DNA from: an uncultured Coriobacteriaceae bacterium
GTDB lineage: Bacteria > Actinomycetota > Coriobacteriia > Coriobacteriales > Atopobiaceae
NCBI GenBank assembly: GCA_902778135.1
Contig: CACYWP010000019.1
Coordinates: 1-64,000 of the forward strand
Reading direction: 5' to 3'
Length of the DNA: 64,000 bases
Part shown: positions 1 through 64,000 of the stretch, piece after piece
Layout of the letters: every line of letters starts with the position of its first letter
Numbering within the stretch: position 1 is the stretch's first letter
Program-made: the position numbers and the translations under genes
Notes under the pieces: generated by a model
Seen by the model: only the letters and a program-made list of their open reading frames with translations
Told to the model about the DNA's origin: nothing
The model's database searches: none

Positions 1-2910
1 GTCGACGGTCCAGCCGTACTTGGTCGTGAGCGCGTTGATCTCGCCCTGGCTCATGGAGTAGTAGTGGTCGCCCATGGCGCGGTTGTACAGGCGGTAGACC
101 GGGGTGCCCACGCCGTCGGGGGCCAGCCACGCCACGTCCTCCTGGCGCCAGTCGCCCTTCGTGATGATGGGCAGCTGCTTGTACTCGTTCGCGCTCGTCG
201 TCCACAGGTGCTCGCTGGTCTTGTGGTTGTAGAGCCGGTAGACCGGAACCGCTCCGGCGGGCGACTCGTGCTTCTCGTTCACAAGGGCAAACATGCTGAA
301 ATGATTGACATACACGATGAGGGACTTGCCGTCGCTGGAGGGATAGGCGTCGTAGCGTTCGACATAGCTGAATTCAGGGAAGTCAGAATCGTCGACGTGA
401 TACACGCTCGTCTCCCCGCACGTCCAACCCTCTGGCAGGGGGATGGTCACGCGCATGAACGTGGTTCCCCTCGTCGGCAGCGGATGCACAATCTCGCCAT
501 TCGCATACTCGAAGTGGAAGTCGTATAGGATGACGTCGGATTGGTCGAACTGCCTGCCCTGATAGTGATCGTTGATAATGCTCAAGGCGTTGCTGGCATA
601 GGGCTCGTCGGTCCGCTTGTCAGCCACAAACGTCATGCCTGCATACTCTCCCTTCAGGCCTTCTGGAACGGCGACGGCGACCTGGGAGTCCTTGTTCCTT
701 GCCACCTCGACATACGGCAGCTCATTGGTCTCCAGAACCAGCTTTGCCGGTTTGGTCAGGCTGACCGTGAAGATCTTCAACGATGCCGTGCTCCCGCTGT
801 TCCAATTCAGTGTGCCCGCATTGGCAGGCTCGAGGCGAGCACCACTGAAGTAGGTCTCGCCTGGTGCGTAGATGGCGAAGGAGGCCGAGCCGCCGTCTCG
901 AATGTAGTAGTCGTTACCCCAGGAGAACTCGCTGTTCTCGTTGACGATGAAGAAGGTGTTGTACTTCGCAATCACCCCATAAATCAACCCGTCGAACCGG
1001 GAACGCTCAGGCGCATCGAAGCTCAGCTTGTAGCCCTTCGGCTTGCTTGCATCATTGAAGGTCAGCACACCGTTCTTGATGGTGTAGTCCTTGACGATCT
1101 CGAAATACACCGTCTTGGTGCCCTTGTAGTCCCCCTTGCCGGTGATCGTCACCTTGGCGGTGCCCACCTTGACGTTGTTCGCATATTCGAGCTCAATGTC
1201 CTCGCTCTGGTACAGCTCCTTTCCGTTGTAGGAAACGCTTGTAACGGGATACACCTCATGCCCGGTGTAGGACTGGTCGGGGATGGGATCGATCGTCGCC
1301 TTCGCCAAATCGATCAGGCGGTCGTCACCAGAGGCGCGCACCTCTGCTGGGACCGTGCAGCTGGCCCCTCCGTAGGAGAAGGTGAAGCTGTGGTCTCCGA
1401 CTCCCCAGTGCTTTGTTGCCTGGTCGCTCGTCAGAGGCTCCACCGTGATCATGCCGACGCCTTCGTTTTTCACGAAGACGGTTGTTCCCCAAAGACTGTT
1501 TTCCATCTGGTAATACTCAAGCTTGGCGCCGTCATCCATGGTCAGCACAACCTGGTCGCCACTTTGCATCTGGTACTGGTAGTGGGTGTAGGTCTTGCCC
1601 GAGGCATCCGTTTCGTCCGTACCATCCTCACCCTCGATGAAGATGATTGGCTTGTCCGGGATGAACGACAAGGACTTGATATTGGCCTTCTTGAGGGTGA
1701 TGTCAAAGCTGGCCTCGTGGCCGAGGTAGCGCAGCGTCCCCTGGTTAACACCAACCTGAGCAGGGTGCTCGTAAGACTGGACCATGTCTGTTACGACAAG
1801 ATCGTCTCCGATCACGTCCTCATCGTCATCCTCGTTGACGAAGGCCCAATCCCTGTACACATAGGTCTTGGTTTCGGATGTGGTCGTCACAACCAGACGA
1901 TCGCCTTCGGCTGGCATGGGAGCCATGTAGGCCAACCAGGTCTCGTCCTCGTCCGTCACCTCATAACTGTCGATACCCTCGTACAGCACCTTCGCCGAAG
2001 CGGGCTCGAACGATAGGGAGGTGATGTTGTTGGGCTTCACGGTAACGTCGAGGGTCGTCGTGCGCCCACGGTAGGAGATGGTCAGCTTGCCGGGATTGTC
2101 CGGCGTCCACACGTTATCGGGACCCTGGTCATTACGCCAGCTGACATCTTGCTCGGAAATCATCTCGCCATTCTCGGCGACGAACGCATCGTCCCAGTCT
2201 CCATCATCAAGTTCTATCCCGGTAAAGTAGGTGTAGACCTTGGATGTGCCATCCGTCATCGTGACCGTCAGCTGGTCGCCTTCGCTTGGCCAATAGAGGA
2301 ATGAGGAGTTGTAGGCCTCGTACGTTATGGGGTCTCCCTCGTCGTCGTAATCCTCCATCTCAATAGCCGTACCCTCCATCACCTCAAGCGCCACGGCAGG
2401 GACGTAGGAGATGGATGCAACGGGGTTGGCCACCAGAGTCACCGGAACCTCGCACATCGCGCCGTCAATGCAGAGGGTCAGCGTATGGGCACCAAGGGCC
2501 CATTGGGAACTGTCTTCCTCGTAGTAATACCAGAGCTCCGAAACCATGAGACTGTCGCTGTCATCATCCGGAAAGAATGCCGGCTCTTCATCGTAATCGG
2601 GAACACGGTACTCGTAATCGGTCGTACCTCCGCCCGCCCACGTGATGCGCAGCTTGTCACCCTCGGCGAAGGGGATACGATAGTCCGACTTGGTCACATA
2701 GCCATCATCGGTCCACTCTTTCCACGAAGCCAGGTCGACCCCCTCCACCAGTTCGACGGGATGGACGGGGAAGTACTCCAGCTCGTCCGGAACGTCATCA
2801 AGCGCAAGCGCCACACGAGCCGGCACCACGACCAGTGCCGCCACGAGGGCAACCAGCCCCAAGAGCGCTCCGAGTATCCCACTCCCCCACGACCGTTTGG
2901 ACCTCAACAT
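1..2910 (-). CDS. Secreted multidomain surface protein, Ig-like repeats plus C-terminal YRLYN repeats (3' end outside window)
   Basis: The minus-strand frame is open from ATG at 2910 to the window edge (970 codons, no stop), so the C-terminus is missing. Residues 1-37 form a signal peptide (MLRSKRSWGS, then a long hydrophobic stretch). Then come repeated Ig-like modules, each opening with a motif such as ISYVPAVALEVMEG, LSFEPASAKVLYEG or LSFIPDKPIIFIEG. Around residues 537-610 is a classic Gram-positive surface repeat (ATIDPIPDQSYTGHE ... GDYKGTKTVYFEI). From about residue 880 are lobes of the DUF5648 type (PVYRLYNHKTSEHLW, PVYRLYNRAMGDHYYS). The family is typical of exported cell-surface or secreted proteins; binding target unknown. 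The protein at 43765-44823 carries the same C-terminal repeat type. No cell-wall anchor can be seen because the end is cut off. Confidence 0.85.
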   Translation of the reverse strand, partial: MLRSKRSWGSGILGALLGLVALVAALVVVPARVALALDDVPDELEYFPVHPVELVEGVDLASWKEWTDDGYVTKSDYRIPFAEGDKLRITWAGGGTTDYEYRVPDYDEEPAFFPDDDSDSLMVSELWYYYEEDSSQWALGAHTLTLCIDGAMCEVPVTLVANPVASISYVPAVALEVMEGTAIEMEDYDDEGDPITYEAYNSSFLYWPSEGDQLTVTMTDGTSKVYTYFTGIELDDGDWDDAFVAENGEMISEQDVSWRNDQGPDNVWTPDNPGKLTISYRGRTTTLDVTVKPNNITSLSFEPASAKVLYEGIDSYEVTDEDETWLAYMAPMPAEGDRLVVTTTSETKTYVYRDWAFVNEDDDEDVIGDDLVVTDMVQSYEHPAQVGVNQGTLRYLGHEASFDITLKKANIKSLSFIPDKPIIFIEGEDGTDETDASGKTYTHYQYQMQSGDQVVLTMDDGAKLEYYQMENSLWGTTVFVKNEGVGMITVEPLTSDQATKHWGVGDHSFTFSYGGASCTVPAEVRASGDDRLIDLAKATIDPIPDQSYTGHEVYPVTSVSYNGKELYQSEDIELEYANNVKVGTAKVTITGKGDYKGTKTVYFEIVKDYTIKNGVLTFNDASKPKGYKLSFDAPERSRFDGLIYGVIAKYNTFFIVNENSEFSWGNDYYIRDGGSASFAIYAPGETYFSGARLEPANAGTLNWNSGSTASLKIFTVSLTKPAKLVLETNELPYVEVARNKDSQVAVAVPEGLKGEYAGMTFVADKRTDEPYASNALSIINDHYQGRQFDQSDVILYDFHFEYANGEIVHPLPTRGTTFMRVTIPLPEGWTCGETSVYHVDDSDFPEFSYVERYDAYPSSDGKSLIVYVNHFSMFALVNEKHESPAGAVPVYRLYNHKTSEHLWTTSANEYKQLPIITKGDWRQEDVAWLAPDGVGTPVYRLYNRAMGDHYYSMSQGEINALTTKYGWTVD

Positions 2911-3293
2911 CGCACTTCCCTTCGCCGTCGCATGACCATGCAGAATGCCACGTCTCCAAGACAATCACATGGGTTTGGCAGTGCTTCCGTACCTGTTGTG
3001 CCTAATCGGCAAGCGAACCGGATTGATGCATGAGAAGGCCACGGCCGACCACGCGACAGGTGCCTTGTGCCAGACCGCACGCACGACATGCCACCACCAC
3101 CGGCTCTTGCTTCTTTGTGGCCCCAGGCATTTCGAAACGTTTCTGCCACCGCTGCATGGTAGGCTTCTGTTCACCAAGACCCGACACCCCGTCCGCCGCT
3201 TGCCTATTGGCCGCAACACGACTGGCGCACCACTGCGGAGGGCGGGTATCATCAAGGCATGAGGTTTCAAACCTTCGGAGAAAGGACTCGACT
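2911..3293. other. Intergenic region between divergent genes
   Basis: This 383-bp stretch separates two divergently transcribed genes and must hold both promoters. I see no convincing coding frame, tRNA or repeat in it; the open frames here look like chance frames in G+C-rich DNA. An AAGG-type ribosome-binding stretch (GGAGAAAGG, 3277-3285) belongs to the downstream small gene. Confidence 0.5.
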
Positions 3294-3590
3294 ATGGGCA
3301 AGAAGGCAGCGGAGGCTCTCGACATCTCCTACGATCAGCTGGCGGAGTACCTGCACGTCAATCACTCCGTCTTCATGAAGGTCGACAACATGGTCTACTA
3401 TCTGACCGACTGCAACTTCGAGGCATGGCGCGCCCAGGACACCAGCGTCCGCAACCACAAGAACCACTTCGTTGACTGCAGCCCCCTGGTGCCGACCGTC
3501 GACGAGTTCCTTTCGTTGCCGTTCATCCATGGCAACACCATCGAGCAGGAGTTCGCACACGCAACCTTCTACGCCTCCATCAGCGACTAG
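3294..3590 (+). CDS. Small acidic orphan protein (98 aa), unknown function
   Basis: ATG at 3294 is preceded by GGAGAAAGG at good spacing, and this start gives 98 residues beginning MGKKAAEALDISYDQLAEYL. The protein is hydrophilic, acidic and rich in aromatic residues and Asn/His, with no signal peptide, membrane segment or motif I recognise. A longer in-frame extension to 3030 exists but has no ribosome-binding site and a composition unlike coding sequence. It is monocistronic, followed by a strong bidirectional terminator. I do not recognise a family. Confidence 0.75.
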   Translation: MGKKAAEALDISYDQLAEYLHVNHSVFMKVDNMVYYLTDCNFEAWRAQDTSVRNHKNHFVDCSPLVPTVDEFLSLPFIHGNTIEQEFAHATFYASISD

Positions 3591-3615
3591 ACACGCGTCA
3601 CAACCACGTACGCGA

Positions 3616-3644
3616 GCGCCTCCCCTTGCGATGAGGGGAGGCGC
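3616..3644. terminator. Bidirectional intrinsic terminator
   Basis: Ten-base inverted arms (GCGCCTCCCC / GGGGAGGCGC) around a short loop, followed by CTTT on the plus strand. It lies between the convergent 98-aa gene and the ABC exporter operon. Confidence 0.75.
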
Positions 3645-3673
3645 CTTTCATACCGCGTCCGCATCGAGACGTC

Positions 3674-4885
3674 CTACTGGTAGTGCAGAGATTCCACCGG
3701 ATCGAGGCGAGCCGCACGGCGCGCCGGGTAGTAGCCGAACAACACGCCGATGAGGATGCAGATGCCCGTGACCATCGCCACCGACTTGACGTCGATCATG
3801 GGTCTCAGGGGCGCGGACGTGGCACCCAGCTCCATCATGCTCCCCGCCACCCCCGTCAGGGCGAAGGACCCCAGATAGCCCAGCACGACACCGATGAAGC
3901 CGCCCGCCAGGCACAGGCAGACCGATTCCAGCAGGAACTGCTTGGTGATGTCGGAGCTACGCGCGCCGAGCGCCTTGCGCAGGCCGATCTCGCGGATGCG
4001 CTCGGTGACGTTGGTCAGCATCATGTTCATGATGCCGATGCCGCCAACCACCAGCGAGATGCTGGCCACGGCCGTCATGAGGAGCTGGAAGGACGCCATG
4101 GTGGTCTCCAGCTCGTCGATGACCGACTGCATGGTGTATGCGTAGACGTCCTCCTTGGCCTGATCCTCGCTCATCTGGAAGTAGTCGGCCAAGGTCTGCA
4201 TGGTCGTCTCCGCGATGGTGGACATGTCGGCATCCTCGCGTGCGAGGCCGTTGATGCTGCCGATGCCCCAATCGCCGGTCAAGCGCGAGGCGCAGGTGGA
4301 GAACGGCAGGTAGACAGTGCCGCCATTGCCCATGTACGACGTCGATTCGCTGACGCCCACGACAGAGTAGCTCACGTTCGAGATGGAGATGGTCCTGCCG
4401 ACCACCTGCTCGTCGGGAGAGCCGTACAGCTGCTTCACCGCCCCCTGGTCAAGCACCGCCACCAATGCGACGGAGTCTTGGTCGTGGTCCTTGATGAAGG
4501 AGCCCTGTGTCATCTTGACTCCCATGACCCGCTCGTAGTTGGGCAGCACGCCCATGATGGTGCCCGAGAAGGTCTTGGTTTCCGACTTGACCTCCCCGTT
4601 CGCATAGCTCGTGGCCGTCAGGCACTCGTACTCGGGCATCCTCTCTTCCAGGTTTTTCAGGTCGTCCAACGTCACCTCGCGTTCTGGCCAGGCGAAGAAG
4701 TCGACCATGCGGGCCTGGTTGAGGCCCAGCTCTCCCACCAGGGACTGCTTGACGCCCCCGATGAGCGCGGTCATCGCTATGACCGCCGCTATGCCGATGA
4801 CGATGCCCAACACCGTCAAGAGGCTGCGTCCACGGTTGGCGTCCAGCGCCGAACCAGTCTCCCAGACCAGGTCCCGAATCCTCAT
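3674..4885 (-). CDS. MacB-type ABC transporter permease (FtsX domain)
   Basis: 403 residues starting [11 protein letters not shown] at 4885. An N-terminal membrane segment (about residues 20-45, [19 protein letters not shown]) is followed by an extracytoplasmic MacB periplasmic-core-like domain (about 50-260). Three C-terminal membrane segments then form the FtsX domain, with [21 protein letters not shown] near 290 and a closing [17 protein letters not shown]. MacB-type permeases do not transport through their membrane core but pass force to an adaptor, exporting peptides, toxins or antibiotics from outside the membrane. The ATG overlaps the TGA of the upstream ATPase gene by four bases (4882-4885), so the two are translationally coupled. 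Substrate cannot be told from sequence. Confidence 0.92.
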
Positions 4886-5610
4886 GTCGCGCTCCTCGTG
4901 CCGGGATGTGCCGCTTGCAGCGCACGCTCCTGCTCGTCGGTGAGCAGCCGTCCGTCGCGGATATGCACCGTGCGATCGGCCCAATCCGCCACCTCTGCGT
5001 CGTGCGTGATCAGCACGATGGTCTTTCCCTCGTCGCGCAGGCGTCGGAAGGTGCGCAGCACCATGTTGCCGGTCGCCGTGTCGAGGTTGCCCGTCGGCTC
5101 GTCGGCCAGGATCACCGCCGGGTCGTTGACCAACGCACGTGCGATGGCCACGCGCTGCATCTGACCGCCGGAGAGTTCGTTGGAGCGATGGTCAAAGTAC
5201 TGCTCGGGCAGCGACACCGACGCCAGCGCCTTGCGGGCGAGCTGCTCGCGCTGGGATACCGGGCAGTCAGAGTACACCAGTGGCAGCATGACGTTGCGCA
5301 GCACCGTCGCTCGCGGCAGGAGGTTATAGGACTGGAACACGAAGCCCAGTCGCGTGGCACGCAGCTCGGCCAGCTCGTCGTCAGTGAGGGTGGAGACGTC
5401 CACTCCCTCCAGCCGATAGGTGCCGGATGTCGGCGTGTCGAGGCAGCCCAGCGTGTTCATCAGCGTCGACTTGCCCGAACCTGACGGGCCCATGACGCAC
5501 AGGAACTCCCCGCGCTCCACCCTCAGCGTGACGCCCTTGAGGGCATGGGTGTATCCCGCCGCCGACTCGTAGATGCGATGGACGCCACGTATGTCAATGA
5601 CCGCGGGCAT
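4882..5610 (-). CDS. MacB/LolD-type ABC transporter ATP-binding protein
   Basis: 242 residues beginning [15 protein letters not shown]. It has a Walker A motif (GPSGSGKST), Q-loop region (FVFQSYNLL), ABC signature ([15 protein letters not shown]), Walker B ([12 protein letters not shown]) and the switch His (LITHD). The sequence is characteristic of the lipoprotein-release and MacB exporter ATPase group. It lies two bases downstream of the adaptor gene and overlaps the permease by four bases, giving an adaptor-ATPase-permease operon. It energises the neighbouring permease in the cytoplasm. Confidence 0.95.
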
Positions 5611-5612
5611 CG

Positions 5613-7490
5613 TTACAGCTCGTCGTCGGAAGACGCGGAGCCACCGACGATCACCGTCTCCCCTACGGAGAGGCCGGACTCGACGACCGCCTCGGACGAG
5701 TTGGACGGCCCCAGGATCACGGGACGAGACTCCGTCTGCATGGTCTCCTCGTCCACCACGACCTCGACGGAAGAGCCCGTTGCGCCTTCCGAGACCGCCT
5801 GGACGGGTATGACCAGCGCATCCTTCACGTCCACCGCATGAATCTTGACGGTGGCGGTCATACCCGGACGCAGCTTCTCGTCGGGATGGTCGATGATGAG
5901 ACCTACGTGGAAGGTGACGATGCCCGAGCCGACACTGCCGCCCTCGGTCGCGTTAGAGCCGGTGGCCTGCGTGGCAACCTCGGACACCACGGCCTCCACC
6001 TCGAGGTCGCTCACGGCAGAGAAGGTCACCGTGGCCTTCTGCCCCGTCTTGACGCGCAGGATGTCGATCTCGTTGACCTCGACATCGACGGACATCTTGT
6101 TGACGTCTGATATCTGCACGAGCGGCGTGGAGCTGGTCCCCTCGCTGGTTGCGCCAGTGGCCCCTCCGACCGCCTGGCCCACCTTGACGCCCACGGCGAC
6201 GACACTGCCCGAGGTGGGAGCCTTCACCGTGCGCTTCTCCGCATCGGCGACGCACTGGTTGTAGGCGTCGTTGGCCTTCTGCAAGGCGAGGTTCGCGCTG
6301 TTCACGGCCTGCTGGGCGCTGTCGACGGCCGCAATCAGGGAGACGTCGTCGGGCGCATCGGGATAGGTCGGCTCGACGCCCGCGGGTGTCGGCTCCTCCC
6401 CCACAAGCGCGAGGGCGTCCTGATAGGCCTTGTACGATTCGGTGTCCTGGAGGAACTTCGTCTCCTGGGTCTGCCAGTCGTCATGGAGTTTCTTGGCGGA
6501 GTCGTACGCCGTCTTCGCAGACTGGTAGGCGGTCTCATCCTCGTACTCGTCACGGTTCGGCGGCGTTGGGCCGGGATCGGCCGGCTCGACGCCCGGACTC
6601 ACCGGAGCCCCGCATGCCAGCGCATCGGCGGTGGACTTGCGCTGGGCCCACTGGCTGTGCAGCGTCTCGTAGTTGGCCTTGAGGTAGGCCCACTCGTTGT
6701 GCTTCGCATCGGCCTCTCCCCACGCCTGGTTGTAGCGTGCCCATGCGTCGTCGCGGGCCGCGGCTGCCTGCGAGACGCTGGCCTGGGCGGAGGACAGCGT
6801 CTGCTGGGCGGACTGCACGTCCTGGGCGGCGTCGCGGATGGCCTTGTCCAACTCGTCGTTCTTCAGCGTGAACAGCACGTCGCCAGCCTTGACCTGCTGG
6901 CCTTCGCTCACGTGGATCTCCTCGACGGTACCGGCGACCTCGGGCGTGACAATGACCGTGCTGCCTGCCTTCAAGGCGCCCGTTGCCGTGATGACGTCCT
7001 GGAAGTCGCGTTGCTCGACGACGGCCGTCTCGGGGACGAACTCCTCCTCCGCCCGGTCGGGCGACAGCATCCCCCGGCCCAAGGCGATGGACGCGGCGCC
7101 TGCAACCAGCGCGACCGCAAGGGCGATCTTTATGTTGCGCTTGCGCTTCTTCTCGGCACGACGGCGTTCGAGGTTCTTCAAGGCAATCTGGGCCTCGAAG
7201 TCATCGTCTGGTATATACGGCTCGTCTGATGCAGGAGACAGCACGTCGAGGGACTGAGCCGCACCAAGTTCGGTGGTGGCCATGCTCTCCTCGGGCACGC
7301 TCTCCTCGGGCATGCTCTCCTCGGGCATGCTCTCCTCGGGCACGCTCTCCTCGGGCATGCTCTCCTCGGGCATGCTCTCCTCGGGCATGCTCTCCTCGGG
7401 CACGCCCCCCTGTTCCTCTATCGCAGGCGTCGGCTCACCAGCCGCATCCATCGTTTCAACTTGCTGCAGAGATTCGTCTGCCTGAGACAT
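5613..7490 (-). CDS. HlyD/MacA-type membrane-fusion adaptor with PEES(M/V) repeats
   Basis: 625 residues. A cytoplasmic N-terminus contains eight tandem PEES(M/V) pentapeptides (residues 30-70) and a basic stretch (RRRAEKKRKRNIK), followed by a single membrane segment (about 120-138). The extracytoplasmic part has a lipoyl-like half (about 170-215), a very long Ala/Gln/Tyr-rich coiled-coil hairpin (about 215-410), the second lipoyl half (TVKAPTSGSVVAVGVKVGQ) and beta-barrel domains. Adaptors of this type couple MacB-like permeases to export. It heads the operon with the ATPase and permease. The acidic N-terminal repeat tract is unusual for the family, where the cytoplasmic tail is normally short. 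Confidence 0.9.
   Translation of the reverse strand: MSQADESLQQVETMDAAGEPTPAIEEQGGVPEESMPEESMPEESMPEESVPEESMPEESMPEESVPEESMATTELGAAQSLDVLSPASDEPYIPDDDFEAQIALKNLERRRAEKKRKRNIKIALAVALVAGAASIALGRGMLSPDRAEEEFVPETAVVEQRDFQDVITATGALKAGSTVIVTPEVAGTVEEIHVSEGQQVKAGDVLFTLKNDELDKAIRDAAQDVQSAQQTLSSAQASVSQAAAARDDAWARYNQAWGEADAKHNEWAYLKANYETLHSQWAQRKSTADALACGAPVSPGVEPADPGPTPPNRDEYEDETAYQSAKTAYDSAKKLHDDWQTQETKFLQDTESYKAYQDALALVGEEPTPAGVEPTYPDAPDDVSLIAAVDSAQQAVNSANLALQKANDAYNQCVADAEKRTVKAPTSGSVVAVGVKVGQAVGGATGATSEGTSSTPLVQISDVNKMSVDVEVNEIDILRVKTGQKATVTFSAVSDLEVEAVVSEVATQATGSNATEGGSVGSGIVTFHVGLIIDHPDEKLRPGMTATVKIHAVDVKDALVIPVQAVSEGATGSSVEVVVDEETMQTESRPVILGPSNSSEAVVESGLSVGETVIVGGSASSDDEL
7290..7410 (-). repeat. 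15-bp coding minisatellite, 8 units
   Basis: Eight near-identical copies of a 15-bp unit (TCGGGCATGCTCTCC on the plus strand, T/C variable at one site). On the minus strand they encode PEESM or PEESV repeats in the adaptor protein. The unit length is a multiple of three, so gain or loss of copies would change protein length without a frameshift. Confidence 0.95.
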
Positions 7491-7624
7491 ATCCGCCCCA
7501 TTTCTGCATTTCAGGGTGTTCGGGACCGTTCCAGTCTACTATTCGCGCATAAAAAGAAAAGCTATCCAAGCATTTTTCTCGCGCGAATCCTCTCGCGTCA
7601 CATGCACGTCTCCTGAATGGAGAA

Positions 7625-7654
7625 CAGGCCAGGCGATGTTTTCCGCCTGGCCTG
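7625..7654 (-). terminator. Hairpin terminator after second adaptor gene
   Basis: Eleven-base arms (CAGGCCAGGCG / CGCCTGGCCTG) lie 26 bases downstream of the stop codon at 7680. On the minus strand the hairpin is followed by TTCTCC, a weak T tract. Confidence 0.65.
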
Positions 7655-7679
7655 TCGACCCACTCGTTATGCTTCACGC

Positions 7680-9182
7680 CTATTTGACGACGACCAGGTC
7701 GCCCTCCTTCACGCCGTCAGAGATTGCCGCACGGGTCTCGTCCTTGGCGTCGACCTTGACCGTACGCTCCTCGATCTCGTTGGTCTCCTGGTCGACAAGG
7801 ACCCTCACGACGGCGGTTCCGTCCCCGTTCTCGGAGATTGCCGACAGCGGCACGACCAGCGACTGGGAAAGGTCGACCATGTAGACCTTGATCGTGGCGT
7901 CCATGTCGGGCAGCATGCGCTCGTCGGGAAGGGGCACGGTCAGCGTGACCGTGTAGCCGCCATTCTCGCCCCCGCTCAGCGCGACCTCGTCGACACGCGC
8001 GTCGACCTCGAGGCCCTCGGCGTCGGGGAAGGTCACCTTTGCCCACTGGTTGCGCTTGATGCCAGCCACCTCTGCGGCGCTGACATGAGCCTCTATGCCC
8101 ATGGACCTGAGGTTGGAGATGGTGATGAGGGTGTCCGCCTCGATCTCGGAGTCGGGGTCGTCCGGCTCGCCCTTGATGGAGGTGCCCACCGGTGCGTCAA
8201 TCGACACGATCGTGCCGGACGCCTGCGACTTCACGGTGCGCTTCTCGTCCTCGATACGCGCCTTGTTCAGGTCCTCCTGGGCGACCTGCAGGCCCTCGCG
8301 CGCCGCCAGCAGCATCTGCTCGGTGTTGTTGACGCTGCGCAGCAGCTCGGTGTCGTCGAGGGGTGCCGGGGGCTCCGGGGCAGCGTCGGTCTGGGCTGCG
8401 GCCAGAACCGTCTGGTAGATGGCCATCTCGTGCCCGTAGATGTCCATTTGCTGCTGGTGGATGGCCCTCTCCTCGTCGGTCGCCGTCGCCTCGTCGATGT
8501 CATCCGGCGCGATGGGGCGGTTCATGACCGAAGCGGCCGCCACCGTGCTCTGGTAGGACTCGTACGCCTCGGTGTAGTGCGTGTACTCCGAGTTGTAGGT
8601 GTTCCACGACTCGTCACGGTAGTTGCGCGCCTCGGAGGCGGCACGGTCCGCGTCGTCCACGACCTGCTGCGCACGCTCGACCGCCTGCTCGGACTCGGTG
8701 ACGGCAGAGCTCAGACGCTCGTTGTTCAGGGTCATCAGCACGTCGCCGGCATTGACCTCCTGGCCCTCGCTGACCTCGACCGAGGCGACCACGCCATCGA
8801 CGTCGGCAGTCACCGAGTAGCTGCTGTCCGCAGTCACCTTGCCATCGATGGTCGTCACCATCTCGAAGTCGGTGCGCTCGACGGCAACCGTCGCCGGGGG
8901 CTCGGACGGAGCGGCGACCTCCTGGTCCGGCGCCTTGGAATGGCACATCGTCGAGCCTAGGATGGCTGCAAGCAGCCCGCCGGCGATGGCACACCCCACG
9001 ATGAGCTTGGTCCTGCCGATACCCCGCAGGCCCTTGCCCGAATCGTTCATATCCATATAGGCGTTGTCATGGTCGTCATCGGACTCGTCGCCCGACATGA
9101 CCCCGATGGTCTGCGGGCCATAATCGTCAGAGTCCATACCGTCATCGGTTCGCAACGGACGTGTCTCGTTGTCTGAAAGCAT
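7680..9182 (-). CDS. HlyD/MacA-type membrane-fusion adaptor (second copy)
   Basis: About 500 residues from ATG at 9182 (MLSDNETRPLRTDDGMD); an upstream GTG at 9209 in frame is an alternative. An Asp-rich cytoplasmic tail (DSDDYGP, DESDDDHDNAYMDMND) precedes one membrane segment (about residues 58-78). Outside are a lipoyl half with the VSEGQEVNAGDVL motif, a long coiled-coil hairpin, the second half (TVKSQASGTIVSIDAPVG) and a C-terminal domain ending EGDLVVVK. It is homologous to the neighbouring adaptor but clearly diverged. It has its own terminator, so it may be made separately from the ABC operon and could work with the same or another permease. Confidence 0.88.
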   Translation of the reverse strand: MLSDNETRPLRTDDGMDSDDYGPQTIGVMSGDESDDDHDNAYMDMNDSGKGLRGIGRTKLIVGCAIAGGLLAAILGSTMCHSKAPDQEVAAPSEPPATVAVERTDFEMVTTIDGKVTADSSYSVTADVDGVVASVEVSEGQEVNAGDVLMTLNNERLSSAVTESEQAVERAQQVVDDADRAASEARNYRDESWNTYNSEYTHYTEAYESYQSTVAAASVMNRPIAPDDIDEATATDEERAIHQQQMDIYGHEMAIYQTVLAAAQTDAAPEPPAPLDDTELLRSVNNTEQMLLAAREGLQVAQEDLNKARIEDEKRTVKSQASGTIVSIDAPVGTSIKGEPDDPDSEIEADTLITISNLRSMGIEAHVSAAEVAGIKRNQWAKVTFPDAEGLEVDARVDEVALSGGENGGYTVTLTVPLPDERMLPDMDATIKVYMVDLSQSLVVPLSAISENGDGTAVVRVLVDQETNEIEERTVKVDAKDETRAAISDGVKEGDLVVVK

Positions 9183-9332
9183 CCATGCCCCACTTCTTCG
9201 TATGAGCACTATTCAGGGACTGTACCAGTCTACAACTCATGAGCATGATATCAAACGTCTCTTGGTACCTGTTTCTTGCCGTTTGTGCAAAGCCCACACA
9301 TACCAATACGCAAATCGAGGCAAAAGACGGGT

Positions 9333-9362
9333 CGAGCCCCGTCCGGTACCGCACGGGGCTCG
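9333..9362 (-). terminator. Intrinsic terminator of the hydrogenase gene
   Basis: Perfect ten-base arms (CGAGCCCCGT / ACGGGGCTCG) followed on the minus strand by TCTTTTGCC. It lies 36 bases past the stop codon at 9398. Confidence 0.85.
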
Positions 9363-9397
9363 CCTCTCATCATGTCCCTATCCGGTGCAGACGGTGC

Positions 9398-10990
9398 CTA
9401 CTCCTCCTCGACCGGCTTCACGCCGTCCTCCTCGCGCTCCAGCGCGTAGATCAGAGAGCGGTACTTGTTGCTGGTCGCGTGCTCGTGTGGCGAGCGCTTC
9501 GCGTAGCGCTGCACGGCGATGCGCGACTTGTTGATTGCCTGCAGCGTGCCCGCACCCGCGACGCAGCCACCGGGGCAGCCCATGCCCTCCAGCAGGTAGC
9601 CCGGGTACTTGCCCTTCACGGCATCCTTGATCATCTGGCGGCACTCGTTGAGGCCCTCTGCGTTGTGGACGTGCACCTCGAGATCGGGATGGGTCTCGTG
9701 CAGGGCGTTGACCACGGCGTTCGCCACGCCGCCGGCAACAGCGAAGTTGCGCGCGTCGGTGCTGGCCACGTCGAAGTCGCTCTTGTTGTCGTCCTGCAGC
9801 TTGAGGTAGTCGATCTCCTTCGCGGCCATCATGCCCGCCATCTCCTCGAAGGTCAGAACGAAGTCGACCTCGGAGCGGATGCTGCGGCGCATGGCCTCGA
9901 GCTTCTTGGCCGAGCAGGGTCCCACGAACACGATCTTTGCCTGGGGATGCTCCGCGCGAATCATGCGAGCCGTCAGCACCATGGGCGTCAGTGCCATCGA
10001 GATGCAGTTCGCATGCTCGGGGAACTCCATCTTTGCCATGGACGACCATGCGGGGCAGCACGACGTGCCCATGAACGGCTGGTCACCCTCGATGACCTCC
10101 TCGTAGAAGTCGTCGGCCTCCTCCAGCGTGCAGAGGTCGGCACCGATCGCCACCTCCTCGACGCCGGCGAACCCCAGCAACTTGAAGGCCTCGCGCAGCT
10201 TTCCGACGTTGCCCTTGCCACCGAACTGGCCGACGAAGGCGGGGGCGACCGCCGCGATGACCTCCTCGCCGCCGAGAATCGACCAGATGACCTGCGAGAT
10301 CTGGCTCTTGTCGGCGATGGCGCCAAACGGGCAGTTGATGAGGCACTGTCCGCAGCTGACGCACCTCTCGTAGTCGATGTCGGCGCGACCGTGCTCGTCG
10401 GATCCGATGGCCTTCATCCCGCAGGCCTCGGCGCACGGGCGCACGTGATGGTGGACGGCATGGTAGGGGCACACCGTAGCACAGCGCCCGCATCCGATGC
10501 ACTTCTCGTGGTCGATGAAGGCCTTCTTGTGCTTGAAGCTGATGGCGCCCTTGGGGCAGATCTCGCGGCAGGGGTGGGCCAGGCAGCCCTGGCAGGCGCT
10601 CGAGACGCGATAGACGTTGTCCTCGCAGGCATTGCAGGCAAACTTGATGACGTTGATGAGGGGCGGCTCGTAGTAGGCGAGCCCCGCGCCTTCCGTCGCG
10701 GTGAAGCCGTCGCTGATGCGCGACCGGCTGTCGGCGCCATGCTGCGGCAAGCCCATCGCCAGACGGATGCGCTCGCCGATGATGGCGCGCTCGAGGAAGA
10801 CACTCTCGCGATAGGTCGCCACGTCGCCAGGGAGAATCTTGTAGGGCAGCTCGTCGAAGGCGTTGTCGACGTCGGAGTCGCTCCACTCGGGGTGGTCCCC
10901 AATCGAATACATGATCTTGGCAACCTCGCGGAAGACGTCGCGACGGATGCTCGTCAGGTTTGTGTAGACACCTCGCATGGTATCGGCCAT
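9398..10990 (-). CDS. [FeFe] hydrogenase, monomeric, with N-terminal ferredoxin-like domains
   Basis: 530 residues starting MADTMRGVYTNLTSIRR, with AGAGAGGTGAACC before the ATG. Cys clusters for [4Fe-4S] centres occur in the first half (CIGCGRCATVCP; CVSCGQCLINCP; plus CREICPKGAI and CAEACGMKAI). The H-cluster domain shows all three signature motifs in family order: TSCCPAWSSM, FVGPCSAKKLE and EGMGCPGGCVAGAGT. These hydrogenases reduce protons or oxidise H2 with ferredoxin in the cytoplasm of anaerobes. Domain order and motifs fit the group B/HymC-like soluble enzymes. No maturase genes (hydE, hydF, hydG) lie nearby, so they must be elsewhere. The neighbours are functionally unrelated and the gene has its own terminator. 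Confidence 0.93.
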   Translation of the reverse strand: MADTMRGVYTNLTSIRRDVFREVAKIMYSIGDHPEWSDSDVDNAFDELPYKILPGDVATYRESVFLERAIIGERIRLAMGLPQHGADSRSRISDGFTATEGAGLAYYEPPLINVIKFACNACEDNVYRVSSACQGCLAHPCREICPKGAISFKHKKAFIDHEKCIGCGRCATVCPYHAVHHHVRPCAEACGMKAIGSDEHGRADIDYERCVSCGQCLINCPFGAIADKSQISQVIWSILGGEEVIAAVAPAFVGQFGGKGNVGKLREAFKLLGFAGVEEVAIGADLCTLEEADDFYEEVIEGDQPFMGTSCCPAWSSMAKMEFPEHANCISMALTPMVLTARMIRAEHPQAKIVFVGPCSAKKLEAMRRSIRSEVDFVLTFEEMAGMMAAKEIDYLKLQDDNKSDFDVASTDARNFAVAGGVANAVVNALHETHPDLEVHVHNAEGLNECRQMIKDAVKGKYPGYLLEGMGCPGGCVAGAGTLQAINKSRIAVQRYAKRSPHEHATSNKYRSLIYALEREEDGVKPVEEE

Positions 10991-11100
10991 GGTTCACCTC
11001 TCTCTTCAGGTCCCCTGCCTCCAGTATGCCTGAACGGGAGAAGAGAGTGGGGGAACCCGTCGAGCATCACGCCGAGCGGCTGCGACCGGGACCGATGGAA

Positions 11101-11116
11101 GCGGACGGCCGTCCGC
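11101..11116. terminator. Small palindrome, possible terminator
   Basis: A perfect 16-bp palindrome (GCGGACGGCCGTCCGC) lies 27 bases downstream of the pseudouridine synthase stop codon. There is no T tract, so a terminator role is only a guess. Confidence 0.3.
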
Positions 11117-11142
11117 AGCCGCACGCTGGATGCGAGCGTGCA

Positions 11143-12102
11143 TCAATCATCGAATCGCATGCCGGCCTGGAGTTCCACGGCGCGGTGCTCGGCGTCATCG
11201 AAGAGGCGCCCAAACCTCGCGGGAAAGGGCGTGCGCAGCACCAGACCCTCGCTCGTGAGCGGATGGCGCACCTCCTCCGACCAGGCGTGCAGCATGAGGC
11301 CGTCCGCATGACGCGCCCCGCCATACAGCTCGTCCCCCACGATGGGATGGCCCTCGTGCGCGAGATGGACGCGGATCTGGTGACGCCTGCCCGTCCACAG
11401 CTCCACCAGCAGCAACGCCCGACCATCCCTGCGAGCGACGGTGCGCACCAGGGTCAGGGCCGGTTTGCCCGTCCGCCCGACGCGCATGCGGCGGGCGTCG
11501 TGGCGGTCGCGCGCGATGGGACCCTCCAGCCTCATCCAGCCCCGCTCGCTGGCTGCCAGCCTGCCTTCCACCACGGCAAGGTAGCGCTTGCGCATGCCAT
11601 GGCCCGCAACCTGCGCGTCCAGGATGGGCTGGAACTCCTCGGCCAGGCAGAAGAGCACGATTCCCGTCGTGGGGGTGTCCAGACGCTGGACGGCCTGCGG
11701 TACGGCAGCCCTGCCCTCCCGCGCGAGATGGCCGGCGACGCGCGCGGTCAGCGTCTCGGCACCACGCCCGTCCCCATGGACCAGGATTCCCGCAGGCTTG
11801 TCCGCAGCCAGCAGCACACGATCCTCGAAGAGCACCGACACGGCACCATGCGAGACGTCAGTCCGTGCGTCAGGCGTGGCCAGACGCAGGCACACCTCGT
11901 CGCCAGAGGCGAGGGCATCCCCCGCCCTCAGCATTGCGCCCGCCCGCTCCAAGCCCCCACGGGACATAATCCGACCGGCCATCGCCTTCGACCCGACAAG
12001 CGAGGCGAGCAGCGAGCGCACCTCCGTCGGCTCGGCAACCGTGAGCGTGACGCTCCCCTCGTCGACGTGGGACAGCCGCCACGGGTGACTCGCGTCGCCC
12101 AT
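11143..12102 (-). CDS. RluA-family pseudouridine synthase
   Basis: 319 residues from ATG at 12102 (MGDASHPWRLSHVDEG). The start shares one base with the TGA of the upstream lysR gene (TGATG), which decides the start. The catalytic motif is VQRLDTPTTGIVLF (Asp in RLD, family consensus HRLDxxTSG), followed by KRYLAVVEG, the RRHQIRVHLAHEGHPIVGDELYG box and a C-terminal LHAW motif, all in RluA order. It isomerises uridine in rRNA or tRNA; which position cannot be told. The His of the usual HRLD is Gln here, and the N-terminal part is short and S4-like at best. Translational coupling to a LysR gene is probably just packing. Confidence 0.9.
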   Translation of the reverse strand: MGDASHPWRLSHVDEGSVTLTVAEPTEVRSLLASLVGSKAMAGRIMSRGGLERAGAMLRAGDALASGDEVCLRLATPDARTDVSHGAVSVLFEDRVLLAADKPAGILVHGDGRGAETLTARVAGHLAREGRAAVPQAVQRLDTPTTGIVLFCLAEEFQPILDAQVAGHGMRKRYLAVVEGRLAASERGWMRLEGPIARDRHDARRMRVGRTGKPALTLVRTVARRDGRALLLVELWTGRRHQIRVHLAHEGHPIVGDELYGGARHADGLMLHAWSEEVRHPLTSEGLVLRTPFPARFGRLFDDAEHRAVELQAGMRFDD

Positions 12103-13049
12103 CACAGGCCCTCCCCTGACAGGGCCTCCCCCGCCTGTTCGCACAGCAGGTCGGCAAAGGACTTGATGACACTCCAGACGTGCCCCGAGGAACGCCAGGC
12201 GATCTGCACGTCGATGCGCGCCTCGGGCCCCAGGTCGACCACGCACATGTCCGTCATGCGCCGCTCTCCCAGCGTGGAGCGCACGACGCCCATCTCCACG
12301 AAGCAGGCACCGACCCCCTGCGTTGCCAGCTCGACGAGCGTCTCGGAGTTCTCGGACAGCACCGCGACATGGGCGTCAATGCCCGAGCGTGCCACCAGGC
12401 GTCGGGAGATGTCGCCTTCCTGGTCGTTTCTCCCCAGCATGAGGAAGGGGCAGTCCGCCAGCGGTCGCAGGTCATGGGCCTGCGACGCCTCGAGCGCGAT
12501 GGCGTCGGCCATCTCGCCGTATTGAGCCCGCAGCAGCTCGTAGGACACGAGCAACACTACCTGCTCGCTGCGCAGGGGGCGCACCTCGATGCCGCCCATG
12601 CCCTCGGGCACCGTCGCCACCGCCATGTCGATGCGTCCCGTGCGCAGCGCCTCGACGATCTCCTCGTTCTCGCCCTCCTCGATGCGCACGTCCACGCCCG
12701 GGCGCTGCCTGCGAAAGGTGGCGATGGCCTTGGGCAGCATCAGGTGGCCACGTGTCGAACCGATGCCCACGGCCAGCAGGCCGCGCTCGTCGCCCGCGAT
12801 GTCTGCGAACTCCTGCTCCAACGCGCGGCGCTCAGCCTGGAAGCGCTGGGCGTACCCCAGGAACACGGTGCCGGCATAGGTCAGCGACAGGGGGACGGTG
12901 CGGTTGACCAGCTTCACCCCCAGCTCGCGCTCGACCTGGGCGATGTGCGCCGAGAGGGTCTGCTGGGTGACATGCAGCCGCGTGGCAGCGTGCGTGAAGC
13001 TCAGTTCGTCGGCCAATGCGCAGAAGTAGTCCATGGTGGCGAGGTTCAC
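12102..13049 (-). CDS. LysR-family transcriptional regulator
   Basis: 315 residues from GTG at 13049, with AGGAGG eight bases upstream. The N-terminal winged helix-turn-helix (residues 1-60, MDYFCALADELSFTHAATRL ... VTQQTLSAHIAQVERELG) is canonical. It is followed by the periplasmic-binding-protein-like effector domain (about 90-300). The effector is unknown. The gene is divergent from a 54-codon ORF at 13213, the arrangement in which LysR proteins commonly control their neighbour, and is coupled to the downstream pseudouridine synthase. Confidence 0.93.
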   Translation of the reverse strand: MNLATMDYFCALADELSFTHAATRLHVTQQTLSAHIAQVERELGVKLVNRTVPLSLTYAGTVFLGYAQRFQAERRALEQEFADIAGDERGLLAVGIGSTRGHLMLPKAIATFRRQRPGVDVRIEEGENEEIVEALRTGRIDMAVATVPEGMGGIEVRPLRSEQVVLLVSYELLRAQYGEMADAIALEASQAHDLRPLADCPFLMLGRNDQEGDISRRLVARSGIDAHVAVLSENSETLVELATQGVGACFVEMGVVRSTLGERRMTDMCVVDLGPEARIDVQIAWRSSGHVWSVIKSFADLLCEQAGEALSGEGL

Positions 13050-13140
13050 AGGCGCGTCCTCCTCGTAAGCTGTGGACAGCGACGGTTCCGACCGCCCCTA
13101 TGCCACAAATAGAATTGGTGATTAGTATCGATGCTAACAG

Positions 13141-13168
13141 TTGGACCCGGTTGTAACAAGATTGTAAT
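13141..13168 (+). promoter_or_regulatory. Candidate sigma-70 promoter for the 54-codon ORF
   Basis: TTGGAC (13141-13146) and TGTAAT (13163-13168) with a 16-base spacer, in an unusually A+T-rich patch between the divergent lysR gene and the small ORF. The LysR operator probably lies here too. Confidence 0.45.
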
Positions 13169-13212
13169 CTTAGAGATGACCGAAGAGAGGACGGCACTCA
13201 GAGGAGGCTACC

Positions 13213-13377
13213 ATGAGCGTCAACACCACGAGCCCTGCAAGGAACAGGAACACGACAGCATCCATGGCCCGTCCGTCCAACAACCGTCGCACCTCCGCCC
13301 GCACCCCCCGCTCGGGCGACTCCCGCCAGGTCCTGCTGTCCTTCGCGCGCCTGGGACTGCTGGGAACGCGCTGGTAG
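13213..13377 (+). CDS. Arg-rich small protein (54 aa), unknown
   Basis: ATG at 13213 follows a strong GAGGAGG at 13201-13207. The product is very basic: MSVNTTSPARNRNTTASMAR, then PSNNRRTSARTPRSGDSRQV and a hydrophobic/basic end LLSFARLGLLGTRW. A candidate promoter lies upstream and a good hairpin terminator begins 30 bases after the stop, so it has all parts of a transcription unit. It has no known domain. It could be a real small basic protein or secreted peptide precursor regulated by the divergent LysR protein, or a chance frame. Confidence 0.5.
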   Translation: MSVNTTSPARNRNTTASMARPSNNRRTSARTPRSGDSRQVLLSFARLGLLGTRW

Positions 13378-13406
13378 AGAACCATAGCCTAAGATCGTCA
13401 TTCTGT

Positions 13407-13432
13407 CGGCCCGCATCTCCGGATGCGGGCCG
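13407..13432 (+). terminator. Intrinsic terminator after the 54-codon ORF
   Basis: Perfect ten-base arms (CGGCCCGCAT / ATGCGGGCCG) around CTCCGG, followed by ATTCTCTG. Confidence 0.65.
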
Positions 13433-13484
13433 ATTCTCTGTCGATGGTGGTCGCTGATGGTCGGAACTGATGGCGTTGACGCAC

Positions 13485-13528
13485 GATGGGCCCTGGCCAC
13501 GGGAAGCTTCCCGTGGCCAGGGCCCATC
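13485..13528. repeat. Perfect 44-bp palindrome downstream of hisS
   Basis: Two 22-base arms with no loop (GATGGGCCCTGGCCACGGGA on the left; centre GGGAAGCTTCCC) lie 21 bases past the hisS stop codon. Position suggests transcription termination of hisS, but no T tract follows and the perfect symmetry without a loop is unusual for a terminator. Confidence 0.9.
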
Positions 13529-13548
13529 GCTGGAATCCCTGACAAGCC

Positions 13549-14856
13549 CTAGAGTCGCTCTGCGACAAACGCGGCCAGCTGGTCCAGGGGCACCTGAACC
13601 TGCTCGTGGCTGGCCATGTCGCGCACCGTGGCGACACCGGCAGCCACCTCGTCGGACCCAAGCACCACGCAGATGCGCGCACCCAGGCGATTCGCCTGCT
13701 TGAACTGGGCCTTCAGCGAGCGGCCCTGGTAGTCCGCCTCGGTACGAACGCCCGCGTTGCGCAGGGAGAGCGTCGCCGAGAAGGCCGCCGCACGCTGCTC
13801 GGGCATGCAGGCGACGTACACGCAGCCGGGCTCCTCCCCCGCAAGGTCGATGCCCTGTGCCTGCAGGGCAAGGTAGATGCGCTCGAAGCCGACGGCAAAG
13901 CCGATGCCAGGCGTGGGCTTGCCGCCCTCCAGCTCCATGAGTCCGTCGTAGCGGCCGCCGCCTCCGATGGCGCCCACGCCGGAGCCCTCGACCTCGACCT
14001 CGAAGACCGTGCGCGTGTAATAGTCCAGGCCGCGCACCAGCGTCGGATCCTCCGTGTAGGCGATGCCCGCCTCGTCGAGGTACCGCTTCACCTGCTCGTA
14101 ATGGCTGCGGCAATCCTCGCAGAGGGCGTCGGTCACCTTGGGAGCCGCCTCCATCACCGCGCGGCAGTGGTCGTTCTTGCAGTCGAAGGCGCGCAACGGG
14201 TTCAACTCGGCGCGCTCGATGCAGTCGTCGCACATCTCGTCGGCGTGGTCCAGGATGAACTGACGAACCGCCTGGCGGTAGGCGGGACGGCAAGAGGAGT
14301 CACCCATCGAGTTGATGGTCAGGTGCAGCTGGGAGGACTCGAAACCCAGACGCCTGAAGTACTCCATCAGCACGATGATGACCTCGGCGTCGGCCGCCGG
14401 GTCGGAGGCACCGAGCCACTCCAGGCCCACCTGGTGGAACTGGCGCAGGCGGCCCTTCTGGGGACGCTCGCCGCGGAACATCGCCTCGCCGTACCAGAGC
14501 TTGGCGGGGGCGCCGCCCTGCGGGACGAAGTTGTGCTCTACCGCCGCGCGGACCACGCCGGCCGTTCCCTCGGGACGCATGGCCATGCGCTGGCGGGGCT
14601 TCAGGTGGGACTCGCCGCCGCGTTCCAGCACCTCGGGCAGCAGGGCTCCCGAGAAGACGCGGAACATCTCCTTGCGCACCACGTCGGTCGACTCGCCGAT
14701 GCCATGCACGAAGGTGTCCACCTGCTCGATCGCCGGCGTCTCGATCATGTCGAACCCATAGGCGCCGAACAGCTCGCGCGCCACGTCGACCATCCGCTGC
14801 CATGCACGCATGTAGCCGCCGTACAGGTCCTCGGTCCCCTGCACCCTCTGTGCCAT
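13549..14856 (-). CDS. hisS: Histidyl-tRNA synthetase
   Basis: 435 residues from ATG at 14856 (MAQRVQGTEDLYGGYMRAWQ). Class II motifs are present: motif 2 region (AMRPEGTAGVVRA), the histidine-specific GLDYYTRTVFEV, and motif 3 (GGGGRYDGLMELEGG ... GIGFAVGFERI). The C-terminal anticodon-binding domain follows (about 330-435). It charges tRNA-His in the cytoplasm. Length is normal for bacterial HisRS. The frame extends upstream but that part lacks family sequence; a further 42 codons were therefore excluded. It stands alone, with a palindrome as probable terminator. Confidence 0.97.
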   Translation of the reverse strand: MAQRVQGTEDLYGGYMRAWQRMVDVARELFGAYGFDMIETPAIEQVDTFVHGIGESTDVVRKEMFRVFSGALLPEVLERGGESHLKPRQRMAMRPEGTAGVVRAAVEHNFVPQGGAPAKLWYGEAMFRGERPQKGRLRQFHQVGLEWLGASDPAADAEVIIVLMEYFRRLGFESSQLHLTINSMGDSSCRPAYRQAVRQFILDHADEMCDDCIERAELNPLRAFDCKNDHCRAVMEAAPKVTDALCEDCRSHYEQVKRYLDEAGIAYTEDPTLVRGLDYYTRTVFEVEVEGSGVGAIGGGGRYDGLMELEGGKPTPGIGFAVGFERIYLALQAQGIDLAGEEPGCVYVACMPEQRAAAFSATLSLRNAGVRTEADYQGRSLKAQFKQANRLGARICVVLGSDEVAAGVATVRDMASHEQVQVPLDQLAAFVAERL

Positions 14857-15063
14857 CGCAATCAACTCCAAAATCGTCAGAAACACTAGCGCACCAGTAT
14901 AGCGAACGGCAGCCTTCGCGCGCAGGCTCGACACGCACCGGACACGCGCCTTCGCATCCGCGCACCTTGCCCGATTGCACAACGTCTACCTGCATGGATG
15001 GAATGACCACCTCAAAGGCAGCGACGGCTCGAACCGTGACGAGCCAATCGCGGCAGAAGGGAA

Positions 15064-15094
15064 AGGTGCCCCACGCAGAAGCCGTGGGGCACCT
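15064..15094 (-). terminator. Intrinsic terminator of ilvE
   Basis: Perfect 12-base arms (AGGTGCCCCACG / CGTGGGGCACCT), followed on the minus strand by TTCCCTTCT, 28 bases after the ilvE stop. Confidence 0.85.
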
Positions 15095-15122
15095 CCTTGC
15101 GTACCTGAATGCCAGACAGGCC

Positions 15123-16160
15123 CTAGGCGATCTTCACGACCCAGCCGAACTTGTCCTCGATCTCGCCAGCCTGGATGCCGGTGAGGGTCTCGCGCAGCTT
15201 GGCCAGGACGGGACCGACGTGCTCCATGCCGGCGCCAAAGACGTGCTCGTTGCCCTCGAGGTCGACGACCTTGCCCACCGGGCTGATGACGGCGGCGGTG
15301 CCGCACATGCCGCACTCGACGAACTGGTCGATCTCGTCGAAGCGCACCTGGCGCTGCTCGACCTTCATGCCCAGCATCTCCTCGGCGACCTGCACGAGTG
15401 AGCGACGGGTGATGGAGGGCAGGATGGAATCGGTGGCGGACTGGGGCACGACCAGGGTGCCATCCTCCTTGACCAGCAGGAAGTTGGCGCCACCGGACTC
15501 CTCGACGTAGGTGTGGGTCTGCGGGTCGAGGAACATGTTGTCGGCAAAGCCCTCGGCGTGCGCCAGCACGCTGGGATACAGGCTCATGGCGTAGTTGAGA
15601 CCGGCCTTGATGTTGCCGGTGCCGTGCGGCGCCGCGCGGTCGTACTCGGGCACCTTCAGGGCCACGGGCTGGACGCCACCCTTGTAGTAGGGGCCGACCG
15701 GGGTGACCAGGATGCGGAACTGGTACTCGGTGGCAGGCTTGACGCCGATGACGTCACCGGTGGCGACCATGAACGGGCGGATGTAGAGGGTTGCGCCGCT
15801 GCCGAAGGGCGGGACCCAAGCCAGGTTTGCCTCGACAACCTGCTTGACCGCGGAGACGAAGCGGTCCTCGGGGAACGGCGGCATGCAGATGCGCTTGGCG
15901 GAGTCGGCCATGCGCTGGGCGTTCATGTCGGGACGGAAGCAGACGATCTCGCCGTCCTTGGTGGTGTAGGCCTTCAGGCCCTCGAAGACCTCCTGGCAGT
16001 AATGGAAGATGCCTGCGCACTCGGAGAGCTGCAGGGTGTGGTCGGGCGTGAGGATGTCCTCGCCCCAGGCACCGTCCTTGTAGTTGCAGACGTAGCTGTA
16101 ATCGGTCGGGGTGTAGGCAAACGTCAGGCTACCCCAGTCGATGTCCTTCTTCTCCACCAT
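15123..16160 (-). CDS. ilvE: Branched-chain amino acid aminotransferase
   Basis: 345 residues from ATG at 16160 (MVEKKDIDWGSLTFAYTPTD), with TTGGAGAGACCC just upstream. It is a fold-type IV PLP enzyme of the IlvE-II (eukaryote-like, long) class. The PLP lysine lies in GTGNIKAGLNYAMSL, with YVEESGGANFLLV and the C-terminal CGTAAVISPVG (the family GTA motif). It interconverts Leu, Ile and Val with their 2-oxo acids using 2-oxoglutarate. It is monocistronic with its own terminator. Confidence 0.96.
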   Translation of the reverse strand: MVEKKDIDWGSLTFAYTPTDYSYVCNYKDGAWGEDILTPDHTLQLSECAGIFHYCQEVFEGLKAYTTKDGEIVCFRPDMNAQRMADSAKRICMPPFPEDRFVSAVKQVVEANLAWVPPFGSGATLYIRPFMVATGDVIGVKPATEYQFRILVTPVGPYYKGGVQPVALKVPEYDRAAPHGTGNIKAGLNYAMSLYPSVLAHAEGFADNMFLDPQTHTYVEESGGANFLLVKEDGTLVVPQSATDSILPSITRRSLVQVAEEMLGMKVEQRQVRFDEIDQFVECGMCGTAAVISPVGKVVDLEGNEHVFGAGMEHVGPVLAKLRETLTGIQAGEIEDKFGWVVKIA

Positions 16161-16302
16161 GGGTCTCTCCAATCGTCCATGCGACATCGCATCAAACCAG
16201 ACCCATACAGGGTACTACCAGCCACCAAGCCTGCACGAAATCGTGCCTACTGCGAAACAAAAGGACCTCGGCAGTCGCCAAGCCCCATGGACCCGGTGCG
16301 TC

Positions 16303-16851
16303 CTACAGGCTCTCGATGCCCTGTTCCTGCTCGTAGGGCGTCAGCTGGGCGATCAGCCCCATGCGCGCCAGCTCGTCTCCGATCTCGTCAAGTATCTCCT
16401 CGGAGTCTGCCGACACGTGGTGGAAGTGGTATCCCGACGTCACGCGCGACAGCAGCGTGGACTTGCTGTGGGCCAGGTCGTCCAGGTAGCGGCGCACGTC
16501 GCGACGGCTGGACAGGTCCAGGCGCGCCTCGATCTTGCCGTAGTGGCGATGGTTGACGATGACGTCCTCGACCGTCCCGCCCGCATCGACGATCGCGTAC
16601 AGCTCCTCCTCGACCTGGCTCTCGTCGTGGCACACCTTGAACAGCCTGCGGCATGGCCCGCCCGAGCGCACCAGGACATAGCCGTTGTGACGCGACACGA
16701 TGTCGTTGCCCTCGCTGCGCAGCAGGGCGATGTCGTGCACGATGACCTGGCGGCTGACGCCACAGCGGCGCGCGATCTCGGCCCCGGGAATCGGTTCGGT
16801 CGCGCCTTCCAGCAGCGCGAGGATCTCGAAGCGCCTCTCCCTCCCCCTCAT
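16303..16851 (-). CDS. niaR: NiaR-type niacin-responsive transcriptional repressor (HTH + 3H domain)
   Basis: 182 residues starting MRGRERRFEILALLEGATEP. The N-terminal winged helix (residues 1-60, GAEIARRCGVSRQVIVHDIALLR) is followed by the 3H domain with its His-rich metal/ligand sites (VCHDESQ, VNHRHYGKIEA, TSGYHFHHV). NiaR (YrxA) proteins repress NAD biosynthesis and niacin uptake genes when nicotinate is bound. It is the last gene of the nadABC operon, one base after nadC, so it is probably autoregulated. A candidate operator lies before nadA. Confidence 0.92.
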   Translation of the reverse strand: MRGRERRFEILALLEGATEPIPGAEIARRCGVSRQVIVHDIALLRSEGNDIVSRHNGYVLVRSGGPCRRLFKVCHDESQVEEELYAIVDAGGTVEDVIVNHRHYGKIEARLDLSSRRDVRRYLDDLAHSKSTLLSRVTSGYHFHHVSADSEEILDEIGDELARMGLIAQLTPYEQEQGIESL

Positions 16852-16852
16852 G

Positions 16853-17713
16853 TCACACCTGCCCCAGGACGCGCAGGTGCTTCAGCGAGAGGTCGAGTAT
16901 CGGCGCGGAGTGCGTCAGAGCTCCCGAGGAGACGTAGTCCACGCCCAGGTCGACCAGTGCCGCAGCGTTCTCCGCGGTCACGTTGCCCGACACCTCCACC
17001 TCGGCACGGCCGTCTATCAGCTCGATGGCCTGGCGCATGGTCTCGTGGTCCATGTTGTCCAGCATGATGATGTCTGCGCCGGCATCGACCGCCTCGCGCA
17101 CCATGTCCAGGTTCTCGACCTCGACCTCGACCTTGCGCACGAAGGGCGCGTGCGTGCGGGCTGCCGCAATCGCTGCCGCAATGCCCCCCGCCGCATCGAT
17201 GTGGTTGTCCTTCAGCATGACGCCGTCAGAAAGGTTGTAGCGATGGTTGCCCGCCCCGCCGACGCGCACCGCCTCCTTCTCGAAGACGCGCATGTTGGGC
17301 GTGGTCTTGCGCGTGTCGACCAGCTGCGTGCCCGTACCGGCGAACAGGGCTGACATGCGCCGTGCGTAGGTGGCGATGCCGCTCATGCGCTGAAGGTAGT
17401 TGAGGGCCACGCGCTCGGCGGAGAGCAGCGCACGCACGTCGGCCTCGACGATGGCGAGCTCCTGTCCCGAAGCCACCTCGTCACCCTCGGCGACGGACGC
17501 ACGCACACGCGCTGTCGGATCCAGCAGCTGGAAGGCCAGCGCGAACACGTCAAGACCGCAGATGACCCCGTCCTGCTTGGCAATCAGCCGCACCTCGCCA
17601 CGCGCGGCCTGCGGCATCACCGAAGCCGTCGAGACGTCCTCGCTTGTGATGTCCTCCTGCAGTGCCATGCGCACCAGCGGCTCGGCCTGCAGCCTCAGTG
17701 TGATGGGATTCAT
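16853..17713 (-). CDS. nadC: Nicotinate-nucleotide pyrophosphorylase (quinolinate phosphoribosyltransferase)
   Basis: 286 residues from ATG at 17713 (MNPITLRLQAEPLVRMALQE). QPRTase motifs are visible: ALLSAERVALNYLQRMSGIAT, DTRKTTPNMRVFEKEAVRVG, GGAGNHRYNLSDGVMLKDNH and the C-terminal barrel strands VEVEVENL and IIMLDNM. It converts quinolinate and PRPP to nicotinate mononucleotide, CO2 and PPi. Its ATG overlaps the nadB stop by four bases (ATGA). Confidence 0.97.
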   Translation of the reverse strand: MNPITLRLQAEPLVRMALQEDITSEDVSTASVMPQAARGEVRLIAKQDGVICGLDVFALAFQLLDPTARVRASVAEGDEVASGQELAIVEADVRALLSAERVALNYLQRMSGIATYARRMSALFAGTGTQLVDTRKTTPNMRVFEKEAVRVGGAGNHRYNLSDGVMLKDNHIDAAGGIAAAIAAARTHAPFVRKVEVEVENLDMVREAVDAGADIIMLDNMDHETMRQAIELIDGRAEVEVSGNVTAENAAALVDLGVDYVSSGALTHSAPILDLSLKHLRVLGQV

Positions 17714-18957
17714 GCCGCCCTCCCCCCTCTTCCGCTCGTATGGGCCCCACCGATGTCCAGGGCCGCCCGCCGGGCAAAGACCATGCTCTCCAGCAGCGAG
17801 TTGGAGGCCAGGCGGTTGGCCCCGTGCACGCCGTTGCAGCTGGTCTCGCCGACCGCATACAGGTGCGGCATCGACGTGCGGCTGCACTCGTCCACCTGGA
17901 TGCCGCCCATCAGGTAGTGCTGGGCAGGCACCACCGGTATCGGCTCGTGACAGATATCGTAGCCCTCCTCCAGGCAGTGGCGATAGATGTTCGAGAAGTG
18001 GTGCAGGATGACGTCCTCGGGCACGTTCTCGAACGACAGCCACACGTGCTGGGTGTGGTCGCGGCGCATCTGCTCGTAGATGGCTGCGGTCACCACGTCA
18101 CGCGGCTGCAGCTCGTCGGTGAAGCGCCGGCCGTGTGCGTCGAGCAGGATGGCGCCTTCCCCGCGGCAGCTCTCGGAGATGAGGAAGGACCGGTCGGGCT
18201 TGGGAGTGTAGAGGCTCGTGGGGTGTATCTGCACGTAGTCCATGTGCTCCAAGGGTATGCCCGCCTGCTGGCAGATGCGGCACCCGTCTCCGGTCAGGCT
18301 GCGGAAGTTCGTGGATCGCGGGTACAGGCCACCGACGCCGCCCGTCGCGACGATCGTGTCGGTCGCCAGAATCATCAGCGGCTCGTTGGCCCCATCGGTC
18401 GCGAGGATGCCCACGCAGGCCCCATCCTCCACCAGCAGGTCGCGCATGGTGGTGTACTCGCGGATGGCGACGTTCGAGCGCGCCTCGACGGCACGACGCA
18501 GCTTCGTCGTGATCTCCGCCCCGGTCAGGTCCGCGGTATGCAGGATGCGCGGGCGCGAGTGGGCCCCCTCGCGCGTGTAGTCCAGCTCGCCCTCTGACGT
18601 CCGGTCGAAGCTCACGCCATACGCCATGAGGTCGTCGATGAGCGGACGGCTCTCGCGGATCATGATGTCGACGCTCTCGCGGCGGTTCTCGTAGTGCCCG
18701 GCACGCAGCGTGTCCTCGAACCACGGGTCGTAGTCCTCGTCGTCGCGCTGCACGCAGATGCCGCCCTGGGCCAGCATGCTGTCGCAACTGGCGACGTCCT
18801 CCTTGCAGATCATCTCCACCGAGAGGTTGTCGGGCAGGTTGAGCGCGGCATAGAGGCCCGCCACGCCGCACCCGACGATCAGCACGTCACAGCTGATCTG
18901 GTCGCAGCCGGTTGGATCGATCTGGGGGGCCGGTGCCCCCGCACCCAGGGCGATCAT
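17710..18957 (-). CDS. nadB: L-aspartate oxidase
   Basis: 415 residues from ATG at 18957, which overlaps the nadA stop (ATGA); this fixes the start. The FAD-binding motif DVLIVGCGVAGLYAALNLP is near residues 23-41. The fumarate reductase/succinate dehydrogenase-like core follows: MLAQGGICVQ, GGVGGLYPRSTNF, DYVQIHPTSLY, SCRGEGAILLD, and GETSCNGVHGANRLASNSL. It oxidises aspartate to iminoaspartate for NadA. At 415 residues it lacks the C-terminal helical domain present in E. coli NadB (about 540 residues); such short forms occur in anaerobes, where fumarate probably serves as electron acceptor. Confidence 0.95.
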   Translation of the reverse strand: MIALGAGAPAPQIDPTGCDQISCDVLIVGCGVAGLYAALNLPDNLSVEMICKEDVASCDSMLAQGGICVQRDDEDYDPWFEDTLRAGHYENRRESVDIMIRESRPLIDDLMAYGVSFDRTSEGELDYTREGAHSRPRILHTADLTGAEITTKLRRAVEARSNVAIREYTTMRDLLVEDGACVGILATDGANEPLMILATDTIVATGGVGGLYPRSTNFRSLTGDGCRICQQAGIPLEHMDYVQIHPTSLYTPKPDRSFLISESCRGEGAILLDAHGRRFTDELQPRDVVTAAIYEQMRRDHTQHVWLSFENVPEDVILHHFSNIYRHCLEEGYDICHEPIPVVPAQHYLMGGIQVDECSRTSMPHLYAVGETSCNGVHGANRLASNSLLESMVFARRAALDIGGAHTSGRGGRAA

Positions 18958-19865
18958 CGGGCTGCGAGCTCGAGCATCCGCTCGAGCGGGGCCGTGGCCG
19001 CCTCGACGCAGTCGGGCATGCCGACCTCGCCAGTGCCGTCGCGCAGGGCCGCCAGCACCTTTTCTGGCGTGACCTTGATCATGTTGACGCAGATCGGGGT
19101 CGTTGCCGGGAAGTAGAAGCGCTTTCCCGTGCCCTGCGTAGCACGCTCCATCTCGCGCTGCACTCCGACGACGGTCAGGACGATGAACTCCTGGGCGTCG
19201 CTCTGCGCCACATAGTCGATCATCTGCTTGGTCGACCCGATGTAGTCCGCCTCGCGCAGGACCTCCTCGGTGCACTCGGGATGCGCGAGGACGACCGCGT
19301 CGGGATGGGCCATCTCCAGCGCCTCGACCTCGGCAGGCGCCATCCGGTGGTGGATGGGGCAGTACCCGCGGTTGAGGATGAAGTGCTTCTCCGGTACCTG
19401 CAGGCTGACGTAGTGGCCCAGGTGCATGTCCGGAATGAACAGGATGTTGCGCTGGGGCAGCTCGCGCACCACCTTCACCGCGTTGGATGAGGTGACGCAG
19501 ACGTCGCTCCAGCTCTTGATCTCCGCGGTGGAGTTGATGTAGCAGACCACGGCCAGATCGTCGAACTCGGCCCTGACGGCATCGACGTCCGCCTTGCGCA
19601 CCATGTGCGCCATGGGGCAGTCGGCCGTCGGTTCGGGCAGCAGCACGGTACGGTCCGGGTTGAGCATCTTCGCGCTCTCGGCCATGAAGGAGACGCCGCA
19701 GAGCACGATTGTGGAGCAGTCCAGCGTGCGGGCGAGGCGAGCGAGGGCAAACGAGTCGCCGACGTGGTCTGCCAGGGCCTGCGTCTCGGGTGGAACGTAG
19801 TAGTGCGCCAGGATGACGGCGTCCTTCTCGCGCTTGAGGCGCGCGACCTCGGTGGCGATGTCCAT
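18954..19865 (-). CDS. nadA: Quinolinate synthase
   Basis: 303 residues from ATG at 19865 (MDIATEVARLKREKDAVILA). NadA motifs are in order: HYYVPPETQALADHVGDS, CGVSFMAESAKML, INSTAEIKSWSDVCVTSSNA, FIPDMHLGHYV, AHPECTEEV and TTPICVNM. The three Cys that ligate the [4Fe-4S] cluster fall in the CGVSFMAE, HPEC and PICVNM segments. It condenses iminoaspartate with dihydroxyacetone phosphate to quinolinate. It is the first gene of nadABC-niaR, with a candidate NiaR site immediately upstream. Confidence 0.97.
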   Translation of the reverse strand: MDIATEVARLKREKDAVILAHYYVPPETQALADHVGDSFALARLARTLDCSTIVLCGVSFMAESAKMLNPDRTVLLPEPTADCPMAHMVRKADVDAVRAEFDDLAVVCYINSTAEIKSWSDVCVTSSNAVKVVRELPQRNILFIPDMHLGHYVSLQVPEKHFILNRGYCPIHHRMAPAEVEALEMAHPDAVVLAHPECTEEVLREADYIGSTKQMIDYVAQSDAQEFIVLTVVGVQREMERATQGTGKRFYFPATTPICVNMIKVTPEKVLAALRDGTGEVGMPDCVEAATAPLERMLELAAR

Positions 19866-19907
19866 GTGACCCCTCTCGTCGGTAGGCTGCCACGTCACGC
19901 GCCAGTA

Positions 19908-19949
19908 TGACATATGAGATTACATCTGACAAGACAATTGTAATGTCAG
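19908..19949 (-). promoter_or_regulatory. nad operon promoter with candidate NiaR operator
   Basis: In a rare A+T-rich patch 40-85 bases before nadA lies an inverted repeat CTGACA...TGTCAG (19926-19931 / 19944-19949) enclosing the palindrome ACAATTGT (19934-19941). A further TGACAT half-site is at 19908-19913. NiaR operators in other bacteria contain TGACA/TGTCA-type half-sites (family knowledge). TTGTCT and TATGTC with a 17-base spacer on the minus strand are possible -35/-10 elements that would be covered by the repeat. Confidence 0.55.
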
Positions 19950-20033
19950 TATTGGCAACCCACAAATGCGGGCGCCCCTCCTTCGGGTCCCCGGACGAGG
20001 GCTGGCACCCCCCACCGTCAACCGGCAAAAGAG

Positions 20034-20066
20034 AGCCCGCCCCTGCCGAGTGGGCAAGGGCGGGCT
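20034..20066 (-). terminator. Intrinsic terminator
   Basis: Nine-base arms (AGCCCGCCC / GGGCGGGCT) with T-rich CTCTTTTG on the minus strand, 41 bases after the stop of the coiled-coil membrane protein. Confidence 0.8.
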
Positions 20067-20106
20067 GCGGGTCGCGGTTGCCCGCGCCTGACTCTGTCAT
20101 GCAGCG

Positions 20107-21312
20107 CTACGAGATGAGCGTGCCCACCTGGATGGAGGCGTTGCTCAGCAGGCCGTTGAGGTAGTCGGTCCACTTGACGGACATATCGTTCTGGGCCTCG
20201 CTGTACTTCTGGTATGCGACGTAATAGGCGGTCTGGGCGTCGTTGTAGGAGGCGCCGTCCGCGGTGAACTCGGAGTCGGCAAGGGCGGTGGCGTACGCGC
20301 TGGCATCGTCGGCCCAGGCGCCGGTCTTGCTGTCCCACTCGTCACCCACGAGCGTGATGATGTAGTCGGCGTATTCCTTGGTCTGCTGGTCCTCGGCGCC
20401 CTCCTCGGGTGCGGCAGGGGCCTCGGGCATCTCGGGCATCTCGCCGCCGATGACCTCCTTGCGCAGGGCGTCCAGCTTGCAGTTCTCCACGATGAGGCTC
20501 TCGACCTCCTCGGCGTCCATGCCGTAGGCGCTGGCGATGGCCTCGTAGTCGCTGGTACCCAGCGCCTGCTCGGCATAGGCGGTGACGTCCTCGTCACTCA
20601 CCGTGATGTCACGCGACTCGACCTCCTTGTTGAGGATGTTGGTGCGAGCGACGTTGAGGGCGTACTCCGCGGACGGCAGGGTGTAGTTGCCCTCCTCGTC
20701 CTTGGCGGACTCGATGGCACCGTTCTGCTCGATGACCTCGCGCACGGTGATGGTCTGGGTCTCGCCGTTGTAGACGTAGGTGGCAAAGACGTCGTCGAGA
20801 TGGTCCTCGGCGACCGCCGTCTGGCCACCCAGGGCGACGCCGCCCGTTGCGGGAGACATGCCAGAGCCACCGCCCAGGGCAAAGCGGCCGATGAGCAGGC
20901 CCAGGACCAGGCTTGCGGCTGCGATGCCGATCCAGGCCGGGACACCAAGGGCTGCCAGACCGGTGGGGGTTGCAGGGGCGGCACTCGGGGCGGTCTCGAC
21001 GGCATCGATGCCGGACTTGGCGGCCTTCTCGGCACGCTTCTGCTTGGAGCGGCGCTCGCGCTTCGCGGGCGACTCCTCCTCGGCAACCTCCTCCTGCGCC
21101 TCCTCGGCGACGTGGCGGACGGCGGACTCGACCTTCTCCTGCTGCACGTCAAACTCCTCGGCGGCGGCCTCGGATGCGGCCTCGACCTCGGTCTCGGCTT
21201 CGGTCACGGCGTCGGCGACGTCCTCCTGCACCTGCTCCGCAACCTCCTCGACGGACTCGACGGTCTCCTCGACCAGCTCGTCCTGTTCGTTCGTCAGCTT
21301 CTCGTCAGACAT
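20107..21312 (-). CDS. Single-pass membrane protein with cytoplasmic coiled coil and SurA-like extracytoplasmic region
   Basis: 401 residues. Residues 1-90 are highly acidic and Ala/Glu/Val-rich (EEVAEQVQEDVADAV), predicted coiled coil; a basic stretch (KRERRSKQKRAEKAAKS) precedes one membrane segment (about 120-145, WIGIAAASLVLGLLIGRFAL). The outer domain (about 160-400) contains ITVSDEDVTAYAEQALG and GMDAEEVESLIVENCKLDALRK cut into helices. This recalls the helical SurA-type N-terminal domain of extracytoplasmic chaperones and foldases, but no PPIase domain is present. It stands alone with its own terminator. The chaperone idea is inference; unknown function is the safe call. Confidence 0.8.
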   Translation of the reverse strand: MSDEKLTNEQDELVEETVESVEEVAEQVQEDVADAVTEAETEVEAASEAAAEEFDVQQEKVESAVRHVAEEAQEEVAEEESPAKRERRSKQKRAEKAAKSGIDAVETAPSAAPATPTGLAALGVPAWIGIAAASLVLGLLIGRFALGGGSGMSPATGGVALGGQTAVAEDHLDDVFATYVYNGETQTITVREVIEQNGAIESAKDEEGNYTLPSAEYALNVARTNILNKEVESRDITVSDEDVTAYAEQALGTSDYEAIASAYGMDAEEVESLIVENCKLDALRKEVIGGEMPEMPEAPAAPEEGAEDQQTKEYADYIITLVGDEWDSKTGAWADDASAYATALADSEFTADGASYNDAQTAYYVAYQKYSEAQNDMSVKWTDYLNGLLSNASIQVGTLIS

Positions 21313-21464
21313 TCAGGAACCTCCTGTAGCATACGAACATCTCGTGGAACGTTCACAACCCTGTAATTCTACCCCACTCCCCACAAACTGTTCCCAACCC
21401 GCAAGCTCTCCATCGAACTGTAAGCAAGCTGTAGCCAAGAACCTGACAGACCAACCATGGACGT

Positions 21465-21494
21465 AAAAAAGGCGGTGCCCCAAGGGACACCGCC
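21465..21494 (-). terminator. Intrinsic terminator of the NlpC/P60 gene
   Basis: GGCGGTG...CACCGCC stem (21471-21494, one wobble pair), followed on the minus strand by six T residues (21470-21465). Confidence 0.92.
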
Positions 21495-21518
21495 TGGTCG
21501 TGCGTCTGCGTGTCGTGG

Positions 21519-22730
21519 CTACAGCACCGATCCCGCCACCGTGTAGGCAGAGCGGCCGGCGAGCGAGTCGAGCACCACCATCGTGCCGTTGGCGTGGATG
21601 ATGTTGCCGTTGCCCACGTAGAGCGCCACGTGGTTGCCCGAGCCGCTGTTCACGCCACCCAGCCAGATGACCAGGTCGCCCGGCTGCAGGCTGCCGGTCG
21701 AGGTGATGCAGCCCGACTGGCCGGCGGACGAGTGCGGGATGGAGATGCCGGCCTGGGCATAGCACCAGCTGGTCAGACCGGAGCAGTCGAAGGCGACGCC
21801 GGGGCTGCAGGCGCCGTAGGAATACGGGACGCCCAGCTGCGAGTAGGCGGCATTGACGATGGTCTGGCGCACGTCGCCCGACGCGGGGACGACGACGGGG
21901 TTGCTCACGGGGGCGGAGACGGTACTGGTCGTCGTGCTGGTGCTGCTCGTCTCCGAGCTGTCGGTGTCGTTGGAAGAGGACGTCTCCTCGGACTGCGACT
22001 CCGTCTGGCGGGTGGCCTCCTGGGCCTGGCGGGCGGCCTCCTCCTCGGCGGCCCTGCGGGCGGCCTCCTCCTCGGCGGCCTTGCGCGCGGCCTCCTGGCG
22101 GGCGATCTCCGCCTGGCGCTCCTCCTCCAGCTTCTGCTGCACCTCGGCGGACAGGCCGCTCACGTACTGCTGCTGGGCTGCCTGACGCTCCTCAAGGTCG
22201 GCCTTCTGGGCCTCCTGCTGCTCGGCCAGCTCGGACTGGGACTGCTCGAGCGCCGTCAGGTTGTCCTTCTGCTCCTGCAGCTCGGCACGCATCGTGTTGA
22301 CGTTATCGATGACCTCCGCATCGTGGGCGGACACGCGGTCTGCATAGTAGATGCTGCTGACCAGCTCCTCGAAGCTGGAGGACTGCAGCAGCAGCGAGAC
22401 CAGCGAGACCCCGCCGGCCTTGTAGTTCGAGGAGACGCGGTCGGCCAGTATCTTCTTCGCCTCGGTCAGCTCGCCTTGCTTGACCTGGATGTCGGCGTTG
22501 GTCTGGTCGATCTGCTCCTTGGTCTGGTCGAGCAGGTAGAGGGTATCGTTGAGCTCCTCGCCCGCGACGGCGAGCTCTTCGGACATGCTCTGCAGCGTCG
22601 CCTGGGCATCTGCAAGCTCTGCCTGGAGCTGGGCGGACGTGGCCGCAAAGGCGGGGGTGGGGACACTGGAAGCCACGAGCGTCGCAGAGAACGCGATGGC
22701 TAGTGTTTGGCGTGCAATAGAGCTTCTCAT
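21519..22730 (-). CDS. Secreted NlpC/P60 peptidoglycan hydrolase with coiled-coil N-terminus
   Basis: 403 residues from ATG at 22730 with AAAGGAGGTCGT before it. A signal peptide (residues 1-29, cleavage after PTPAFA) is followed by a long coiled coil (about 31-240, typical of PcsB/CwlO-type hydrolases), then a Ser/Thr-rich linker (about 240-290). The C-terminal NlpC/P60 domain has the catalytic Cys in AFDCSGLTSWCYAQAG, the His in SGNHVALYVGNG and the third polar residue in IIHANG. Such enzymes cut peptide cross-links in cell-wall peptidoglycan, usually D-Glu to diamino acid, for daughter-cell separation; the coiled coil often mediates control by FtsEX. Monocistronic, with a strong terminator. 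Confidence 0.95.
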   Translation of the reverse strand: MRSSIARQTLAIAFSATLVASSVPTPAFAATSAQLQAELADAQATLQSMSEELAVAGEELNDTLYLLDQTKEQIDQTNADIQVKQGELTEAKKILADRVSSNYKAGGVSLVSLLLQSSSFEELVSSIYYADRVSAHDAEVIDNVNTMRAELQEQKDNLTALEQSQSELAEQQEAQKADLEERQAAQQQYVSGLSAEVQQKLEEERQAEIARQEAARKAAEEEAARRAAEEEAARQAQEATRQTESQSEETSSSNDTDSSETSSTSTTTSTVSAPVSNPVVVPASGDVRQTIVNAAYSQLGVPYSYGACSPGVAFDCSGLTSWCYAQAGISIPHSSAGQSGCITSTGSLQPGDLVIWLGGVNSGSGNHVALYVGNGNIIHANGTMVVLDSLAGRSAYTVAGSVL

Positions 22731-22969
22731 ACGACCTCCTTTGTTTGTCCTCGTATGCGAATGCAAGGCGGGCCCATAGCCCGCCAATGGTCGGAATTCT
22801 ACCATCCCTGCCCGCAACGCCCCCGAATATGCCCGTAACCACCATAGACGGCCAAATCCGCCCGCCACCGGCGCCTCTTGGCCGCTCGCTATACTTGATA
22901 GCCAAAACGGATGAGCCATGCCTGCCAGCGGGCATGTCCTCCGGACGGACCTTCCGGCCAAGGAGCATC

Positions 22970-23839
22970 GTGAACGCAGCGCCCGATAGCGAGACCCACA
23001 CCCTCGTCGGCTCGGAGCAGGCCTTTCGCCCGCTCGTCATGGTCGTCTGTACGCTTTCGGGCGTCTGCGGGGCCGGCCTGCTGGCCTGGCTGCACGCGCA
23101 TGCCACTGCCCTCCCCTGGGCCATCGCGCTGTTCCTCTGGGCTGTCCCCACCCTCTCGAACCTGCACTACCGCCTCACACACGCCCAGACCACCGTGGGC
23201 ATGATGCCCGTCGCCCTGGCCTCTCTCGTCCCGGTGCTGGCGCTGGCACAGGCGTTGGCCGCATCGATGGCCGCGCGCGTCGCCTGTCGATTCGGCCTTG
23301 CGGTCCTCCTGCCAACTGCCGGCGTGTTCTGCATGTGGTTCGCTCGGCTGCGCCGTTGCTATGCCCACCAGCCCGTTCCGCAGCCCGACGCCATCCTGAT
23401 CGTGCTGGGAGGGGCCATTCGCCAGGGCAGGCCCTGTGCGACGCTCGTGCGGCGACTGGACCTGGCCGCTCGCCTCTGGCGCGAGTCCCCCTTACGCACC
23501 ATCGCCGTCACCGGCGGCCCGACACCATACGGAACGACCACCGAGGCCGACGAGATGCGCCGCTACCTCGTCGAGGTGGGAGTCGACCCGGCAGCCATCG
23601 TCTGCGAGCGCACGGCGCGCAACACCCACGAGAACATCTCCCGAACCGCCCACCTGCTGGAGGAGCGCTCCCTGCATGGGCAGTGCTGCATCATCACCAG
23701 CGACTACCACCTCTACCGGGCGATGCGTGACGCACGGCGCCTGCTGGGGGACCCCATTGCCATCCCGGCTCCGACGCCGGCGGGCAGCGTGGCCCAGCAA
23801 TGGTGTCGCGAGGTGCTCACCCTCCTTGCGGGCAGATAG
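22970..23839 (+). CDS. DUF218 (YdcF/ElyC-like) membrane protein
   Basis: 289 residues from GTG at 22970, chosen because AAGGAG lies at 22960-22965; an in-frame ATG at 22934 has no ribosome-binding site. Four hydrophobic segments in the first half (PLVMVVCTLSGVCGAGLLAW; LPWAIALFLWAV; MPVALASLVPVLALAQ; FGLAVLLPTAGVFCMWF) are followed by the DUF218 domain. Its signature pieces are PDAILIVLGGAI, TIAVTGGPTPYGTTTEADEM, ERTARNTHENI and IITSDYHLYRAMRDA. DUF218 proteins act in envelope biogenesis (ElyC/SanA) or as membrane-linked enzymes of unknown substrate. A TATACT at 22890-22895 may be its -10 element. Divergent from the P60 hydrolase gene. Confidence 0.88.
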   Translation: MNAAPDSETHTLVGSEQAFRPLVMVVCTLSGVCGAGLLAWLHAHATALPWAIALFLWAVPTLSNLHYRLTHAQTTVGMMPVALASLVPVLALAQALAASMAARVACRFGLAVLLPTAGVFCMWFARLRRCYAHQPVPQPDAILIVLGGAIRQGRPCATLVRRLDLAARLWRESPLRTIAVTGGPTPYGTTTEADEMRRYLVEVGVDPAAIVCERTARNTHENISRTAHLLEERSLHGQCCIITSDYHLYRAMRDARRLLGDPIAIPAPTPAGSVAQQWCREVLTLLAGR

Positions 23840-23973
23840 GCACCCCCTCCATCCTGCCCGTGTTTCGAGTGCGATACAGCATCGTTTCCGTGATGCCAAA
23901 CCTCTGCGCCCCGCCCCATGGCGCGGCTATCCTCTAGAGACCAATCACGTCCCCGACGCGGAAGGCTGCCGTC

Positions 23974-24798
23974 ATGACCGAGAAGCTACTCCTCATCAAC
24001 GACCTTGCAGGCTACGGAAAGGTCGCATTGGGAGCCATGATGCCCGTTCTGACGCACATGGGCTACGACCTCTACACCCTGCCCACCGCGCTGGTCTCGA
24101 ACACGCTGGACTACGGCACCTTCGAGATCCTGGACACCACCGACTACATGACCCAGACGCTGGCCGTCTGGGACCAGCTGGGCTTCACGTTCGATGCCAT
24201 CGCCACCGGCTTCATCACGAGCGAGCGCCAGGCGCGCCTGGTCGCCGACTTCTGCCATGCCCAGCACGAGCGGGGCGTGCCCGTCTTCGTCGACCCCATC
24301 ATGGGCGATGACGGCCGCCTCTACAACGGGGTGGACAGGCAGATCATCATCCACATGCGCGAGCTCCTGGCTGCGTCCGACGTCGCGGTACCCAACTACA
24401 CCGAGGCCTGCCTGCTCACCGGCGCACCCTATGCGGGGGCCCAGGGGATGACGCCCTCCGACGTCGACCGACTGATGGCCTGCATGCGCACCATCTGCCC
24501 GCGCTCGGTCGTCATCACCAGCGCCGCGGTCGAGGGCAGCCCCGCCGTCATCGGATACGACCATGAGCGCGACGAGCAGTTCACGATTCCCTTCGAGGAG
24601 ATACCGGTGCGCTTCCCGGGCACCGGCGACGTCTTCTCGTCGGTCCTGATGGGCCGCAAGCTGGCTGGCCAAACGCTTGAGGACGCCACCGCCTGTGCGA
24701 TGCATGCGGTGAAGAACCTCATCCGCCTCAACCGGGACGCCGACGACACCTACAAGGGCATCCCGCTGGAGCGATACCTGGGATCGGTGCTGCGATGA
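23974..24798 (+). CDS. pdxY: Pyridoxamine/pyridoxal kinase (PdxY-like)
   Basis: 274 residues starting MTEKLLLINDLAGYGKVALG. It is a PfkB-superfamily kinase of the PdxK/PdxY group. The N-terminal SxxxGYGK-like motif is LAGYGKVALGAMMPVL, with VDPIMGDDGRLY and the anion-hole/catalytic motif FPGTGDVFSSVLMGRKL (Asp of GTGD). It phosphorylates pyridoxal or pyridoxamine to salvage vitamin B6. Its TGA overlaps the ATG of the next gene (24795-24798), so the two are coupled. Confidence 0.9.
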   Translation: MTEKLLLINDLAGYGKVALGAMMPVLTHMGYDLYTLPTALVSNTLDYGTFEILDTTDYMTQTLAVWDQLGFTFDAIATGFITSERQARLVADFCHAQHERGVPVFVDPIMGDDGRLYNGVDRQIIIHMRELLAASDVAVPNYTEACLLTGAPYAGAQGMTPSDVDRLMACMRTICPRSVVITSAAVEGSPAVIGYDHERDEQFTIPFEEIPVRFPGTGDVFSSVLMGRKLAGQTLEDATACAMHAVKNLIRLNRDADDTYKGIPLERYLGSVLR

Positions 24799-25058
24799 GC
24801 GCCCGGCCGCGCATCTCCATCGAGCTGATCGACCGTCTGGGACCACTCCCCTGCCATCGCGGACATCGCATCGGGGACCGCTACGACTTCGACACACAGC
24901 GCGGACAGCTGTGCCCGATGGCCGCGCACGTCGCCTTTCCCTACATCGACATCCTGCGCTACGGCGGGTCCATTCCCGGGCAGCACGAGGGGACCGCGAC
25001 GTTCTGCTGCCCCGACGTCGAGACCATCAACGTCTTCCGCATCGTCCGGGACGAATAG
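24795..25058 (+). CDS. TIGR04076-like small Cys protein
   Basis: 87 residues. The spacing of Cys and Gly residues (PCHRGHRIGDRYDF, LCPMAAHVAFPYIDILRYGG, FCCPDVETINVFRIVRDE) matches the TIGR04076 family of small uncharacterised proteins (typically C-x2-GH..GD...CP.A...CPD). Function unknown; the Cys pattern may bind a metal. It overlaps the pyridoxamine kinase gene by four bases, which suggests a shared role or regulation. Confidence 0.75.
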   Translation: MSARPRISIELIDRLGPLPCHRGHRIGDRYDFDTQRGQLCPMAAHVAFPYIDILRYGGSIPGQHEGTATFCCPDVETINVFRIVRDE

Positions 25059-25290
25059 GCCACCGTACGCCATCCTGCGGGACAGGTCGCGGTGAGCGAG
25101 CTGACACGACCATCTGACAGGCTCCGGGCCGCTGGTGGGGTATCCTAGAAGACCGTCCCGACAACTGCCTCGCATCCAAGCGCGACCGAACAAGCGGCGT
25201 GGCGACGTGCCCGACAGGCGAATGCGGGACATCCAGAGATTCGCAACCACATGCCCGCACACGCGGACGTGCCTTCCGAGAGGTCCCATC

Positions 25291-27606
25291 ATGGCCAAAG
25301 CAACCCCGGGCTTCAAGCTCTACCTCTACCAGCTGCTCTCACGCGAGCTGGGAGTCGGAAAGCAGACCCTCCTGCCCCAGGTGGAGGAGGTGTTGGCCGC
25401 TGACGACATCATCCCCGAGGACCTGGAGTGCGCGACGATACAGGAGCTGGTCGAGGCCTGTCCCGACTTTCTCAAGCTGACGATCTTCAAGAAGGGGCGT
25501 GCCTACGCCACCGTCCTGCGCAACGAGGAGTGGGACCAGATGCTGGCCATGCCGGAGGAGAAGCCCGCTGCCGGCGCCAAGAAGCCGGCGGCCGGCGGGC
25601 CGAAGGCCTGGAAGAAAAAGAAGGGCGGCCGGAAGGTCCTGAAACCCGTCAAGCCTGGCAAGCAGCGCCGTGACCGAGAGGCTGCGGAGGCGCGTGCGGC
25701 CGCGGAGCTGGCTGCCGCCGAGGAGGCACGCGCGGCCGAGGAGCTGGCTGCCGCGAAGGAGGCACGCGCGGCCGAGGAGCTGGCTGCCGCGAAGGAGGCC
25801 GAGGAACAGACGGCGTTCGAGGCCGAGGTCCCCAGCGAGCCTGCAGGGCCCGTCGAGGCAGAGGAGACGGCTGCCGATGCCGACGCGTCGGAAGGCGCCG
25901 CCCCAACCATAACAGCACCCACCCTGGCAGAGGTCCTCGCACAGGCCCGTGCGGCAGAGGATGCGGTGGCAGAGGCAGCCGAGACGATAGGCGCAGAGGA
26001 CGAGGAGCCGGAAGTGACATCGGTCGTCGAGCCGACACCCCAGCCCTCATCGGAAGTGGCCCAGCCCGCTGACGTAGCCCCCGCTCCTGCCATGGACATC
26101 CAGGCAGAGGAGACCGCCGCACTGGTCGTCGAGGAGCCGAAGGCCCCCGTCGCCCCCGAGCCCGCACCCATCTCCCTCACCATAACCTATGACCCCTACG
26201 AGGACATGGAGCGCGAGCTCGAGCGCCAGAGAATCGAGGCGGAGGCAGGGGAAGCGGCGTTCGAGCCCAGGCCGAAGCCGACTCCGGCGACCCGCCCGAC
26301 CACCGGTGGCATCCCCCTGGACGACCTCCCCCAGGACCTGGCAAGCGAGCTGGCCTGCAAGGACGCCCAGCTGCGCATGCTCTACCAGCTATTGCCCTAC
26401 GAGGTCGAGCCGATGGCCGTGCTGGACGAGGACTGGCGCGTGGCACGCTCGACGGCCGAGCTCTCCGGCACGCGCAACCGCGTGACCTTCCCCCTGCGCT
26501 ACCTGCACGAGGACGGAACGCCCATCACCGTCACGCTGCGCAAGACCGCACGCAGCGCCTTCGGCAAGCGCTGGAACCTCGCGCTGGTCGACGGTGACGA
26601 CGGCACCGGCTCGTCGCATGCTGCAGTCGGGTTCGAGGGCCTGCCCGCAGCCGACGAAGGTGCCTGGAGCGACCTCTCGACGAGTTCGGTCGATCTCGCG
26701 GTCAGCCCCCTACGCGAGCTCGCCCAGAAGATAGTCATCGGTACCTGGGACTCGTTCTTGGGCTCCCTGGCGGCGACGGTCGCGCCGGAACGCTGGAACT
26801 ATCCCGGCGAGGGCGTGGGCAAGGCCAGTCGCTACGGCATCCTGCGCGAATACGTCTGCTGCACCTATCACCGCGCCCGCTGCCAGGAGCGCATCGCCCG
26901 CTCTGCCGACGGCTCCTTCGCCGCCTTCAACACCGGGCTGCTCACCGCCTTCGGGGAGGATGTCTATGCGTGCATGACCGCACGGGCGGGGGATATCCCC
27001 TGGCAGTTTGCCGGGTTCGCGACTGCCGGGTCCGGCGAGCTGGGCGGACGGCTGGCAGGCACCATCTCCCCCCTGCCCGAGCCGCCATCGTACCTCTCGT
27101 CACTCGACTGCGTCATCCCCTTGCAGGACCGCATGGTCATCCTCGATCTGGAGGCCATCCTCACCCGCCAGCTGGGGCGCCTGCCCCGAGCCTTCCTCGC
27201 GGACCTCGTCGAGGGCAACGCCTCGGCCAGCGCGCTGCTCGACGAAGGCGCGACGCTGACCGATGAGGGGCTCGCACAGCTGGCACGCGCCATCAAGCAG
27301 GACGGTGGCAGCCACCGACGGATGCGCCGCACCCTGGACGACGCCATCGAGCAGGCGATGCGCTCCGTGCGTGCCAGCTACCGGCTGGCGGCACCGGTCT
27401 ACGACCCGGCGGAGAACCGCACGAAGCTCCTAGTGCCCCTGTGCCTGGTGGAGGACGGGAAGGCGGATTGCGCATTGGTGCTGGACCTGCAGCCGTCAGG
27501 TGCCTACCGTGCCGCGACCGTCCTGCCGCTGCCGCGAGCCTACGCCTGCGCGCGCGTCATCAGCCGCGAGCAGCCCAGCTGGCTGGATCCCCGCCGCGTG
27601 CTCTAG
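25291..27606 (+). CDS. DUF3825-domain protein with LOTUS-like N-terminal domain and repeat linker
   Basis: 771 residues from ATG at 25291 (MAKATPGFKLYLYQLLSREL). Residues 1-85 form a small helical domain resembling OST-HTH/LOTUS folds, a proposed RNA-binding module (my reading, moderate). Residues 86-130 are Lys-rich; 133-168 hold three 12-residue repeats (EARAAEELAAAK); about 170-390 is acidic Pro/Ala-rich linker. The C-terminal half fits DUF3825: VAPERWNYPGEG, YGILREYVCCTYHRA, FAAFNTGLLTAFGEDVYACM and IPWQFAGF occur in family order. DUF3825 function is not established, though it tends to occur with nucleic-acid-binding partners. Stand-alone gene; ribosome-binding site weak (GAGAGG). Confidence 0.85.
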   Translation: MAKATPGFKLYLYQLLSRELGVGKQTLLPQVEEVLAADDIIPEDLECATIQELVEACPDFLKLTIFKKGRAYATVLRNEEWDQMLAMPEEKPAAGAKKPAAGGPKAWKKKKGGRKVLKPVKPGKQRRDREAAEARAAAELAAAEEARAAEELAAAKEARAAEELAAAKEAEEQTAFEAEVPSEPAGPVEAEETAADADASEGAAPTITAPTLAEVLAQARAAEDAVAEAAETIGAEDEEPEVTSVVEPTPQPSSEVAQPADVAPAPAMDIQAEETAALVVEEPKAPVAPEPAPISLTITYDPYEDMERELERQRIEAEAGEAAFEPRPKPTPATRPTTGGIPLDDLPQDLASELACKDAQLRMLYQLLPYEVEPMAVLDEDWRVARSTAELSGTRNRVTFPLRYLHEDGTPITVTLRKTARSAFGKRWNLALVDGDDGTGSSHAAVGFEGLPAADEGAWSDLSTSSVDLAVSPLRELAQKIVIGTWDSFLGSLAATVAPERWNYPGEGVGKASRYGILREYVCCTYHRARCQERIARSADGSFAAFNTGLLTAFGEDVYACMTARAGDIPWQFAGFATAGSGELGGRLAGTISPLPEPPSYLSSLDCVIPLQDRMVILDLEAILTRQLGRLPRAFLADLVEGNASASALLDEGATLTDEGLAQLARAIKQDGGSHRRMRRTLDDAIEQAMRSVRASYRLAAPVYDPAENRTKLLVPLCLVEDGKADCALVLDLQPSGAYRAATVLPLPRAYACARVISREQPSWLDPRRVL
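25687..25794 (+). repeat. 36-bp coding tandem repeat, 3 units
   Basis: Three in-frame 36-bp units at 25687, 25723 and 25759; units two and three are identical. They encode EARAAEELAAAK-type helical repeats in the linker of the DUF3825 protein. Confidence 0.95.
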
Positions 27607-27630
27607 CACCTCTTCACAAGGGAAGGCAAC

Positions 27631-27662
27631 GGCGCGACCGGGACATGCATCCCGGTCGCGCC
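27631..27662. terminator. Bidirectional hairpin terminator
   Basis: Perfect 13-base arms (GGCGCGACCGGGA / TCCCGGTCGCGCC) around CATGCA between the convergent DUF3825 and histidine kinase genes. Confidence 0.75.
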
Positions 27663-27686
27663 GCCTCTGGAGTTGCCTCCGAGCCC

Positions 27687-30020
27687 CTACGAGATCAGCC
27701 CCTCGAGGGTCGCGAAGAGCGCCTCGGGCTCGACAGGCTTGCTGAGGTGCGCGTTAAGCCCTGCCTGCATGCTGCGCTGGACATCCTCGTCAAAGGCGTT
27801 CGCAGTCAGGGCGATGATGGGAATCCTCCGTGCGTCAGGCCGTCCCATCGCACGGATCGTCCTCGTCGCCTCCAGGCCATCCATCTCCGGCATGCGGACG
27901 TCCATCAGGATCGCGTCATAGTAGCCCGGCTCGTGGCCAGCGAACATGTCGACGGCGATGCGACCGTTCTCCGCGTGCTCGACCGTCATCTCGCGCATCA
28001 TCAGGACCATCGTGATGATCTCGGCATTCACCACCATGTCCTCGGCAAGCAGGACCCTCCTGCCCGCAAGGTCGGCGGTCCGGCTGGCCATCTGCGCGTT
28101 CTTGCGCTCGAAGGCCGCTCGGAACTCGTCGATGACACTGCCGGCAAACAGTGGCTTGGCGACGAAGGTGTCGACGCCTGCCTGCTTGGCCTCGTCCGCG
28201 ATGTCGTCCCAGTTGTACGAGGTCAGGATGATGACCGGCACCTCGTCGCCCACCACGGCCCTGATCCGCCTGGTCGTCTCGAGCCCGTCCATCCCCGGCA
28301 TCTTCCAGTCCACGAGGACGAGGTTGTAGGGCTCGCGGCGCACGTGGCGCATCTCGGCCATCTCGAGGCCCTCGGCCCCGGAAAGCGCCGTCTCGCAGCT
28401 GACTCCCACCTGCCGCAGCACCACCTGCGCATGCTCGCACGCGATGGGGTCGTCGTCGATGACCAGCACGCGCATCTCGCGTGGTCCCACCGTCCCAATC
28501 TCGTCGCCATCCGTCCGGTCGCTGTCCAGCAGGGTGAGCGTGACCGTGAAGGTCGTGCCCACGCCCTTCTCGCTCTCGACCTCGATGGTCCCGTTCATCA
28601 GCTCGACGATGCTCTTGGTGATGGGCATGCCCAGGCCGGTGCTGCCATAGCGACTGGTGGACGACGAGTCCTCCTGGCTGAAGGCATCGAATATCCTGGG
28701 CAGGTAGTCCTTGCTCATTCCGATGCCCGTATCGGCGATGACGAAGCGGAGGGTGGACTTGCCCTCGTAGTGCGCCATCAGCTCCACCGCCAGCGTCACG
28801 CTGCCGCCCTCGGGCGTGAACTTGACGGCGTTGCCGAGGATGTTGATCAGCACCTGGCGCAGCTTCATGTCGTCGCCGATGTAGTAGTCGCGCACGTCTC
28901 CCCTCAGGCGGCACTCGTACTGCAGGCCGCGCTCGTCGCACTGCCCGCCAACGATGGTATTGACCTGCGCCAGCATCTTGGCGAAGGAGAACTCCTCGCT
29001 CTTGATGGTCATGCGCCCGCTCTCGATGCGGCTCATGTCCAGGATGTCGTTGATGATGCCCAGCAGGTGCTGCGCAGACGCGCCAATCTTCTCCAGGTGG
29101 TCGCGGGTGCCGTCGGAGATGTCCGGGTCGGCGAGGGCGATGTTGTCCAAGCCGATGATGGCGTTCATCGGCGTGCGGATCTCGTGGCTCATGTTCGACA
29201 GGAAGGCGGTCTTGGCCTTGTTCGCCTCCTCGGCCACGGCGAGCGCGTCCCTCAGCGCCTCGCGGCTTTCCGCCAGCTCTCCCATCTGCCGCCGCTCGCG
29301 GCGCAGCGCCTTCTCCAGCTCCTGGCTATACTCCCCCTTCTCGTCCTCCATGACGTAGGTATGCAGCAGGCAGGTGCCCAGCAGATACCCCATGGCGTAG
29401 TACGGCAGCAGGGGGAAGGCGACCTGTATGCCAATGAGTGCCACCATGGCCAGGCCGAACAGTCCGATGGCGCGGTGGCGGGTGCGGACCGTGCCCTCCG
29501 TGCGCATGGTGATGCGCAGCGTGTAGACAGAGGTCAGGAAGAACATCAGGATTTGAATTGCCAGCGTCACGTAGCGCAGGGGCCCGGCGTGATAGGCGCC
29601 CGTCTCGTCGAACCAGAACAGGACCGGGCGGAAGAGATTGACGACGATCACGACCAGCTCGAAGCCGAAGAAGACATCCCCTGCGCGCAGGAGCAGCGTT
29701 CCGAAGGAGTTCTCGCCCTCGAGGTAGGAGACGACATAGCGCGTCCAGAGCATGACCGCGGCAACCATCACGGCAAAGTGGATCGCGGTATCGGCGTATT
29801 CCAGGGCGGTGAGGCGCCCCTCGTCCAGGATGCCCCACAGGGCGTCGGTGACGTAGTATCCCAAGACCCCCAGGAGGAACCTGCGATAGTGACGCTCGGT
29901 GGGCGCGAGTTCGACGTCGTCACGCTTCCACAGCACATCACGGTTGATGATGAGCAGGATGATGGACGCCAGTATCCCAATGATCGAATAGGTCACGTAC
30001 CGCCTCTTTCGCCTGCGCAC
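27687..30020 (-). CDS. Hybrid sensor histidine kinase with two receiver domains
   Basis: 777 residues from GTG at 30020. The N-terminal third has about seven hydrophobic segments (residues 11-225), a membrane-embedded sensor without an obvious extracytoplasmic domain. A coiled coil (226-270) leads to the HisKA dimerisation domain with phospho-accepting His279 (FLSNMSHEIRTPMNAIIG). The ATPase domain has the N box (LINILGNAVKFTP), DTGIGMSKD and STGLGMPITKSIVELM. Two receiver domains follow: MRVLVIDDDPIA ... LVDWKMPGMDGLETTRRI, and RRVLLAEDMVVNAEI ... LMDVRMPEMDGLEATRTI. There is no Hpt or output domain and no neighbouring response regulator, so its partner is encoded elsewhere. The stimulus is unknown. 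Confidence 0.93.
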   Translation of the reverse strand: MRRRKRRYVTYSIIGILASIILLIINRDVLWKRDDVELAPTERHYRRFLLGVLGYYVTDALWGILDEGRLTALEYADTAIHFAVMVAAVMLWTRYVVSYLEGENSFGTLLLRAGDVFFGFELVVIVVNLFRPVLFWFDETGAYHAGPLRYVTLAIQILMFFLTSVYTLRITMRTEGTVRTRHRAIGLFGLAMVALIGIQVAFPLLPYYAMGYLLGTCLLHTYVMEDEKGEYSQELEKALRRERRQMGELAESREALRDALAVAEEANKAKTAFLSNMSHEIRTPMNAIIGLDNIALADPDISDGTRDHLEKIGASAQHLLGIINDILDMSRIESGRMTIKSEEFSFAKMLAQVNTIVGGQCDERGLQYECRLRGDVRDYYIGDDMKLRQVLINILGNAVKFTPEGGSVTLAVELMAHYEGKSTLRFVIADTGIGMSKDYLPRIFDAFSQEDSSSTSRYGSTGLGMPITKSIVELMNGTIEVESEKGVGTTFTVTLTLLDSDRTDGDEIGTVGPREMRVLVIDDDPIACEHAQVVLRQVGVSCETALSGAEGLEMAEMRHVRREPYNLVLVDWKMPGMDGLETTRRIRAVVGDEVPVIILTSYNWDDIADEAKQAGVDTFVAKPLFAGSVIDEFRAAFERKNAQMASRTADLAGRRVLLAEDMVVNAEIITMVLMMREMTVEHAENGRIAVDMFAGHEPGYYDAILMDVRMPEMDGLEATRTIRAMGRPDARRIPIIALTANAFDEDVQRSMQAGLNAHLSKPVEPEALFATLEGLIS

Positions 30021-30406
30021 CGTCGCCTACGGAGCCGTCCGTCGTCAGCTGACAAACAAGCAGCCATACACATAGCGCATATTCTAGATGGGTGCGAGGG
30101 CCGCGGCTACGGGATGGGAAATCAGAGCGGTGGGTGCAGCCGTTCATCGGACCAACCGTCCCGTACAGCCTGTCGTCCGGCGGAATTGGACAACCTGTTG
30201 TCGGTGTCGTAGGCACCCATGCGATGGACGGGGGCATCTCCCACAGCGTGGCAGCCGCATCGGGCACTGTCCCATGGATCCGGCCGGGCGGGCAGGCACA
30301 GGATAGACACGCACTGGGGGCACGGGCGGAATCCAATCCTGCCCGCACCCCCAGCCATGCATGCGTCGGGATGTCCCCCTTCTGTCTGACGGCCAACCCC
30401 TGGTGG
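30021..30406. other. Intergenic region
   Basis: This 386-bp stretch lies between the start of the histidine kinase gene and the end of the DUF1349 gene. Apart from the hairpin at 30314-30354 I see no gene or repeat. The kinase promoter should lie near 30060-30090, where the sequence is A+T-richer (CATATTCTAGA). Confidence 0.45.
30314..30354 (-). terminator. Hairpin, probable terminator of the DUF1349 gene
   Basis: Fourteen-base arms with two mismatches (CTGGGGGCACGGGC / GCCCGCACCCCCAG), 52 bases after the stop codon. T tract weak. Confidence 0.5.
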
Positions 30407-31015
30407 CTACTCCTCGTCCGGCTGCTGCCCGTCGTGGGCCGCCCAGACGCACGGCCCCATGTCAAGGTCGGTGAAGCGCGCCGTGAACGACGAGTCCTCT
30501 GGCGAACAGGCGTAGATGCCCACGCGCACCGTTCCGCCGCCCTCGTGCAGATGGCACACGCGCATCTGATGGAAGGTCTTGCCATCCGTCGAGCAGTCGA
30601 TGCGATAGTCGTCCTCGCGGCGACTGAGGCGATACCACATCTGGCGCACGTCAGCCGGAATCTCGGTCGTCGCCCAGTCCGACCAGCCGTGGTTGGTGAC
30701 GACGCTGCCCAGATGCTGGATCACGCCGTCCTCGTACTCCACCGAGCCCTTTATCCAATTCTCGGAGTCCAGGTAGATCACGACGCCGCACTGGTCGAAG
30801 CGATGGGCTGCGCCAGAGAAGTCGGTGCAGACGGTCATCGAGAAGAACGGATCGTCGGTCGTCAGCTGGAATGCCGGCGCGTTGTCATTGCGAAAGTGAT
30901 AGTACGTGCGCTGCCAGAGGTCGGTGCCGGGCTCGGTCGTCACCATGAGGGCGTCGCCGTCGATCTCCCACTGCTTGGGCTCCCTCGTCCACTCCAGCTT
31001 CGTCAGGTCCAACAT
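30407..31015 (-). CDS. DUF1349 concanavalin-like protein
   Basis: 202 residues from ATG at 31015 with AAAGGAAGAGTC upstream. The sequence fits DUF1349: WTREPKQWEIDGDALMVTTE near the start, TYYHFRNDNAPAF, then DQCGVVIYLDSENWIKGSVEY, SVVTNHGWSDWAT, WYRLSRREDDYRIDCSTDG, and VGIYACSPEDSSFTARFTD at the end. The fold is a concanavalin A-like lectin/glucanase sandwich; the yeast homologue is linked to sugar metabolism regulation and bacterial members are uncharacterised, possibly sugar-binding. No signal peptide. Single-gene unit. Confidence 0.88.
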   Translation of the reverse strand: MLDLTKLEWTREPKQWEIDGDALMVTTEPGTDLWQRTYYHFRNDNAPAFQLTTDDPFFSMTVCTDFSGAAHRFDQCGVVIYLDSENWIKGSVEYEDGVIQHLGSVVTNHGWSDWATTEIPADVRQMWYRLSRREDDYRIDCSTDGKTFHQMRVCHLHEGGGTVRVGIYACSPEDSSFTARFTDLDMGPCVWAAHDGQQPDEE

Positions 31016-31082
31016 GACTCTTCCTTTCTCGCATGCCCGGGAATCGCCCACCATCGACTCCGGTGGGCCCAGCCTCCAACCT

Positions 31083-31112
31083 ACGCCCCATTATCCATGG
31101 AATATGGGGCGT
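31083..31112. promoter_or_regulatory. Inverted repeat in A+T-rich intergenic region
   Basis: Arms ACGCCCCA / TGGGGCGT (extendable with imperfect pairs) around an A+T-rich centre, in the 328-bp gap between the divergent DUF1349 and cupin genes. A possible operator; no known regulator matches. Confidence 0.4.
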
Positions 31113-31268
31113 CAATAATCAATAACTGGCGTATGCGACGTAGTTCACGGTATCAGGGCGACGGATGCCCGTCCCCAACGTGCCCCTTCCTTGGTCAGAG
31201 GGCTGGAGCCACCCCCTCCAAAGGGTAACCATGCCGCCCGTGCATCGAATATGATGAAAACGTTCTAT

Positions 31269-31297
31269 TTGTTATTGTTTCGCCCGCACGGTATCGT
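31269..31297 (+). promoter_or_regulatory. Candidate promoter of the cupin gene
   Basis: TTGTTA and TATCGT with a 17-base spacer, 47 bases before the cupin ATG, in the most A+T-rich stretch of this gap. Confidence 0.45.
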
Positions 31298-31343
31298 ATA
31301 GGCAGGCAAAAGGGCACCAGTAGCCACGTGAGAGGGGCACACC

Positions 31344-31766
31344 ATGATTGACGAGCGCATTGGCCAGGAGCTTTCCGCATTTCCCATCGGGGACGTGAAC
31401 CCCGTCTCGGAGTACTTCTCCGGTGACACCTACCTCGCAGTGCTCACCAACGAGCAGGTTCCCGCCTTCAACGTCACCTTTGCCCCCGGCTGCCGCAACA
31501 ACTGGCACACCCATCACGCCACCAAGGGCGGTGGCCAGATGCTCATCGTGGTATATGGCCACGGCTGGTACCAGGAGTGGGGCAAGCCCGCGCGCGAGCT
31601 GCATGCCGGCGATGTGGTCAACATCCCCGCCAACGTCAAGCACTGGCACGGGGCGGCGGCCGACAGCTGGTTCCAGCACATCGGCCTCGAGATCGAGGGC
31701 GAGGATGCCTGGAACGAGTGGCTCGAGCCGGTCTCCGACGAGGACTACGACCAGCTGGGCAAGTAG
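31344..31766 (+). CDS. Cupin-domain protein
   Basis: 140 residues starting MIDERIGQELSAFPIGDVNP. It is a single small cupin barrel. Motif 1 supplies the metal ligands (NNWHTHHATKGGGQMLIVVYG) in two pieces, with GDVVNIPANVKHWHGAAADS as motif 2. Such proteins often accompany carboxymuconolactone decarboxylase-like or quinone-related enzymes, and may be metal-dependent isomerases or dioxygenases. No partner is adjacent here. It has its own promoter and terminator. Confidence 0.88.
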   Translation: MIDERIGQELSAFPIGDVNPVSEYFSGDTYLAVLTNEQVPAFNVTFAPGCRNNWHTHHATKGGGQMLIVVYGHGWYQEWGKPARELHAGDVVNIPANVKHWHGAAADSWFQHIGLEIEGEDAWNEWLEPVSDEDYDQLGK

Positions 31767-31794
31767 GCAACGACACCGATGGCGCGACCCTTTC

Positions 31795-31824
31795 GAGGCC
31801 TGTCCCCACGAGCGGGGCAGGCCT
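31795..31824 (+). terminator. Intrinsic terminator of the cupin gene
   Basis: Stem GAGGCCTGTCCCC / GGGGCAGGCCTC (one wobble), followed by TTCTC. Confidence 0.75.
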
Positions 31825-31933
31825 CTTCTCGGCATTCGATGGATGACGTACCGGCACGTGCCTCGTCCCACGCGAAACGAAACGCTATTCTGGACTGACG
31901 GCAAGCGACACTTCACAGGATGGGACGGTCACG

Positions 31934-33253
31934 ATGGTGCTGCAGACAGAGCGTCTGACCCTTCGTCCATGGGCGGATACGGACGCAGAGAGCCTCTTCG
32001 ACTACGCGAGGGACCCGCGCGTAGGCCCCATCGCCGGCTGGCAGCCGCACACGAGCGTGGAGAACAGCCGCGAGATCATCGCGACGGTGCTCTCGGGACC
32101 CGAGACCTACGCCATCTGCCTGAAGGGCGACGGCAGGGCCATCGGCGGCATCGGTCTGATGGTGGGAGACGCCAGCAACATCGGTCTTCCCGACACGGAG
32201 GGCGAGATCGGATATTGGATCGGTGTTCCGTTCTGGGGACAGGGACTCGCTCCCGAGGCAACGAGGGAGGTCATCCGCCACGCCTTCGCCGACCTGCGCC
32301 TCGAGACGCTGTGGTGCGGCCACTTCGACGGCAACGAGCAGTCACGTAGGGTGCAGGAGAAGTGCGGGTTCACCTACCACCACACGAACAGGGACATCCA
32401 TTGGAAGGCCACCGACGACGTGCGCACCGAACACATCACGCGTCTGACGCGTCACGAGTGGGAGCGGAGCTTCGATAACGACGGCGTGGTCCGGCACGAG
32501 GCGTACCAGGACATCAACGCCAAGACGATCGACCGCTGGATACGCGAGGGCTGGGAATGGGGCAAGCCCATCTCCCACGAGGCTTACCAGCAGGCCCTTC
32601 GCGGCGAATGGGACGTGTTCCTCACGCCCACCAGACCGGTGCCCCACGCGTGGTTCGGCGACCTGCGTGGCAAGCGGGTCCTGGGCCTTGCCAGCGGTGG
32701 CGGCCAGCAGATGCCGATATTCACCGCGCTTGGTGCCATCTGCACGGTGTTGGACTATTCCCCGCTCCAGCTGAAGAGCGAGCGCATGGTCGCCGAACGC
32801 GAAGGCTATGACATCCGCATCGTCCGCGCGGACATGACCAAGCGACTGCCCTTCGACGACGGGGAGTTCGACCTCGTCTTCCATCCGGTCTCGAACTGCT
32901 ACGTGGAGGAGGTCCGACCCATATGGAGGGAGTGCTTCCGCGTGCTGCGACCCGGCGGAACCCTGCTGGCGGGCACCGACCACTACGTCAACTACCTCGT
33001 CGACACCGAGGAGGAGCGCATCGTCAACCGGATTCCCTTCAACCCGCTGCGCAACCCCGACCAGATGGCACAGCTGGAGGCGGAAGACGCCGGCGTGCAG
33101 TTCTCCCACTCCCTGGAGGAGCAGATCGGCGGGCAGCTGGAGGCAGGCTTCACGTTGCTGGAGCTCTACGAGGACACCAACGGCGAGGGACGCCTGCACG
33201 AGATGGGCATCCCGACGTTCCTTGCCATGCGGTCACGGAAGCCGGAGGCATAG
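31934..33253 (+). CDS. Fusion protein: GNAT N-acetyltransferase + SAM-dependent methyltransferase
   Basis: 439 residues, one uninterrupted frame. Residues 1-177 are a RimJ/RimL-type GNAT domain: TERLTLRPWADTDAESLFDY, IGYWIGVPFWGQGLAPEATR (acetyl-CoA loop) and NEQSRRVQEKCGF. Residues about 188-439 are a complete class I methyltransferase: motif I GKRVLGLASGGGQQ, acidic residue in TVLDYSPLQL, FDLVFHPVSNCYVEEV, and FRVLRPGGTLLAGT. The methyltransferase half by itself is a common stand-alone family in Firmicutes and Actinobacteria. Both halves keep their cofactor motifs, so both are probably active. Substrates unknown; the joined activities may act on one small molecule, protein or peptide. Confidence 0.88.
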   Translation: MVLQTERLTLRPWADTDAESLFDYARDPRVGPIAGWQPHTSVENSREIIATVLSGPETYAICLKGDGRAIGGIGLMVGDASNIGLPDTEGEIGYWIGVPFWGQGLAPEATREVIRHAFADLRLETLWCGHFDGNEQSRRVQEKCGFTYHHTNRDIHWKATDDVRTEHITRLTRHEWERSFDNDGVVRHEAYQDINAKTIDRWIREGWEWGKPISHEAYQQALRGEWDVFLTPTRPVPHAWFGDLRGKRVLGLASGGGQQMPIFTALGAICTVLDYSPLQLKSERMVAEREGYDIRIVRADMTKRLPFDDGEFDLVFHPVSNCYVEEVRPIWRECFRVLRPGGTLLAGTDHYVNYLVDTEEERIVNRIPFNPLRNPDQMAQLEAEDAGVQFSHSLEEQIGGQLEAGFTLLELYEDTNGEGRLHEMGIPTFLAMRSRKPEA

Positions 33254-33286
33254 CGGACCAGCTTGCGGCCTAGGCGGCAGCCCGGA

Positions 33287-34606
33287 CTACGCCTCCTTGG
33301 CCTTGAGGAGGCCATAGAGGAAGGTCTCGTTCTGCGCGCGCATAAGGGTGAGCTCCCAGACCAGGGGTTCGGGAAGGTCTCGCTGCAAGAACTCGCCGAT
33401 GAGCCTGATGTTGGCACGTGCGTCGCACACATCGCCCAGGTCGTCCTGGTGGGCGGTCATGTTCCGCGCAACGTCGATGGCGTCGTCTCCCAGTATGCCG
33501 GCGTTGAACTCCGCCACGTAGCGTGCGCGCTTGGCGCGCTTGCGCACGTCATGCGTCTGCTCGGAGTCAGAGAGCCTCACGACGGCGAGGTCGGACCCGA
33601 CCGACTCGACCATGGCGTCAAACCTCTCCCGCACCGCGCTCGCGGGAAGGCCGTACCTGAGATAGCGCTTCTTCCACAAGACGTCCTTCGCATCGGCCAT
33701 CGCCGTCTCGAAGGCCTTCGTGACGCGCTTGGACGAGAGCGCCTTGAGGACCTTGGCTCGCTCGGCCGCAGACTGCTTCCTGCAGAACTCCAGCAGCTCA
33801 GGCGAGGAGTCGGGGTTGGAGTTCGCCTGCCTCTCGAAGACGTCCAGCTCTCGCAGGCGAGAGGTGTAGCCGACGATCTCCTTGAGGGTCGCCTGGGTCT
33901 TGGCATTCTGCTCGGCATTCTGCCACGGCTTTATGAACGCCACGAGGCTGCGCAGGGTTCGCGTGTTCGTACGGAAGCGATGGATCGTCTCGATGTCCTT
34001 GGGGTCGGCAAAGAAGGCCTGGCGACGGTCCTCGATCGCCTCCGCCGTCGTGGTGAGGGCATGCTGCAGCTGGACGAGCGTGTCCCAGTGCGCGGAGACG
34101 GGTCCCTGGGCAAACCAGAGGAGACGGGCGTGGTCTCGCGTCGACGCGCCATCCCATGCCCCCATGTCGGCAAAGCGCACATCGAGACAGGCAAGGGCGC
34201 CGGGAGAGAACGAGAGCGACGAGCCGGTGAGCTCCTCAACGAGGTCCTCGGCGAACGGGATGTGGCCGACGGCGAAGACGCACCCATCCCCGCTGGCGTG
34301 CACGTCGGCAAGGAACTCGTCGATGTCCTGCTCCCACAGGCAGCTGTGAGCCTCGATCCTCTTCTCCAGGGGCACATGCGCATCCCTAAGCGCCCTTTCG
34401 AGGAGCTTGGCAGTCTGGCGGGCCCGCTTTGCCGGACTCGTCCATATCTGCACCGCAGCGCCTTGCGTATCGAGGAGGCGGAGCATGTGGGGCAACCGGG
34501 CCTCGAGCGCCCTGGCGCCCGCCTTCGTCAGGCTCCTATCCGCGTCCTGTTGACCTTCTTCGGAAGGCATCGCCTTGCCATGCCGCATCACGACGAGCAT
34601 ATTCAT
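33287..34606 (-). CDS. Fusion protein: SixA-type histidine phosphatase + CHAD domain
   Basis: 439 residues from ATG at 34606 with AAGGGGT upstream. The N-terminal part (about 1-190) is a SixA-like phosphatase: catalytic VVMRHGKAMP, SPAKRARQTAKLL, and the second His in AVGHIPFAEDL. The C-terminal part (about 195-439) is a CHAD domain, an all-helical module with conserved His/Arg/Lys (TIHRFRTNTRTLRSLVAF; HDVRKRAKRARYVAEF). CHAD domains bind polyphosphate granules (published for several bacteria), while SixA enzymes remove phosphate from His or other phospho-groups. The fusion suggests a phosphatase recruited to polyphosphate, which is inference. Monocistronic. Confidence 0.88.
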   Translation of the reverse strand: MNMLVVMRHGKAMPSEEGQQDADRSLTKAGARALEARLPHMLRLLDTQGAAVQIWTSPAKRARQTAKLLERALRDAHVPLEKRIEAHSCLWEQDIDEFLADVHASGDGCVFAVGHIPFAEDLVEELTGSSLSFSPGALACLDVRFADMGAWDGASTRDHARLLWFAQGPVSAHWDTLVQLQHALTTTAEAIEDRRQAFFADPKDIETIHRFRTNTRTLRSLVAFIKPWQNAEQNAKTQATLKEIVGYTSRLRELDVFERQANSNPDSSPELLEFCRKQSAAERAKVLKALSSKRVTKAFETAMADAKDVLWKKRYLRYGLPASAVRERFDAMVESVGSDLAVVRLSDSEQTHDVRKRAKRARYVAEFNAGILGDDAIDVARNMTAHQDDLGDVCDARANIRLIGEFLQRDLPEPLVWELTLMRAQNETFLYGLLKAKEA

Positions 34607-34810
34607 TGCTGGTACCCCTTGAACCGTATTGTGCTGGAGCATAATTCAGACAACCGCTTCGTCCATACTATGCGGGAAAAGGGGGCCATGGTCCTCGAGA
34701 TATCGGGGGATGTGCCCGCAGTTCTGCCGAGGCGTCCGCATGCGGCGTGACGGACGGATGCGGAGGAGCGGGCGGGTGGGGTGGTCGGAGGGTCGCGTGC
34801 GCACAAGGGC

Positions 34811-34844
34811 AGGCGCCGACGGGTCGGACGTCCCGTTGGCGCCT
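34811..34844 (-). terminator. Hairpin terminator of the GH1 gene
   Basis: Thirteen-base arms with one wobble (AGGCGCCGACGGG / CCCGTTGGCGCCT), 33 bases past the stop; T tract poor. Confidence 0.6.
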
Positions 34845-34877
34845 GTATCCAGTTGGCGTTCACGCAGGCAGATAGTC

Positions 34878-36335
<1,458 letters not shown>

Positions 36336-36492
36336 TCATCATATATGGCGATGCCCACCCCCTGCCTAGCCATAAGGGGCCAAACGTCATGACACGGGCG
36401 CCAAAGGGAACCCGGATAGCGCATGATGACCCTGTCTGGAGAGGCGTGGCCCCGCGGCGAGGAATCTCCCCGCTGCTCGAAGACGCGTGCCG

Positions 36493-37914
36493 CTATTCCC
36501 TACCGCTCCAGCAGTAGGTGCAGATGAGCTTGCGGTCGATGCCGATGGCGTCGAGCAGGCCATCGAGGGTCTGGTAGTTGAGCGAGTCGAAACCCATCTC
36601 CTCGCAGATTGCCCTCAGCATGCACTGGCCGCGCTCGGTATGGACGTCGGCATACTCGTCGAGGTGTCGCTCGCCAGCCTCGCCCTCCAGCTCCAGCACC
36701 TTGCGACGCGCGATCAGCTCGTAGTCCGAGCGGCTGCGCGAGAACGAGAGGTACTTGCAGCCGAACATGATCGGCGGACAGGCGGAGCGCATGTGCACCT
36801 CGGCGGCACCGGCCCCATAGAGGAAGTCGATGGTCTCGCGCAGCTGCGTGCCGCGCACGATGGAGTCGTCGACGAACAGCAGGCGCTTGCCATGAATCAG
36901 CTCCGGGACGGGAATCTGCTTCATCTTGGCGACGCGGTTGCGTACGTCCTGGTTGGCGGGCATGAAGGAGCGCGGCCACGTGGGCGTGTACTTGACGAAG
37001 GGGCGCGCGAAGGGCCGACCGCTCTCGGTGGCGTAGCCAATGCCGTGGGGCAGGCCGCTGTCGGGCACGCCCGCCACATAGTCGACGTCGGGCAGCAGGC
37101 CGTGCCGGGCGTCGTCGCGCGCCATGATGGCTCCGTTGCGATAGCGCATGACCTCGACGTTCACGCCCTCGTAGTTGGAGTTGGGATAGCCGTAGTAGAC
37201 CCACAGGAAGGCGCAGATGCGCATCTCGTCGCGCGGCTGCACCAGCACCTCGTATCCGTCAGGGGTGATGCTCACGATCTCGCCGGGCCCCAGCTCGTGC
37301 TCGTCGACATAGCCCAGCTTGCCATAGGCGAAGCTCTCGAACGTCACGCAGTGGCCCTCGCCATCGCCGCCAATCAGCACCGGCAGGCGGCCCATCTTGT
37401 CGCGCGCGGCTATCAGCTCGCCATGGTCGGTCATCACCAGCAGCGTCAGCGAGCCCTCTATCTGGTCCTGCGCGTACTGGATGCCGGAGACTAGGTCGTC
37501 CTGGGTGTTGATGAGGGCGGCCACCAGCTCGGTCGCGTTGACGTCGCCCGAGCTCATCGCCATGAACTGGTGCCCCACGCCGGTGAACGACTTGATCAGG
37601 GCATCGGTGTTGTTGATGGCGCCGACGGTGGCAAGGGCGAAGACGCCCAGATGCGAGCGCACGAGCAGCGGCTGGGGGTCGGAGTCGCTGATGCACCCCA
37701 TCCCCACGTTGCCCGAGAAGCCCGTAAGGTCCTTCTCGAACTTGGTGCGGAAGGGCGTGTTCTCGATGGAGTGGATCTCGCGCGTGAAGCCCGAGGTGCC
37801 GTTCCAGATGACCATGCCGGCACGGCGCGTGCCCAGATGCGAGTGATAGTCCACGCCGAAGAACACATCAAGAACCACGTCACGGTGCGATGCCGCTCCG
37901 AAGAAGGCGCCCAT
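36493..37914 (-). CDS. PurF-like protein (amidophosphoribosyltransferase family) without the N-terminal Cys
   Basis: 473 residues from ATG at 37914 with GGGAGG upstream. It reads MGAFFGAASHRDVVLDVFFG, so residue 2 is Gly where PurF has the catalytic Cys exposed after Met removal. The glutaminase half is otherwise recognisable (LGTRRAGM; FALATVGAINNTD; LTLLVMTDHGELIAARDKMG). The phosphoribosyltransferase half keeps the PRPP loop (GKRLLFVDDSIVRGTQLRET) and AGVPDSGLPHGIGYA. It ends with CTYCWSGRE. Proteins of this exact type are annotated as PurF in Clostridia and Coriobacteria. With no nucleophile it may use ammonia directly, act in a different pathway, or be a regulator. No pur genes adjoin it. 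Confidence 0.85.
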   Translation of the reverse strand: MGAFFGAASHRDVVLDVFFGVDYHSHLGTRRAGMVIWNGTSGFTREIHSIENTPFRTKFEKDLTGFSGNVGMGCISDSDPQPLLVRSHLGVFALATVGAINNTDALIKSFTGVGHQFMAMSSGDVNATELVAALINTQDDLVSGIQYAQDQIEGSLTLLVMTDHGELIAARDKMGRLPVLIGGDGEGHCVTFESFAYGKLGYVDEHELGPGEIVSITPDGYEVLVQPRDEMRICAFLWVYYGYPNSNYEGVNVEVMRYRNGAIMARDDARHGLLPDVDYVAGVPDSGLPHGIGYATESGRPFARPFVKYTPTWPRSFMPANQDVRNRVAKMKQIPVPELIHGKRLLFVDDSIVRGTQLRETIDFLYGAGAAEVHMRSACPPIMFGCKYLSFSRSRSDYELIARRKVLELEGEAGERHLDEYADVHTERGQCMLRAICEEMGFDSLNYQTLDGLLDAIGIDRKLICTYCWSGRE

Positions 37915-38136
37915 CTGGCCTCCCTTGCATCCATCCGTCGAGCGTTTGCGACCGCTCAACCGGGTTTGTCTACCTTTCAAGTATAGATGCCTGCCTGCAC
38001 CGGCAAGCCAGAGCTGGAGCAGTTCGTTCAAAGCACGTAACATCCAGCGCGTCCCCACGAAACCCTACGGCTGCAGCCCCAGCGACCAGCATGCTATGGT
38101 AACTGTCACCAGCAGGGCAATGCGAAAGGAGCGGCA

Positions 38137-38661
38137 ATGCCGCAGATGCGCCTCGCCACCATGGATGACCTCGACAACACCTACCGCCTGTACGAGGAGG
38201 TCATCGAGCACCAGCACCTCGACCGCTACTCCCCCCGCTGGACCAAGGGCGTGTACCCGACGCGCGAGGACCTGCGCACTCGCATCGAGCTCGGAGAGCT
38301 CTTCGTGGGATCAGAGGGCGGACGCATCGTCGATGCCGTGGTGCTCACGCGCGAGGAGGACCCCGGGTATTACGGCATCGCATGGCCGAGCGGTGCCGAG
38401 CATGGCGAGGTAAGCGTCGTCCATCTGCTGGCCGTACACCCCGACATGCGGGGACGACGCCTGGGCGCCGAGGTGATGCGCTGGTGCATCGACACGGCAC
38501 GCCAATGGGGCCAGCGGGCCATCCACCTCGATGTCGTTCCCGGCAACGCCGTGGCCGCACGCACCTACGAGGCAGTGGGATTCGAGCTGGTATGCCGCCA
38601 TATGGTCCACTACGAGGACCTCGGCGACACCGAGCTCGAGATGTACGAGCTAGTGCTCTAG
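38137..38661 (+). CDS. GNAT-family N-acetyltransferase
   Basis: 174 residues starting MPQMRLATMDDLDNTYRLYE, with GAAAGGAGCGGCA before the ATG. A typical single GNAT domain: the acetyl-CoA loop is VHLLAVHPDMRGRRLGAEVM (R/Q-x2-G-x-G/A pattern) and NAVAARTYEAVGFELV near the end. Substrate unknown. It is 34 bases upstream of the deformylase gene, same strand, so the two may be cotranscribed. Confidence 0.92.
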   Translation: MPQMRLATMDDLDNTYRLYEEVIEHQHLDRYSPRWTKGVYPTREDLRTRIELGELFVGSEGGRIVDAVVLTREEDPGYYGIAWPSGAEHGEVSVVHLLAVHPDMRGRRLGAEVMRWCIDTARQWGQRAIHLDVVPGNAVAARTYEAVGFELVCRHMVHYEDLGDTELEMYELVL

Positions 38662-38695
38662 AATGGAACCGTCGGCAACGAAACGGAGGGGCACC

Positions 38696-39109
38696 GTGGA
38701 ACGCACCATCGTCCGCTCGCGCCTTGTGCTCTCGCGTCCCGCACGCCCGGCCACCGGGGAGGACGCGGCGATTGCCCAAGACCTGCTCGACACGTTGCAG
38801 GCGCACGAGGCGACCTGCGCGGGCATGGCCGCCAACATGGTCGGCCAGAGCGTCAGCATCATCGCATTCTTCGACGAGCGCAAGCGCGCCTGCGTCATGC
38901 TCAACCCGCGCATCATCGAGCGAACGGGTGCCTACCAGACCCAAGAGGGATGCCTGTCCCTTGACGGGGTCCGCCCCGCCACGCGCCATCGCCGCATCAA
39001 GGTCAGTTGGCAGGACCTGGACATGGCCGAGCACACGGCTACCTATCAGGGCTTCGTTGCCCAGGTCATCCAGCACGAGTGCGACCATCTGGCCGGCATC
39101 GTCATCTAG
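38696..39109 (+). CDS. def: Peptide deformylase, divergent short form
   Basis: 137 residues from GTG at 38696 with ACGGAGGGG upstream; an in-frame ATG at 38663 is less likely. Metal ligands are Cys86 (EGCLSL), His127 and His131 with catalytic Glu128 (QHECDHLAG). Motif 1 is GMAANMVG, whereas standard deformylases have GxAAxQxG, so the oxyanion-helping Gln is replaced by Met. This short divergent type is common in Clostridia and Coriobacteria beside a conventional enzyme. It may remove formyl groups from a restricted set of proteins or be weakly active. Confidence 0.88.
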   Translation: MERTIVRSRLVLSRPARPATGEDAAIAQDLLDTLQAHEATCAGMAANMVGQSVSIIAFFDERKRACVMLNPRIIERTGAYQTQEGCLSLDGVRPATRHRRIKVSWQDLDMAEHTATYQGFVAQVIQHECDHLAGIVI

Positions 39110-39132
39110 CGGAGTGTCTCCACACGTCTGGC

Positions 39133-39570
39133 TCAGCTCTTGGCACGACGGTCATACCAGCCTTCCGGTCGCTCCCCCGTCACGCGCCTGGCCAGCCTGT
39201 TCGCCCAGCGTTCGCAGTAGAAGCGATAGTACGAGTAGCCATGGGACGAGCGATACCTGCGCAGCGAGGGCGTGCCCGCCCACACGAGCGAGGGCAGGGC
39301 GATGGCCAGCAGGTACAGCGGACCGAGGAGGAGCGACTGCAGCGTGTGGCCATACTCATGCACCAACAGCGACCGCGGGCACGCACGGGGGACGAAGATG
39401 AACATCCCCGACGTGAAGCCCGCATCGAGACCCCATTCCGTCACGATGGCCGTGCGATACCGGTAGTGTCGGCGACGCCTCCCCAGCCCCACGAGCAGCA
39501 TCAGCCCCAGCACCGTCTGCGGGAGCCCCCACAACGCCTGCCACATGTATGCCGCCGCCCTGACCAGCAC
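39133..39570 (-). CDS. Small membrane protein with HExxH-like motif
   Basis: About 145 residues. I place the start at GTG 39570 (AGGAGG close upstream, just after the stop of the preceding gene); a longer frame to 39654 would overlap that gene. Hydrophobic segments lie near residues 10-30 (YMWQALWGLPQTVLGLMLLVGLG) in pieces and around LLLGPLYLLAIALPSLVWAG. The sequence CPRSLLVHEYGHTLQSLLLG contains HEYGH, the zinc metallopeptidase pattern HExxH, just before a membrane segment. Similar small proteins are annotated as hypothetical; protease activity is inference. Likely an operon with the gene upstream. Confidence 0.65.
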   Translation of the reverse strand: MLVRAAAYMWQALWGLPQTVLGLMLLVGLGRRRRHYRYRTAIVTEWGLDAGFTSGMFIFVPRACPRSLLVHEYGHTLQSLLLGPLYLLAIALPSLVWAGTPSLRRYRSSHGYSYYRFYCERWANRLARRVTGERPEGWYDRRAKS

Positions 39571-39577
39571 AGCCTCC

Positions 39578-40030
39578 TCACCCGTCTCGCAACGCGCGGC
39601 GTCCTGCAGCCGCGGGATCCGACTGGGACGCGTCGGCGCGTCCCATGCCAGCACCCGAGAGATCGACCACGTCGTGTCCGCCGGCGGGACGAGTCCTGCG
39701 CACGTTGATGGTCATGCCGCCATGCGAGACCGTCCTACGTGCGTTGACCTGCTGCGTCGCACGTTGTGCCGCCTCCTGGGCCTCGCGCTCCAGCTTCGCG
39801 CGCCGCTCGGCAGCCTCCCGCTCGCTCGCGACGCGACGCGCCGCAGCAGCCCCGGACGCAGCCCAGACGACTACGACCACAGCTGCCAGCAAGTAGGGCA
39901 CAATCCCGATCCCGGAGACCTCCTCGCGTCGCAGCAGCCAGCTGGCAAGGACCAGCACGGCACCACCAGCCCCGACGAGCAGATAGAACCGCTCCTGCCG
40001 TCCCGCGCTATGGCTGTCGTCAGTCGTCAC
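39578..40030 (-). CDS. Two-pass membrane protein with charged helical tail, unknown
   Basis: 150 residues from GTG at 40030. Two hydrophobic segments (FYLLVGAGGAVLVLASWLL; VPYLLAAVVVVVWAASGAAA) are followed by a charged helix (VASEREAAERRAKLEREAQ) and a polar tail rich in Arg/Gly. No family recognised. It lies 16 bases after gatB on the same strand and just before the HEYGH protein, so it may be cotranscribed with gatCAB by read-through. Confidence 0.65.
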   Translation of the reverse strand: MTTDDSHSAGRQERFYLLVGAGGAVLVLASWLLRREEVSGIGIVPYLLAAVVVVVWAASGAAAARRVASEREAAERRAKLEREAQEAAQRATQQVNARRTVSHGGMTINVRRTRPAGGHDVVDLSGAGMGRADASQSDPAAAGRRALRDG

Positions 40031-40046
40031 GCGACCCCCGCCCAGA

Positions 40047-41555
40047 CTAGGCTTCCAGACGCTGCGCCAGCAGCTGGTTGAACATCTTGGGATTGCCGGA
40101 GCCCTTGCTGGCCTTCATGCACTGGCCAACGAGGAATCCAAGCACCTTCCTGTTGCCGTCGCGATACTGCTGGACCTGTGCGGTGCAGCGGCCGAGGACC
40201 TCGTCGACGATGGCGCCGAGCGCATCGGTATCGGTCGACTGACGCATGCCACGCTCGTCCACGACGCGCTCGGGGTCTCCCTCGGTGCCATCGACGACCT
40301 CGAGCACCTCCCGTGCCTGCGCAAACGTAATCGCATCGGCCGCAAGCAGCGACGAGATGGACGCGACTTGCGCAACCGTGAGCGCCTTGAAGCTGGGCAC
40401 GAGGTTGACCATCACGTTGGCCAGCGTCGGGACCACCTTGGCACCGGTGACGTCCGCGGCATCCTCGAAGAAGCGTGCCACCGCTGGGTCCCCCGCCAGC
40501 TGTGTGGCGTCGCTGCGCCTGAGACCCCAGGTGGCGACGTAGCGGTCGCGCTTGGCATCGGGCAGCTCGGGCACGCGGGCACGGCAGCGCTCGACGAACT
40601 CGTCGGACAGGTCGAAGGGCGCGAGGTCGGGGTCGGGATACATGCGATAGTCGTCGGCAGTCTCCTTCACGCGCATGACGACGGTGCGGCGACGGCTGGG
40701 CTCCCAGTGACGCGTCTCCTGATAGACGATGCCACCCTCCTCCAGCACCTCTGCCTGACGGCAGATCTCGTACTCCAGCGCGTCGTGCAGGCTCTTGAGG
40801 GAGTTGATGTTCTTCATCTCGGTCTTGGTGCCAAAGCGCGTCTCTCCGCGGCGACGCAGGCTGATGTTGCCGTCGCAGCGCATCGACCCGCTCTCCAGCG
40901 AGCAGTCCGAGATGCCCAGCGTCAGGAAGGTCTGGCGCAGCTTCTCCATGAACAGGCGCGCCTCCTCGGGCGTGCGCAGGTCGGGCTCGGTGACCAGCTC
41001 GATGAGCGGCGTGCCGCAACGGTTGTAGTCGATGAGGCTCTCGCTGGCGCCGCCGATGCGCCCCTCGGCGCCGCCGACGTGGTTCATCTTGGCGGCATCC
41101 TCCTCCATGTGGATGCGCAGGATGCGGATGGACGCGACGTAGCTGCCGTCCTGCGCCTTCTCGACCGTGGAGTCGGGGCGCTCCTTTGCCCCCTGGCCGC
41201 TGACCTCCAGGTCGAGGTGGCCGTGCATGACGAAGGCGACCGGCCCTTGGGTCGTCTGGAAGTTCTTGGCCATGTCGGGGTAGAAGTAGTGCTTGCGATA
41301 GAACATCGAATGGCGCATGACCTCGCAGTTTGTTGCGATGCCGGCCATGACGATGGACTCGATGGCCTTCTCGTTGGGCACGGGAAGCGCGCCAGGCATG
41401 CCCAGGCAGATGGGACACACGTTGGCATTGGGGTCGTCGTCATGCGACAGGCGGCAGTTGCAGAACATCTTGGTCTCGAGCGTGGTCAGCTCGGTGTGGA
41501 CCTCCAGGCCGATGACGGCCTCCCAGTCTCGCAGGACCTCGGCAAGCTTCTTCAT
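40047..41555 (-). CDS. gatB: Aspartyl/glutamyl-tRNA amidotransferase subunit B
   Basis: 502 residues starting MKKLAEVLRDWEAVIGLEVH. GatB landmarks are TKMFCNCRLS and PNANVCPICLGMPGALPV (zinc-site Cys), YRKHYFYPDMAKNFQTTQ, and the SLRRRGETRFGTKTEMKNIN segment. The C-terminal helical tail ends with KVLGFLVGQCMKASKGSGNP. It phosphorylates the mischarged Glu on tRNA-Gln (or Asp on tRNA-Asn) and holds the tRNA. Its ATG overlaps the gatA stop by four bases. Confidence 0.97.
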   Translation of the reverse strand: MKKLAEVLRDWEAVIGLEVHTELTTLETKMFCNCRLSHDDDPNANVCPICLGMPGALPVPNEKAIESIVMAGIATNCEVMRHSMFYRKHYFYPDMAKNFQTTQGPVAFVMHGHLDLEVSGQGAKERPDSTVEKAQDGSYVASIRILRIHMEEDAAKMNHVGGAEGRIGGASESLIDYNRCGTPLIELVTEPDLRTPEEARLFMEKLRQTFLTLGISDCSLESGSMRCDGNISLRRRGETRFGTKTEMKNINSLKSLHDALEYEICRQAEVLEEGGIVYQETRHWEPSRRRTVVMRVKETADDYRMYPDPDLAPFDLSDEFVERCRARVPELPDAKRDRYVATWGLRRSDATQLAGDPAVARFFEDAADVTGAKVVPTLANVMVNLVPSFKALTVAQVASISSLLAADAITFAQAREVLEVVDGTEGDPERVVDERGMRQSTDTDALGAIVDEVLGRCTAQVQQYRDGNRKVLGFLVGQCMKASKGSGNPKMFNQLLAQRLEA

Positions 41556-43048
41556 CGGAGCTCACCCCCCTTTCCGGCAAACGCAGGTGCGACGGATCCC
41601 TCCATGCCGCAGGAGCGTTCGAGCGCCCGGGCGAAGGTGAGCAGCTGCGCATCGGCGAAGGCGGGGCCCTGCAGCTGTGCGCCGATGGGCAGGCCCGAGT
41701 CGGCTCCCAAGCACACGGGCACACTGATGCCGCAGTTGCCGGCGATGTTGTTGGAGATGGTGAAGACGTCTGCCAAGTAGAGGGCGGCGGGATCGCTGAT
41801 GGCACCGTGCTCCCAAGCCACCGTTGGACTCGCCGGCATCAATATCACATCCACTTGCCCGAATGCGCGCTGGTAGTCAGCCGTGATGAGCGTGCGGACC
41901 TTCTGCGCTGCCAAGTAGTACCTCTCATAGATGCCACTGGAGAGCAGGTAGGCGCCCAGCATCTGGCGACGCTTGGCCTCGGCCCCGAAGCCATGTGCAC
42001 GGCTGAGCGAGCTCTGCTCGGCCAGCGTCGCACAGCCGGGCTCCTGGTAGCCATAGCGCACGCCATCGAAGCGCGCGAGGTTGGAGAAGGCCTCGCACGG
42101 CGCAAGCACGTAGTAGGCCGCGATGGAGTTGGCCATGTTGGGGAGGTCGACCTCGACGATGACGGCGCCCGCGGCGGCCAGCCCGTCGGCAGCCTGGCGC
42201 ATTGCCGCGCGGACCTCGGGCGTCAGGCCTTCTGCCTGCAGCAGCGCGGGAATGACTCCCACGCGGCGACCTTCGATGGAATCGTCGAGATGTGCCAGAT
42301 AGTCCTGGTCGCAGTTCTGGCTGGTCGAGTCGAAGCGATCGTGGCCACCGGCGGTCAGCGCGTTCATGGCCAGGGCGACGTCCTCGACACGGCGTCCCAT
42401 GGGTCCGACCTGGTCGAGGGATGACCCGAATGCGACGACCCCATAACGGCTGACAGCGCCGTAGGTGGGCTTCATGCCCACCACGCCACAGAGGGAGGCC
42501 GGCTGGCGTATGGAACCACCCGTGTCGGAGCCAAGGGCGATGGTCACCTCTCCTGCCGCAACGGCAGCGGCGCTTCCGCCGGACGAGCCGCCCGGCACGC
42601 GTGCGACGTCCCAGGGGTTGTTGGTGGGATGGAAGGCGGAGCTATCGGTGGTCGAGCCAAAGGCGAACTCGTCCATGTTCAGCTTGCCAAGCGGTGTGAC
42701 GCCCGCATCGAGCATGCGCTGGACGCACGTGGCGGTGTAGGCGCTCTCGTAGGGTTCGAGCATGCGGCTGGCGCAGGTCGTGCGCGTACCCAGCAGATTC
42801 ATGTTGTCCTTGAAGGCAACGGGGACGCCCGCCAGCGGTGCGAGGGCCTGTCCCGCAGCACGAGCGGCATCGGTCGCTGCGGCGGCGGACAGGGCGAGCT
42901 CCTCGCTGACCTGCAGGAAGGCCTGGGTCTGGCCATCACGTGCGGAGATGGCATCCAAGGCAGCACGTGCGACCTCAGTCGCCGAGAAGTCACCCGCCGC
43001 AATGCCCGCTGCGACCTGGCGGGCGGAGAGCGTATCGAGGTTTGCCAT
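41552..43048 (-). CDS. gatA: Aspartyl/glutamyl-tRNA amidotransferase subunit A
   Basis: 498 residues starting MANLDTLSARQVAAGIAAGD. The amidase-signature catalytic triad is visible: Lys80 (VAFKDNMN), Ser155 (PGGSSGGSAAAVA) and Ser179 (GSDTGGSIRQPASL). It releases ammonia from glutamine for GatB. Its start shares one base with the gatC stop (TAATG). Order gatC-gatA-gatB is the usual one. Confidence 0.97.
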   Translation of the reverse strand: MANLDTLSARQVAAGIAAGDFSATEVARAALDAISARDGQTQAFLQVSEELALSAAAATDAARAAGQALAPLAGVPVAFKDNMNLLGTRTTCASRMLEPYESAYTATCVQRMLDAGVTPLGKLNMDEFAFGSTTDSSAFHPTNNPWDVARVPGGSSGGSAAAVAAGEVTIALGSDTGGSIRQPASLCGVVGMKPTYGAVSRYGVVAFGSSLDQVGPMGRRVEDVALAMNALTAGGHDRFDSTSQNCDQDYLAHLDDSIEGRRVGVIPALLQAEGLTPEVRAAMRQAADGLAAAGAVIVEVDLPNMANSIAAYYVLAPCEAFSNLARFDGVRYGYQEPGCATLAEQSSLSRAHGFGAEAKRRQMLGAYLLSSGIYERYYLAAQKVRTLITADYQRAFGQVDVILMPASPTVAWEHGAISDPAALYLADVFTISNNIAGNCGISVPVCLGADSGLPIGAQLQGPAFADAQLLTFARALERSCGMEGSVAPAFAGKGGELR

Positions 43049-43353
43049 TACGCAGCACCCCCATCCGCGAGGATCGCAGGCACGCGGAAATAGCGGCCCT
43101 GCCTGGACCCGGCGTTGGCCAGCGCCTCCTCCAGCGGCAGGCCGGGTGCGACGATGTCGTCACGCACGACATTGACCAGCTCGCCGATGGGGTGGAAGGT
43201 GGGCTCGACGTCATCGAGGTCGTATTCGAGGATGGGATCGAGCAGCTCGACCGCGTCATTCATATAGGCGGTCATCTCGTCCAGCTCCGCATCGGTCAGC
43301 GCGATGCGCGCATAGTCGGCGATGCCTGCCACATCTTCTCTGGTCAGGGCCAT
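43048..43353 (-). CDS. gatC: Aspartyl/glutamyl-tRNA amidotransferase subunit C
   Basis: 101 residues from ATG at 43353 with GGGAGGCACC before it. It has the GatC pattern: MALTREDVAGIADYARIALT, then a helical hairpin and the DDVEPTFHPIG segment, ending with the RYFRVPAIL tail. It stabilises the GatA-GatB interface. A much longer in-frame upstream extension covers the repeat region 43501-43619 and is not coding. Confidence 0.95.
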   Translation of the reverse strand: MALTREDVAGIADYARIALTDAELDEMTAYMNDAVELLDPILEYDLDDVEPTFHPIGELVNVVRDDIVAPGLPLEEALANAGSRQGRYFRVPAILADGGAA

Positions 43354-43500
43354 GGTGCCTCCCTTGCGACTCGTGGGTGCAACGGACCCATGATACGGCA
43401 AGCAGGGTGGCGATGCGGAAGGCGGAGACGGGGGCGTAACACGGAGGGACAGGGCCAGACCTGACGCCCGGACGTAGTGGCGGCCGTACGCCGTCTTTCC

Positions 43501-43619
43501 GACCGTCTGGGACGGTTCCCCCTGGTCGACTCGTCTATGACGTCTCGACCGTCTGGGACGGTTCCCCCTGGTCGACTCGTCTATGATGTCTCGACCGTAG
43601 AGAACCGTCCCAGACGGTC
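43501..43619. repeat. 46-bp tandem repeat plus inverted copy, upstream of gatC
   Basis: Two adjacent 46-bp units (43501-43546 and 43547-43592) differ at one base. Each begins with GACCGTCTGGGACGGTT, itself a small hairpin (CCGTC/GACGG). The same 17 bases occur inverted at 43603-43619 (AACCGTCCCAGACGGTC). The array lies 150 bases before gatC; function unknown, possibly regulatory or a protein-binding array. Confidence 0.93.
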
Positions 43620-43696
43620 GGATCTGGTCAACCTGCGAAGGACGGGAACCTCCGTCCCGAATGTCCCTACCCCACTTCCGTAATGTCATCGATAAA

Positions 43697-43734
43697 AGCT
43701 GGGGGAGGGCCGAATCGACGACCCTCCCCCAGCT
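43697..43734 (-). terminator. Intrinsic terminator of the second YRLYN-repeat gene
   Basis: Perfect 13-base arms (AGCTGGGGGAGGG / CCCTCCCCCAGCT), followed on the minus strand by TTTATC, 31 bases beyond the stop. Confidence 0.9.
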
Positions 43735-43764
43735 CGCTGCACTTTGGGAATCCCGCAGGCGCTG

Positions 43765-44823
43765 CTACTTCACACCGTAGAAGCCCACGCCCTCGTAACT
43801 CCACCCATGGTTGCTCACCAGCGTGTTCTTCTCACCGGCGCTGCTCGTGTAATGGTGCTGGGAGGGCCTGATGTGCCCGTTGTACAGGCGGTACAGGGGC
43901 TTGCCGTGCGCGTCGTCGGAATAGAAGGCCACGCCTTCGTTTCTCCATCCATGCCTGTTCACCAGCATGTCCCTCTCTGCCTTGCTGCTGGTGTAATGGT
44001 GGACGAGCAGCCCCCTGTTATAGAGGCGATAGACCGGAGTCTTGGACGAGTTCGGCGCAAACCAGGCAATGCCCTCTCCCCTCCAGTCGGCATAGTTGTC
44101 TTGTCCGCATGAGTTGTACTCGGTAAGGCTCTTGGTATAGAGATGCTCGGAAGTGCGCCTGTTGTACATGCGATACACGGGGACGGCACCATCGGGATGC
44201 TTGAAGACGCCCACGCGATATGTACCGAGATAGGATTCATCGGGCGTGTAATCGTAAAGGAAGTCGTAGATATCGTCAGAGTAAGGATCGATATCAATAT
44301 TGTATTTGCTCGGGTCTTCGAGACCGTAGTAGATATCATGCGCGTCGCCTATCAAAATCCAATAGGTTCCCGCGCTCAGGTATTCTGACGAGGAATACGC
44401 CATCGGATTGCCGACGAACGCCATCCAGGCGATGGGATTGTAATACACCTGATTGGAGCTCTTCGTATAACTGTCCGAGAGAACGAGGACAAGGCCGCTG
44501 TATCCGCTGTACACCTGCTGGGTCTCGTACATGATCGAGTAGGTTCCCGATCTGGTGACCGTGAACTGATAGACATCCGGAAACCAGTGGGTTGTCGTGC
44601 TGTCCGCGTTGGTGAAGCTTCCGGTCTTCCACCCGTTGATCTGGATGGTCTCCGCGATGGCGTTCTTCTCAAGCTGTTCGAGATCCATCGTAGCGGCGAG
44701 CGCCCGGACCGGCACCATGAGTGCGGCGGCGAGCACCAATGCCATCAGGGCAATACCCATAGGTGCGTGACGATGCGAACCCCTTTCGCATCCCAAGAAA
44801 CAGGCAAAGCGATTTGAGCCCAT
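43765..44823 (-). CDS. Secreted protein with three YRLYN (DUF5648-type) repeats
   Basis: 352 residues from ATG at 44823 (MGSNRFACFLGCERGSHRHA), giving a signal sequence with hydrophobic core MGIALMALVLAAALMVPV and cleavage near RALAA. A central domain (about 45-215) resembles bacterial pre-peptidase C-terminal-type beta domains (SGTYSIMYETQQVYSGYSGL; AGTYWILIGDAHDIYYGL). The C-terminal third has three lobes with VYRMYNRRTSEHLYT, PVYRLYNRGLLVHHYTSS and PLYRLYNGHIRPSQHHYTSS, each followed by a W-x2-EG-(I/V)-x-(W/F) motif. These repeats are common in exported proteins of Coriobacteria and other anaerobes; they probably bind sugars or the wall (inference). Same module as the gene at 1-2910. Confidence 0.88.
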   Translation of the reverse strand: MGSNRFACFLGCERGSHRHAPMGIALMALVLAAALMVPVRALAATMDLEQLEKNAIAETIQINGWKTGSFTNADSTTTHWFPDVYQFTVTRSGTYSIMYETQQVYSGYSGLVLVLSDSYTKSSNQVYYNPIAWMAFVGNPMAYSSSEYLSAGTYWILIGDAHDIYYGLEDPSKYNIDIDPYSDDIYDFLYDYTPDESYLGTYRVGVFKHPDGAVPVYRMYNRRTSEHLYTKSLTEYNSCGQDNYADWRGEGIAWFAPNSSKTPVYRLYNRGLLVHHYTSSKAERDMLVNRHGWRNEGVAFYSDDAHGKPLYRLYNGHIRPSQHHYTSSAGEKNTLVSNHGWSYEGVGFYGVK

Positions 44824-45042
44824 GGTCGTGTTCTCCCCCTCCGTAGTGGGCCTTCCGTTCCCGTACGTCATAGCGACATGAGGACAGGAACCAACGCTTC
44901 CTTTAAAACACAGGGAAGGCGGCTCAACAAGGGGGATATACGCGTGCGGTCGCAACTTTTAGCGAAAAGGAAGAATCGTCTACCCCGAGAGACGTTCGCC
45001 GCCAACGTCCCGGGACACGGGGCGAGGCGCCCGGTGGGCGGA

Positions 45043-45136
45043 AACTACCCACACCCCGGCTTCCATTCGCGAATCGGAAAGCCAATCCTGCGGGTTTGCA
45101 GCCAGAATCCAAAATGCAACTCTAGTGTGGGTAGTT
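45043..45136. repeat. Spaced perfect inverted repeat before the NlpC-like gene
   Basis: AACTACCCACAC (45043-45054) and its exact complement GTGTGGGTAGTT (45125-45136) bracket 70 bases containing a second hairpin (ATTCGCGAAT centre). It ends three bases before the ATG at 45140, so an RNA made through it would fold over the start. The rest of the 316-bp gap 44824-45139 shows no gene. Confidence 0.7.
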
Positions 45137-45139
45137 AGC

Positions 45140-45769
45140 ATGGATAAGGTACGACAACCACCGTCGCCGGACACGACGACCGGCCACCAGCCTTGCATGG
45201 CAAGAGGATTGACGCAACCGATGATGCACGCCGAGCACGAATCAACCGCAGAGCAGCGACTGCTCGAAACCCTCAGACGGCGCAAGCTCGTGACGGGAGA
45301 CCGCTCGCGATGGGGACAGCCCGCACTGCGCGCGATCGAGCCGGGACACGAGCCCCAGCGCCTCAAGACGGCGAGCCCCCTGCAGCGCAGGCTCATCGCC
45401 TGTGCCCACGCTACCCCCTCGCCTGGCGATGACCTCTGTGCCAGCTGGGTCGAGCAGGCCTTTTCTCGCCTGGGACTCGGCGTCGTCCTGGGAAGCGCAG
45501 CGCAGCTGTACCAAGGCTACTGCCACTACGACGATACGTCCGACCTGAAGGTCGCGATGATCGTAGCCGTTCCGCAGCATCCCTATTCCCTGCAGGGACA
45601 GGCCCATGGCCACGTCGGGCTGTATGTCGGGGACGACATGGTCATGGATTCCGTGGAGGGTGCGCTGCGCAAGGTGCCACTTGCCCTGTGGCTCAGCGCA
45701 TACGGCCTCATGGTGCCGCCGCGCTGGGGATGGCTGGGCAGCATCGGCCTCTCGCAGGGCAACGGCTGA
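45140..45769 (+). CDS. NlpC/P60-like cysteine peptidase without signal peptide
   Basis: 209 residues from ATG at 45140; no clear ribosome-binding site, and ATG at 45221 (MMHAEHEST) is an alternative. The N-terminal 80 residues are basic and polar. The C-terminal domain has a candidate catalytic Cys (PGDDLCASWVEQAFSRLGLG) and His (HGHVGLYVGDDMVMDSVEG) spaced as in NlpC/P60 or CHAP enzymes, then a Trp-rich end. It lacks a signal peptide or membrane segment, so export is not explained. Substrate unknown. Confidence 0.72.
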   Translation: MDKVRQPPSPDTTTGHQPCMARGLTQPMMHAEHESTAEQRLLETLRRRKLVTGDRSRWGQPALRAIEPGHEPQRLKTASPLQRRLIACAHATPSPGDDLCASWVEQAFSRLGLGVVLGSAAQLYQGYCHYDDTSDLKVAMIVAVPQHPYSLQGQAHGHVGLYVGDDMVMDSVEGALRKVPLALWLSAYGLMVPPRWGWLGSIGLSQGNG

Positions 45770-45801
45770 CAACGCCTGCGACCACGAACCCACGCACAAG
45801 G

Positions 45802-45837
45802 CGAGGGGTGCCCCGCCCATCGGTGGGACACCCCTCG
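45802..45837. terminator. Bidirectional hairpin terminator
   Basis: Arms CGAGGGGTG / CACCCCTCG, with inner pairing, between the convergent NlpC-like and flotillin genes. Confidence 0.7.
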
Positions 45838-45865
45838 TTGCAACCTTGCCACCAGCGCCGGCAGG

Positions 45866-47395
45866 CTATGCCTCGGACTCCTCCGAACCGGCCTCCAGGC
45901 CAGCCTGGCCACCGCGCTCCTCGGGCGCCAGACCATCGGGCACGAGGCCTTCGGCCTCGACGCGCACGTTGCGGTTGACCGTGGCATCGTAGGTGCTGGC
46001 ACGCATGATGTCGCGCATGTCCACACCCGTGGCCTCACTCATCGTGTCGAAGACCTGGCGGATGACCACCGGCATCTGGGCGCTCACGCGGCTGACGCCA
46101 CCTTCGCCCGAGCCACCGGCGTCGTAGATGGACACGTTGCCGATGCTGGACAGGGGCTGGGCCACCGCGGCGGCGACCTCGGGCATGATCTTGATCATCA
46201 TCTCGGCCATGCCAGCCTGGTTCATCTTCTGCAGTGCCAGCGCGCGCTTCTCCAGCGCGGCCGCATCGGCCTCGCCCTTCGCGCGAATGGCCTCCGCCTC
46301 TGCCTCGCCCTGCATCCTCGTCGCACGGGCCTGGGCCTCGGCGCGCAGGCGCATGGCCTCTGCCTCCTGCTCGGCGGCATAGCGGTCGGCCTCAGCCTCG
46401 CGCTTGCGCTGCTCGAGAGCGGCCTCGGCCTCCTGCTCGATGCGGTACTTGTCGGCCTCGGCCTGCTTGCGGATCGCAGCGGCCAGCTCCTGCTCGCGCA
46501 CCTGCACCTCGCGCTCGCGAAGCTCGGCCTCGCGCTCGGCCTTGGCGATCTGGGCGTTGACCATGGCGGCCTGGATCGTCTTCTGCTGCTCCTGCTCCTG
46601 AATCGCATAGGCGGCGTCGGCGCGGGCACGCTCGGTGTCCTCGCGAGCCTTCAGGCCGGCACGCTGGATGGCCAGGGCATTCTGCTTCTCGGCGATGTCG
46701 GTGTCGGCCTGGACGCGCTGGTCGTTGGCCTCGCGCTCTGCCTGTGCCTGGGCGATCGCGACCTCCTTGTCCGCCTGCGCCTTGGCGATGGCGGCGTCCT
46801 TCTTGATCTTGGACGTGTTGTCCATGCCCAGGTCGGTGATCAGGCCGTGCTCGTCGATGACGTTCTGGATGTTGCAGGAGAGGATCTCGATGCCCAGCTT
46901 CTCCATGTCGCGACTGGCCTTCTCCAGCACCTGGTCGGAGAAGCTGTCGCGGTCGGTGTTGATCGAGCGCAGGTCCAGCGTGCCGATGATCTCGCGCATG
47001 TTGCCCTGCAGAGAGTCCTGCAGCGAGAACGCGATCTGATCCTCGGTCATGTTGAGGAAGTTGCGCTCGGCCAGCAGCATCCCATCGGGGTCGTCGGTCA
47101 CGCGCACCTTGGCAACCGCATCGACCTTGACGTTGATGAAGTCGTTGGTGGGGATGTACTGGTCGGTCTTGATGTCGACGGAGATCTGCTTCAGGCAGAG
47201 GCGGTCGACACGCTCGAAGAACGGGATCTTGAACCCGGCGCGACCGATGAGCACGCGCGGGCGCTCGTGGAGACCGCTGATGATCAGCGCGACGTCAGGC
47301 GCAGCCTTGACATAGCCAGCGGACAGAAACGAGATCAGCAGGATGGCAATGACAATGCCACCGACGATCTTTGCCAACGAAACACCAAACAACAT
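45866..47395 (-). CDS. Flotillin-like SPFH membrane scaffold protein
   Basis: 509 residues from ATG at 47395 with AAGAAAGAGGT upstream. One N-terminal membrane segment (LAKIVGGIVIAILLISFLSA) is followed by the SPFH/PHB domain (about 30-200; GRAGFKIPFFERVDRL, EILSCNIQNVIDEHGLI). A long Ala/Glu/Arg-rich coiled coil follows (about 205-410, with the flotillin EAE repeats), then a C-terminal oligomerisation region (MAEMMIKIMPEVAAAVAQPL). Flotillins organise ordered membrane domains. No NfeD partner gene adjoins it, which is the more usual arrangement. Confidence 0.93.
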   Translation of the reverse strand: MLFGVSLAKIVGGIVIAILLISFLSAGYVKAAPDVALIISGLHERPRVLIGRAGFKIPFFERVDRLCLKQISVDIKTDQYIPTNDFINVKVDAVAKVRVTDDPDGMLLAERNFLNMTEDQIAFSLQDSLQGNMREIIGTLDLRSINTDRDSFSDQVLEKASRDMEKLGIEILSCNIQNVIDEHGLITDLGMDNTSKIKKDAAIAKAQADKEVAIAQAQAEREANDQRVQADTDIAEKQNALAIQRAGLKAREDTERARADAAYAIQEQEQQKTIQAAMVNAQIAKAEREAELREREVQVREQELAAAIRKQAEADKYRIEQEAEAALEQRKREAEADRYAAEQEAEAMRLRAEAQARATRMQGEAEAEAIRAKGEADAAALEKRALALQKMNQAGMAEMMIKIMPEVAAAVAQPLSSIGNVSIYDAGGSGEGGVSRVSAQMPVVIRQVFDTMSEATGVDMRDIMRASTYDATVNRNVRVEAEGLVPDGLAPEERGGQAGLEAGSEESEA

Positions 47396-47414
47396 GATGT
47401 ACCTCTTTCTTGGA

Positions 47415-47476
47415 ACTGACGGTCCAAACTCGAACTGACTGCCCTCATGTGACTGACGGCCCAAACTCGAACTGAC
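47415..47476. repeat. Two 25-bp direct repeats upstream of the flotillin gene
   Basis: The 25-bp sequence beginning ACTGACGGTCCAAACTCG occurs at 47415-47439 and again, with one difference, at 47452-47476. They start 20 bases upstream of the flotillin ATG, within its presumed leader or promoter. Confidence 0.9.
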
Positions 47477-47877
47477 GCTCCTCGTCATGCGTCTGACGCT
47501 CCTCGCCCCTGCCGCCTCCTTTCGCGCCTTCCTCGGACGCATCGTCGCGTCGCCTCATGTCATGAGGCAATTAAGCACCACTATTCCCCTTTTGACCTTG
47601 GCCCAACGCGATCGCAGGCCTCCATGATTGCTTCAAGATTTGTTCGATTGCCCACCAGCACGGAGCCTGACCGGCAATGGCTGCCCCTAGAAGGCCGAGT
47701 TGCGCGTCTGCGTCGGCTGCAGCGACGTCCCGGAGGTCTTGGGCCCCTTTGGCGAGGCGTCTTCCCGCGGTAGGCGACCCGACACCCGCGCAAAGCCGTT
47801 GTGCGGCCTGACCGTCCGTCATAGCCGCGATGCCTGCGCTATGATGGAGTCTAGGCCGCAATTGATAGGAGGCGCGC
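47477..47877. other. Intergenic region upstream of flotillin and HAD genes
   Basis: Divergent promoters must lie here. Several overlapping open frames exist on both strands but none has a convincing start or family match. The stretch ATTCCCCTTTTGACC (near 47583) is the only A+T-richer part. I see no RNA gene. Confidence 0.4.
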
Positions 47878-48708
47878 ATGTACCAGCTGGTAGCCACCGA
47901 CATGGACGAGACCTTCCTGGGCTTCGACCACACCGTCCCCCAGGCAAACATCGACGCCATCCTGCGCATGCGCGAGCTGGGCGTCCTGTTCGTACCTGCC
48001 TCGGGCCGCGCATATGGCTCCATCATGAACAGCCTGCGCGATCTGCCGCCCGCCTGCCTCGAGGGAAGCTACGTCATCTCCTACAACGGCGGCTGCATCA
48101 ACCGCGTCGGCGAGGACACGCCCATCATCTCCAACCGCATGCCGTTCGAGGTGGTCGATCGCCTCTTCCAGCATGCCGTCTTCCTCGGTGACATCGGCAT
48201 GCACATCTACACGCAGGCGGGTGACATCTGGGGCTGGAACATCACCCAGAGCGAGCTCGACTACCTGGCCGGCCACATGGACCTCCAGCTCTTCGAAGGC
48301 GACAGCATCGAGTTCCTGCGCGACGTGCCGCTCTCCAAGTGCCTGTACGTTTACGAGAACCTCGACCTGCTGCATGAGCTCGCCCTGACCATGGACCCCT
48401 CGCTCACCGAGGGCCTCTCGACCACCTTCTCGTCGGGACGCTACTACGAGTTCAACCCGGGCGGGGTCGACAAGGGGTCGGGCCTGCGGGAGCTGGCCGC
48501 ACGCCTGGGCATCGACATCGCCGACACCATCGCCTGTGGCGACTCGGCCAACGACATGGCCATGCTCGAGGCGGCAGGCGTGGGCGTGGTGGTCTCCAAC
48601 GCCAGCGCGGACGCCATGGCCATCGCCGACTACCGGGCCCGGAGCAGCTGCGATGACGGCGTCTTTGCCGAGGTGCTGGAGCGCTTCATCGAGCCGCAGC
48701 ACGCCTGA
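47878..48708 (+). CDS. Cof-type HAD-superfamily phosphatase
   Basis: 276 residues starting MYQLVATDMDETFLGFDHTV, with AGGAGG before the ATG. HAD motif I is ATDMDETFL (nucleophile Asp and acid/base Asp), motif II lies in ISYNGG, the motif III Lys in the GGVDKGSGLRELAARLG segment, and motif IV is IACGDSANDMAMLEAAG. The C2-type cap domain (about 85-190) lies between. Cof-type enzymes dephosphorylate sugar phosphates, FMN or related metabolites in the cytoplasm. Usual length. Confidence 0.95.
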   Translation: MYQLVATDMDETFLGFDHTVPQANIDAILRMRELGVLFVPASGRAYGSIMNSLRDLPPACLEGSYVISYNGGCINRVGEDTPIISNRMPFEVVDRLFQHAVFLGDIGMHIYTQAGDIWGWNITQSELDYLAGHMDLQLFEGDSIEFLRDVPLSKCLYVYENLDLLHELALTMDPSLTEGLSTTFSSGRYYEFNPGGVDKGSGLRELAARLGIDIADTIACGDSANDMAMLEAAGVGVVVSNASADAMAIADYRARSSCDDGVFAEVLERFIEPQHA

Positions 48709-48738
48709 CGAAGAATCCGCCAACAGCAAGCTCCACGA

Positions 48739-48942
48739 CGTCCCGGCTCGCCCGGGGTGGCCTACGGCGCGCGGCCTGGCGGGCTCCTATGAGGGCAGCC
48801 CGTCACGCGCGGTGCGGCGGGAGCGAGGACCTAGCGAGCGAAGCGAGCGATTCCGCAGCTGCCGCGCCACGAGGGACGGGCGTCCTTGCCCGAGGGGAGC
48901 CCCGGGCCGCGCGCCGTAGACCACCCCGGGCGAGCCGGGACG
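48739..48942. repeat. 204-bp imperfect palindrome with 38-bp near-perfect arms
   Basis: The left arm 48739-48776 (starting CGTCCCGGCTCGCCCGGGGT) is the reverse complement of the right arm 48905-48942 with one mismatch. The 128-bp interior is also imperfectly palindromic (GGCTCC / GGGAGCC, GCCCGTC / GACGGGC) with a central GCGAGCGAAGCGAGCG. It lies between the HAD gene and the suf promoter. It could be a mobile palindromic element, a terminator region or a structured RNA. No transposase is associated. Confidence 0.92.
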
Positions 48943-48975
48943 CACGCCAAAAACTATGGTCTTCTCTCCTGCGTA

Positions 48976-49005
48976 TTGAATACGCCCCACACTTGTGGGT
49001 AAAAT
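48976..49005 (+). promoter_or_regulatory. suf operon promoter
   Basis: TTGAAT (48976-48981) and TAAAAT (49000-49005) with an 18-base spacer, 57 bases before sufC. The spacer holds CCACACTTGTGGG, a small inverted repeat. The Rrf2 protein encoded at the operon's end probably binds here. Confidence 0.7.
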
Positions 49006-49061
49006 ACCGCCCTGTGAGTAGGATTTAGCAACCACGGACAGCAGTCAGGAGAGAGGCATAC

Positions 49062-49829
49062 ATGTCAGACCAGCTGCTTAGCGTTTCCGGGCTCTCGGCA
49101 GGGACCGAGGACAAGCCCATTCTTCACGACATCAACCTGACGGTCGGCGCAGGCGAGACGCATGTCCTCATGGGACCCAACGGCGCCGGCAAGTCGACAC
49201 TGGGCCACGTCATCATGGGCGACCCCATCTACCAGGTCACATCCGGCTCGATCGTCTTCGGCGGCCAGGACCTCACCGACAAGAGCCCCGACAAGCGCTC
49301 GCTGGCTGGCATCTTCCTGTCCTACCAGGCGCCGGTCGAGGTGCCGGGCGTCCCCCTCTACAGCTTCCTGCGCACCATCTGCCAGATGCGTCCGGAGCTG
49401 AAGACGACGGCCCGCAAGTTCCGCCAGCGCGTGGGCGAGATCGCCGACCAGCTGGACATCAACCAGAACTTCCTCACCCGCGAGCTGAACGTCGGATTCT
49501 CGGGTGGCGAGAAGAAGAAGATCGAGATGCTCCAGCTCCTGCTGCTGCGCCCAAAGCTGGCCATTCTCGACGAGACCGACTCCGGCCTGGACGTTGACGC
49601 CCTCTCCATCGTCAGTCGCGGCATCGAGGCCTACCGCAAGGAGTGCGACGGCGCCCTGCTGATGATCACGCACAACACCCGCATCCTCGAGCGCCTGACC
49701 GTCGACCGCACCCACGTCATGGTGCACGGCAGCCTGGTGGCAGACGGTCCGGCCAGCCTCATCGACGACATCGACGCACATGGCTTCGCGCGCTTCGAGA
49801 ATGCCCTCGAACAGAAGGAGCAGGCATAA
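49062..49829 (+). CDS. sufC: Fe-S assembly ATPase SufC
   Basis: 255 residues starting MSDQLLSVSGLSAGTEDKPI with AGGAGAG upstream. ABC ATPase motifs: Walker A GPNGAGKST (38-46), signature FSGGEKKKIEMLQL and Walker B LAILDETDSGLDVDAL, followed by the SufC-specific ITHNTRIL. It powers conformational change of SufB-SufD during cluster assembly. First gene of sufC-B-D-S-U-rrf2. Confidence 0.97.
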   Translation: MSDQLLSVSGLSAGTEDKPILHDINLTVGAGETHVLMGPNGAGKSTLGHVIMGDPIYQVTSGSIVFGGQDLTDKSPDKRSLAGIFLSYQAPVEVPGVPLYSFLRTICQMRPELKTTARKFRQRVGEIADQLDINQNFLTRELNVGFSGGEKKKIEMLQLLLLRPKLAILDETDSGLDVDALSIVSRGIEAYRKECDGALLMITHNTRILERLTVDRTHVMVHGSLVADGPASLIDDIDAHGFARFENALEQKEQA

Positions 49830-49831
49830 CC

Positions 49832-51265
49832 GTGGCTGACGCAACCGACACCTCCCGCAAGCGGTCGCAGGTCGCCGACGTCGACCGCTCGCTCTACGAC
49901 TTCAAGTATTCCGAGGAGGGCTACGAGCGCTATGCCGACGGCCTCTCCACCGACATCGTCCGGGCCATCTCCGAGAAGAAGGACGAGCCCGAATGGATGC
50001 TGCAGCTGCGCCTGAAGGCGCTGGCCACCTACGAGGAGATGGAGATGCCCGACAACTGGGGTCCCTCCATCGAGATGCTCGACCTCAACCACATCTCCAC
50101 CTACGTCTCCCCCCAGACCAAGCAGGCCAACAGCTGGGACGACGTGCCCGAGGACATCAAGAACACCTTCGAGCGCCTGGGCATCCCCGAGGCGGAACGC
50201 GAGAGCCTGGCCGGCGTCGGCGCCCAGTACGACTCCGAGATCGTGTACCACAACATGCGCGAGGAGGTCGCCGACCAGGGCGTCGTCTACACCACCATCG
50301 AGGACGCCCTGCACGACCCCGAGCTCGAGCCGCTGGTGCACCAGTACTTCGGGACGCTCATCCCCATGCGCGACCACAAGTTCGCCGCGCTACACTACGC
50401 CGTGTGGAGCGGCGGGTCGTTCGTGTACGTCCCCGAGGGCGTCACGCTCCCCTACCCGCTGCAGAGCTACTTCCGCCTGAACGCCCAAGGCGCCGGCCAG
50501 TTCGAGCACACGCTCATCATCGTGGAGCCCGGCGCGGACCTGCACTTCATCGAGGGCTGCTCCGCACCGAAGTACTACGAGGCCAACCTGCACGCCGGAG
50601 CCGTCGAGCTGTTCGTGAAGGACCACGCGCGCCTGCGCTACAGCACCATCGAGAACTGGTCCAAGAACATGTTCAACCTCAACACCAAGCGTGCGACGGT
50701 CGGCGCGGACTCCCAGATGGAGTGGGTCTCGGGATCCTTCGGCAGCCACGTCAGCTACCTCTACCCCACCACCTTCCTGCAGGGCGCCCGCAGCAGCTGC
50801 GAGTTCACCGGCATCACCTTCGCCGGCGCGACGCAGGACCTGGACACCGGTTGCAAGGTCATCCTCAACGGGCCCGACACCACCGCCAGCGTGGACACCA
50901 AGTCCATCAGCAAGGACGGCGGCATCAACACCTTCCGCAGTTCCGTCGTAGTGGGACGACATGCCGACCGCGCCCGTGCCACCGTCAGCTGCGCATCGCT
51001 CATGCTCGACGACATCAGCCGTTCCGACACCATCCCCGCGATGGACGTCCGCAACGGCAGCGCCAGCGTCGGGCACGAGGCGACCATCGGCCGCATCTCC
51101 GACGACACGATCCTCTACCTGATGAGCCGAGGCTGCTCGGAGGGCGAGGCCCGCACGATGGTGGTCAACGGCTTCGCCGACCCCGTCTCCAAGGAGCTGC
51201 CCATGGAGTACGCCATCGAGATGAACAACCTCATCAAGCTGGAGATGGAAGGGGCGATCGGATAA
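49832..51265 (+). CDS. sufB: Fe-S scaffold protein SufB
   Basis: 477 residues from GTG at 49832, two bases after sufC, with AAGGAG upstream. Typical SufB sequence: YEEMEMPDNWGPS, VPEGVTLPYPLQSYFRLN, IIVEPGADLHFIEGCSAP, ENWSKNMFNLNTKRA, and CKVILNGPDTTASVDTKS, with C-terminal GSASVGHEATIGRISDDTIL. It is the scaffold on which the [4Fe-4S] cluster is built, with SufC and SufD. Confidence 0.97.
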   Translation: MADATDTSRKRSQVADVDRSLYDFKYSEEGYERYADGLSTDIVRAISEKKDEPEWMLQLRLKALATYEEMEMPDNWGPSIEMLDLNHISTYVSPQTKQANSWDDVPEDIKNTFERLGIPEAERESLAGVGAQYDSEIVYHNMREEVADQGVVYTTIEDALHDPELEPLVHQYFGTLIPMRDHKFAALHYAVWSGGSFVYVPEGVTLPYPLQSYFRLNAQGAGQFEHTLIIVEPGADLHFIEGCSAPKYYEANLHAGAVELFVKDHARLRYSTIENWSKNMFNLNTKRATVGADSQMEWVSGSFGSHVSYLYPTTFLQGARSSCEFTGITFAGATQDLDTGCKVILNGPDTTASVDTKSISKDGGINTFRSSVVVGRHADRARATVSCASLMLDDISRSDTIPAMDVRNGSASVGHEATIGRISDDTILYLMSRGCSEGEARTMVVNGFADPVSKELPMEYAIEMNNLIKLEMEGAIG

Positions 51266-52380
51266 TGGCCAATCAGATCATCGAGGCCCATCAGGAGCAG
51301 ACCTCCACCATCTCCCGCGTCAATGTCCCGCCCGCGCAGACCTGGAACTACCTGCGCATCAACGACCTTTCCTTCGAGGTCCCAACGCCCCATTTCGTGG
51401 GCGACGTCTATGCCCGGCTCCCGCGCATGTTCGAGGGGGTGGAGTGCGGCATCGGTGACGAGGCGGCCACGTGGATCGTGCGCGCCTCCGGTGATGCGCG
51501 CTTCGTCGAGGTGAAGGCAGGCGAGCAGCGCGAGCAGCCCATCTACGTCGACATCGACGCCTCGGCGACCGAGGTCCGCGACACGGGCGTCCTCGTGCGC
51601 ACCGGGGCCAGCGCGACCATCGTCACCTGCGCCCATGGCTGCGAGGGCGACACGTCCGCGTCCCTGCTGCGCGTCGTGGCGGAGCGCGATGCCCGCGTGA
51701 CGATCATCGAGCTGGTCGCCTGCGGCTCGGGACAGCAGCACCTCGACGCCATCGGCATCGATGCCGCGGAGGGCGCGCGTATCGACATGCGCCAGTACGC
51801 CCTGGGCGGCTCGCGTGTCGCGCTGGGCCTCGCCTGCAGCCTTGCGGGCACGGGGGCCCGCTTCGCGCTGGATTCGCGCTACCTCGCCTCGGGTCGCGAC
51901 GTCCTGGACGTCAACCACGTCGTGCGTCAGCGCGGTCGCGTGACGCGTTCCGACATCGTCACAACCGGCATCCTGGCCGACGCGGCCCGCAAGACCATGC
52001 GCGAGACCATCGACCTCGTCCACGGTGCCAAAGGCGCCGAGGGTTCCGAGATCGAGACCGTCCTGGTCACCGGAGACGAGGTCGTCAACAAGACCCTGCC
52101 CGTCATCCTCTGTGACGAGGAGGACGTCGCGGGCAATCATGGCGCCTCCATCGGGGCGATCAGCCCCGAGCAGCTGGGCTTCCTCAGTTCGCGCGGCCTG
52201 TCGGATGACGTCGCAGAGCGGCTGTTCGCCCGTGCCCTGTTCGATGACGCGCTCATCCATGCCGACGTCGCCGAGGCACGCCAGGCCGTGCTCGCCCGCG
52301 CCACCGAGGTCCTCGGAATCGATGTCGCACGCGACATTGCCGAGGTTCTGGACATCGATTTCGAGGAGGCATCATGCTGA
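51265..52380 (+). CDS. sufD: Fe-S assembly protein SufD
   Basis: 371 residues from ATG at 51265, which shares one base with the sufB stop (TAATG). It has the beta-helix core shared with SufB and the C-terminal signature AGNHGASIGAISPEQLGFLS, with LSDDVAERLFARALFDDAL after it. It is somewhat shorter than E. coli SufD (423 residues), losing N-terminal helices. It forms the SufBC2D complex. Confidence 0.94.
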   Translation: MANQIIEAHQEQTSTISRVNVPPAQTWNYLRINDLSFEVPTPHFVGDVYARLPRMFEGVECGIGDEAATWIVRASGDARFVEVKAGEQREQPIYVDIDASATEVRDTGVLVRTGASATIVTCAHGCEGDTSASLLRVVAERDARVTIIELVACGSGQQHLDAIGIDAAEGARIDMRQYALGGSRVALGLACSLAGTGARFALDSRYLASGRDVLDVNHVVRQRGRVTRSDIVTTGILADAARKTMRETIDLVHGAKGAEGSEIETVLVTGDEVVNKTLPVILCDEEDVAGNHGASIGAISPEQLGFLSSRGLSDDVAERLFARALFDDALIHADVAEARQAVLARATEVLGIDVARDIAEVLDIDFEEASC

Positions 52381-53639
52381 CGTCCGAGCAGCTCGCCGCC
52401 ATCGAGGCCAGTCCCTACAAGGCTGACTTCCCCCTCCTGGCCCAACACCCCGAGGTCGTCTTCTTGGATAGCGCGGCGACCGCGCAGCGTCCCGAGGCAG
52501 TTCTGGCTGCCGAGCGGACCTTCTACGAGACGATGAACGCCAACCCGCTGCGCGGCCTCTATCGCCTGTCCGTCGAGGCCACCGCATCGATCGAACAGGC
52601 CCGCAACCACATCGCCAGCTTCATCGGCGCCGTCGATGCCGCCGGCAAGCCCCAGGGCTCCGAAATCGTCTTCACGCGCAACGCCTCCGAGTCCCTGAAC
52701 CTCGTCGCACGCACCCTGCCGCAGGTCGTGGGGCTGGGACCGGGCGATGACGTGGTCATCTCCATCATGGAGCACCACTCCAACATCATTCCCTGGCAGC
52801 AGGCCTGCGCGGCAACTGGCGCCAACCTGGTCTACCTGCGTCTGGACGACGATTACACGATCACGCCCGCCGAGATGGAGGCAAAGATCGGCCCGCGGGC
52901 CAAGATCGTCTCGGTCACCCATGTGTCCAACGTGCTGGGCGTCGAGAACGACATCGCGTCCATCGCCGCCCGCGCGCACGAGATGGGCGCGACCATGGTG
53001 GTCGATGGTGCCCAGTCCGTCCCCCACCTCTCCGTGGACGTCCGCCAGCTGGGATGCGACCTGTTGGCCTTCTCGGCGCACAAGATGGGTGGCCCCATGG
53101 GCATTGGCGTGCTGTGGGGAAAGGCGGAGCTGCTCGATGCGATGCCACCCTTCCTCACCGGAGGCGAGATGATCGATTCGGTCACCGAGACCGACGCCGT
53201 GTGGGCACCCGTACCCCAGAAGTTCGAGGCGGGCACCCAGGACGCCGCCGGCAGCTACGCCTTCGACGCGGCATTGGGATACCTGCAGGGTCTGGGCATG
53301 GGGCAGATCGAGCAACGAGAGCGCCTGTTGGCGACCTATCTCGCAGACCAGCTGTCCCAGCTGGACTTCGTGCGCATCGTCGGCCCGGCCGACGGGACGC
53401 GCCACATCGGGGCGGTTGCCTTCAACGTCGAGGGCATACACCCGCACGACGTCGCCTCGATCCTGGACATGAGCGACGTGTGCATCCGCGCCGGCCACCA
53501 CTGCGCCCAGCCGCTGCTCGCCTATCTCGGCGAATCCAGCACCTGTCGCGCCAGCGTGGCCTTCTACAACGACAAGCAGGACATAGACGCCCTCGTCGAG
53601 GGCCTCAAGACAGTCTGGCAGGTGTTCAATGGCAGGTAA
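52374..53639 (+). CDS. sufS: Cysteine desulfurase SufS
   Basis: 421 residues starting MLTSEQLAAIEASPYKADFP. PLP-binding Lys237 lies in FSAHKMGGPMGIGVLWG, and the catalytic Cys377 in RAGHHCAQPLL, with the group II (SufS) loop. SIMEHHSNIIPW, VDGAQSVPHLSVD and FLDSAATAQRP are further family motifs. It takes sulfur from cysteine and passes it to SufU. It overlaps sufD by 7 bases and sufU by 11. Confidence 0.97.
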   Translation: MLTSEQLAAIEASPYKADFPLLAQHPEVVFLDSAATAQRPEAVLAAERTFYETMNANPLRGLYRLSVEATASIEQARNHIASFIGAVDAAGKPQGSEIVFTRNASESLNLVARTLPQVVGLGPGDDVVISIMEHHSNIIPWQQACAATGANLVYLRLDDDYTITPAEMEAKIGPRAKIVSVTHVSNVLGVENDIASIAARAHEMGATMVVDGAQSVPHLSVDVRQLGCDLLAFSAHKMGGPMGIGVLWGKAELLDAMPPFLTGGEMIDSVTETDAVWAPVPQKFEAGTQDAAGSYAFDAALGYLQGLGMGQIEQRERLLATYLADQLSQLDFVRIVGPADGTRHIGAVAFNVEGIHPHDVASILDMSDVCIRAGHHCAQPLLAYLGESSTCRASVAFYNDKQDIDALVEGLKTVWQVFNGR

Positions 53640-54132
53640 TCCCCTCTACAACGCGCAGTTCCTCGACCACGCGCAGCATCCCGACTACAAGTACCAGATG
53701 GACGACCCCACAATGAGCCATGAGGGCGTCAACCCCTCGTGCGGCGACGAGCTGACGTTCTCGGTGCGCCTCGCAGCCGATGGAACCATCGAGGAGGCCG
53801 CATTCGTCGGCAGCGGATGTGCCATCAGCCAAGCCTCTGCCGACATGATGAGCGACCTGATGGTGGACAAGACACCACAGGAGGCCATCGAGCTCTGCGA
53901 GCTGTTCAAGCGCATGATTCGCGGCGAGGAGACCGACGTGGACCTGCTCGAGGAGCAGCTCGACGAGGCCGCCATGCTCCGCGACATCGCACACATGCCG
54001 GCACGCGTCAAGTGCGCCGAGCTCGCCTGGCGCACGCTGCAGGAGATGCTCGAGGAGAACGGCGTGGCAGGCGCCATGTCTGCCACAGTCAGCGCCGCCT
54101 GCAACCACAATCACGACGGAGAGGACGCGTAG
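53629..54132 (+). CDS. sufU: Sulfur-transfer zinc protein SufU
   Basis: 167 residues starting MAGNPLYNAQFLDHAQHPDY. The zinc ligands of SufU appear as Cys38 and Asp40 (NPSCGDELTF), Cys64 (GSGCAISQAS) and Cys129 (RVKCAELAW), with the extra 18-20 residue insertion that separates SufU from IscU. It activates SufS and accepts persulfide. The C-terminal tail NHNHDGEDA adds His residues. Confidence 0.95.
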   Translation: MAGNPLYNAQFLDHAQHPDYKYQMDDPTMSHEGVNPSCGDELTFSVRLAADGTIEEAAFVGSGCAISQASADMMSDLMVDKTPQEAIELCELFKRMIRGEETDVDLLEEQLDEAAMLRDIAHMPARVKCAELAWRTLQEMLEENGVAGAMSATVSAACNHNHDGEDA

Positions 54133-54135
54133 GCC

Positions 54136-54585
54136 ATGGCCAACGGTATGTTCTCCACAAAGGGCCGCTATGCGCTGAGGGCGATGAGCGACCTGGCCCA
54201 GCACGACGGATGGGTGTCGCTGGGGGACGTGTCCGAACGCCAGCACATCTCGCGCAAGTACCTTGAGCAGGTCATCGCGCTGATGCATCGCGCTGGCTAC
54301 GTCGAGAGCCTGCGCGGCAAGGGCGGCGGCTATCGCCTGACACGCAAGCCAGAGGAGTACACGCTGGGACAGATTCTGCGTGCCGCGGAGGGCTCGTTGG
54401 CGCCCGTCGCCTGCCTCGACTGCACCAATGACGAGATCTGCCCCATCGTCGAGACTTGTCCCACCGTCGGTATGTGGCGCGATCTGGGCAAAGTGACCAG
54501 CGCTTACCTGGACAGCAAGACGCTGGCGGACATCCTTCGCGACGACTCGGACGAGCCGGAGGGTTCGGAGGGTTCTGCTGAATAA
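54136..54585 (+). CDS. Rrf2-family Fe-S-sensing regulator
   Basis: 149 residues starting MANGMFSTKGRYALRAMSDL, three bases after sufU. The winged helix (10-70) includes SERQHISRKYLEQVIALMHRAG and SLRGKGGGYRL. Four Cys (93, 96, 102, 108; ACLDCTNDEICPIVETCP) match the cluster-binding loop of IscR/SufR-type regulators. As last gene of the suf operon it probably represses the operon when clusters are plentiful (inference). Confidence 0.93.
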   Translation: MANGMFSTKGRYALRAMSDLAQHDGWVSLGDVSERQHISRKYLEQVIALMHRAGYVESLRGKGGGYRLTRKPEEYTLGQILRAAEGSLAPVACLDCTNDEICPIVETCPTVGMWRDLGKVTSAYLDSKTLADILRDDSDEPEGSEGSAE

Positions 54586-54607
54586 GCCGTCAAAAGCGGC
54601 AATCGTT

Positions 54608-54659
54608 CTGGCCCCGGCATGTGGCGGATGGCATGGCCTTCGTCACATTCCGGGGCCAG
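54608..54659 (+). terminator. Hairpin, probable suf operon terminator
   Basis: CTGGCCCCGG (54608-54617) pairs with CCGGGGCCAG (54650-54659), 22 bases after the rrf2 stop. T tract weak (ATTCG). Confidence 0.55.
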
Positions 54660-54762
54660 ATTCGCATGGGTTCATCACGAAGGATTGACGGCAAAAGGGC
54701 CCCGGATCGCTCCGGGGCCCCAGAGTCAGCTGCTATGCAGCGTCGAGCTTACGCCCAGCCTA

Positions 54763-54926
54763 AGGGGCGGCAGGGACGGGAGCTTTCGGCCTGCGATGTC
54801 GCAGCCATCCGTGCTGCCGTGCGCCAAGACCCTTGAAATACGTCCAGTATTCCTGCGGGCCTTGCCGCACGGCAGCACGGCGTCTGCGACCCCTCGGCAC
54901 GAAAGTCCTCACCCCTGCCTCCCCTA
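54763..54926. repeat. Large imperfect palindrome inserted among the fba-tail copies
   Basis: Perfect 15-base arms CCGTGCTGCCGTGCG (54809-54823) and CGCACGGCAGCACGG (54866-54880) form the core. Outer pieces also pair (GTCGCAGCC with CGTCTGCGAC, GAGCTTTCGG with CACGAAAGTCCTC, GGCAGGGAC with CCCCTGCCTCC), giving about 160 bp of overall symmetry. It separates the partial fba-tail copy from the complete ones. Confidence 0.8.
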
Positions 54927-55128
54927 CCGTCGGAACCTCAGGTGGGCAGCCGGCCGAGGACGGGCCGGGCGTCGACTTCGGTCCCGACGGCAAAAGGGCC
55001 CCGGATCGCTCCGGGGCCCAAGAGTCAGCTGCTATGCAGCGTCGAGCTTACGCCCAGCCCTTGCCGTCGGAACCTCAGGTGGGGAGCCGGCCAAGGGCGG
55101 GCCGGGCGCCGACTTCGGTCCCGACGGC

Positions 55129-55156
55129 AAAAGGGCCCCGGATCGCCCCGGGGCCC
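55129..55156 (-). terminator. Primary intrinsic terminator of fba
   Basis: GGGCCCCGG / CCGGGGCCC stem with a TTTT run on the minus strand, 28 bases beyond the stop codon. Near-identical terminators recur at about 54992-55019 and 54693-54720. Confidence 0.9.
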
Positions 55157-55184
55157 CAGATTCAGCCGCTATGCAGCGTCGAGC

Positions 55185-56057
55185 TTACGCCCAGCCCTTG
55201 CCGTCGGAACCGAAGTCGACGATGAGCTCCTTGGCGCGGTCGACGATGGCGTCGAAGCCAGGCTTGAGGAGCTTGCGCGGGTCGTAGTTCTTGCCCTTCT
55301 TGGCCTCGCCGGACTCGACGAACGCCCACGTGGCCTTGGCCATGGCGACCTGGAGGTCGGTGTTGACGTTGATCTTGGCGATGCCGTTGGAGATGGCCTC
55401 CTGGACCATGGCGGTCGGGATGCCAGTGCCACCGTGGAGGACGAGCGGCAGGTCGCCGGTCAGGGCCTTGATCTCGGCCAGGCGGTCCATGGAGAGGCCG
55501 GCCCAGTCATCGGGATACAGGCCGTGGATGTTGCCGATGCCGCAGGCGAGGAAGTCAACGCCGAGGTCGGCGATGGCCTTGCACTCTTCAGGATCAGCGA
55601 GCTCGCCGTTGGAGGCGACGCCGTCCTCGACGCCACCGATGCCGCCGACCTCAGCCTCGACGGAGATGCCCTTGCCATGGGCAAGCTTCACGATCTCAGC
55701 GGTGCGCTCGCAGTTGATCTCGAAGGTGGGCTCATGGGAGCCGTCATACATGACGGAGGTGAAGCCGGCGTCGATGGCCTTGAAGCAGTCCTCATAGGTG
55801 CCGTGGTCGAGGTGCATGGCAACCGGCACGGTGATGTTCATGTAGTCGACGAGGTCGGCGACGACGTCGCGGACGACCTTGAAGCCCATCTGCCACTTGG
55901 CAGCACCGGCGGTGCACTGGATGATGACGGGAGACTGGAGCTCCTCGGCAGCCTGGAGGATGGAGCGCGTCCACTCGAGGTCGTTGGTGTTGAAGGCGGG
56001 GATGGCATAGTGGCCAGCAACAGCGGCGTCGAGCATGTACTTAGCATTAACGAGCAT
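55185..56057 (-). CDS. fba: Class II fructose-1,6-bisphosphate aldolase
   Basis: 290 residues from ATG at 56057 with TGGGAGGTACCAC upstream. Zinc and catalytic motifs: AMHLDHGTYEDCFKAID, the VEAEVGGIGG strand, GNIHGLYP and LHGGTGIP, then the phosphate-binding KINVNTDLQ. It splits fructose-1,6-bisphosphate in glycolysis. About 290 residues is normal for the short class II type. Codon use looks like a highly expressed gene. Its 3' end has been copied downstream. Confidence 0.97.
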   Translation of the reverse strand: MLVNAKYMLDAAVAGHYAIPAFNTNDLEWTRSILQAAEELQSPVIIQCTAGAAKWQMGFKVVRDVVADLVDYMNITVPVAMHLDHGTYEDCFKAIDAGFTSVMYDGSHEPTFEINCERTAEIVKLAHGKGISVEAEVGGIGGVEDGVASNGELADPEECKAIADLGVDFLACGIGNIHGLYPDDWAGLSMDRLAEIKALTGDLPLVLHGGTGIPTAMVQEAISNGIAKINVNTDLQVAMAKATWAFVESGEAKKGKNYDPRKLLKPGFDAIVDRAKELIVDFGSDGKGWA

Positions 56058-56316
56058 GTGGTACCTCCCATTGGTCGGACTTCCATAACTGGGGACATAA
56101 TAACGCGACAACCTGCAAATGAGTTCGCCTAGTCTGCCAGCACGCTCTTTTTTGGGTGAGCGTTGGATTTGGGTCACCTGTCGGAGCGGGCGCATCGGTT
56201 TTGCGTCGTCATCCCGAGATTGCGACGCATCCGCCAAACCACTCCAGCAAGGGTGGCGGCAGACGCGTGGGCATAGGGCCCGCCTTCGCCCTCCACACGC
56301 AGGGTTTTGGGCGTCG

Positions 56317-56364
56317 AGTTCATGTAATATGAACTTTGCAACTAAAATCGTGACCTATAGGTCA
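56317..56364 (+). promoter_or_regulatory. Two palindromes, probable operator of the XRE gene
   Basis: AGTTCAT-GTAAT-ATGAACT (56317-56335) and the perfect 14-bp palindrome TGACCTATAGGTCA (56351-56364) lie 35-80 bases before the XRE gene. CATAAT (56363-56368) could be the -10 element overlapped by the second palindrome. Autoregulation is typical of such small repressors (inference). The rest of the gap 56058-56316 shows no gene. Confidence 0.6.
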
Positions 56365-56398
56365 TAATTTCTCGAACCATAGCAATAGCCTGTTCTTC

Positions 56399-56653
56399 AT
56401 GCCCACTCATGATGACCAGCAACGGAACGACCAGCTACGCAAGCAGCGGCTTGAGGCGATAGGCTATGCCATCGCCGTGCGGCGCGAGCGGAAGAACCTG
56501 TCACAGGCGCAGCTGGCCCGCATGCTGGGGTACACCGGGCATGCTCACCTGTCCCGCATCGAAAGCGGCAAGAAGGCCCCCAGCCTCGAAAAGCTCTTCG
56601 AGATAGCGGATATCCTCGAGGTCGATGTGAGCCGCTTCTTCGACGACGTCTGA
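56399..56653 (+). CDS. XRE-family HTH regulator (84 aa)
   Basis: 84 residues starting MPTHDDQQRNDQLRKQRLEA. A single Cro/C1-type helix-turn-helix fills most of it: IAVRRERKNLSQAQLARMLG, YTGHAHLSRIESGKKAPSLE and LFEIADILEVDVSRFF. No effector or protease domain follows. There is no clear ribosome-binding site, so it may be translated weakly or from a leaderless RNA. Two palindromes upstream are likely operators. Stand-alone, with no toxin, phage or restriction gene beside it. Confidence 0.88.
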   Translation: MPTHDDQQRNDQLRKQRLEAIGYAIAVRRERKNLSQAQLARMLGYTGHAHLSRIESGKKAPSLEKLFEIADILEVDVSRFFDDV

Positions 56654-56681
56654 TTGTCGAAGCTTTCCCACTGGATAGAGC

Positions 56682-56716
56682 AGGCCCGCAGGTGTGACGC
56701 TCACACCTGCGGGCCT
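56682..56716. terminator. Strong bidirectional terminator
   Basis: Perfect 16-base arms (AGGCCCGCAGGTGTGA / TCACACCTGCGGGCCT) with a three-base loop, between the convergent XRE and dapB genes. Confidence 0.85.
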
Positions 56717-56755
56717 TCGCGTTCAACCGGCCTGTAGCCGTCCGTCAAGAATCCG

Positions 56756-57487
56756 TCAGTCGAACATCAGCTCGTCGAAGGTGTAGAAGCCGTTCGGGCG
56801 CCCCAGCAGGCGCTTGGCAGCAGCCACGGTGCCATTGACGAAGATCTGCCGACTGGTGGCTCGATGGGTCAGGCACAGCTCCTCGTCGGGACCGAAGAAG
56901 TGGACCTCATGCGTGCCGGCTACCGTGCCGCCTCGCAGCGCGTGCATGCCTATCTCGCGTTGGGTGCGCGCGCCGACCATTCCTTGCCGCCCGTACACGA
57001 CCGGCTGGTCGCCGTCTGGGTCTATGCAGGCACGTAGCATCTCGGCAGTTCCCGAGGGTGCGTCGGCCTTCTGGTTGTGGTGGGTCTCCACGATCTCGGC
57101 ATCCCAGGTGTCGACCGCACGAGCCACCAGCTCGGTGGCATGGCGCAGTGCCGCGACGCCCAGCGAGTAGTTGCCGCTCCATATGACCGTGGCCACCGAC
57201 CCCAGCTCGCGCAGCTGGGACCGCTCCTCCTCGCTGTAGCCGGTCGTGCCGCTGACCAGCGCGGCCCCGGTGCGACGGATGTAGGCGAGCGTGTGGGGCA
57301 GGGCGGCCTTATTCGAGAAGTCGATGGCCAGGTCGGCCTCCGGCGCCTCCTCGTCCAGCTGGTCGATGTTGTCAATGTCATAGGTCCCCAGCACGAGGAA
57401 CCCGCCGTCGGCGGACAGGGCCTGGTCGATGAGCTTGCCCATGCGTCCCCCGCCAATCAGCACGACGGTCGTCAGGTTGCTAGCCAA
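56756..57487 (-). CDS. dapB: 4-hydroxy-tetrahydrodipicolinate reductase
   Basis: 243 residues if it starts at TTG 57487 (LASNLTTVVLIGGGRMGK), which has GGAGGGAG nine bases upstream. An in-frame TTG at 57496 abuts the same ribosome-binding site and is less likely. The dinucleotide-binding loop is GGGRMGK, with SGTTGYSEEER, and the catalytic/substrate signature ETHHNQKADAPSGTA. It reduces the DapA product in lysine and diaminopimelate synthesis. It overlaps the end of dapA and is probably coupled to it. The protein is slightly short for the family, and the non-ATG start may limit expression. Confidence 0.95.
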   Translation of the reverse strand: MASNLTTVVLIGGGRMGKLIDQALSADGGFLVLGTYDIDNIDQLDEEAPEADLAIDFSNKAALPHTLAYIRRTGAALVSGTTGYSEEERSQLRELGSVATVIWSGNYSLGVAALRHATELVARAVDTWDAEIVETHHNQKADAPSGTAEMLRACIDPDGDQPVVYGRQGMVGARTQREIGMHALRGGTVAGTHEVHFFGPDEELCLTHRATSRQIFVNGTVAAAKRLLGRPNGFYTFDELMFD

Positions 57488-58373
57488 TGAGACCAACTCC
57501 CTCCATGGCGGCGTAGAGGCGCTGGCGGCTGGCGTCGGCCATGGGCCACAGGGGCTGGCGATAGGCCTCGGTGATGAGGCCCATCTTGGCCATGGCGGCC
57601 TTCACCGGAATGGGATTGACCTCGCAGAACAGCGCGTGGATGAGCTCGAGCTCGTCGAGCTGGATCTTGAGGGCGCCTTGGTAGTCGTGGTTGAGGTACT
57701 TGGTCACCATGTCGTGCACCTGCTGTGGGCGGATGTTCGCCCACACGCTGATGACACCCGAGCCACCGAGCGACAGGATGGGCACCACCATGTCGTCGTT
57801 GCCCGAGTACATGCGAAAGTCATCGGAGAGGTACTTGGCGACGGTTGTTGCATAGCTGATCGATCCGGACGCCTCCTTGATGCCCATGACGTTGGGATGC
57901 TCGGCAAGTCGGGCCACGTTGCGCTCGCTGATGGAGCAGCCGGTACGACCGGGGATGTTGTACAGGATGGAGGGTATCTCGGTCGCGTCGAGGACGTCGA
58001 GGAAGTGATGGTAGATGCCCTCCTCGTTGGACTTGTTGTAGTACGGGGTGATGAGCAGCAGCGCGTCACAGCCGATCATCTGCAGGCTCTTGGCCTTGGC
58101 AAGGCTCTCGTGGGTGGCATTGGAGCCCGCGCCACCGATGATGGGGATGGCACCGTTGACGCGATTGACGACGTGCTGTGCGACAGCCACGTCCTCCGCG
58201 TCGGTCATGGTGGACGACTCGCCAGTCGTGCCCAGCACTAGGATGCCGTCGGTGCCGTTCTTCAGATGGAAGTCGACCAGACGATCGAGCGCCTCGAAGT
58301 CGACGTCGCCATTCTCCTTGAACGGCGTGACCAGGGCCACAATCGATCCGGTGAGGTTACGTACGTTGCTCAT
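57480..58373 (-). CDS. dapA: 4-hydroxy-tetrahydrodipicolinate synthase
   Basis: 297 residues starting MSNVRNLTGSIVALVTPFKE with AGATAGGAGCACACC upstream. Schiff-base Lys lies in VMGIKEASGSI, the catalytic Tyr in ITPYYNKSNEEG and YNIPGRTGCSI, and the GTTGESSTM motif is present. It condenses pyruvate with aspartate semialdehyde, first step of the lysine/diaminopimelate branch for cell-wall cross-links. It forms an operon with dapB. Confidence 0.97.
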   Translation of the reverse strand: MSNVRNLTGSIVALVTPFKENGDVDFEALDRLVDFHLKNGTDGILVLGTTGESSTMTDAEDVAVAQHVVNRVNGAIPIIGGAGSNATHESLAKAKSLQMIGCDALLLITPYYNKSNEEGIYHHFLDVLDATEIPSILYNIPGRTGCSISERNVARLAEHPNVMGIKEASGSISYATTVAKYLSDDFRMYSGNDDMVVPILSLGGSGVISVWANIRPQQVHDMVTKYLNHDYQGALKIQLDELELIHALFCEVNPIPVKAAMAKMGLITEAYRQPLWPMADASRQRLYAAMEGVGLIG

Positions 58374-59098
58374 GGTGTGCTCCTATCTGTGGGAGTTGGT
58401 TCCGTATGACCGAAGCGATGGGATCGTTCGTCCCCGCCTCGCCTGGGACGTGGCGCATGCCAAGCCCCAGACCATGCCCCGTGCGGGCGCGCCCCTACGG
58501 ACGCACGAGCTTCAAACGGCAGACAATCGGTATGGATGTGGGACACCGCGTTGCCGCGGCAACAATCCGGTCCTTTGCAATGAATGGCGTGCTGTTTGCC
58601 ACGATGCCTCCCGACTCCGCCATCTGCCTGGGATGCTCCCGTTGCGATGGCTCGCGTCGAGATAGCGCACCCGTTGGCAGCCAGCCAACAGACAGTCCTA
58701 CGGGTGTTCCCCGCAGGCCCACCCCCCACATGTGCCCATCTGGGGAGTTCGGCGGATTAAGCCTCGGTCATGGACTCGGGCGCCTGCCGGCTCGCCCATG
58801 CCTCATCGTTTCCGCGCCTCTATCGTGGGTTCAGTGTATGCGACCGACCCAAGATGCACGAGGGCGCGTAACAGGATGGACAAAATGCAATCGGTGAGCC
58901 CACATGAATAGAGCGCAGCCGTTGTCTGCGTTTCGCAAAGAGGTGTCTACGGCGCTGCGCAGAATACGCCGTTCTTTGCGCAGCGCAAAGCACAAACAAC
59001 CGTAACTGTCGGACGAGGGCTCGCAAAAACGCAAACAACACCCCAAAAGCGCTCCACAGCCGAAAGAATTGCGCAGACAACGGACAGAGGTGCGAGCG
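58374..59098. other. 725-bp intergenic region upstream of dapA
   Basis: This is the longest gene-free stretch. I looked on the minus strand for a lysine riboswitch or T-box leader before dapA and found neither the T-box AGGGTGGNACCGCG nor recognisable lysine-element blocks. The distal part (58916-59083) is A+T-richer and holds CCGTTGTCTGCG (58919-58930) and its exact complement CGCAGACAACGG (59072-59083), plus GCGCAG/CTGCGC pieces. This looks like a folded or degenerate repeat sequence. No coding frame is convincing. Confidence 0.5.
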
Positions 59099-59908
59099 CT
59101 AGCCCAGCAGCTCCAGAACCTGACGCTTGCAGGCGACATAGGCCGTCGTCAGAGAGAAGTCGTCCACCGCCTCCGCAGCCAAGACCTGCTCGCGAGCGAT
59201 CGGCACCTCACCAGCCACGACCGTCGGCACTCCCCCACGCGGGTTTCCCTCCAACACATAGATGCGGTCGGCCATGGTCACGGCCTCGTCCACGTCATGC
59301 GTGATGACCACCGAGGCTAGCCCCAGTTCGCGCGCCATCTGGCAATACCAGGTGCGCATGTCGGTTCTCGTGATGGCATCCAATGCCGAGAACGGCTCGT
59401 CAAGCAATGCGACGTCGTTCCCCATCAGATAGGTGCGCAGGAAGGCCGCCCGCTGGCGCATGCCGCCAGACAGCTGGGAGGGCCACTGCCGCTCGGTGCC
59501 CTCCAGGCCAAAGCGCTCGAAGAGCGGGGCTGCCTTCGCGTGTGCCTCCGATTTGGGCATGCCTCCGATGACCAGCGGCAGGCACACGTTGTCGATGACG
59601 CGCTTGGATGGGACGAGCAGGTCTTTCTGCAACATGTACGAGACGTGGCCGGGCTGGCCGCTCACGTCGGCACCGTGTAGCAGTACGCGCCCCTGCAGCG
59701 GTTCGGTCAGACCCGACAGCGCATGCAGGATGGTGGTCTTGCCACAGCCGGACTTGCCGACAAGACATACCACCTCGCCGGAGCAGACCGACAGGCTGAT
59801 GCCTTCCACCACGATATGGACGCCGCCGTCCCACGACAGCGTCAGGTCGCGCGCCTCGAGGGCGGGGGCCACTCCCCCGCCCGGCCGCCGCTCAGCAAGG
59901 GAAGCCAC
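59099..59908 (-). CDS. ABC transporter ATP-binding protein, thiamine precursor uptake (ThiZ-like)
   Basis: 269 residues from GTG at 59908, sharing one base with the stop of the binding-protein gene. Walker A is VGKSGCGKTTIL, the signature LSGGMRQRAAFLRTYL and Walker B VALLDEPFSALDAITR, followed by VVITHDVDEAVTMADRIYVL. The sequence is of the nitrate/sulfonate/taurine (SsuB/ThiZ) group. Last gene of the riboswitch-controlled transport operon; it energises uptake through the permease two genes upstream. Confidence 0.93.
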   Translation of the reverse strand: MASLAERRPGGGVAPALEARDLTLSWDGGVHIVVEGISLSVCSGEVVCLVGKSGCGKTTILHALSGLTEPLQGRVLLHGADVSGQPGHVSYMLQKDLLVPSKRVIDNVCLPLVIGGMPKSEAHAKAAPLFERFGLEGTERQWPSQLSGGMRQRAAFLRTYLMGNDVALLDEPFSALDAITRTDMRTWYCQMARELGLASVVITHDVDEAVTMADRIYVLEGNPRGGVPTVVAGEVPIAREQVLAAEAVDDFSLTTAYVACKRQVLELLG

Positions 59909-60936
59909 TATGCCTCCAGGTAATCCATCGTCCAGCCGGCATTAACGTCAATCGGGGACTCCACCAGGTTGTTGTCGTTCAGCCACTGGTAGAAGGCCGC
60001 CCAACGATCCGCCTCGATGATGCCCCAGCTGGCGGCATCGCTCTGGTACTCGCCCGCTAGGAAGCCGGCGCTCTGTTTGACCAGGGAGGCGTCCAGCTCG
60101 GGCACCGCCTCACACAGGATGTCAGCCGCGGTGTCGGGGTCGGAGATGGCCAGATCGTAACCCTTCTTCACCGCACGAAGGAACGCCTTGGCGACCTCGG
60201 GATTGACCGCGCACCACTCGGCGTTGGCAGCGATGACGGGCGTGTAGAAGTCGAACACGTCGTCGATGGATATGAAGCTGAAGTAGTTGACCGGATAGTC
60301 CTGCACGATGGCATTCTGCACCGACCAACCCTCGTAGACCCAGATGGTGTCGACGCCGCCGGCCTTGAGGGCGCTCACCTCGTCGTCGAAGGTGTTGGGC
60401 ACAAGCTCGACCTTGCTGTAGTCGCCGCCGTCGGCCTCCACGACCTGCTTGATGGTGGCCTGCTCGACGGGCAGCTCCCACGTGGCATAGGTGTGGCCCT
60501 CCATGCCCTTGGCCGAGGTGATGCCGTCCTCCTGGCGGCTCATGATGCCGCTCGTGTTGTGCTGGATGATGGCGGCGACGGCTTGGATGGAGGTGTTGCC
60601 GGCCACCAGCGCGTTGGCGATGTAGTCCTGGAAGCTCACGCCAAACTGGCACTGGCCGGTACCGATCATGGCCTCGGCGCCATCCTCGGAGGGCTGCACG
60701 ATGGTCACGTCAAGGCCCTCGTCAGCAAAGAAGCCCTGCTGTTGTGCCACGTAGATGCCCGTATGGTTGGTGTTGGGGGTCCAGTCGAGGCAGAAGGTGA
60801 TGGGCGTGAGGCTGGCACCGGCGCCTGCGTCGTCTGAGCCGGCGTTCGATGCGCCACATGCGGTCAGGGCCATGTCGGCCGCCATGGCGGAGCCGGCCAG
60901 CAGGGAGCGGCGGGTGATGTTTGCGGAGGAGTTCAT
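59908..60936 (-). CDS. Lipoprotein substrate-binding protein, THI5/NMT1 type (ThiY-like)
   Basis: 342 residues from ATG at 60936 with AAGGGAA upstream. A twin-Arg-like start (NITRRSLLAGSAMA) leads to a lipobox (MALTACGAS), so it is probably lipid-anchored. The THI5-like domain begins TPITFCLDWTPNTNHTGIYV, with the family's EGLDVTIVQPSEDGAEAMIG and GVSFQDYI. ThiY proteins bind formylaminopyrimidine, a thiamine breakdown product, or HMP. Position under a TPP riboswitch supports a thiamine-precursor ligand. Confidence 0.93.
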   Translation of the reverse strand: MNSSANITRRSLLAGSAMAADMALTACGASNAGSDDAGAGASLTPITFCLDWTPNTNHTGIYVAQQQGFFADEGLDVTIVQPSEDGAEAMIGTGQCQFGVSFQDYIANALVAGNTSIQAVAAIIQHNTSGIMSRQEDGITSAKGMEGHTYATWELPVEQATIKQVVEADGGDYSKVELVPNTFDDEVSALKAGGVDTIWVYEGWSVQNAIVQDYPVNYFSFISIDDVFDFYTPVIAANAEWCAVNPEVAKAFLRAVKKGYDLAISDPDTAADILCEAVPELDASLVKQSAGFLAGEYQSDAASWGIIEADRWAAFYQWLNDNNLVESPIDVNAGWTMDYLEA

Positions 60937-60993
60937 GGACGGTTCCCTTCTTTGCAAGGCTCGGCAAGGCCAAGCCCGGTGTCGTTCGAATTG

Positions 60994-61776
60994 CTATTCC
61001 TGTTCGGCCCGTTTCCAGGGCATGCATACACGTTCGAGCACATCGACCAGTCGCATCAGGGCCAACGACATGACGGAGATGAGGATGATGACGGCAAACA
61101 TGCGGTCGTAGGCAAAGGACTTGCGCACGCGCGTCATGTACACGCCCAAGCCCGAGAAGCCGCCCAGCCACTCGCTGATGACCGCGCCAACGATGGCGTA
61201 GGTGGCGCTGATGCGCAGTCCGCTGAAGAGGTGCTCCAAGGCGCCTGGGAGCTTGACCTGCGTGAAGATCTGCAGGTCGGAGGCACCCATGGTGCGCATC
61301 AGGTCAATCACGTCCGGATCGGTGGCACGGAAGCCGCTGACCAGCGAGACGGCGACCGGGAAGAAGGTGGTCAGCACGATGAGGATGACCTTGGGCGCCA
61401 GGCCGTAGCCAAACCAGAGGACCAGAAGCGGCGCGATGGCCACCGTGGGGATGGTCTGCGAGATGGTGATGAGCGGGTCGAGCGCGAGGTAGACGGTCTC
61501 GAAGCGGTCCATCAACACGGCGGCGGCAAAGCCGACCACCACACCGATGCCCAGACCGAGCGTGGCCTCCACGATCGTGGTGGCCGCATGACTTGCGAGC
61601 AGCGGTGCATCGCTCACGAGCGCCGCCACCACCTGCGTGGGGCTGGGCAGCAGGAAGTTGGGCACGATGCCCATGCGCACGGCGAGCTCCCAAGCGACGA
61701 GCAGCACCGCCACCGTGACGGCGGGCACAGCGATGCGGCGGGTGTGCGTGGGTTCGTTGGCGCCGGTGGCGGCCAT
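60994..61776 (-). CDS. ABC transporter permease, thiamine precursor uptake (ThiX-like)
   Basis: 260 residues, about six membrane segments. The BPD-transport inner-membrane signature is FRATDPDVIDLMRTMGASDL with KLPGALEHLFSGLRISATYA (EAA loop region). It is of the SsuC/TauC/ThiX group. It follows the thiamine-binding gene by three bases and precedes the binding protein. It forms the membrane channel of the uptake system. Confidence 0.92.
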   Translation of the reverse strand: MAATGANEPTHTRRIAVPAVTVAVLLVAWELAVRMGIVPNFLLPSPTQVVAALVSDAPLLASHAATTIVEATLGLGIGVVVGFAAAVLMDRFETVYLALDPLITISQTIPTVAIAPLLVLWFGYGLAPKVILIVLTTFFPVAVSLVSGFRATDPDVIDLMRTMGASDLQIFTQVKLPGALEHLFSGLRISATYAIVGAVISEWLGGFSGLGVYMTRVRKSFAYDRMFAVIILISVMSLALMRLVDVLERVCMPWKRAEQE

Positions 61777-61779
61777 GCG

Positions 61780-62121
61780 CTACGCCACCTCGGCCGGCGC
61801 GGCCGGCGCAAACTCGGAGTCGGTCTCGTGGTACTTGCCGATCTTGTGCTCGGTGGACATGACGTCGGTGTGGGGGCGGTAGTCGATCTTGGCGTAGGTC
61901 ATCATGGAGTTGCAGCCCGCCTTGGCCCCCACGAGCTGGCAGTTCTTGAGGATCTCCATGCAGAGGTCGTAGTCGCCCTCGATGGTGGTCTCGAAGGGCC
62001 CGACGTAGTAGTCGACGCCCGTGGAATCGATGTAGGCGATGACCTCGTCGACGATGCGGCAGGTCTCCTCGTCGGAGGTCGCATCCGTAGGCAGGTACTG
62101 GATGGCAACGGCACAGTTCAT
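61780..62121 (-). CDS. Thiamine-binding (YkoF/MTH1187-family) protein
   Basis: 113 residues starting MNCAVAIQYLPTDATSDEET. The small alpha/beta fold with VAIQYLP, DEVIAYIDSTGVDYYVGPFE, TTIEGDYDLCMEI and the closing MMTYAKIDYRP matches the MTH1187/YkoF family (DUF77). Members bind thiamine or HMP in the cytoplasm. First gene after the TPP riboswitch. Confidence 0.88.
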   Translation of the reverse strand: MNCAVAIQYLPTDATSDEETCRIVDEVIAYIDSTGVDYYVGPFETTIEGDYDLCMEILKNCQLVGAKAGCNSMMTYAKIDYRPHTDVMSTEHKIGKYHETDSEFAPAAPAEVA

Positions 62122-62176
62122 AGGCTCCCCTTTCCCGCAGCGTGCGCTGCGTGTTGTACGCGACGCGAGAAAGGAG

Positions 62177-62204
62177 AAGGCCCCGCGCCGCAGCCCGGGA
62201 CCTT
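62177..62204 (-). terminator. Riboswitch expression-platform terminator
   Basis: AAGGTCCCG / CGGGGCCTT hairpin (minus strand) followed by CTCCTTTCTC, between the TPP aptamer and the first gene. Its stem bases probably compete with the aptamer's 3' strand. Confidence 0.75.
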
Positions 62205-62218
62205 CGTGTGGTTGGCTT

Positions 62219-62297
62219 TAGGTCCCTACGCTGGCATTACCCAGATCAGGTTGATAGGCTACCTCTCAGCCGGCGTGCGCCAGCTCCCCTATCGGGT
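62219..62297 (-). promoter_or_regulatory. TPP riboswitch (THI element)
   Basis: Read on the minus strand, the element contains GGGGAGC, CTGAGAGG, ACCTGATCTGGGTAATGCC and AGCGTAGGGA in the THI-box order. This is diagnostic of a thiamine-pyrophosphate aptamer. With the terminator just downstream it should switch the transport operon off when TPP is high. The stretch 62298-62468 upstream shows nothing else. Confidence 0.96.
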
Positions 62298-62468
62298 TGT
62301 TATGGTAGCACGTATCCTCTCTTACGATGGCTTACTCGCATAGCGGAAACGATATTGCCGCAAAGGGCGTACACACGACGTCGTGGGCGCCCCAACAACT
62401 TGCGCTAAGCTGCTCTAAGCTGCTCGCCAACAGGCTCTACGCAAAAGGAGGGCTCGGCAGGAGCCCGC

Positions 62469-63419
62469 TCAGGCGCCTTCCTTCTCGAGCAGCGCCTTGA
62501 GGTCGTCGATATCCGGAAGGGCGTCACGGACCTCCCTCGGTACATCATCGGCCGTGGAGTACGTCGCTACGCCCATGGGACTGTTGTAGTTACGGATAAC
62601 CAAGTTCACGAACGCCTCGTTCATGTCCCTACAAAGCACGATTCCTATAGACGGCTCCTCGTGCGGCTTTCGCTCGAACTCGTCGAGCACGCTCAGGTAC
62701 CCGCTCAGCTGCCCGAGGTAGGCGGTCTTGAACTTGCCACGCTTGAGCTCGACAGCAACGAGGCGGTTGAGGTCGCGGTTGAAGAACAGGTCGATGAACT
62801 GGTCCTCGCCGAAAGCTTCAAGATGGTAAGCGTTGCCGATGAACGAAAAGCCCCGCCCGAACTCCATAATGAAGTTCTTCACGTTGCTGACGATGGCCTG
62901 CTCGACCACGCGCTCGTCGACGTCGCCCACGTCGCGCACCCCGATCTCCTCGACGTTGATGAAGTCGAGGAGGTATTCGTCCTTGAACGTCTCGATGGCT
63001 CTCAAGGCCTGCTGGGGACTGGGCAACGCCTGCGTAAAGTTGTTGGGAAGCGTGCCTTGATGGTGGTAGTTGTCGTTGCAGATGGCTCTCCTGAGCCTCC
63101 CGAGACTCATGTGCTCCCTCGCGCACGCCTCAACATAGTAAAGCCGCTCCTCAACATCTTTCACTGACGTCAGAATCTGGCAGTGGTGGGAGAAGCCTAT
63201 GTTCAGGAAATGCTCGTATGGCACTGAGACGGAATTCGGCAGAAGCTTCTGCCGAATCTCAATTGCATCCGCCGCGGCAGTTTCGACAGAAGCTTCTGCC
63301 GAGTCCTCGTATGCAAACTCCAAAAGGGGCGACCACTCCTCGTAGAAAGTCCTCATGTACTTGAGGTTCCTCTCGGAGAATCCCCTCAAGCCTGGCAGCT
63401 TCTTCTGCAGGCGCTTGCT
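62469..63419 (-). pseudogene. N-terminally truncated DUF1016 (YhcG-type) PDDEXK nuclease gene
   Basis: In frame from about 63419 to the stop at 62469 the product is recognisable DUF1016: SKRLQKKLPGLRGFSERNLK, YMRTFYEEW, VPYEHFLNIGFSHHCQIL, then the nuclease core FGEDQFIDLFFNRDLNRLVA and VELKRGKF. Full-length members begin with about 60-70 more residues (the DUF1016 N domain start), which are missing. The open frame continues upstream to 63908 but that part is antisense to another gene fragment, so it is not native N-terminal sequence. An internal ATG (Met of KYMRTF) could still give a shorter protein. YhcG-type proteins are predicted nucleases, often near restriction systems. Confidence 0.8.
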
Positions 63420-63422
63420 AAT

Positions 63423-64000
63423 CGAGAAGAGGAACGCGCCAGGCGCAAGGCACTGGAGGAGATAGTCCGAAGGCTCATCGACATGGGCGTAAGGAAGTTC
63501 GTACTCGAGAGCCGCAACGACACCCATGACAAACGCGACCGCGAGCTCCTGGTGAGCATGCGCCGCAAGGGTGAGGCGCTCAACTTCGACCTCGAACACG
63601 TCCCTGGCAAGGACGAGCCGCTCCTCTGGGTACCCGACCAGATTCTCGGCGCATACGGAGGGGTGATCACGAAGGGTGTCAACAGAAAGTGGGAGGGCTC
63701 GTGGGAGAGAATCGAGCGAACCCTCGACGTGCGCGAGGTGTCCGCGAGACAGCGCGAGAGCCGGGGCCCACGATGCGCAGGATTGCCGGCTCTCACTTCC
63801 GTTCCCCCTCGGGGGTGGCTTCTGAGGACAGTATACCCACGTAGCAGAGTGCCATGTCAAGAGCCTCCACCAAACGGCGGGATATCGGCACTGACGAAGC
63901 AATGTCAAAATCTCAACAAGAGTGCCAGGGGATTACCCCTGGCTCTTGGAACCTCGGCTTGCGTCTCGGCAGTTCATTCTTGGGTCGCGCCTGTTGTTAC
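63423..64000 (+). pseudogene. Gene fragment, possible DUF3800-like C-terminal part, no start codon
   Basis: From about 63423 on the plus strand the frame reads like real protein: REEERARRKALEEIVRRLID, MGVRKFVLESRNDTHDKRDR, GEALNFDLEHVPGKDEPLLW, VPDQILGAYGGVITKGVN, WEGSWERIERTLDVREV. The ESR...D...R and EPLLWVPD pieces recall the C-terminal region of DUF3800/RNase H-like hypothetical proteins of Actinobacteria (low-confidence match). No in-frame start lies at its beginning, where it abuts the DUF1016 remnant head to head. The frame stays open to the window edge, but composition after about 63740 looks non-coding. Confidence 0.55.

Follow-up and report, generated by a model that had tools for sequence, protein, structure and literature searches.

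DUF3800 is a protein domain that is reported to be associated with putative non-coding RNAs (ncRNAs) and to adopt, in an AlphaFold2 model, an RNase H fold that shows a catalytic rearrangement (PMC10910872). The DUF3800-associated ncRNAs held in Rfam, such as DUF3800-I, DUF3800-IX and DUF3800-XI, are small structured RNAs adjoining DUF3800-family genes. The locus described here carries an RNA that is like them in both respects; unlike them, it lies convergent with its gene at the stop codon, accompanies genes of a divergent branch and has no match in Rfam 15. TnpB and IscB are RNase H-fold proteins whose genes have an ncRNA, the omega RNA, at the 3' end. This second likeness is one of analogy only: the RNA sits at the 3' gene end and a serine recombinase lies upstream in some plasmids, but in the present case the RNA is read from the strand opposite the gene, the protein, at ~190 aa, is much smaller, and most of the loci inspected have no recombinase. 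A third described group, the DUF1016/YhcG PD-(D/E)xK nucleases (PADLOC candidate PDC-S02), is represented by a damaged gene near the RNA. Both domains are recognised in it and sister genome G004 has an intact gene at 98% identity, but it is truncated and its active-site spacing is shortened.

The window, by which we mean the whole stretch of 64,000 nucleotides that was analysed (G000:C19:1-64000), is part of a 67,042-base contig in a draft genome of 3.17 Mb, 50 contigs and 3.6% estimated contamination. Near its right-hand end two unrelated bacterial genes are cut and joined head-to-head at a junction, J1, where a minus-strand DUF1016/YhcG remnant meets the remnant of a plus-strand gene (Table 1). 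Nucleotide identity to G004 (contig C13) is 98% up to 63426, where the match is exact, or up to 63431 if one mismatch is allowed, and the sequences are unrelated thereafter. From 63432 to 63978 the window is 93% identical to a second sister genome, G005, to which the DNA left of 63432 is unrelated. An earlier note on this DNA had reported the junction and placed it at about 63420; the junction is real, but the DUF1016 similarity ends at 63426 or 63431. The note had also described the plus-strand coding sequence as lacking a start, and we find the same: it enters at residue 88 of the G005 homologue, its frame stays open leftward with no start codon, and the first ATG, at 63483, is internal. The junction is not a product of chance, since both halves match intact genes elsewhere and the Pfam DUF1016_N match (5.5e-14), to an incomplete domain, begins only at profile position 48-52 of 137.

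Table 1 Features at the right-hand end of the window (positions in the window; strand. where none applies).
Feature	Position	Strand	Basis
DUF1016/YhcG PD-(D/E)xK nuclease remnant	62469..63431	-	Pfam YhcG_C, DUF1016_N; 98% nt identity to G004
3-bp in-frame deletion, DLLFF to DLFF	62786..62787	-	alignment to G004
Junction J1, DUF1016 remnant against plus-gene remnant	63431..63432	.	G004 match stops, G005 match starts
DUF3800-like remnant, residues 88-193	63432..63749	+	93% nt identity to G005; family alignment
~80-nt structured ncRNA element, intact, convergent with DUF3800-like gene	63747..63827	-	covariance model 82.6 bits; covariation
Promoter-like boxes of the ncRNA: TTGACA (63860-63855), 19-bp spacer, TATACT (63835-63830)	63830..63860	-	sequence
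Second breakpoint J2, shared TCATT, cassette 3' flank joined to alpha/beta-hydrolase locus	63974..63978	.	alignments to G005, G001

J1 appears to be private to this genome within its family. A 31-base pattern across the junction, searched with up to 3 mismatches in 140 genomes of the family, was found in none of the 139 others; conservation of the junction in distant genomes, which had been named beforehand as evidence against a scar, was thus not seen in this set. Draft assemblies can raise the question of misassembly, and the 50 contigs and estimated contamination of this one are in favour of such an origin for J1. However, J1 is internal to the 67-kb contig and surrounded by single-copy sequence with no repeat. 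The assembly has no second location, such as a contig end, that carries either of the lost 5' ends, and we regard misassembly as improbable. Searches with the missing 5' pieces of both genes returned no other copy in the window's own genome. The matches to an upstream-DNA query on contigs C14, C37 and C17 belong to a dispersed repeat and not to a gene. This repeat (L085, G000:C14:82300-85152; also G000:C37 and C17) consists of head-to-tail units of ~73 bp that are similar to a portion of a TPP riboswitch; it also occurs upstream of the G005 DUF3800-like gene and near the G004 DUF1016 gene, and Rfam does not list it at gathering threshold.

Across J1 runs a minus-strand open reading frame of 479 aa (62469-63908). 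The earlier note had judged half of it to be antisense sequence; the antisense portion is real, but it makes up one third (residues 1-160, opposite the plus gene). No full-length 479-aa homologue, which the note had named as evidence against its reading, was found: relatives cover either residues ~1-160 or ~152-479, never both. In G005 and G022 the counterpart of residues ~1-160 is the plus gene read on its opposite strand, where it is interrupted by stops. Because relatives match one part only and the first part is the reverse of the plus gene, the 479-aa frame is an artefact. That it is nevertheless one real protein, or that the plus fragment encodes a short working protein from the ATG at 63483, is hardly credible, even though both frames are open: residues 1-160 are antisense to a conserved gene and nowhere else joined to DUF1016, and the plus fragment lacks both a stop codon and the [YF]xDES motif of its family. 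A single long gene was accordingly ruled out by the antisense stretch.

The minus-strand gene is a DUF1016/YhcG nuclease by its YhcG_C (PDDEXK) match of 2.3e-42 and 144.9 bits, against a Pfam cut-off of 32.5. It has lost its start codon and ~58 N-terminal residues. The start is intact in G004, where the gene is split over two contigs, C18 with the C-terminal part and C13 with the N-terminal part including the start. A 3-bp in-frame deletion in the remnant brings the catalytic D one residue closer to ExK; the D-x14-[ED]xK spacing is therefore missing from it and is present in full in every homologue compared. In the C-terminal part we counted 5 synonymous and 0 nonsynonymous changes. The protein matches the PADLOC candidate defence family PDC-S02, but no restriction genes were identified beside the DUF1016 gene, and the earlier suggestion that this may be the edge of a lost restriction region is not substantiated by these findings. 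Near-perfect palindromes (GGCAGAAGCTTCTGCC) lie within the DUF1016 coding sequence at 63234-63257 and ~63285-63305, and G004 has them too. Rfam matches to mir-55/mir-147 at 63229-63309 arise by chance from these palindromes. A second, distant DUF1016-type gene, 27% identical, is present in the same genome (G000:C10:37493-38122, minus).

The plus-strand gene is intact in G005, where it encodes 193 aa (L031 6691-7272). The window copy lacks 87 N-terminal residues and its stop codon TAG has become CAG at 63750. Members of the window type match no Pfam, NCBIfam, PHROG or PADLOC family. However, several lines of sequence evidence suggest that the gene is a divergent DUF3800 homologue, here called DUF3800-like, from a branch whose members mostly go unrecognised by the Pfam DUF3800 model. 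A [YF]xDES-type motif is conserved at the start of intact homologues, and DES also occurs in true DUF3800 proteins; the truncation has removed it from the window fragment. Plasmid homologues at ~36% identity carry the NCBI name DUF3800, one of them, from Clavibacter, lying narrowly above the cut-off of Pfam DUF3800 (PF12686; 21.2 vs 21). A profile-profile alignment with DUF3800 proteins spans the whole domain, though it is weak (probability 22.9%). An AlphaFold2 model of the G005-type protein, made without an alignment, was unusable (pLDDT 38), comparison of the family with solved structures gave only chance-level matches, and no phage or viral home for the gene was found. C-terminal fragments of it recur in further genomes. 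In the sheep genome G106, the same gene has been damaged independently by an internal deletion after residue ~126 and the RNA is intact (L068/L084, G106:C75, ~4540-4560). A gene fragment in another family (L088, G345:C189) is broken off no more than about two codons from the point at which the window's gene is cut, which may be a coincidence, several fragments being known.

Both genes look dead and are very probably pseudogenes, to judge from the missing starts, the residue lost from the DUF1016 core and the lost stop codon of the plus gene. The damage is probably recent. Substitution patterns (dN/dS) gave no clear sign of relaxed selection, the value for the plus fragment being 0.26.

Directly downstream of the plus gene, homologues that are just 38-48% identical in protein share an element of ~80 bases, which is intact in the window although its gene is broken. 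Read on the minus strand, it consists of a short 5' lead, a hairpin, an invariant GGAAGU, a long hairpin and often a U-rich tail that, where present, ends at the stop codon of the DUF3800-like gene. Double compensatory changes were seen at 10 of the 21 pairs with 16 RNA sequences and at 13 with 35 copies. In 12 distant copies that had not been used in model building (11 from plasmids and L121), 17 of 21 pairs were doubly changed and covariation was 0.633 compared to 0.245 after shuffling; the alignment of these copies was fitted to the model and so leans towards the structure. A -10-like TANNNT box precedes the RNA at a constant spacing in 32 of 34 copies, compared to 41 of 501 control windows. 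The structure, position and promoter-like boxes of the RNA are conserved, and it may be transcribed here. An element that is hairpin-rich and sits at a stop codon could be merely the transcription terminator of the plus gene, with no separate minus-strand RNA. This is very improbable: the consensus fold energy is -34.1 kcal/mol on the minus strand vs -18.1 on the plus strand, where the G-U pairs would become A-C mismatches, the conserved GGAAGU and two hairpins exceed what makes a terminator, and both the -10-like box and, where present, the U-rich tail belong to the minus strand. An RNA read from the plus strand was ruled out by the same fold energies and G-U pattern.

Of 395 genomes of the order, 31 gave matches in a covariance-model search, with 45 RNA copies among them. 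We examined 30 loci: at 22 a gene or fragment of the window type is convergent and ends at the RNA; at one further locus, L102, a genuine Pfam DUF3800 gene takes this position. Copies with no recognisable DUF3800-like neighbour gene were seen at L108, L113, L115 and L117. In a sample of 396 genomes from the phylum, the only matches besides the window were of ~30 bits, in four genomes, one of which (L121) was confirmed by the adjacent gene. As an independent test, we picked 13 homologues from a plasmid collection by protein similarity alone (Clavibacter x2, Kocuria, Nonomuraea, Mycobacterium, Mycobacteroides, Arthrobacter, Streptomyces x2, Dietzia, Rhodococcus x2 and Tomitella). The RNA was present at the 3' end of the gene in 12 of the 13, convergent in 11 and tandem in one, on the Mycobacteroides plasmid (L165 1572-1657, plus). 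Copies at the 3' end of homologous genes were seen in both Coriobacteriales and Actinomycetes. Against Rfam 15, including DUF3800-I to DUF3800-XI, the element remained unmatched at E <=1 for the window and <=5-10 for related loci. It appears to be an undescribed member of the DUF3800-associated kind of ncRNA, its novelty being judged against Rfam 15 only. PtaRNA1 matches on three RNA copies fell below the gathering score and were taken as chance. At a single locus, an Rfam DUF3800-XI RNA lies ~120 bp beyond the new RNA (L107 1707-1754, plus).

In some plasmids a serine recombinase gene lies directly upstream of the DUF3800-like gene (L152 66-695 and L156 126-698, in Clavibacter and Mycobacterium plasmids). 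We considered a recombinase partnership as a rule and rejected it: the arrangement was seen in one Clavibacter and two Mycobacterium plasmid loci only, and no serine recombinase was present at the Kocuria, Arthrobacter, Streptomyces, Dietzia, Rhodococcus and Tomitella loci inspected.

The scar has led to a structured RNA that marks divergent DUF3800 genes across actinobacteria; its convergent placement is fixed and promoter-like boxes accompany it. In intact cassettes, the ncRNA and the DUF3800-like protein would most likely act as an RNA-protein pair, which would probably be selfish or defensive, on plasmids and islands, but may be regulatory. More tentatively, the ~80-nt RNA and the small, presumably RNase H-fold protein could represent an unrecognised RNA-protein system across Actinomycetota plasmids and genomic islands, in which the RNA can outlive the gene, as it has here, and would thus have a role or partner of its own. 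DUF3800 proteins are repeatedly found with ncRNAs, and a gene-plus-RNA unit of ~0.7 kb offers a handle on what they do.

G005 similarity stops at a second breakpoint, J2, after 63978, and from 63974 on the window contig matches G001 and G010 (86-88%) over an alpha/beta-hydrolase gene, nearly all of which is outside the window; the overlap between the two matches is the shared TCATT. The middle block of 547 bp is single-copy. Three blocks are therefore present, each of which matches a different sister genome and stops sharply. A remnant of a Mutator-family transposase is found at contig positions 66352-66912, ~2.4 kb beyond J2. G004 carries a dispersed repeat 4.6 kb upstream of its DUF1016 gene that shares 89% identity with the DNA immediately preceding the DUF3800-like gene of G005.

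These data argue for a three-piece mosaic assembled by illegitimate recombination: a thiamine-transport locus with the DUF1016 nuclease gene, a 547-bp remnant comprising the DUF3800-like gene and its convergent ncRNA, and the alpha/beta-hydrolase locus. J1 would have taken the 5' ends off two divergently oriented genes. In the likeliest history, several kb (roughly 5 kb) would have been deleted between the DUF1016 gene and a cassette of DUF3800-like gene and ncRNA that lay to its right, J2 would be a separate join, and the ncRNA and its promoter-like boxes would have survived intact, such that the RNA may still be made. The 89% repeat is what a deletion would call for, and a loss of ~5 kb would give the join. 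No genome was found in which DUF1016 and an intact cassette are adjacent. The 547-bp block could instead be a foreign fragment that entered the DUF1016 gene or its immediate flank, a possible but rather doubtful history. In its favour, both ends of the block are sharp, and the block, which is single-copy, has a relative at another locus in G005. But insertion alone leaves the loss of the DUF1016 start unexplained, and no copy of the missing 5' end was found in the genome; insertion combined with a loss of that start is the chief alternative. We tentatively favour deletion over insertion for J1. In agreement with the earlier reading of a rearrangement or deletion scar, we consider it likely that the locus is an illegitimate-recombination scar in an accessory locus, produced by ordinary genome decay. 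The clean joint 5' losses, the intact copies lying apart in sister genomes, J2 and the transposase remnant all speak for this, and the deletion itself is the conjectural part.

Two riboswitch-type elements lie further left on the minus strand. A TPP-riboswitch-like element at 62206-62300 (47.1 bits, E 2.8e-8, short of the gathering score of 54.3) sits upstream of thiamine-type transport genes (NMT1/THI5-like and Thiamine_BP proteins), and a lysine riboswitch at 58655-58830 (69.2 bits) lies upstream of a dihydrodipicolinate-synthase-like gene at 57480-58373.
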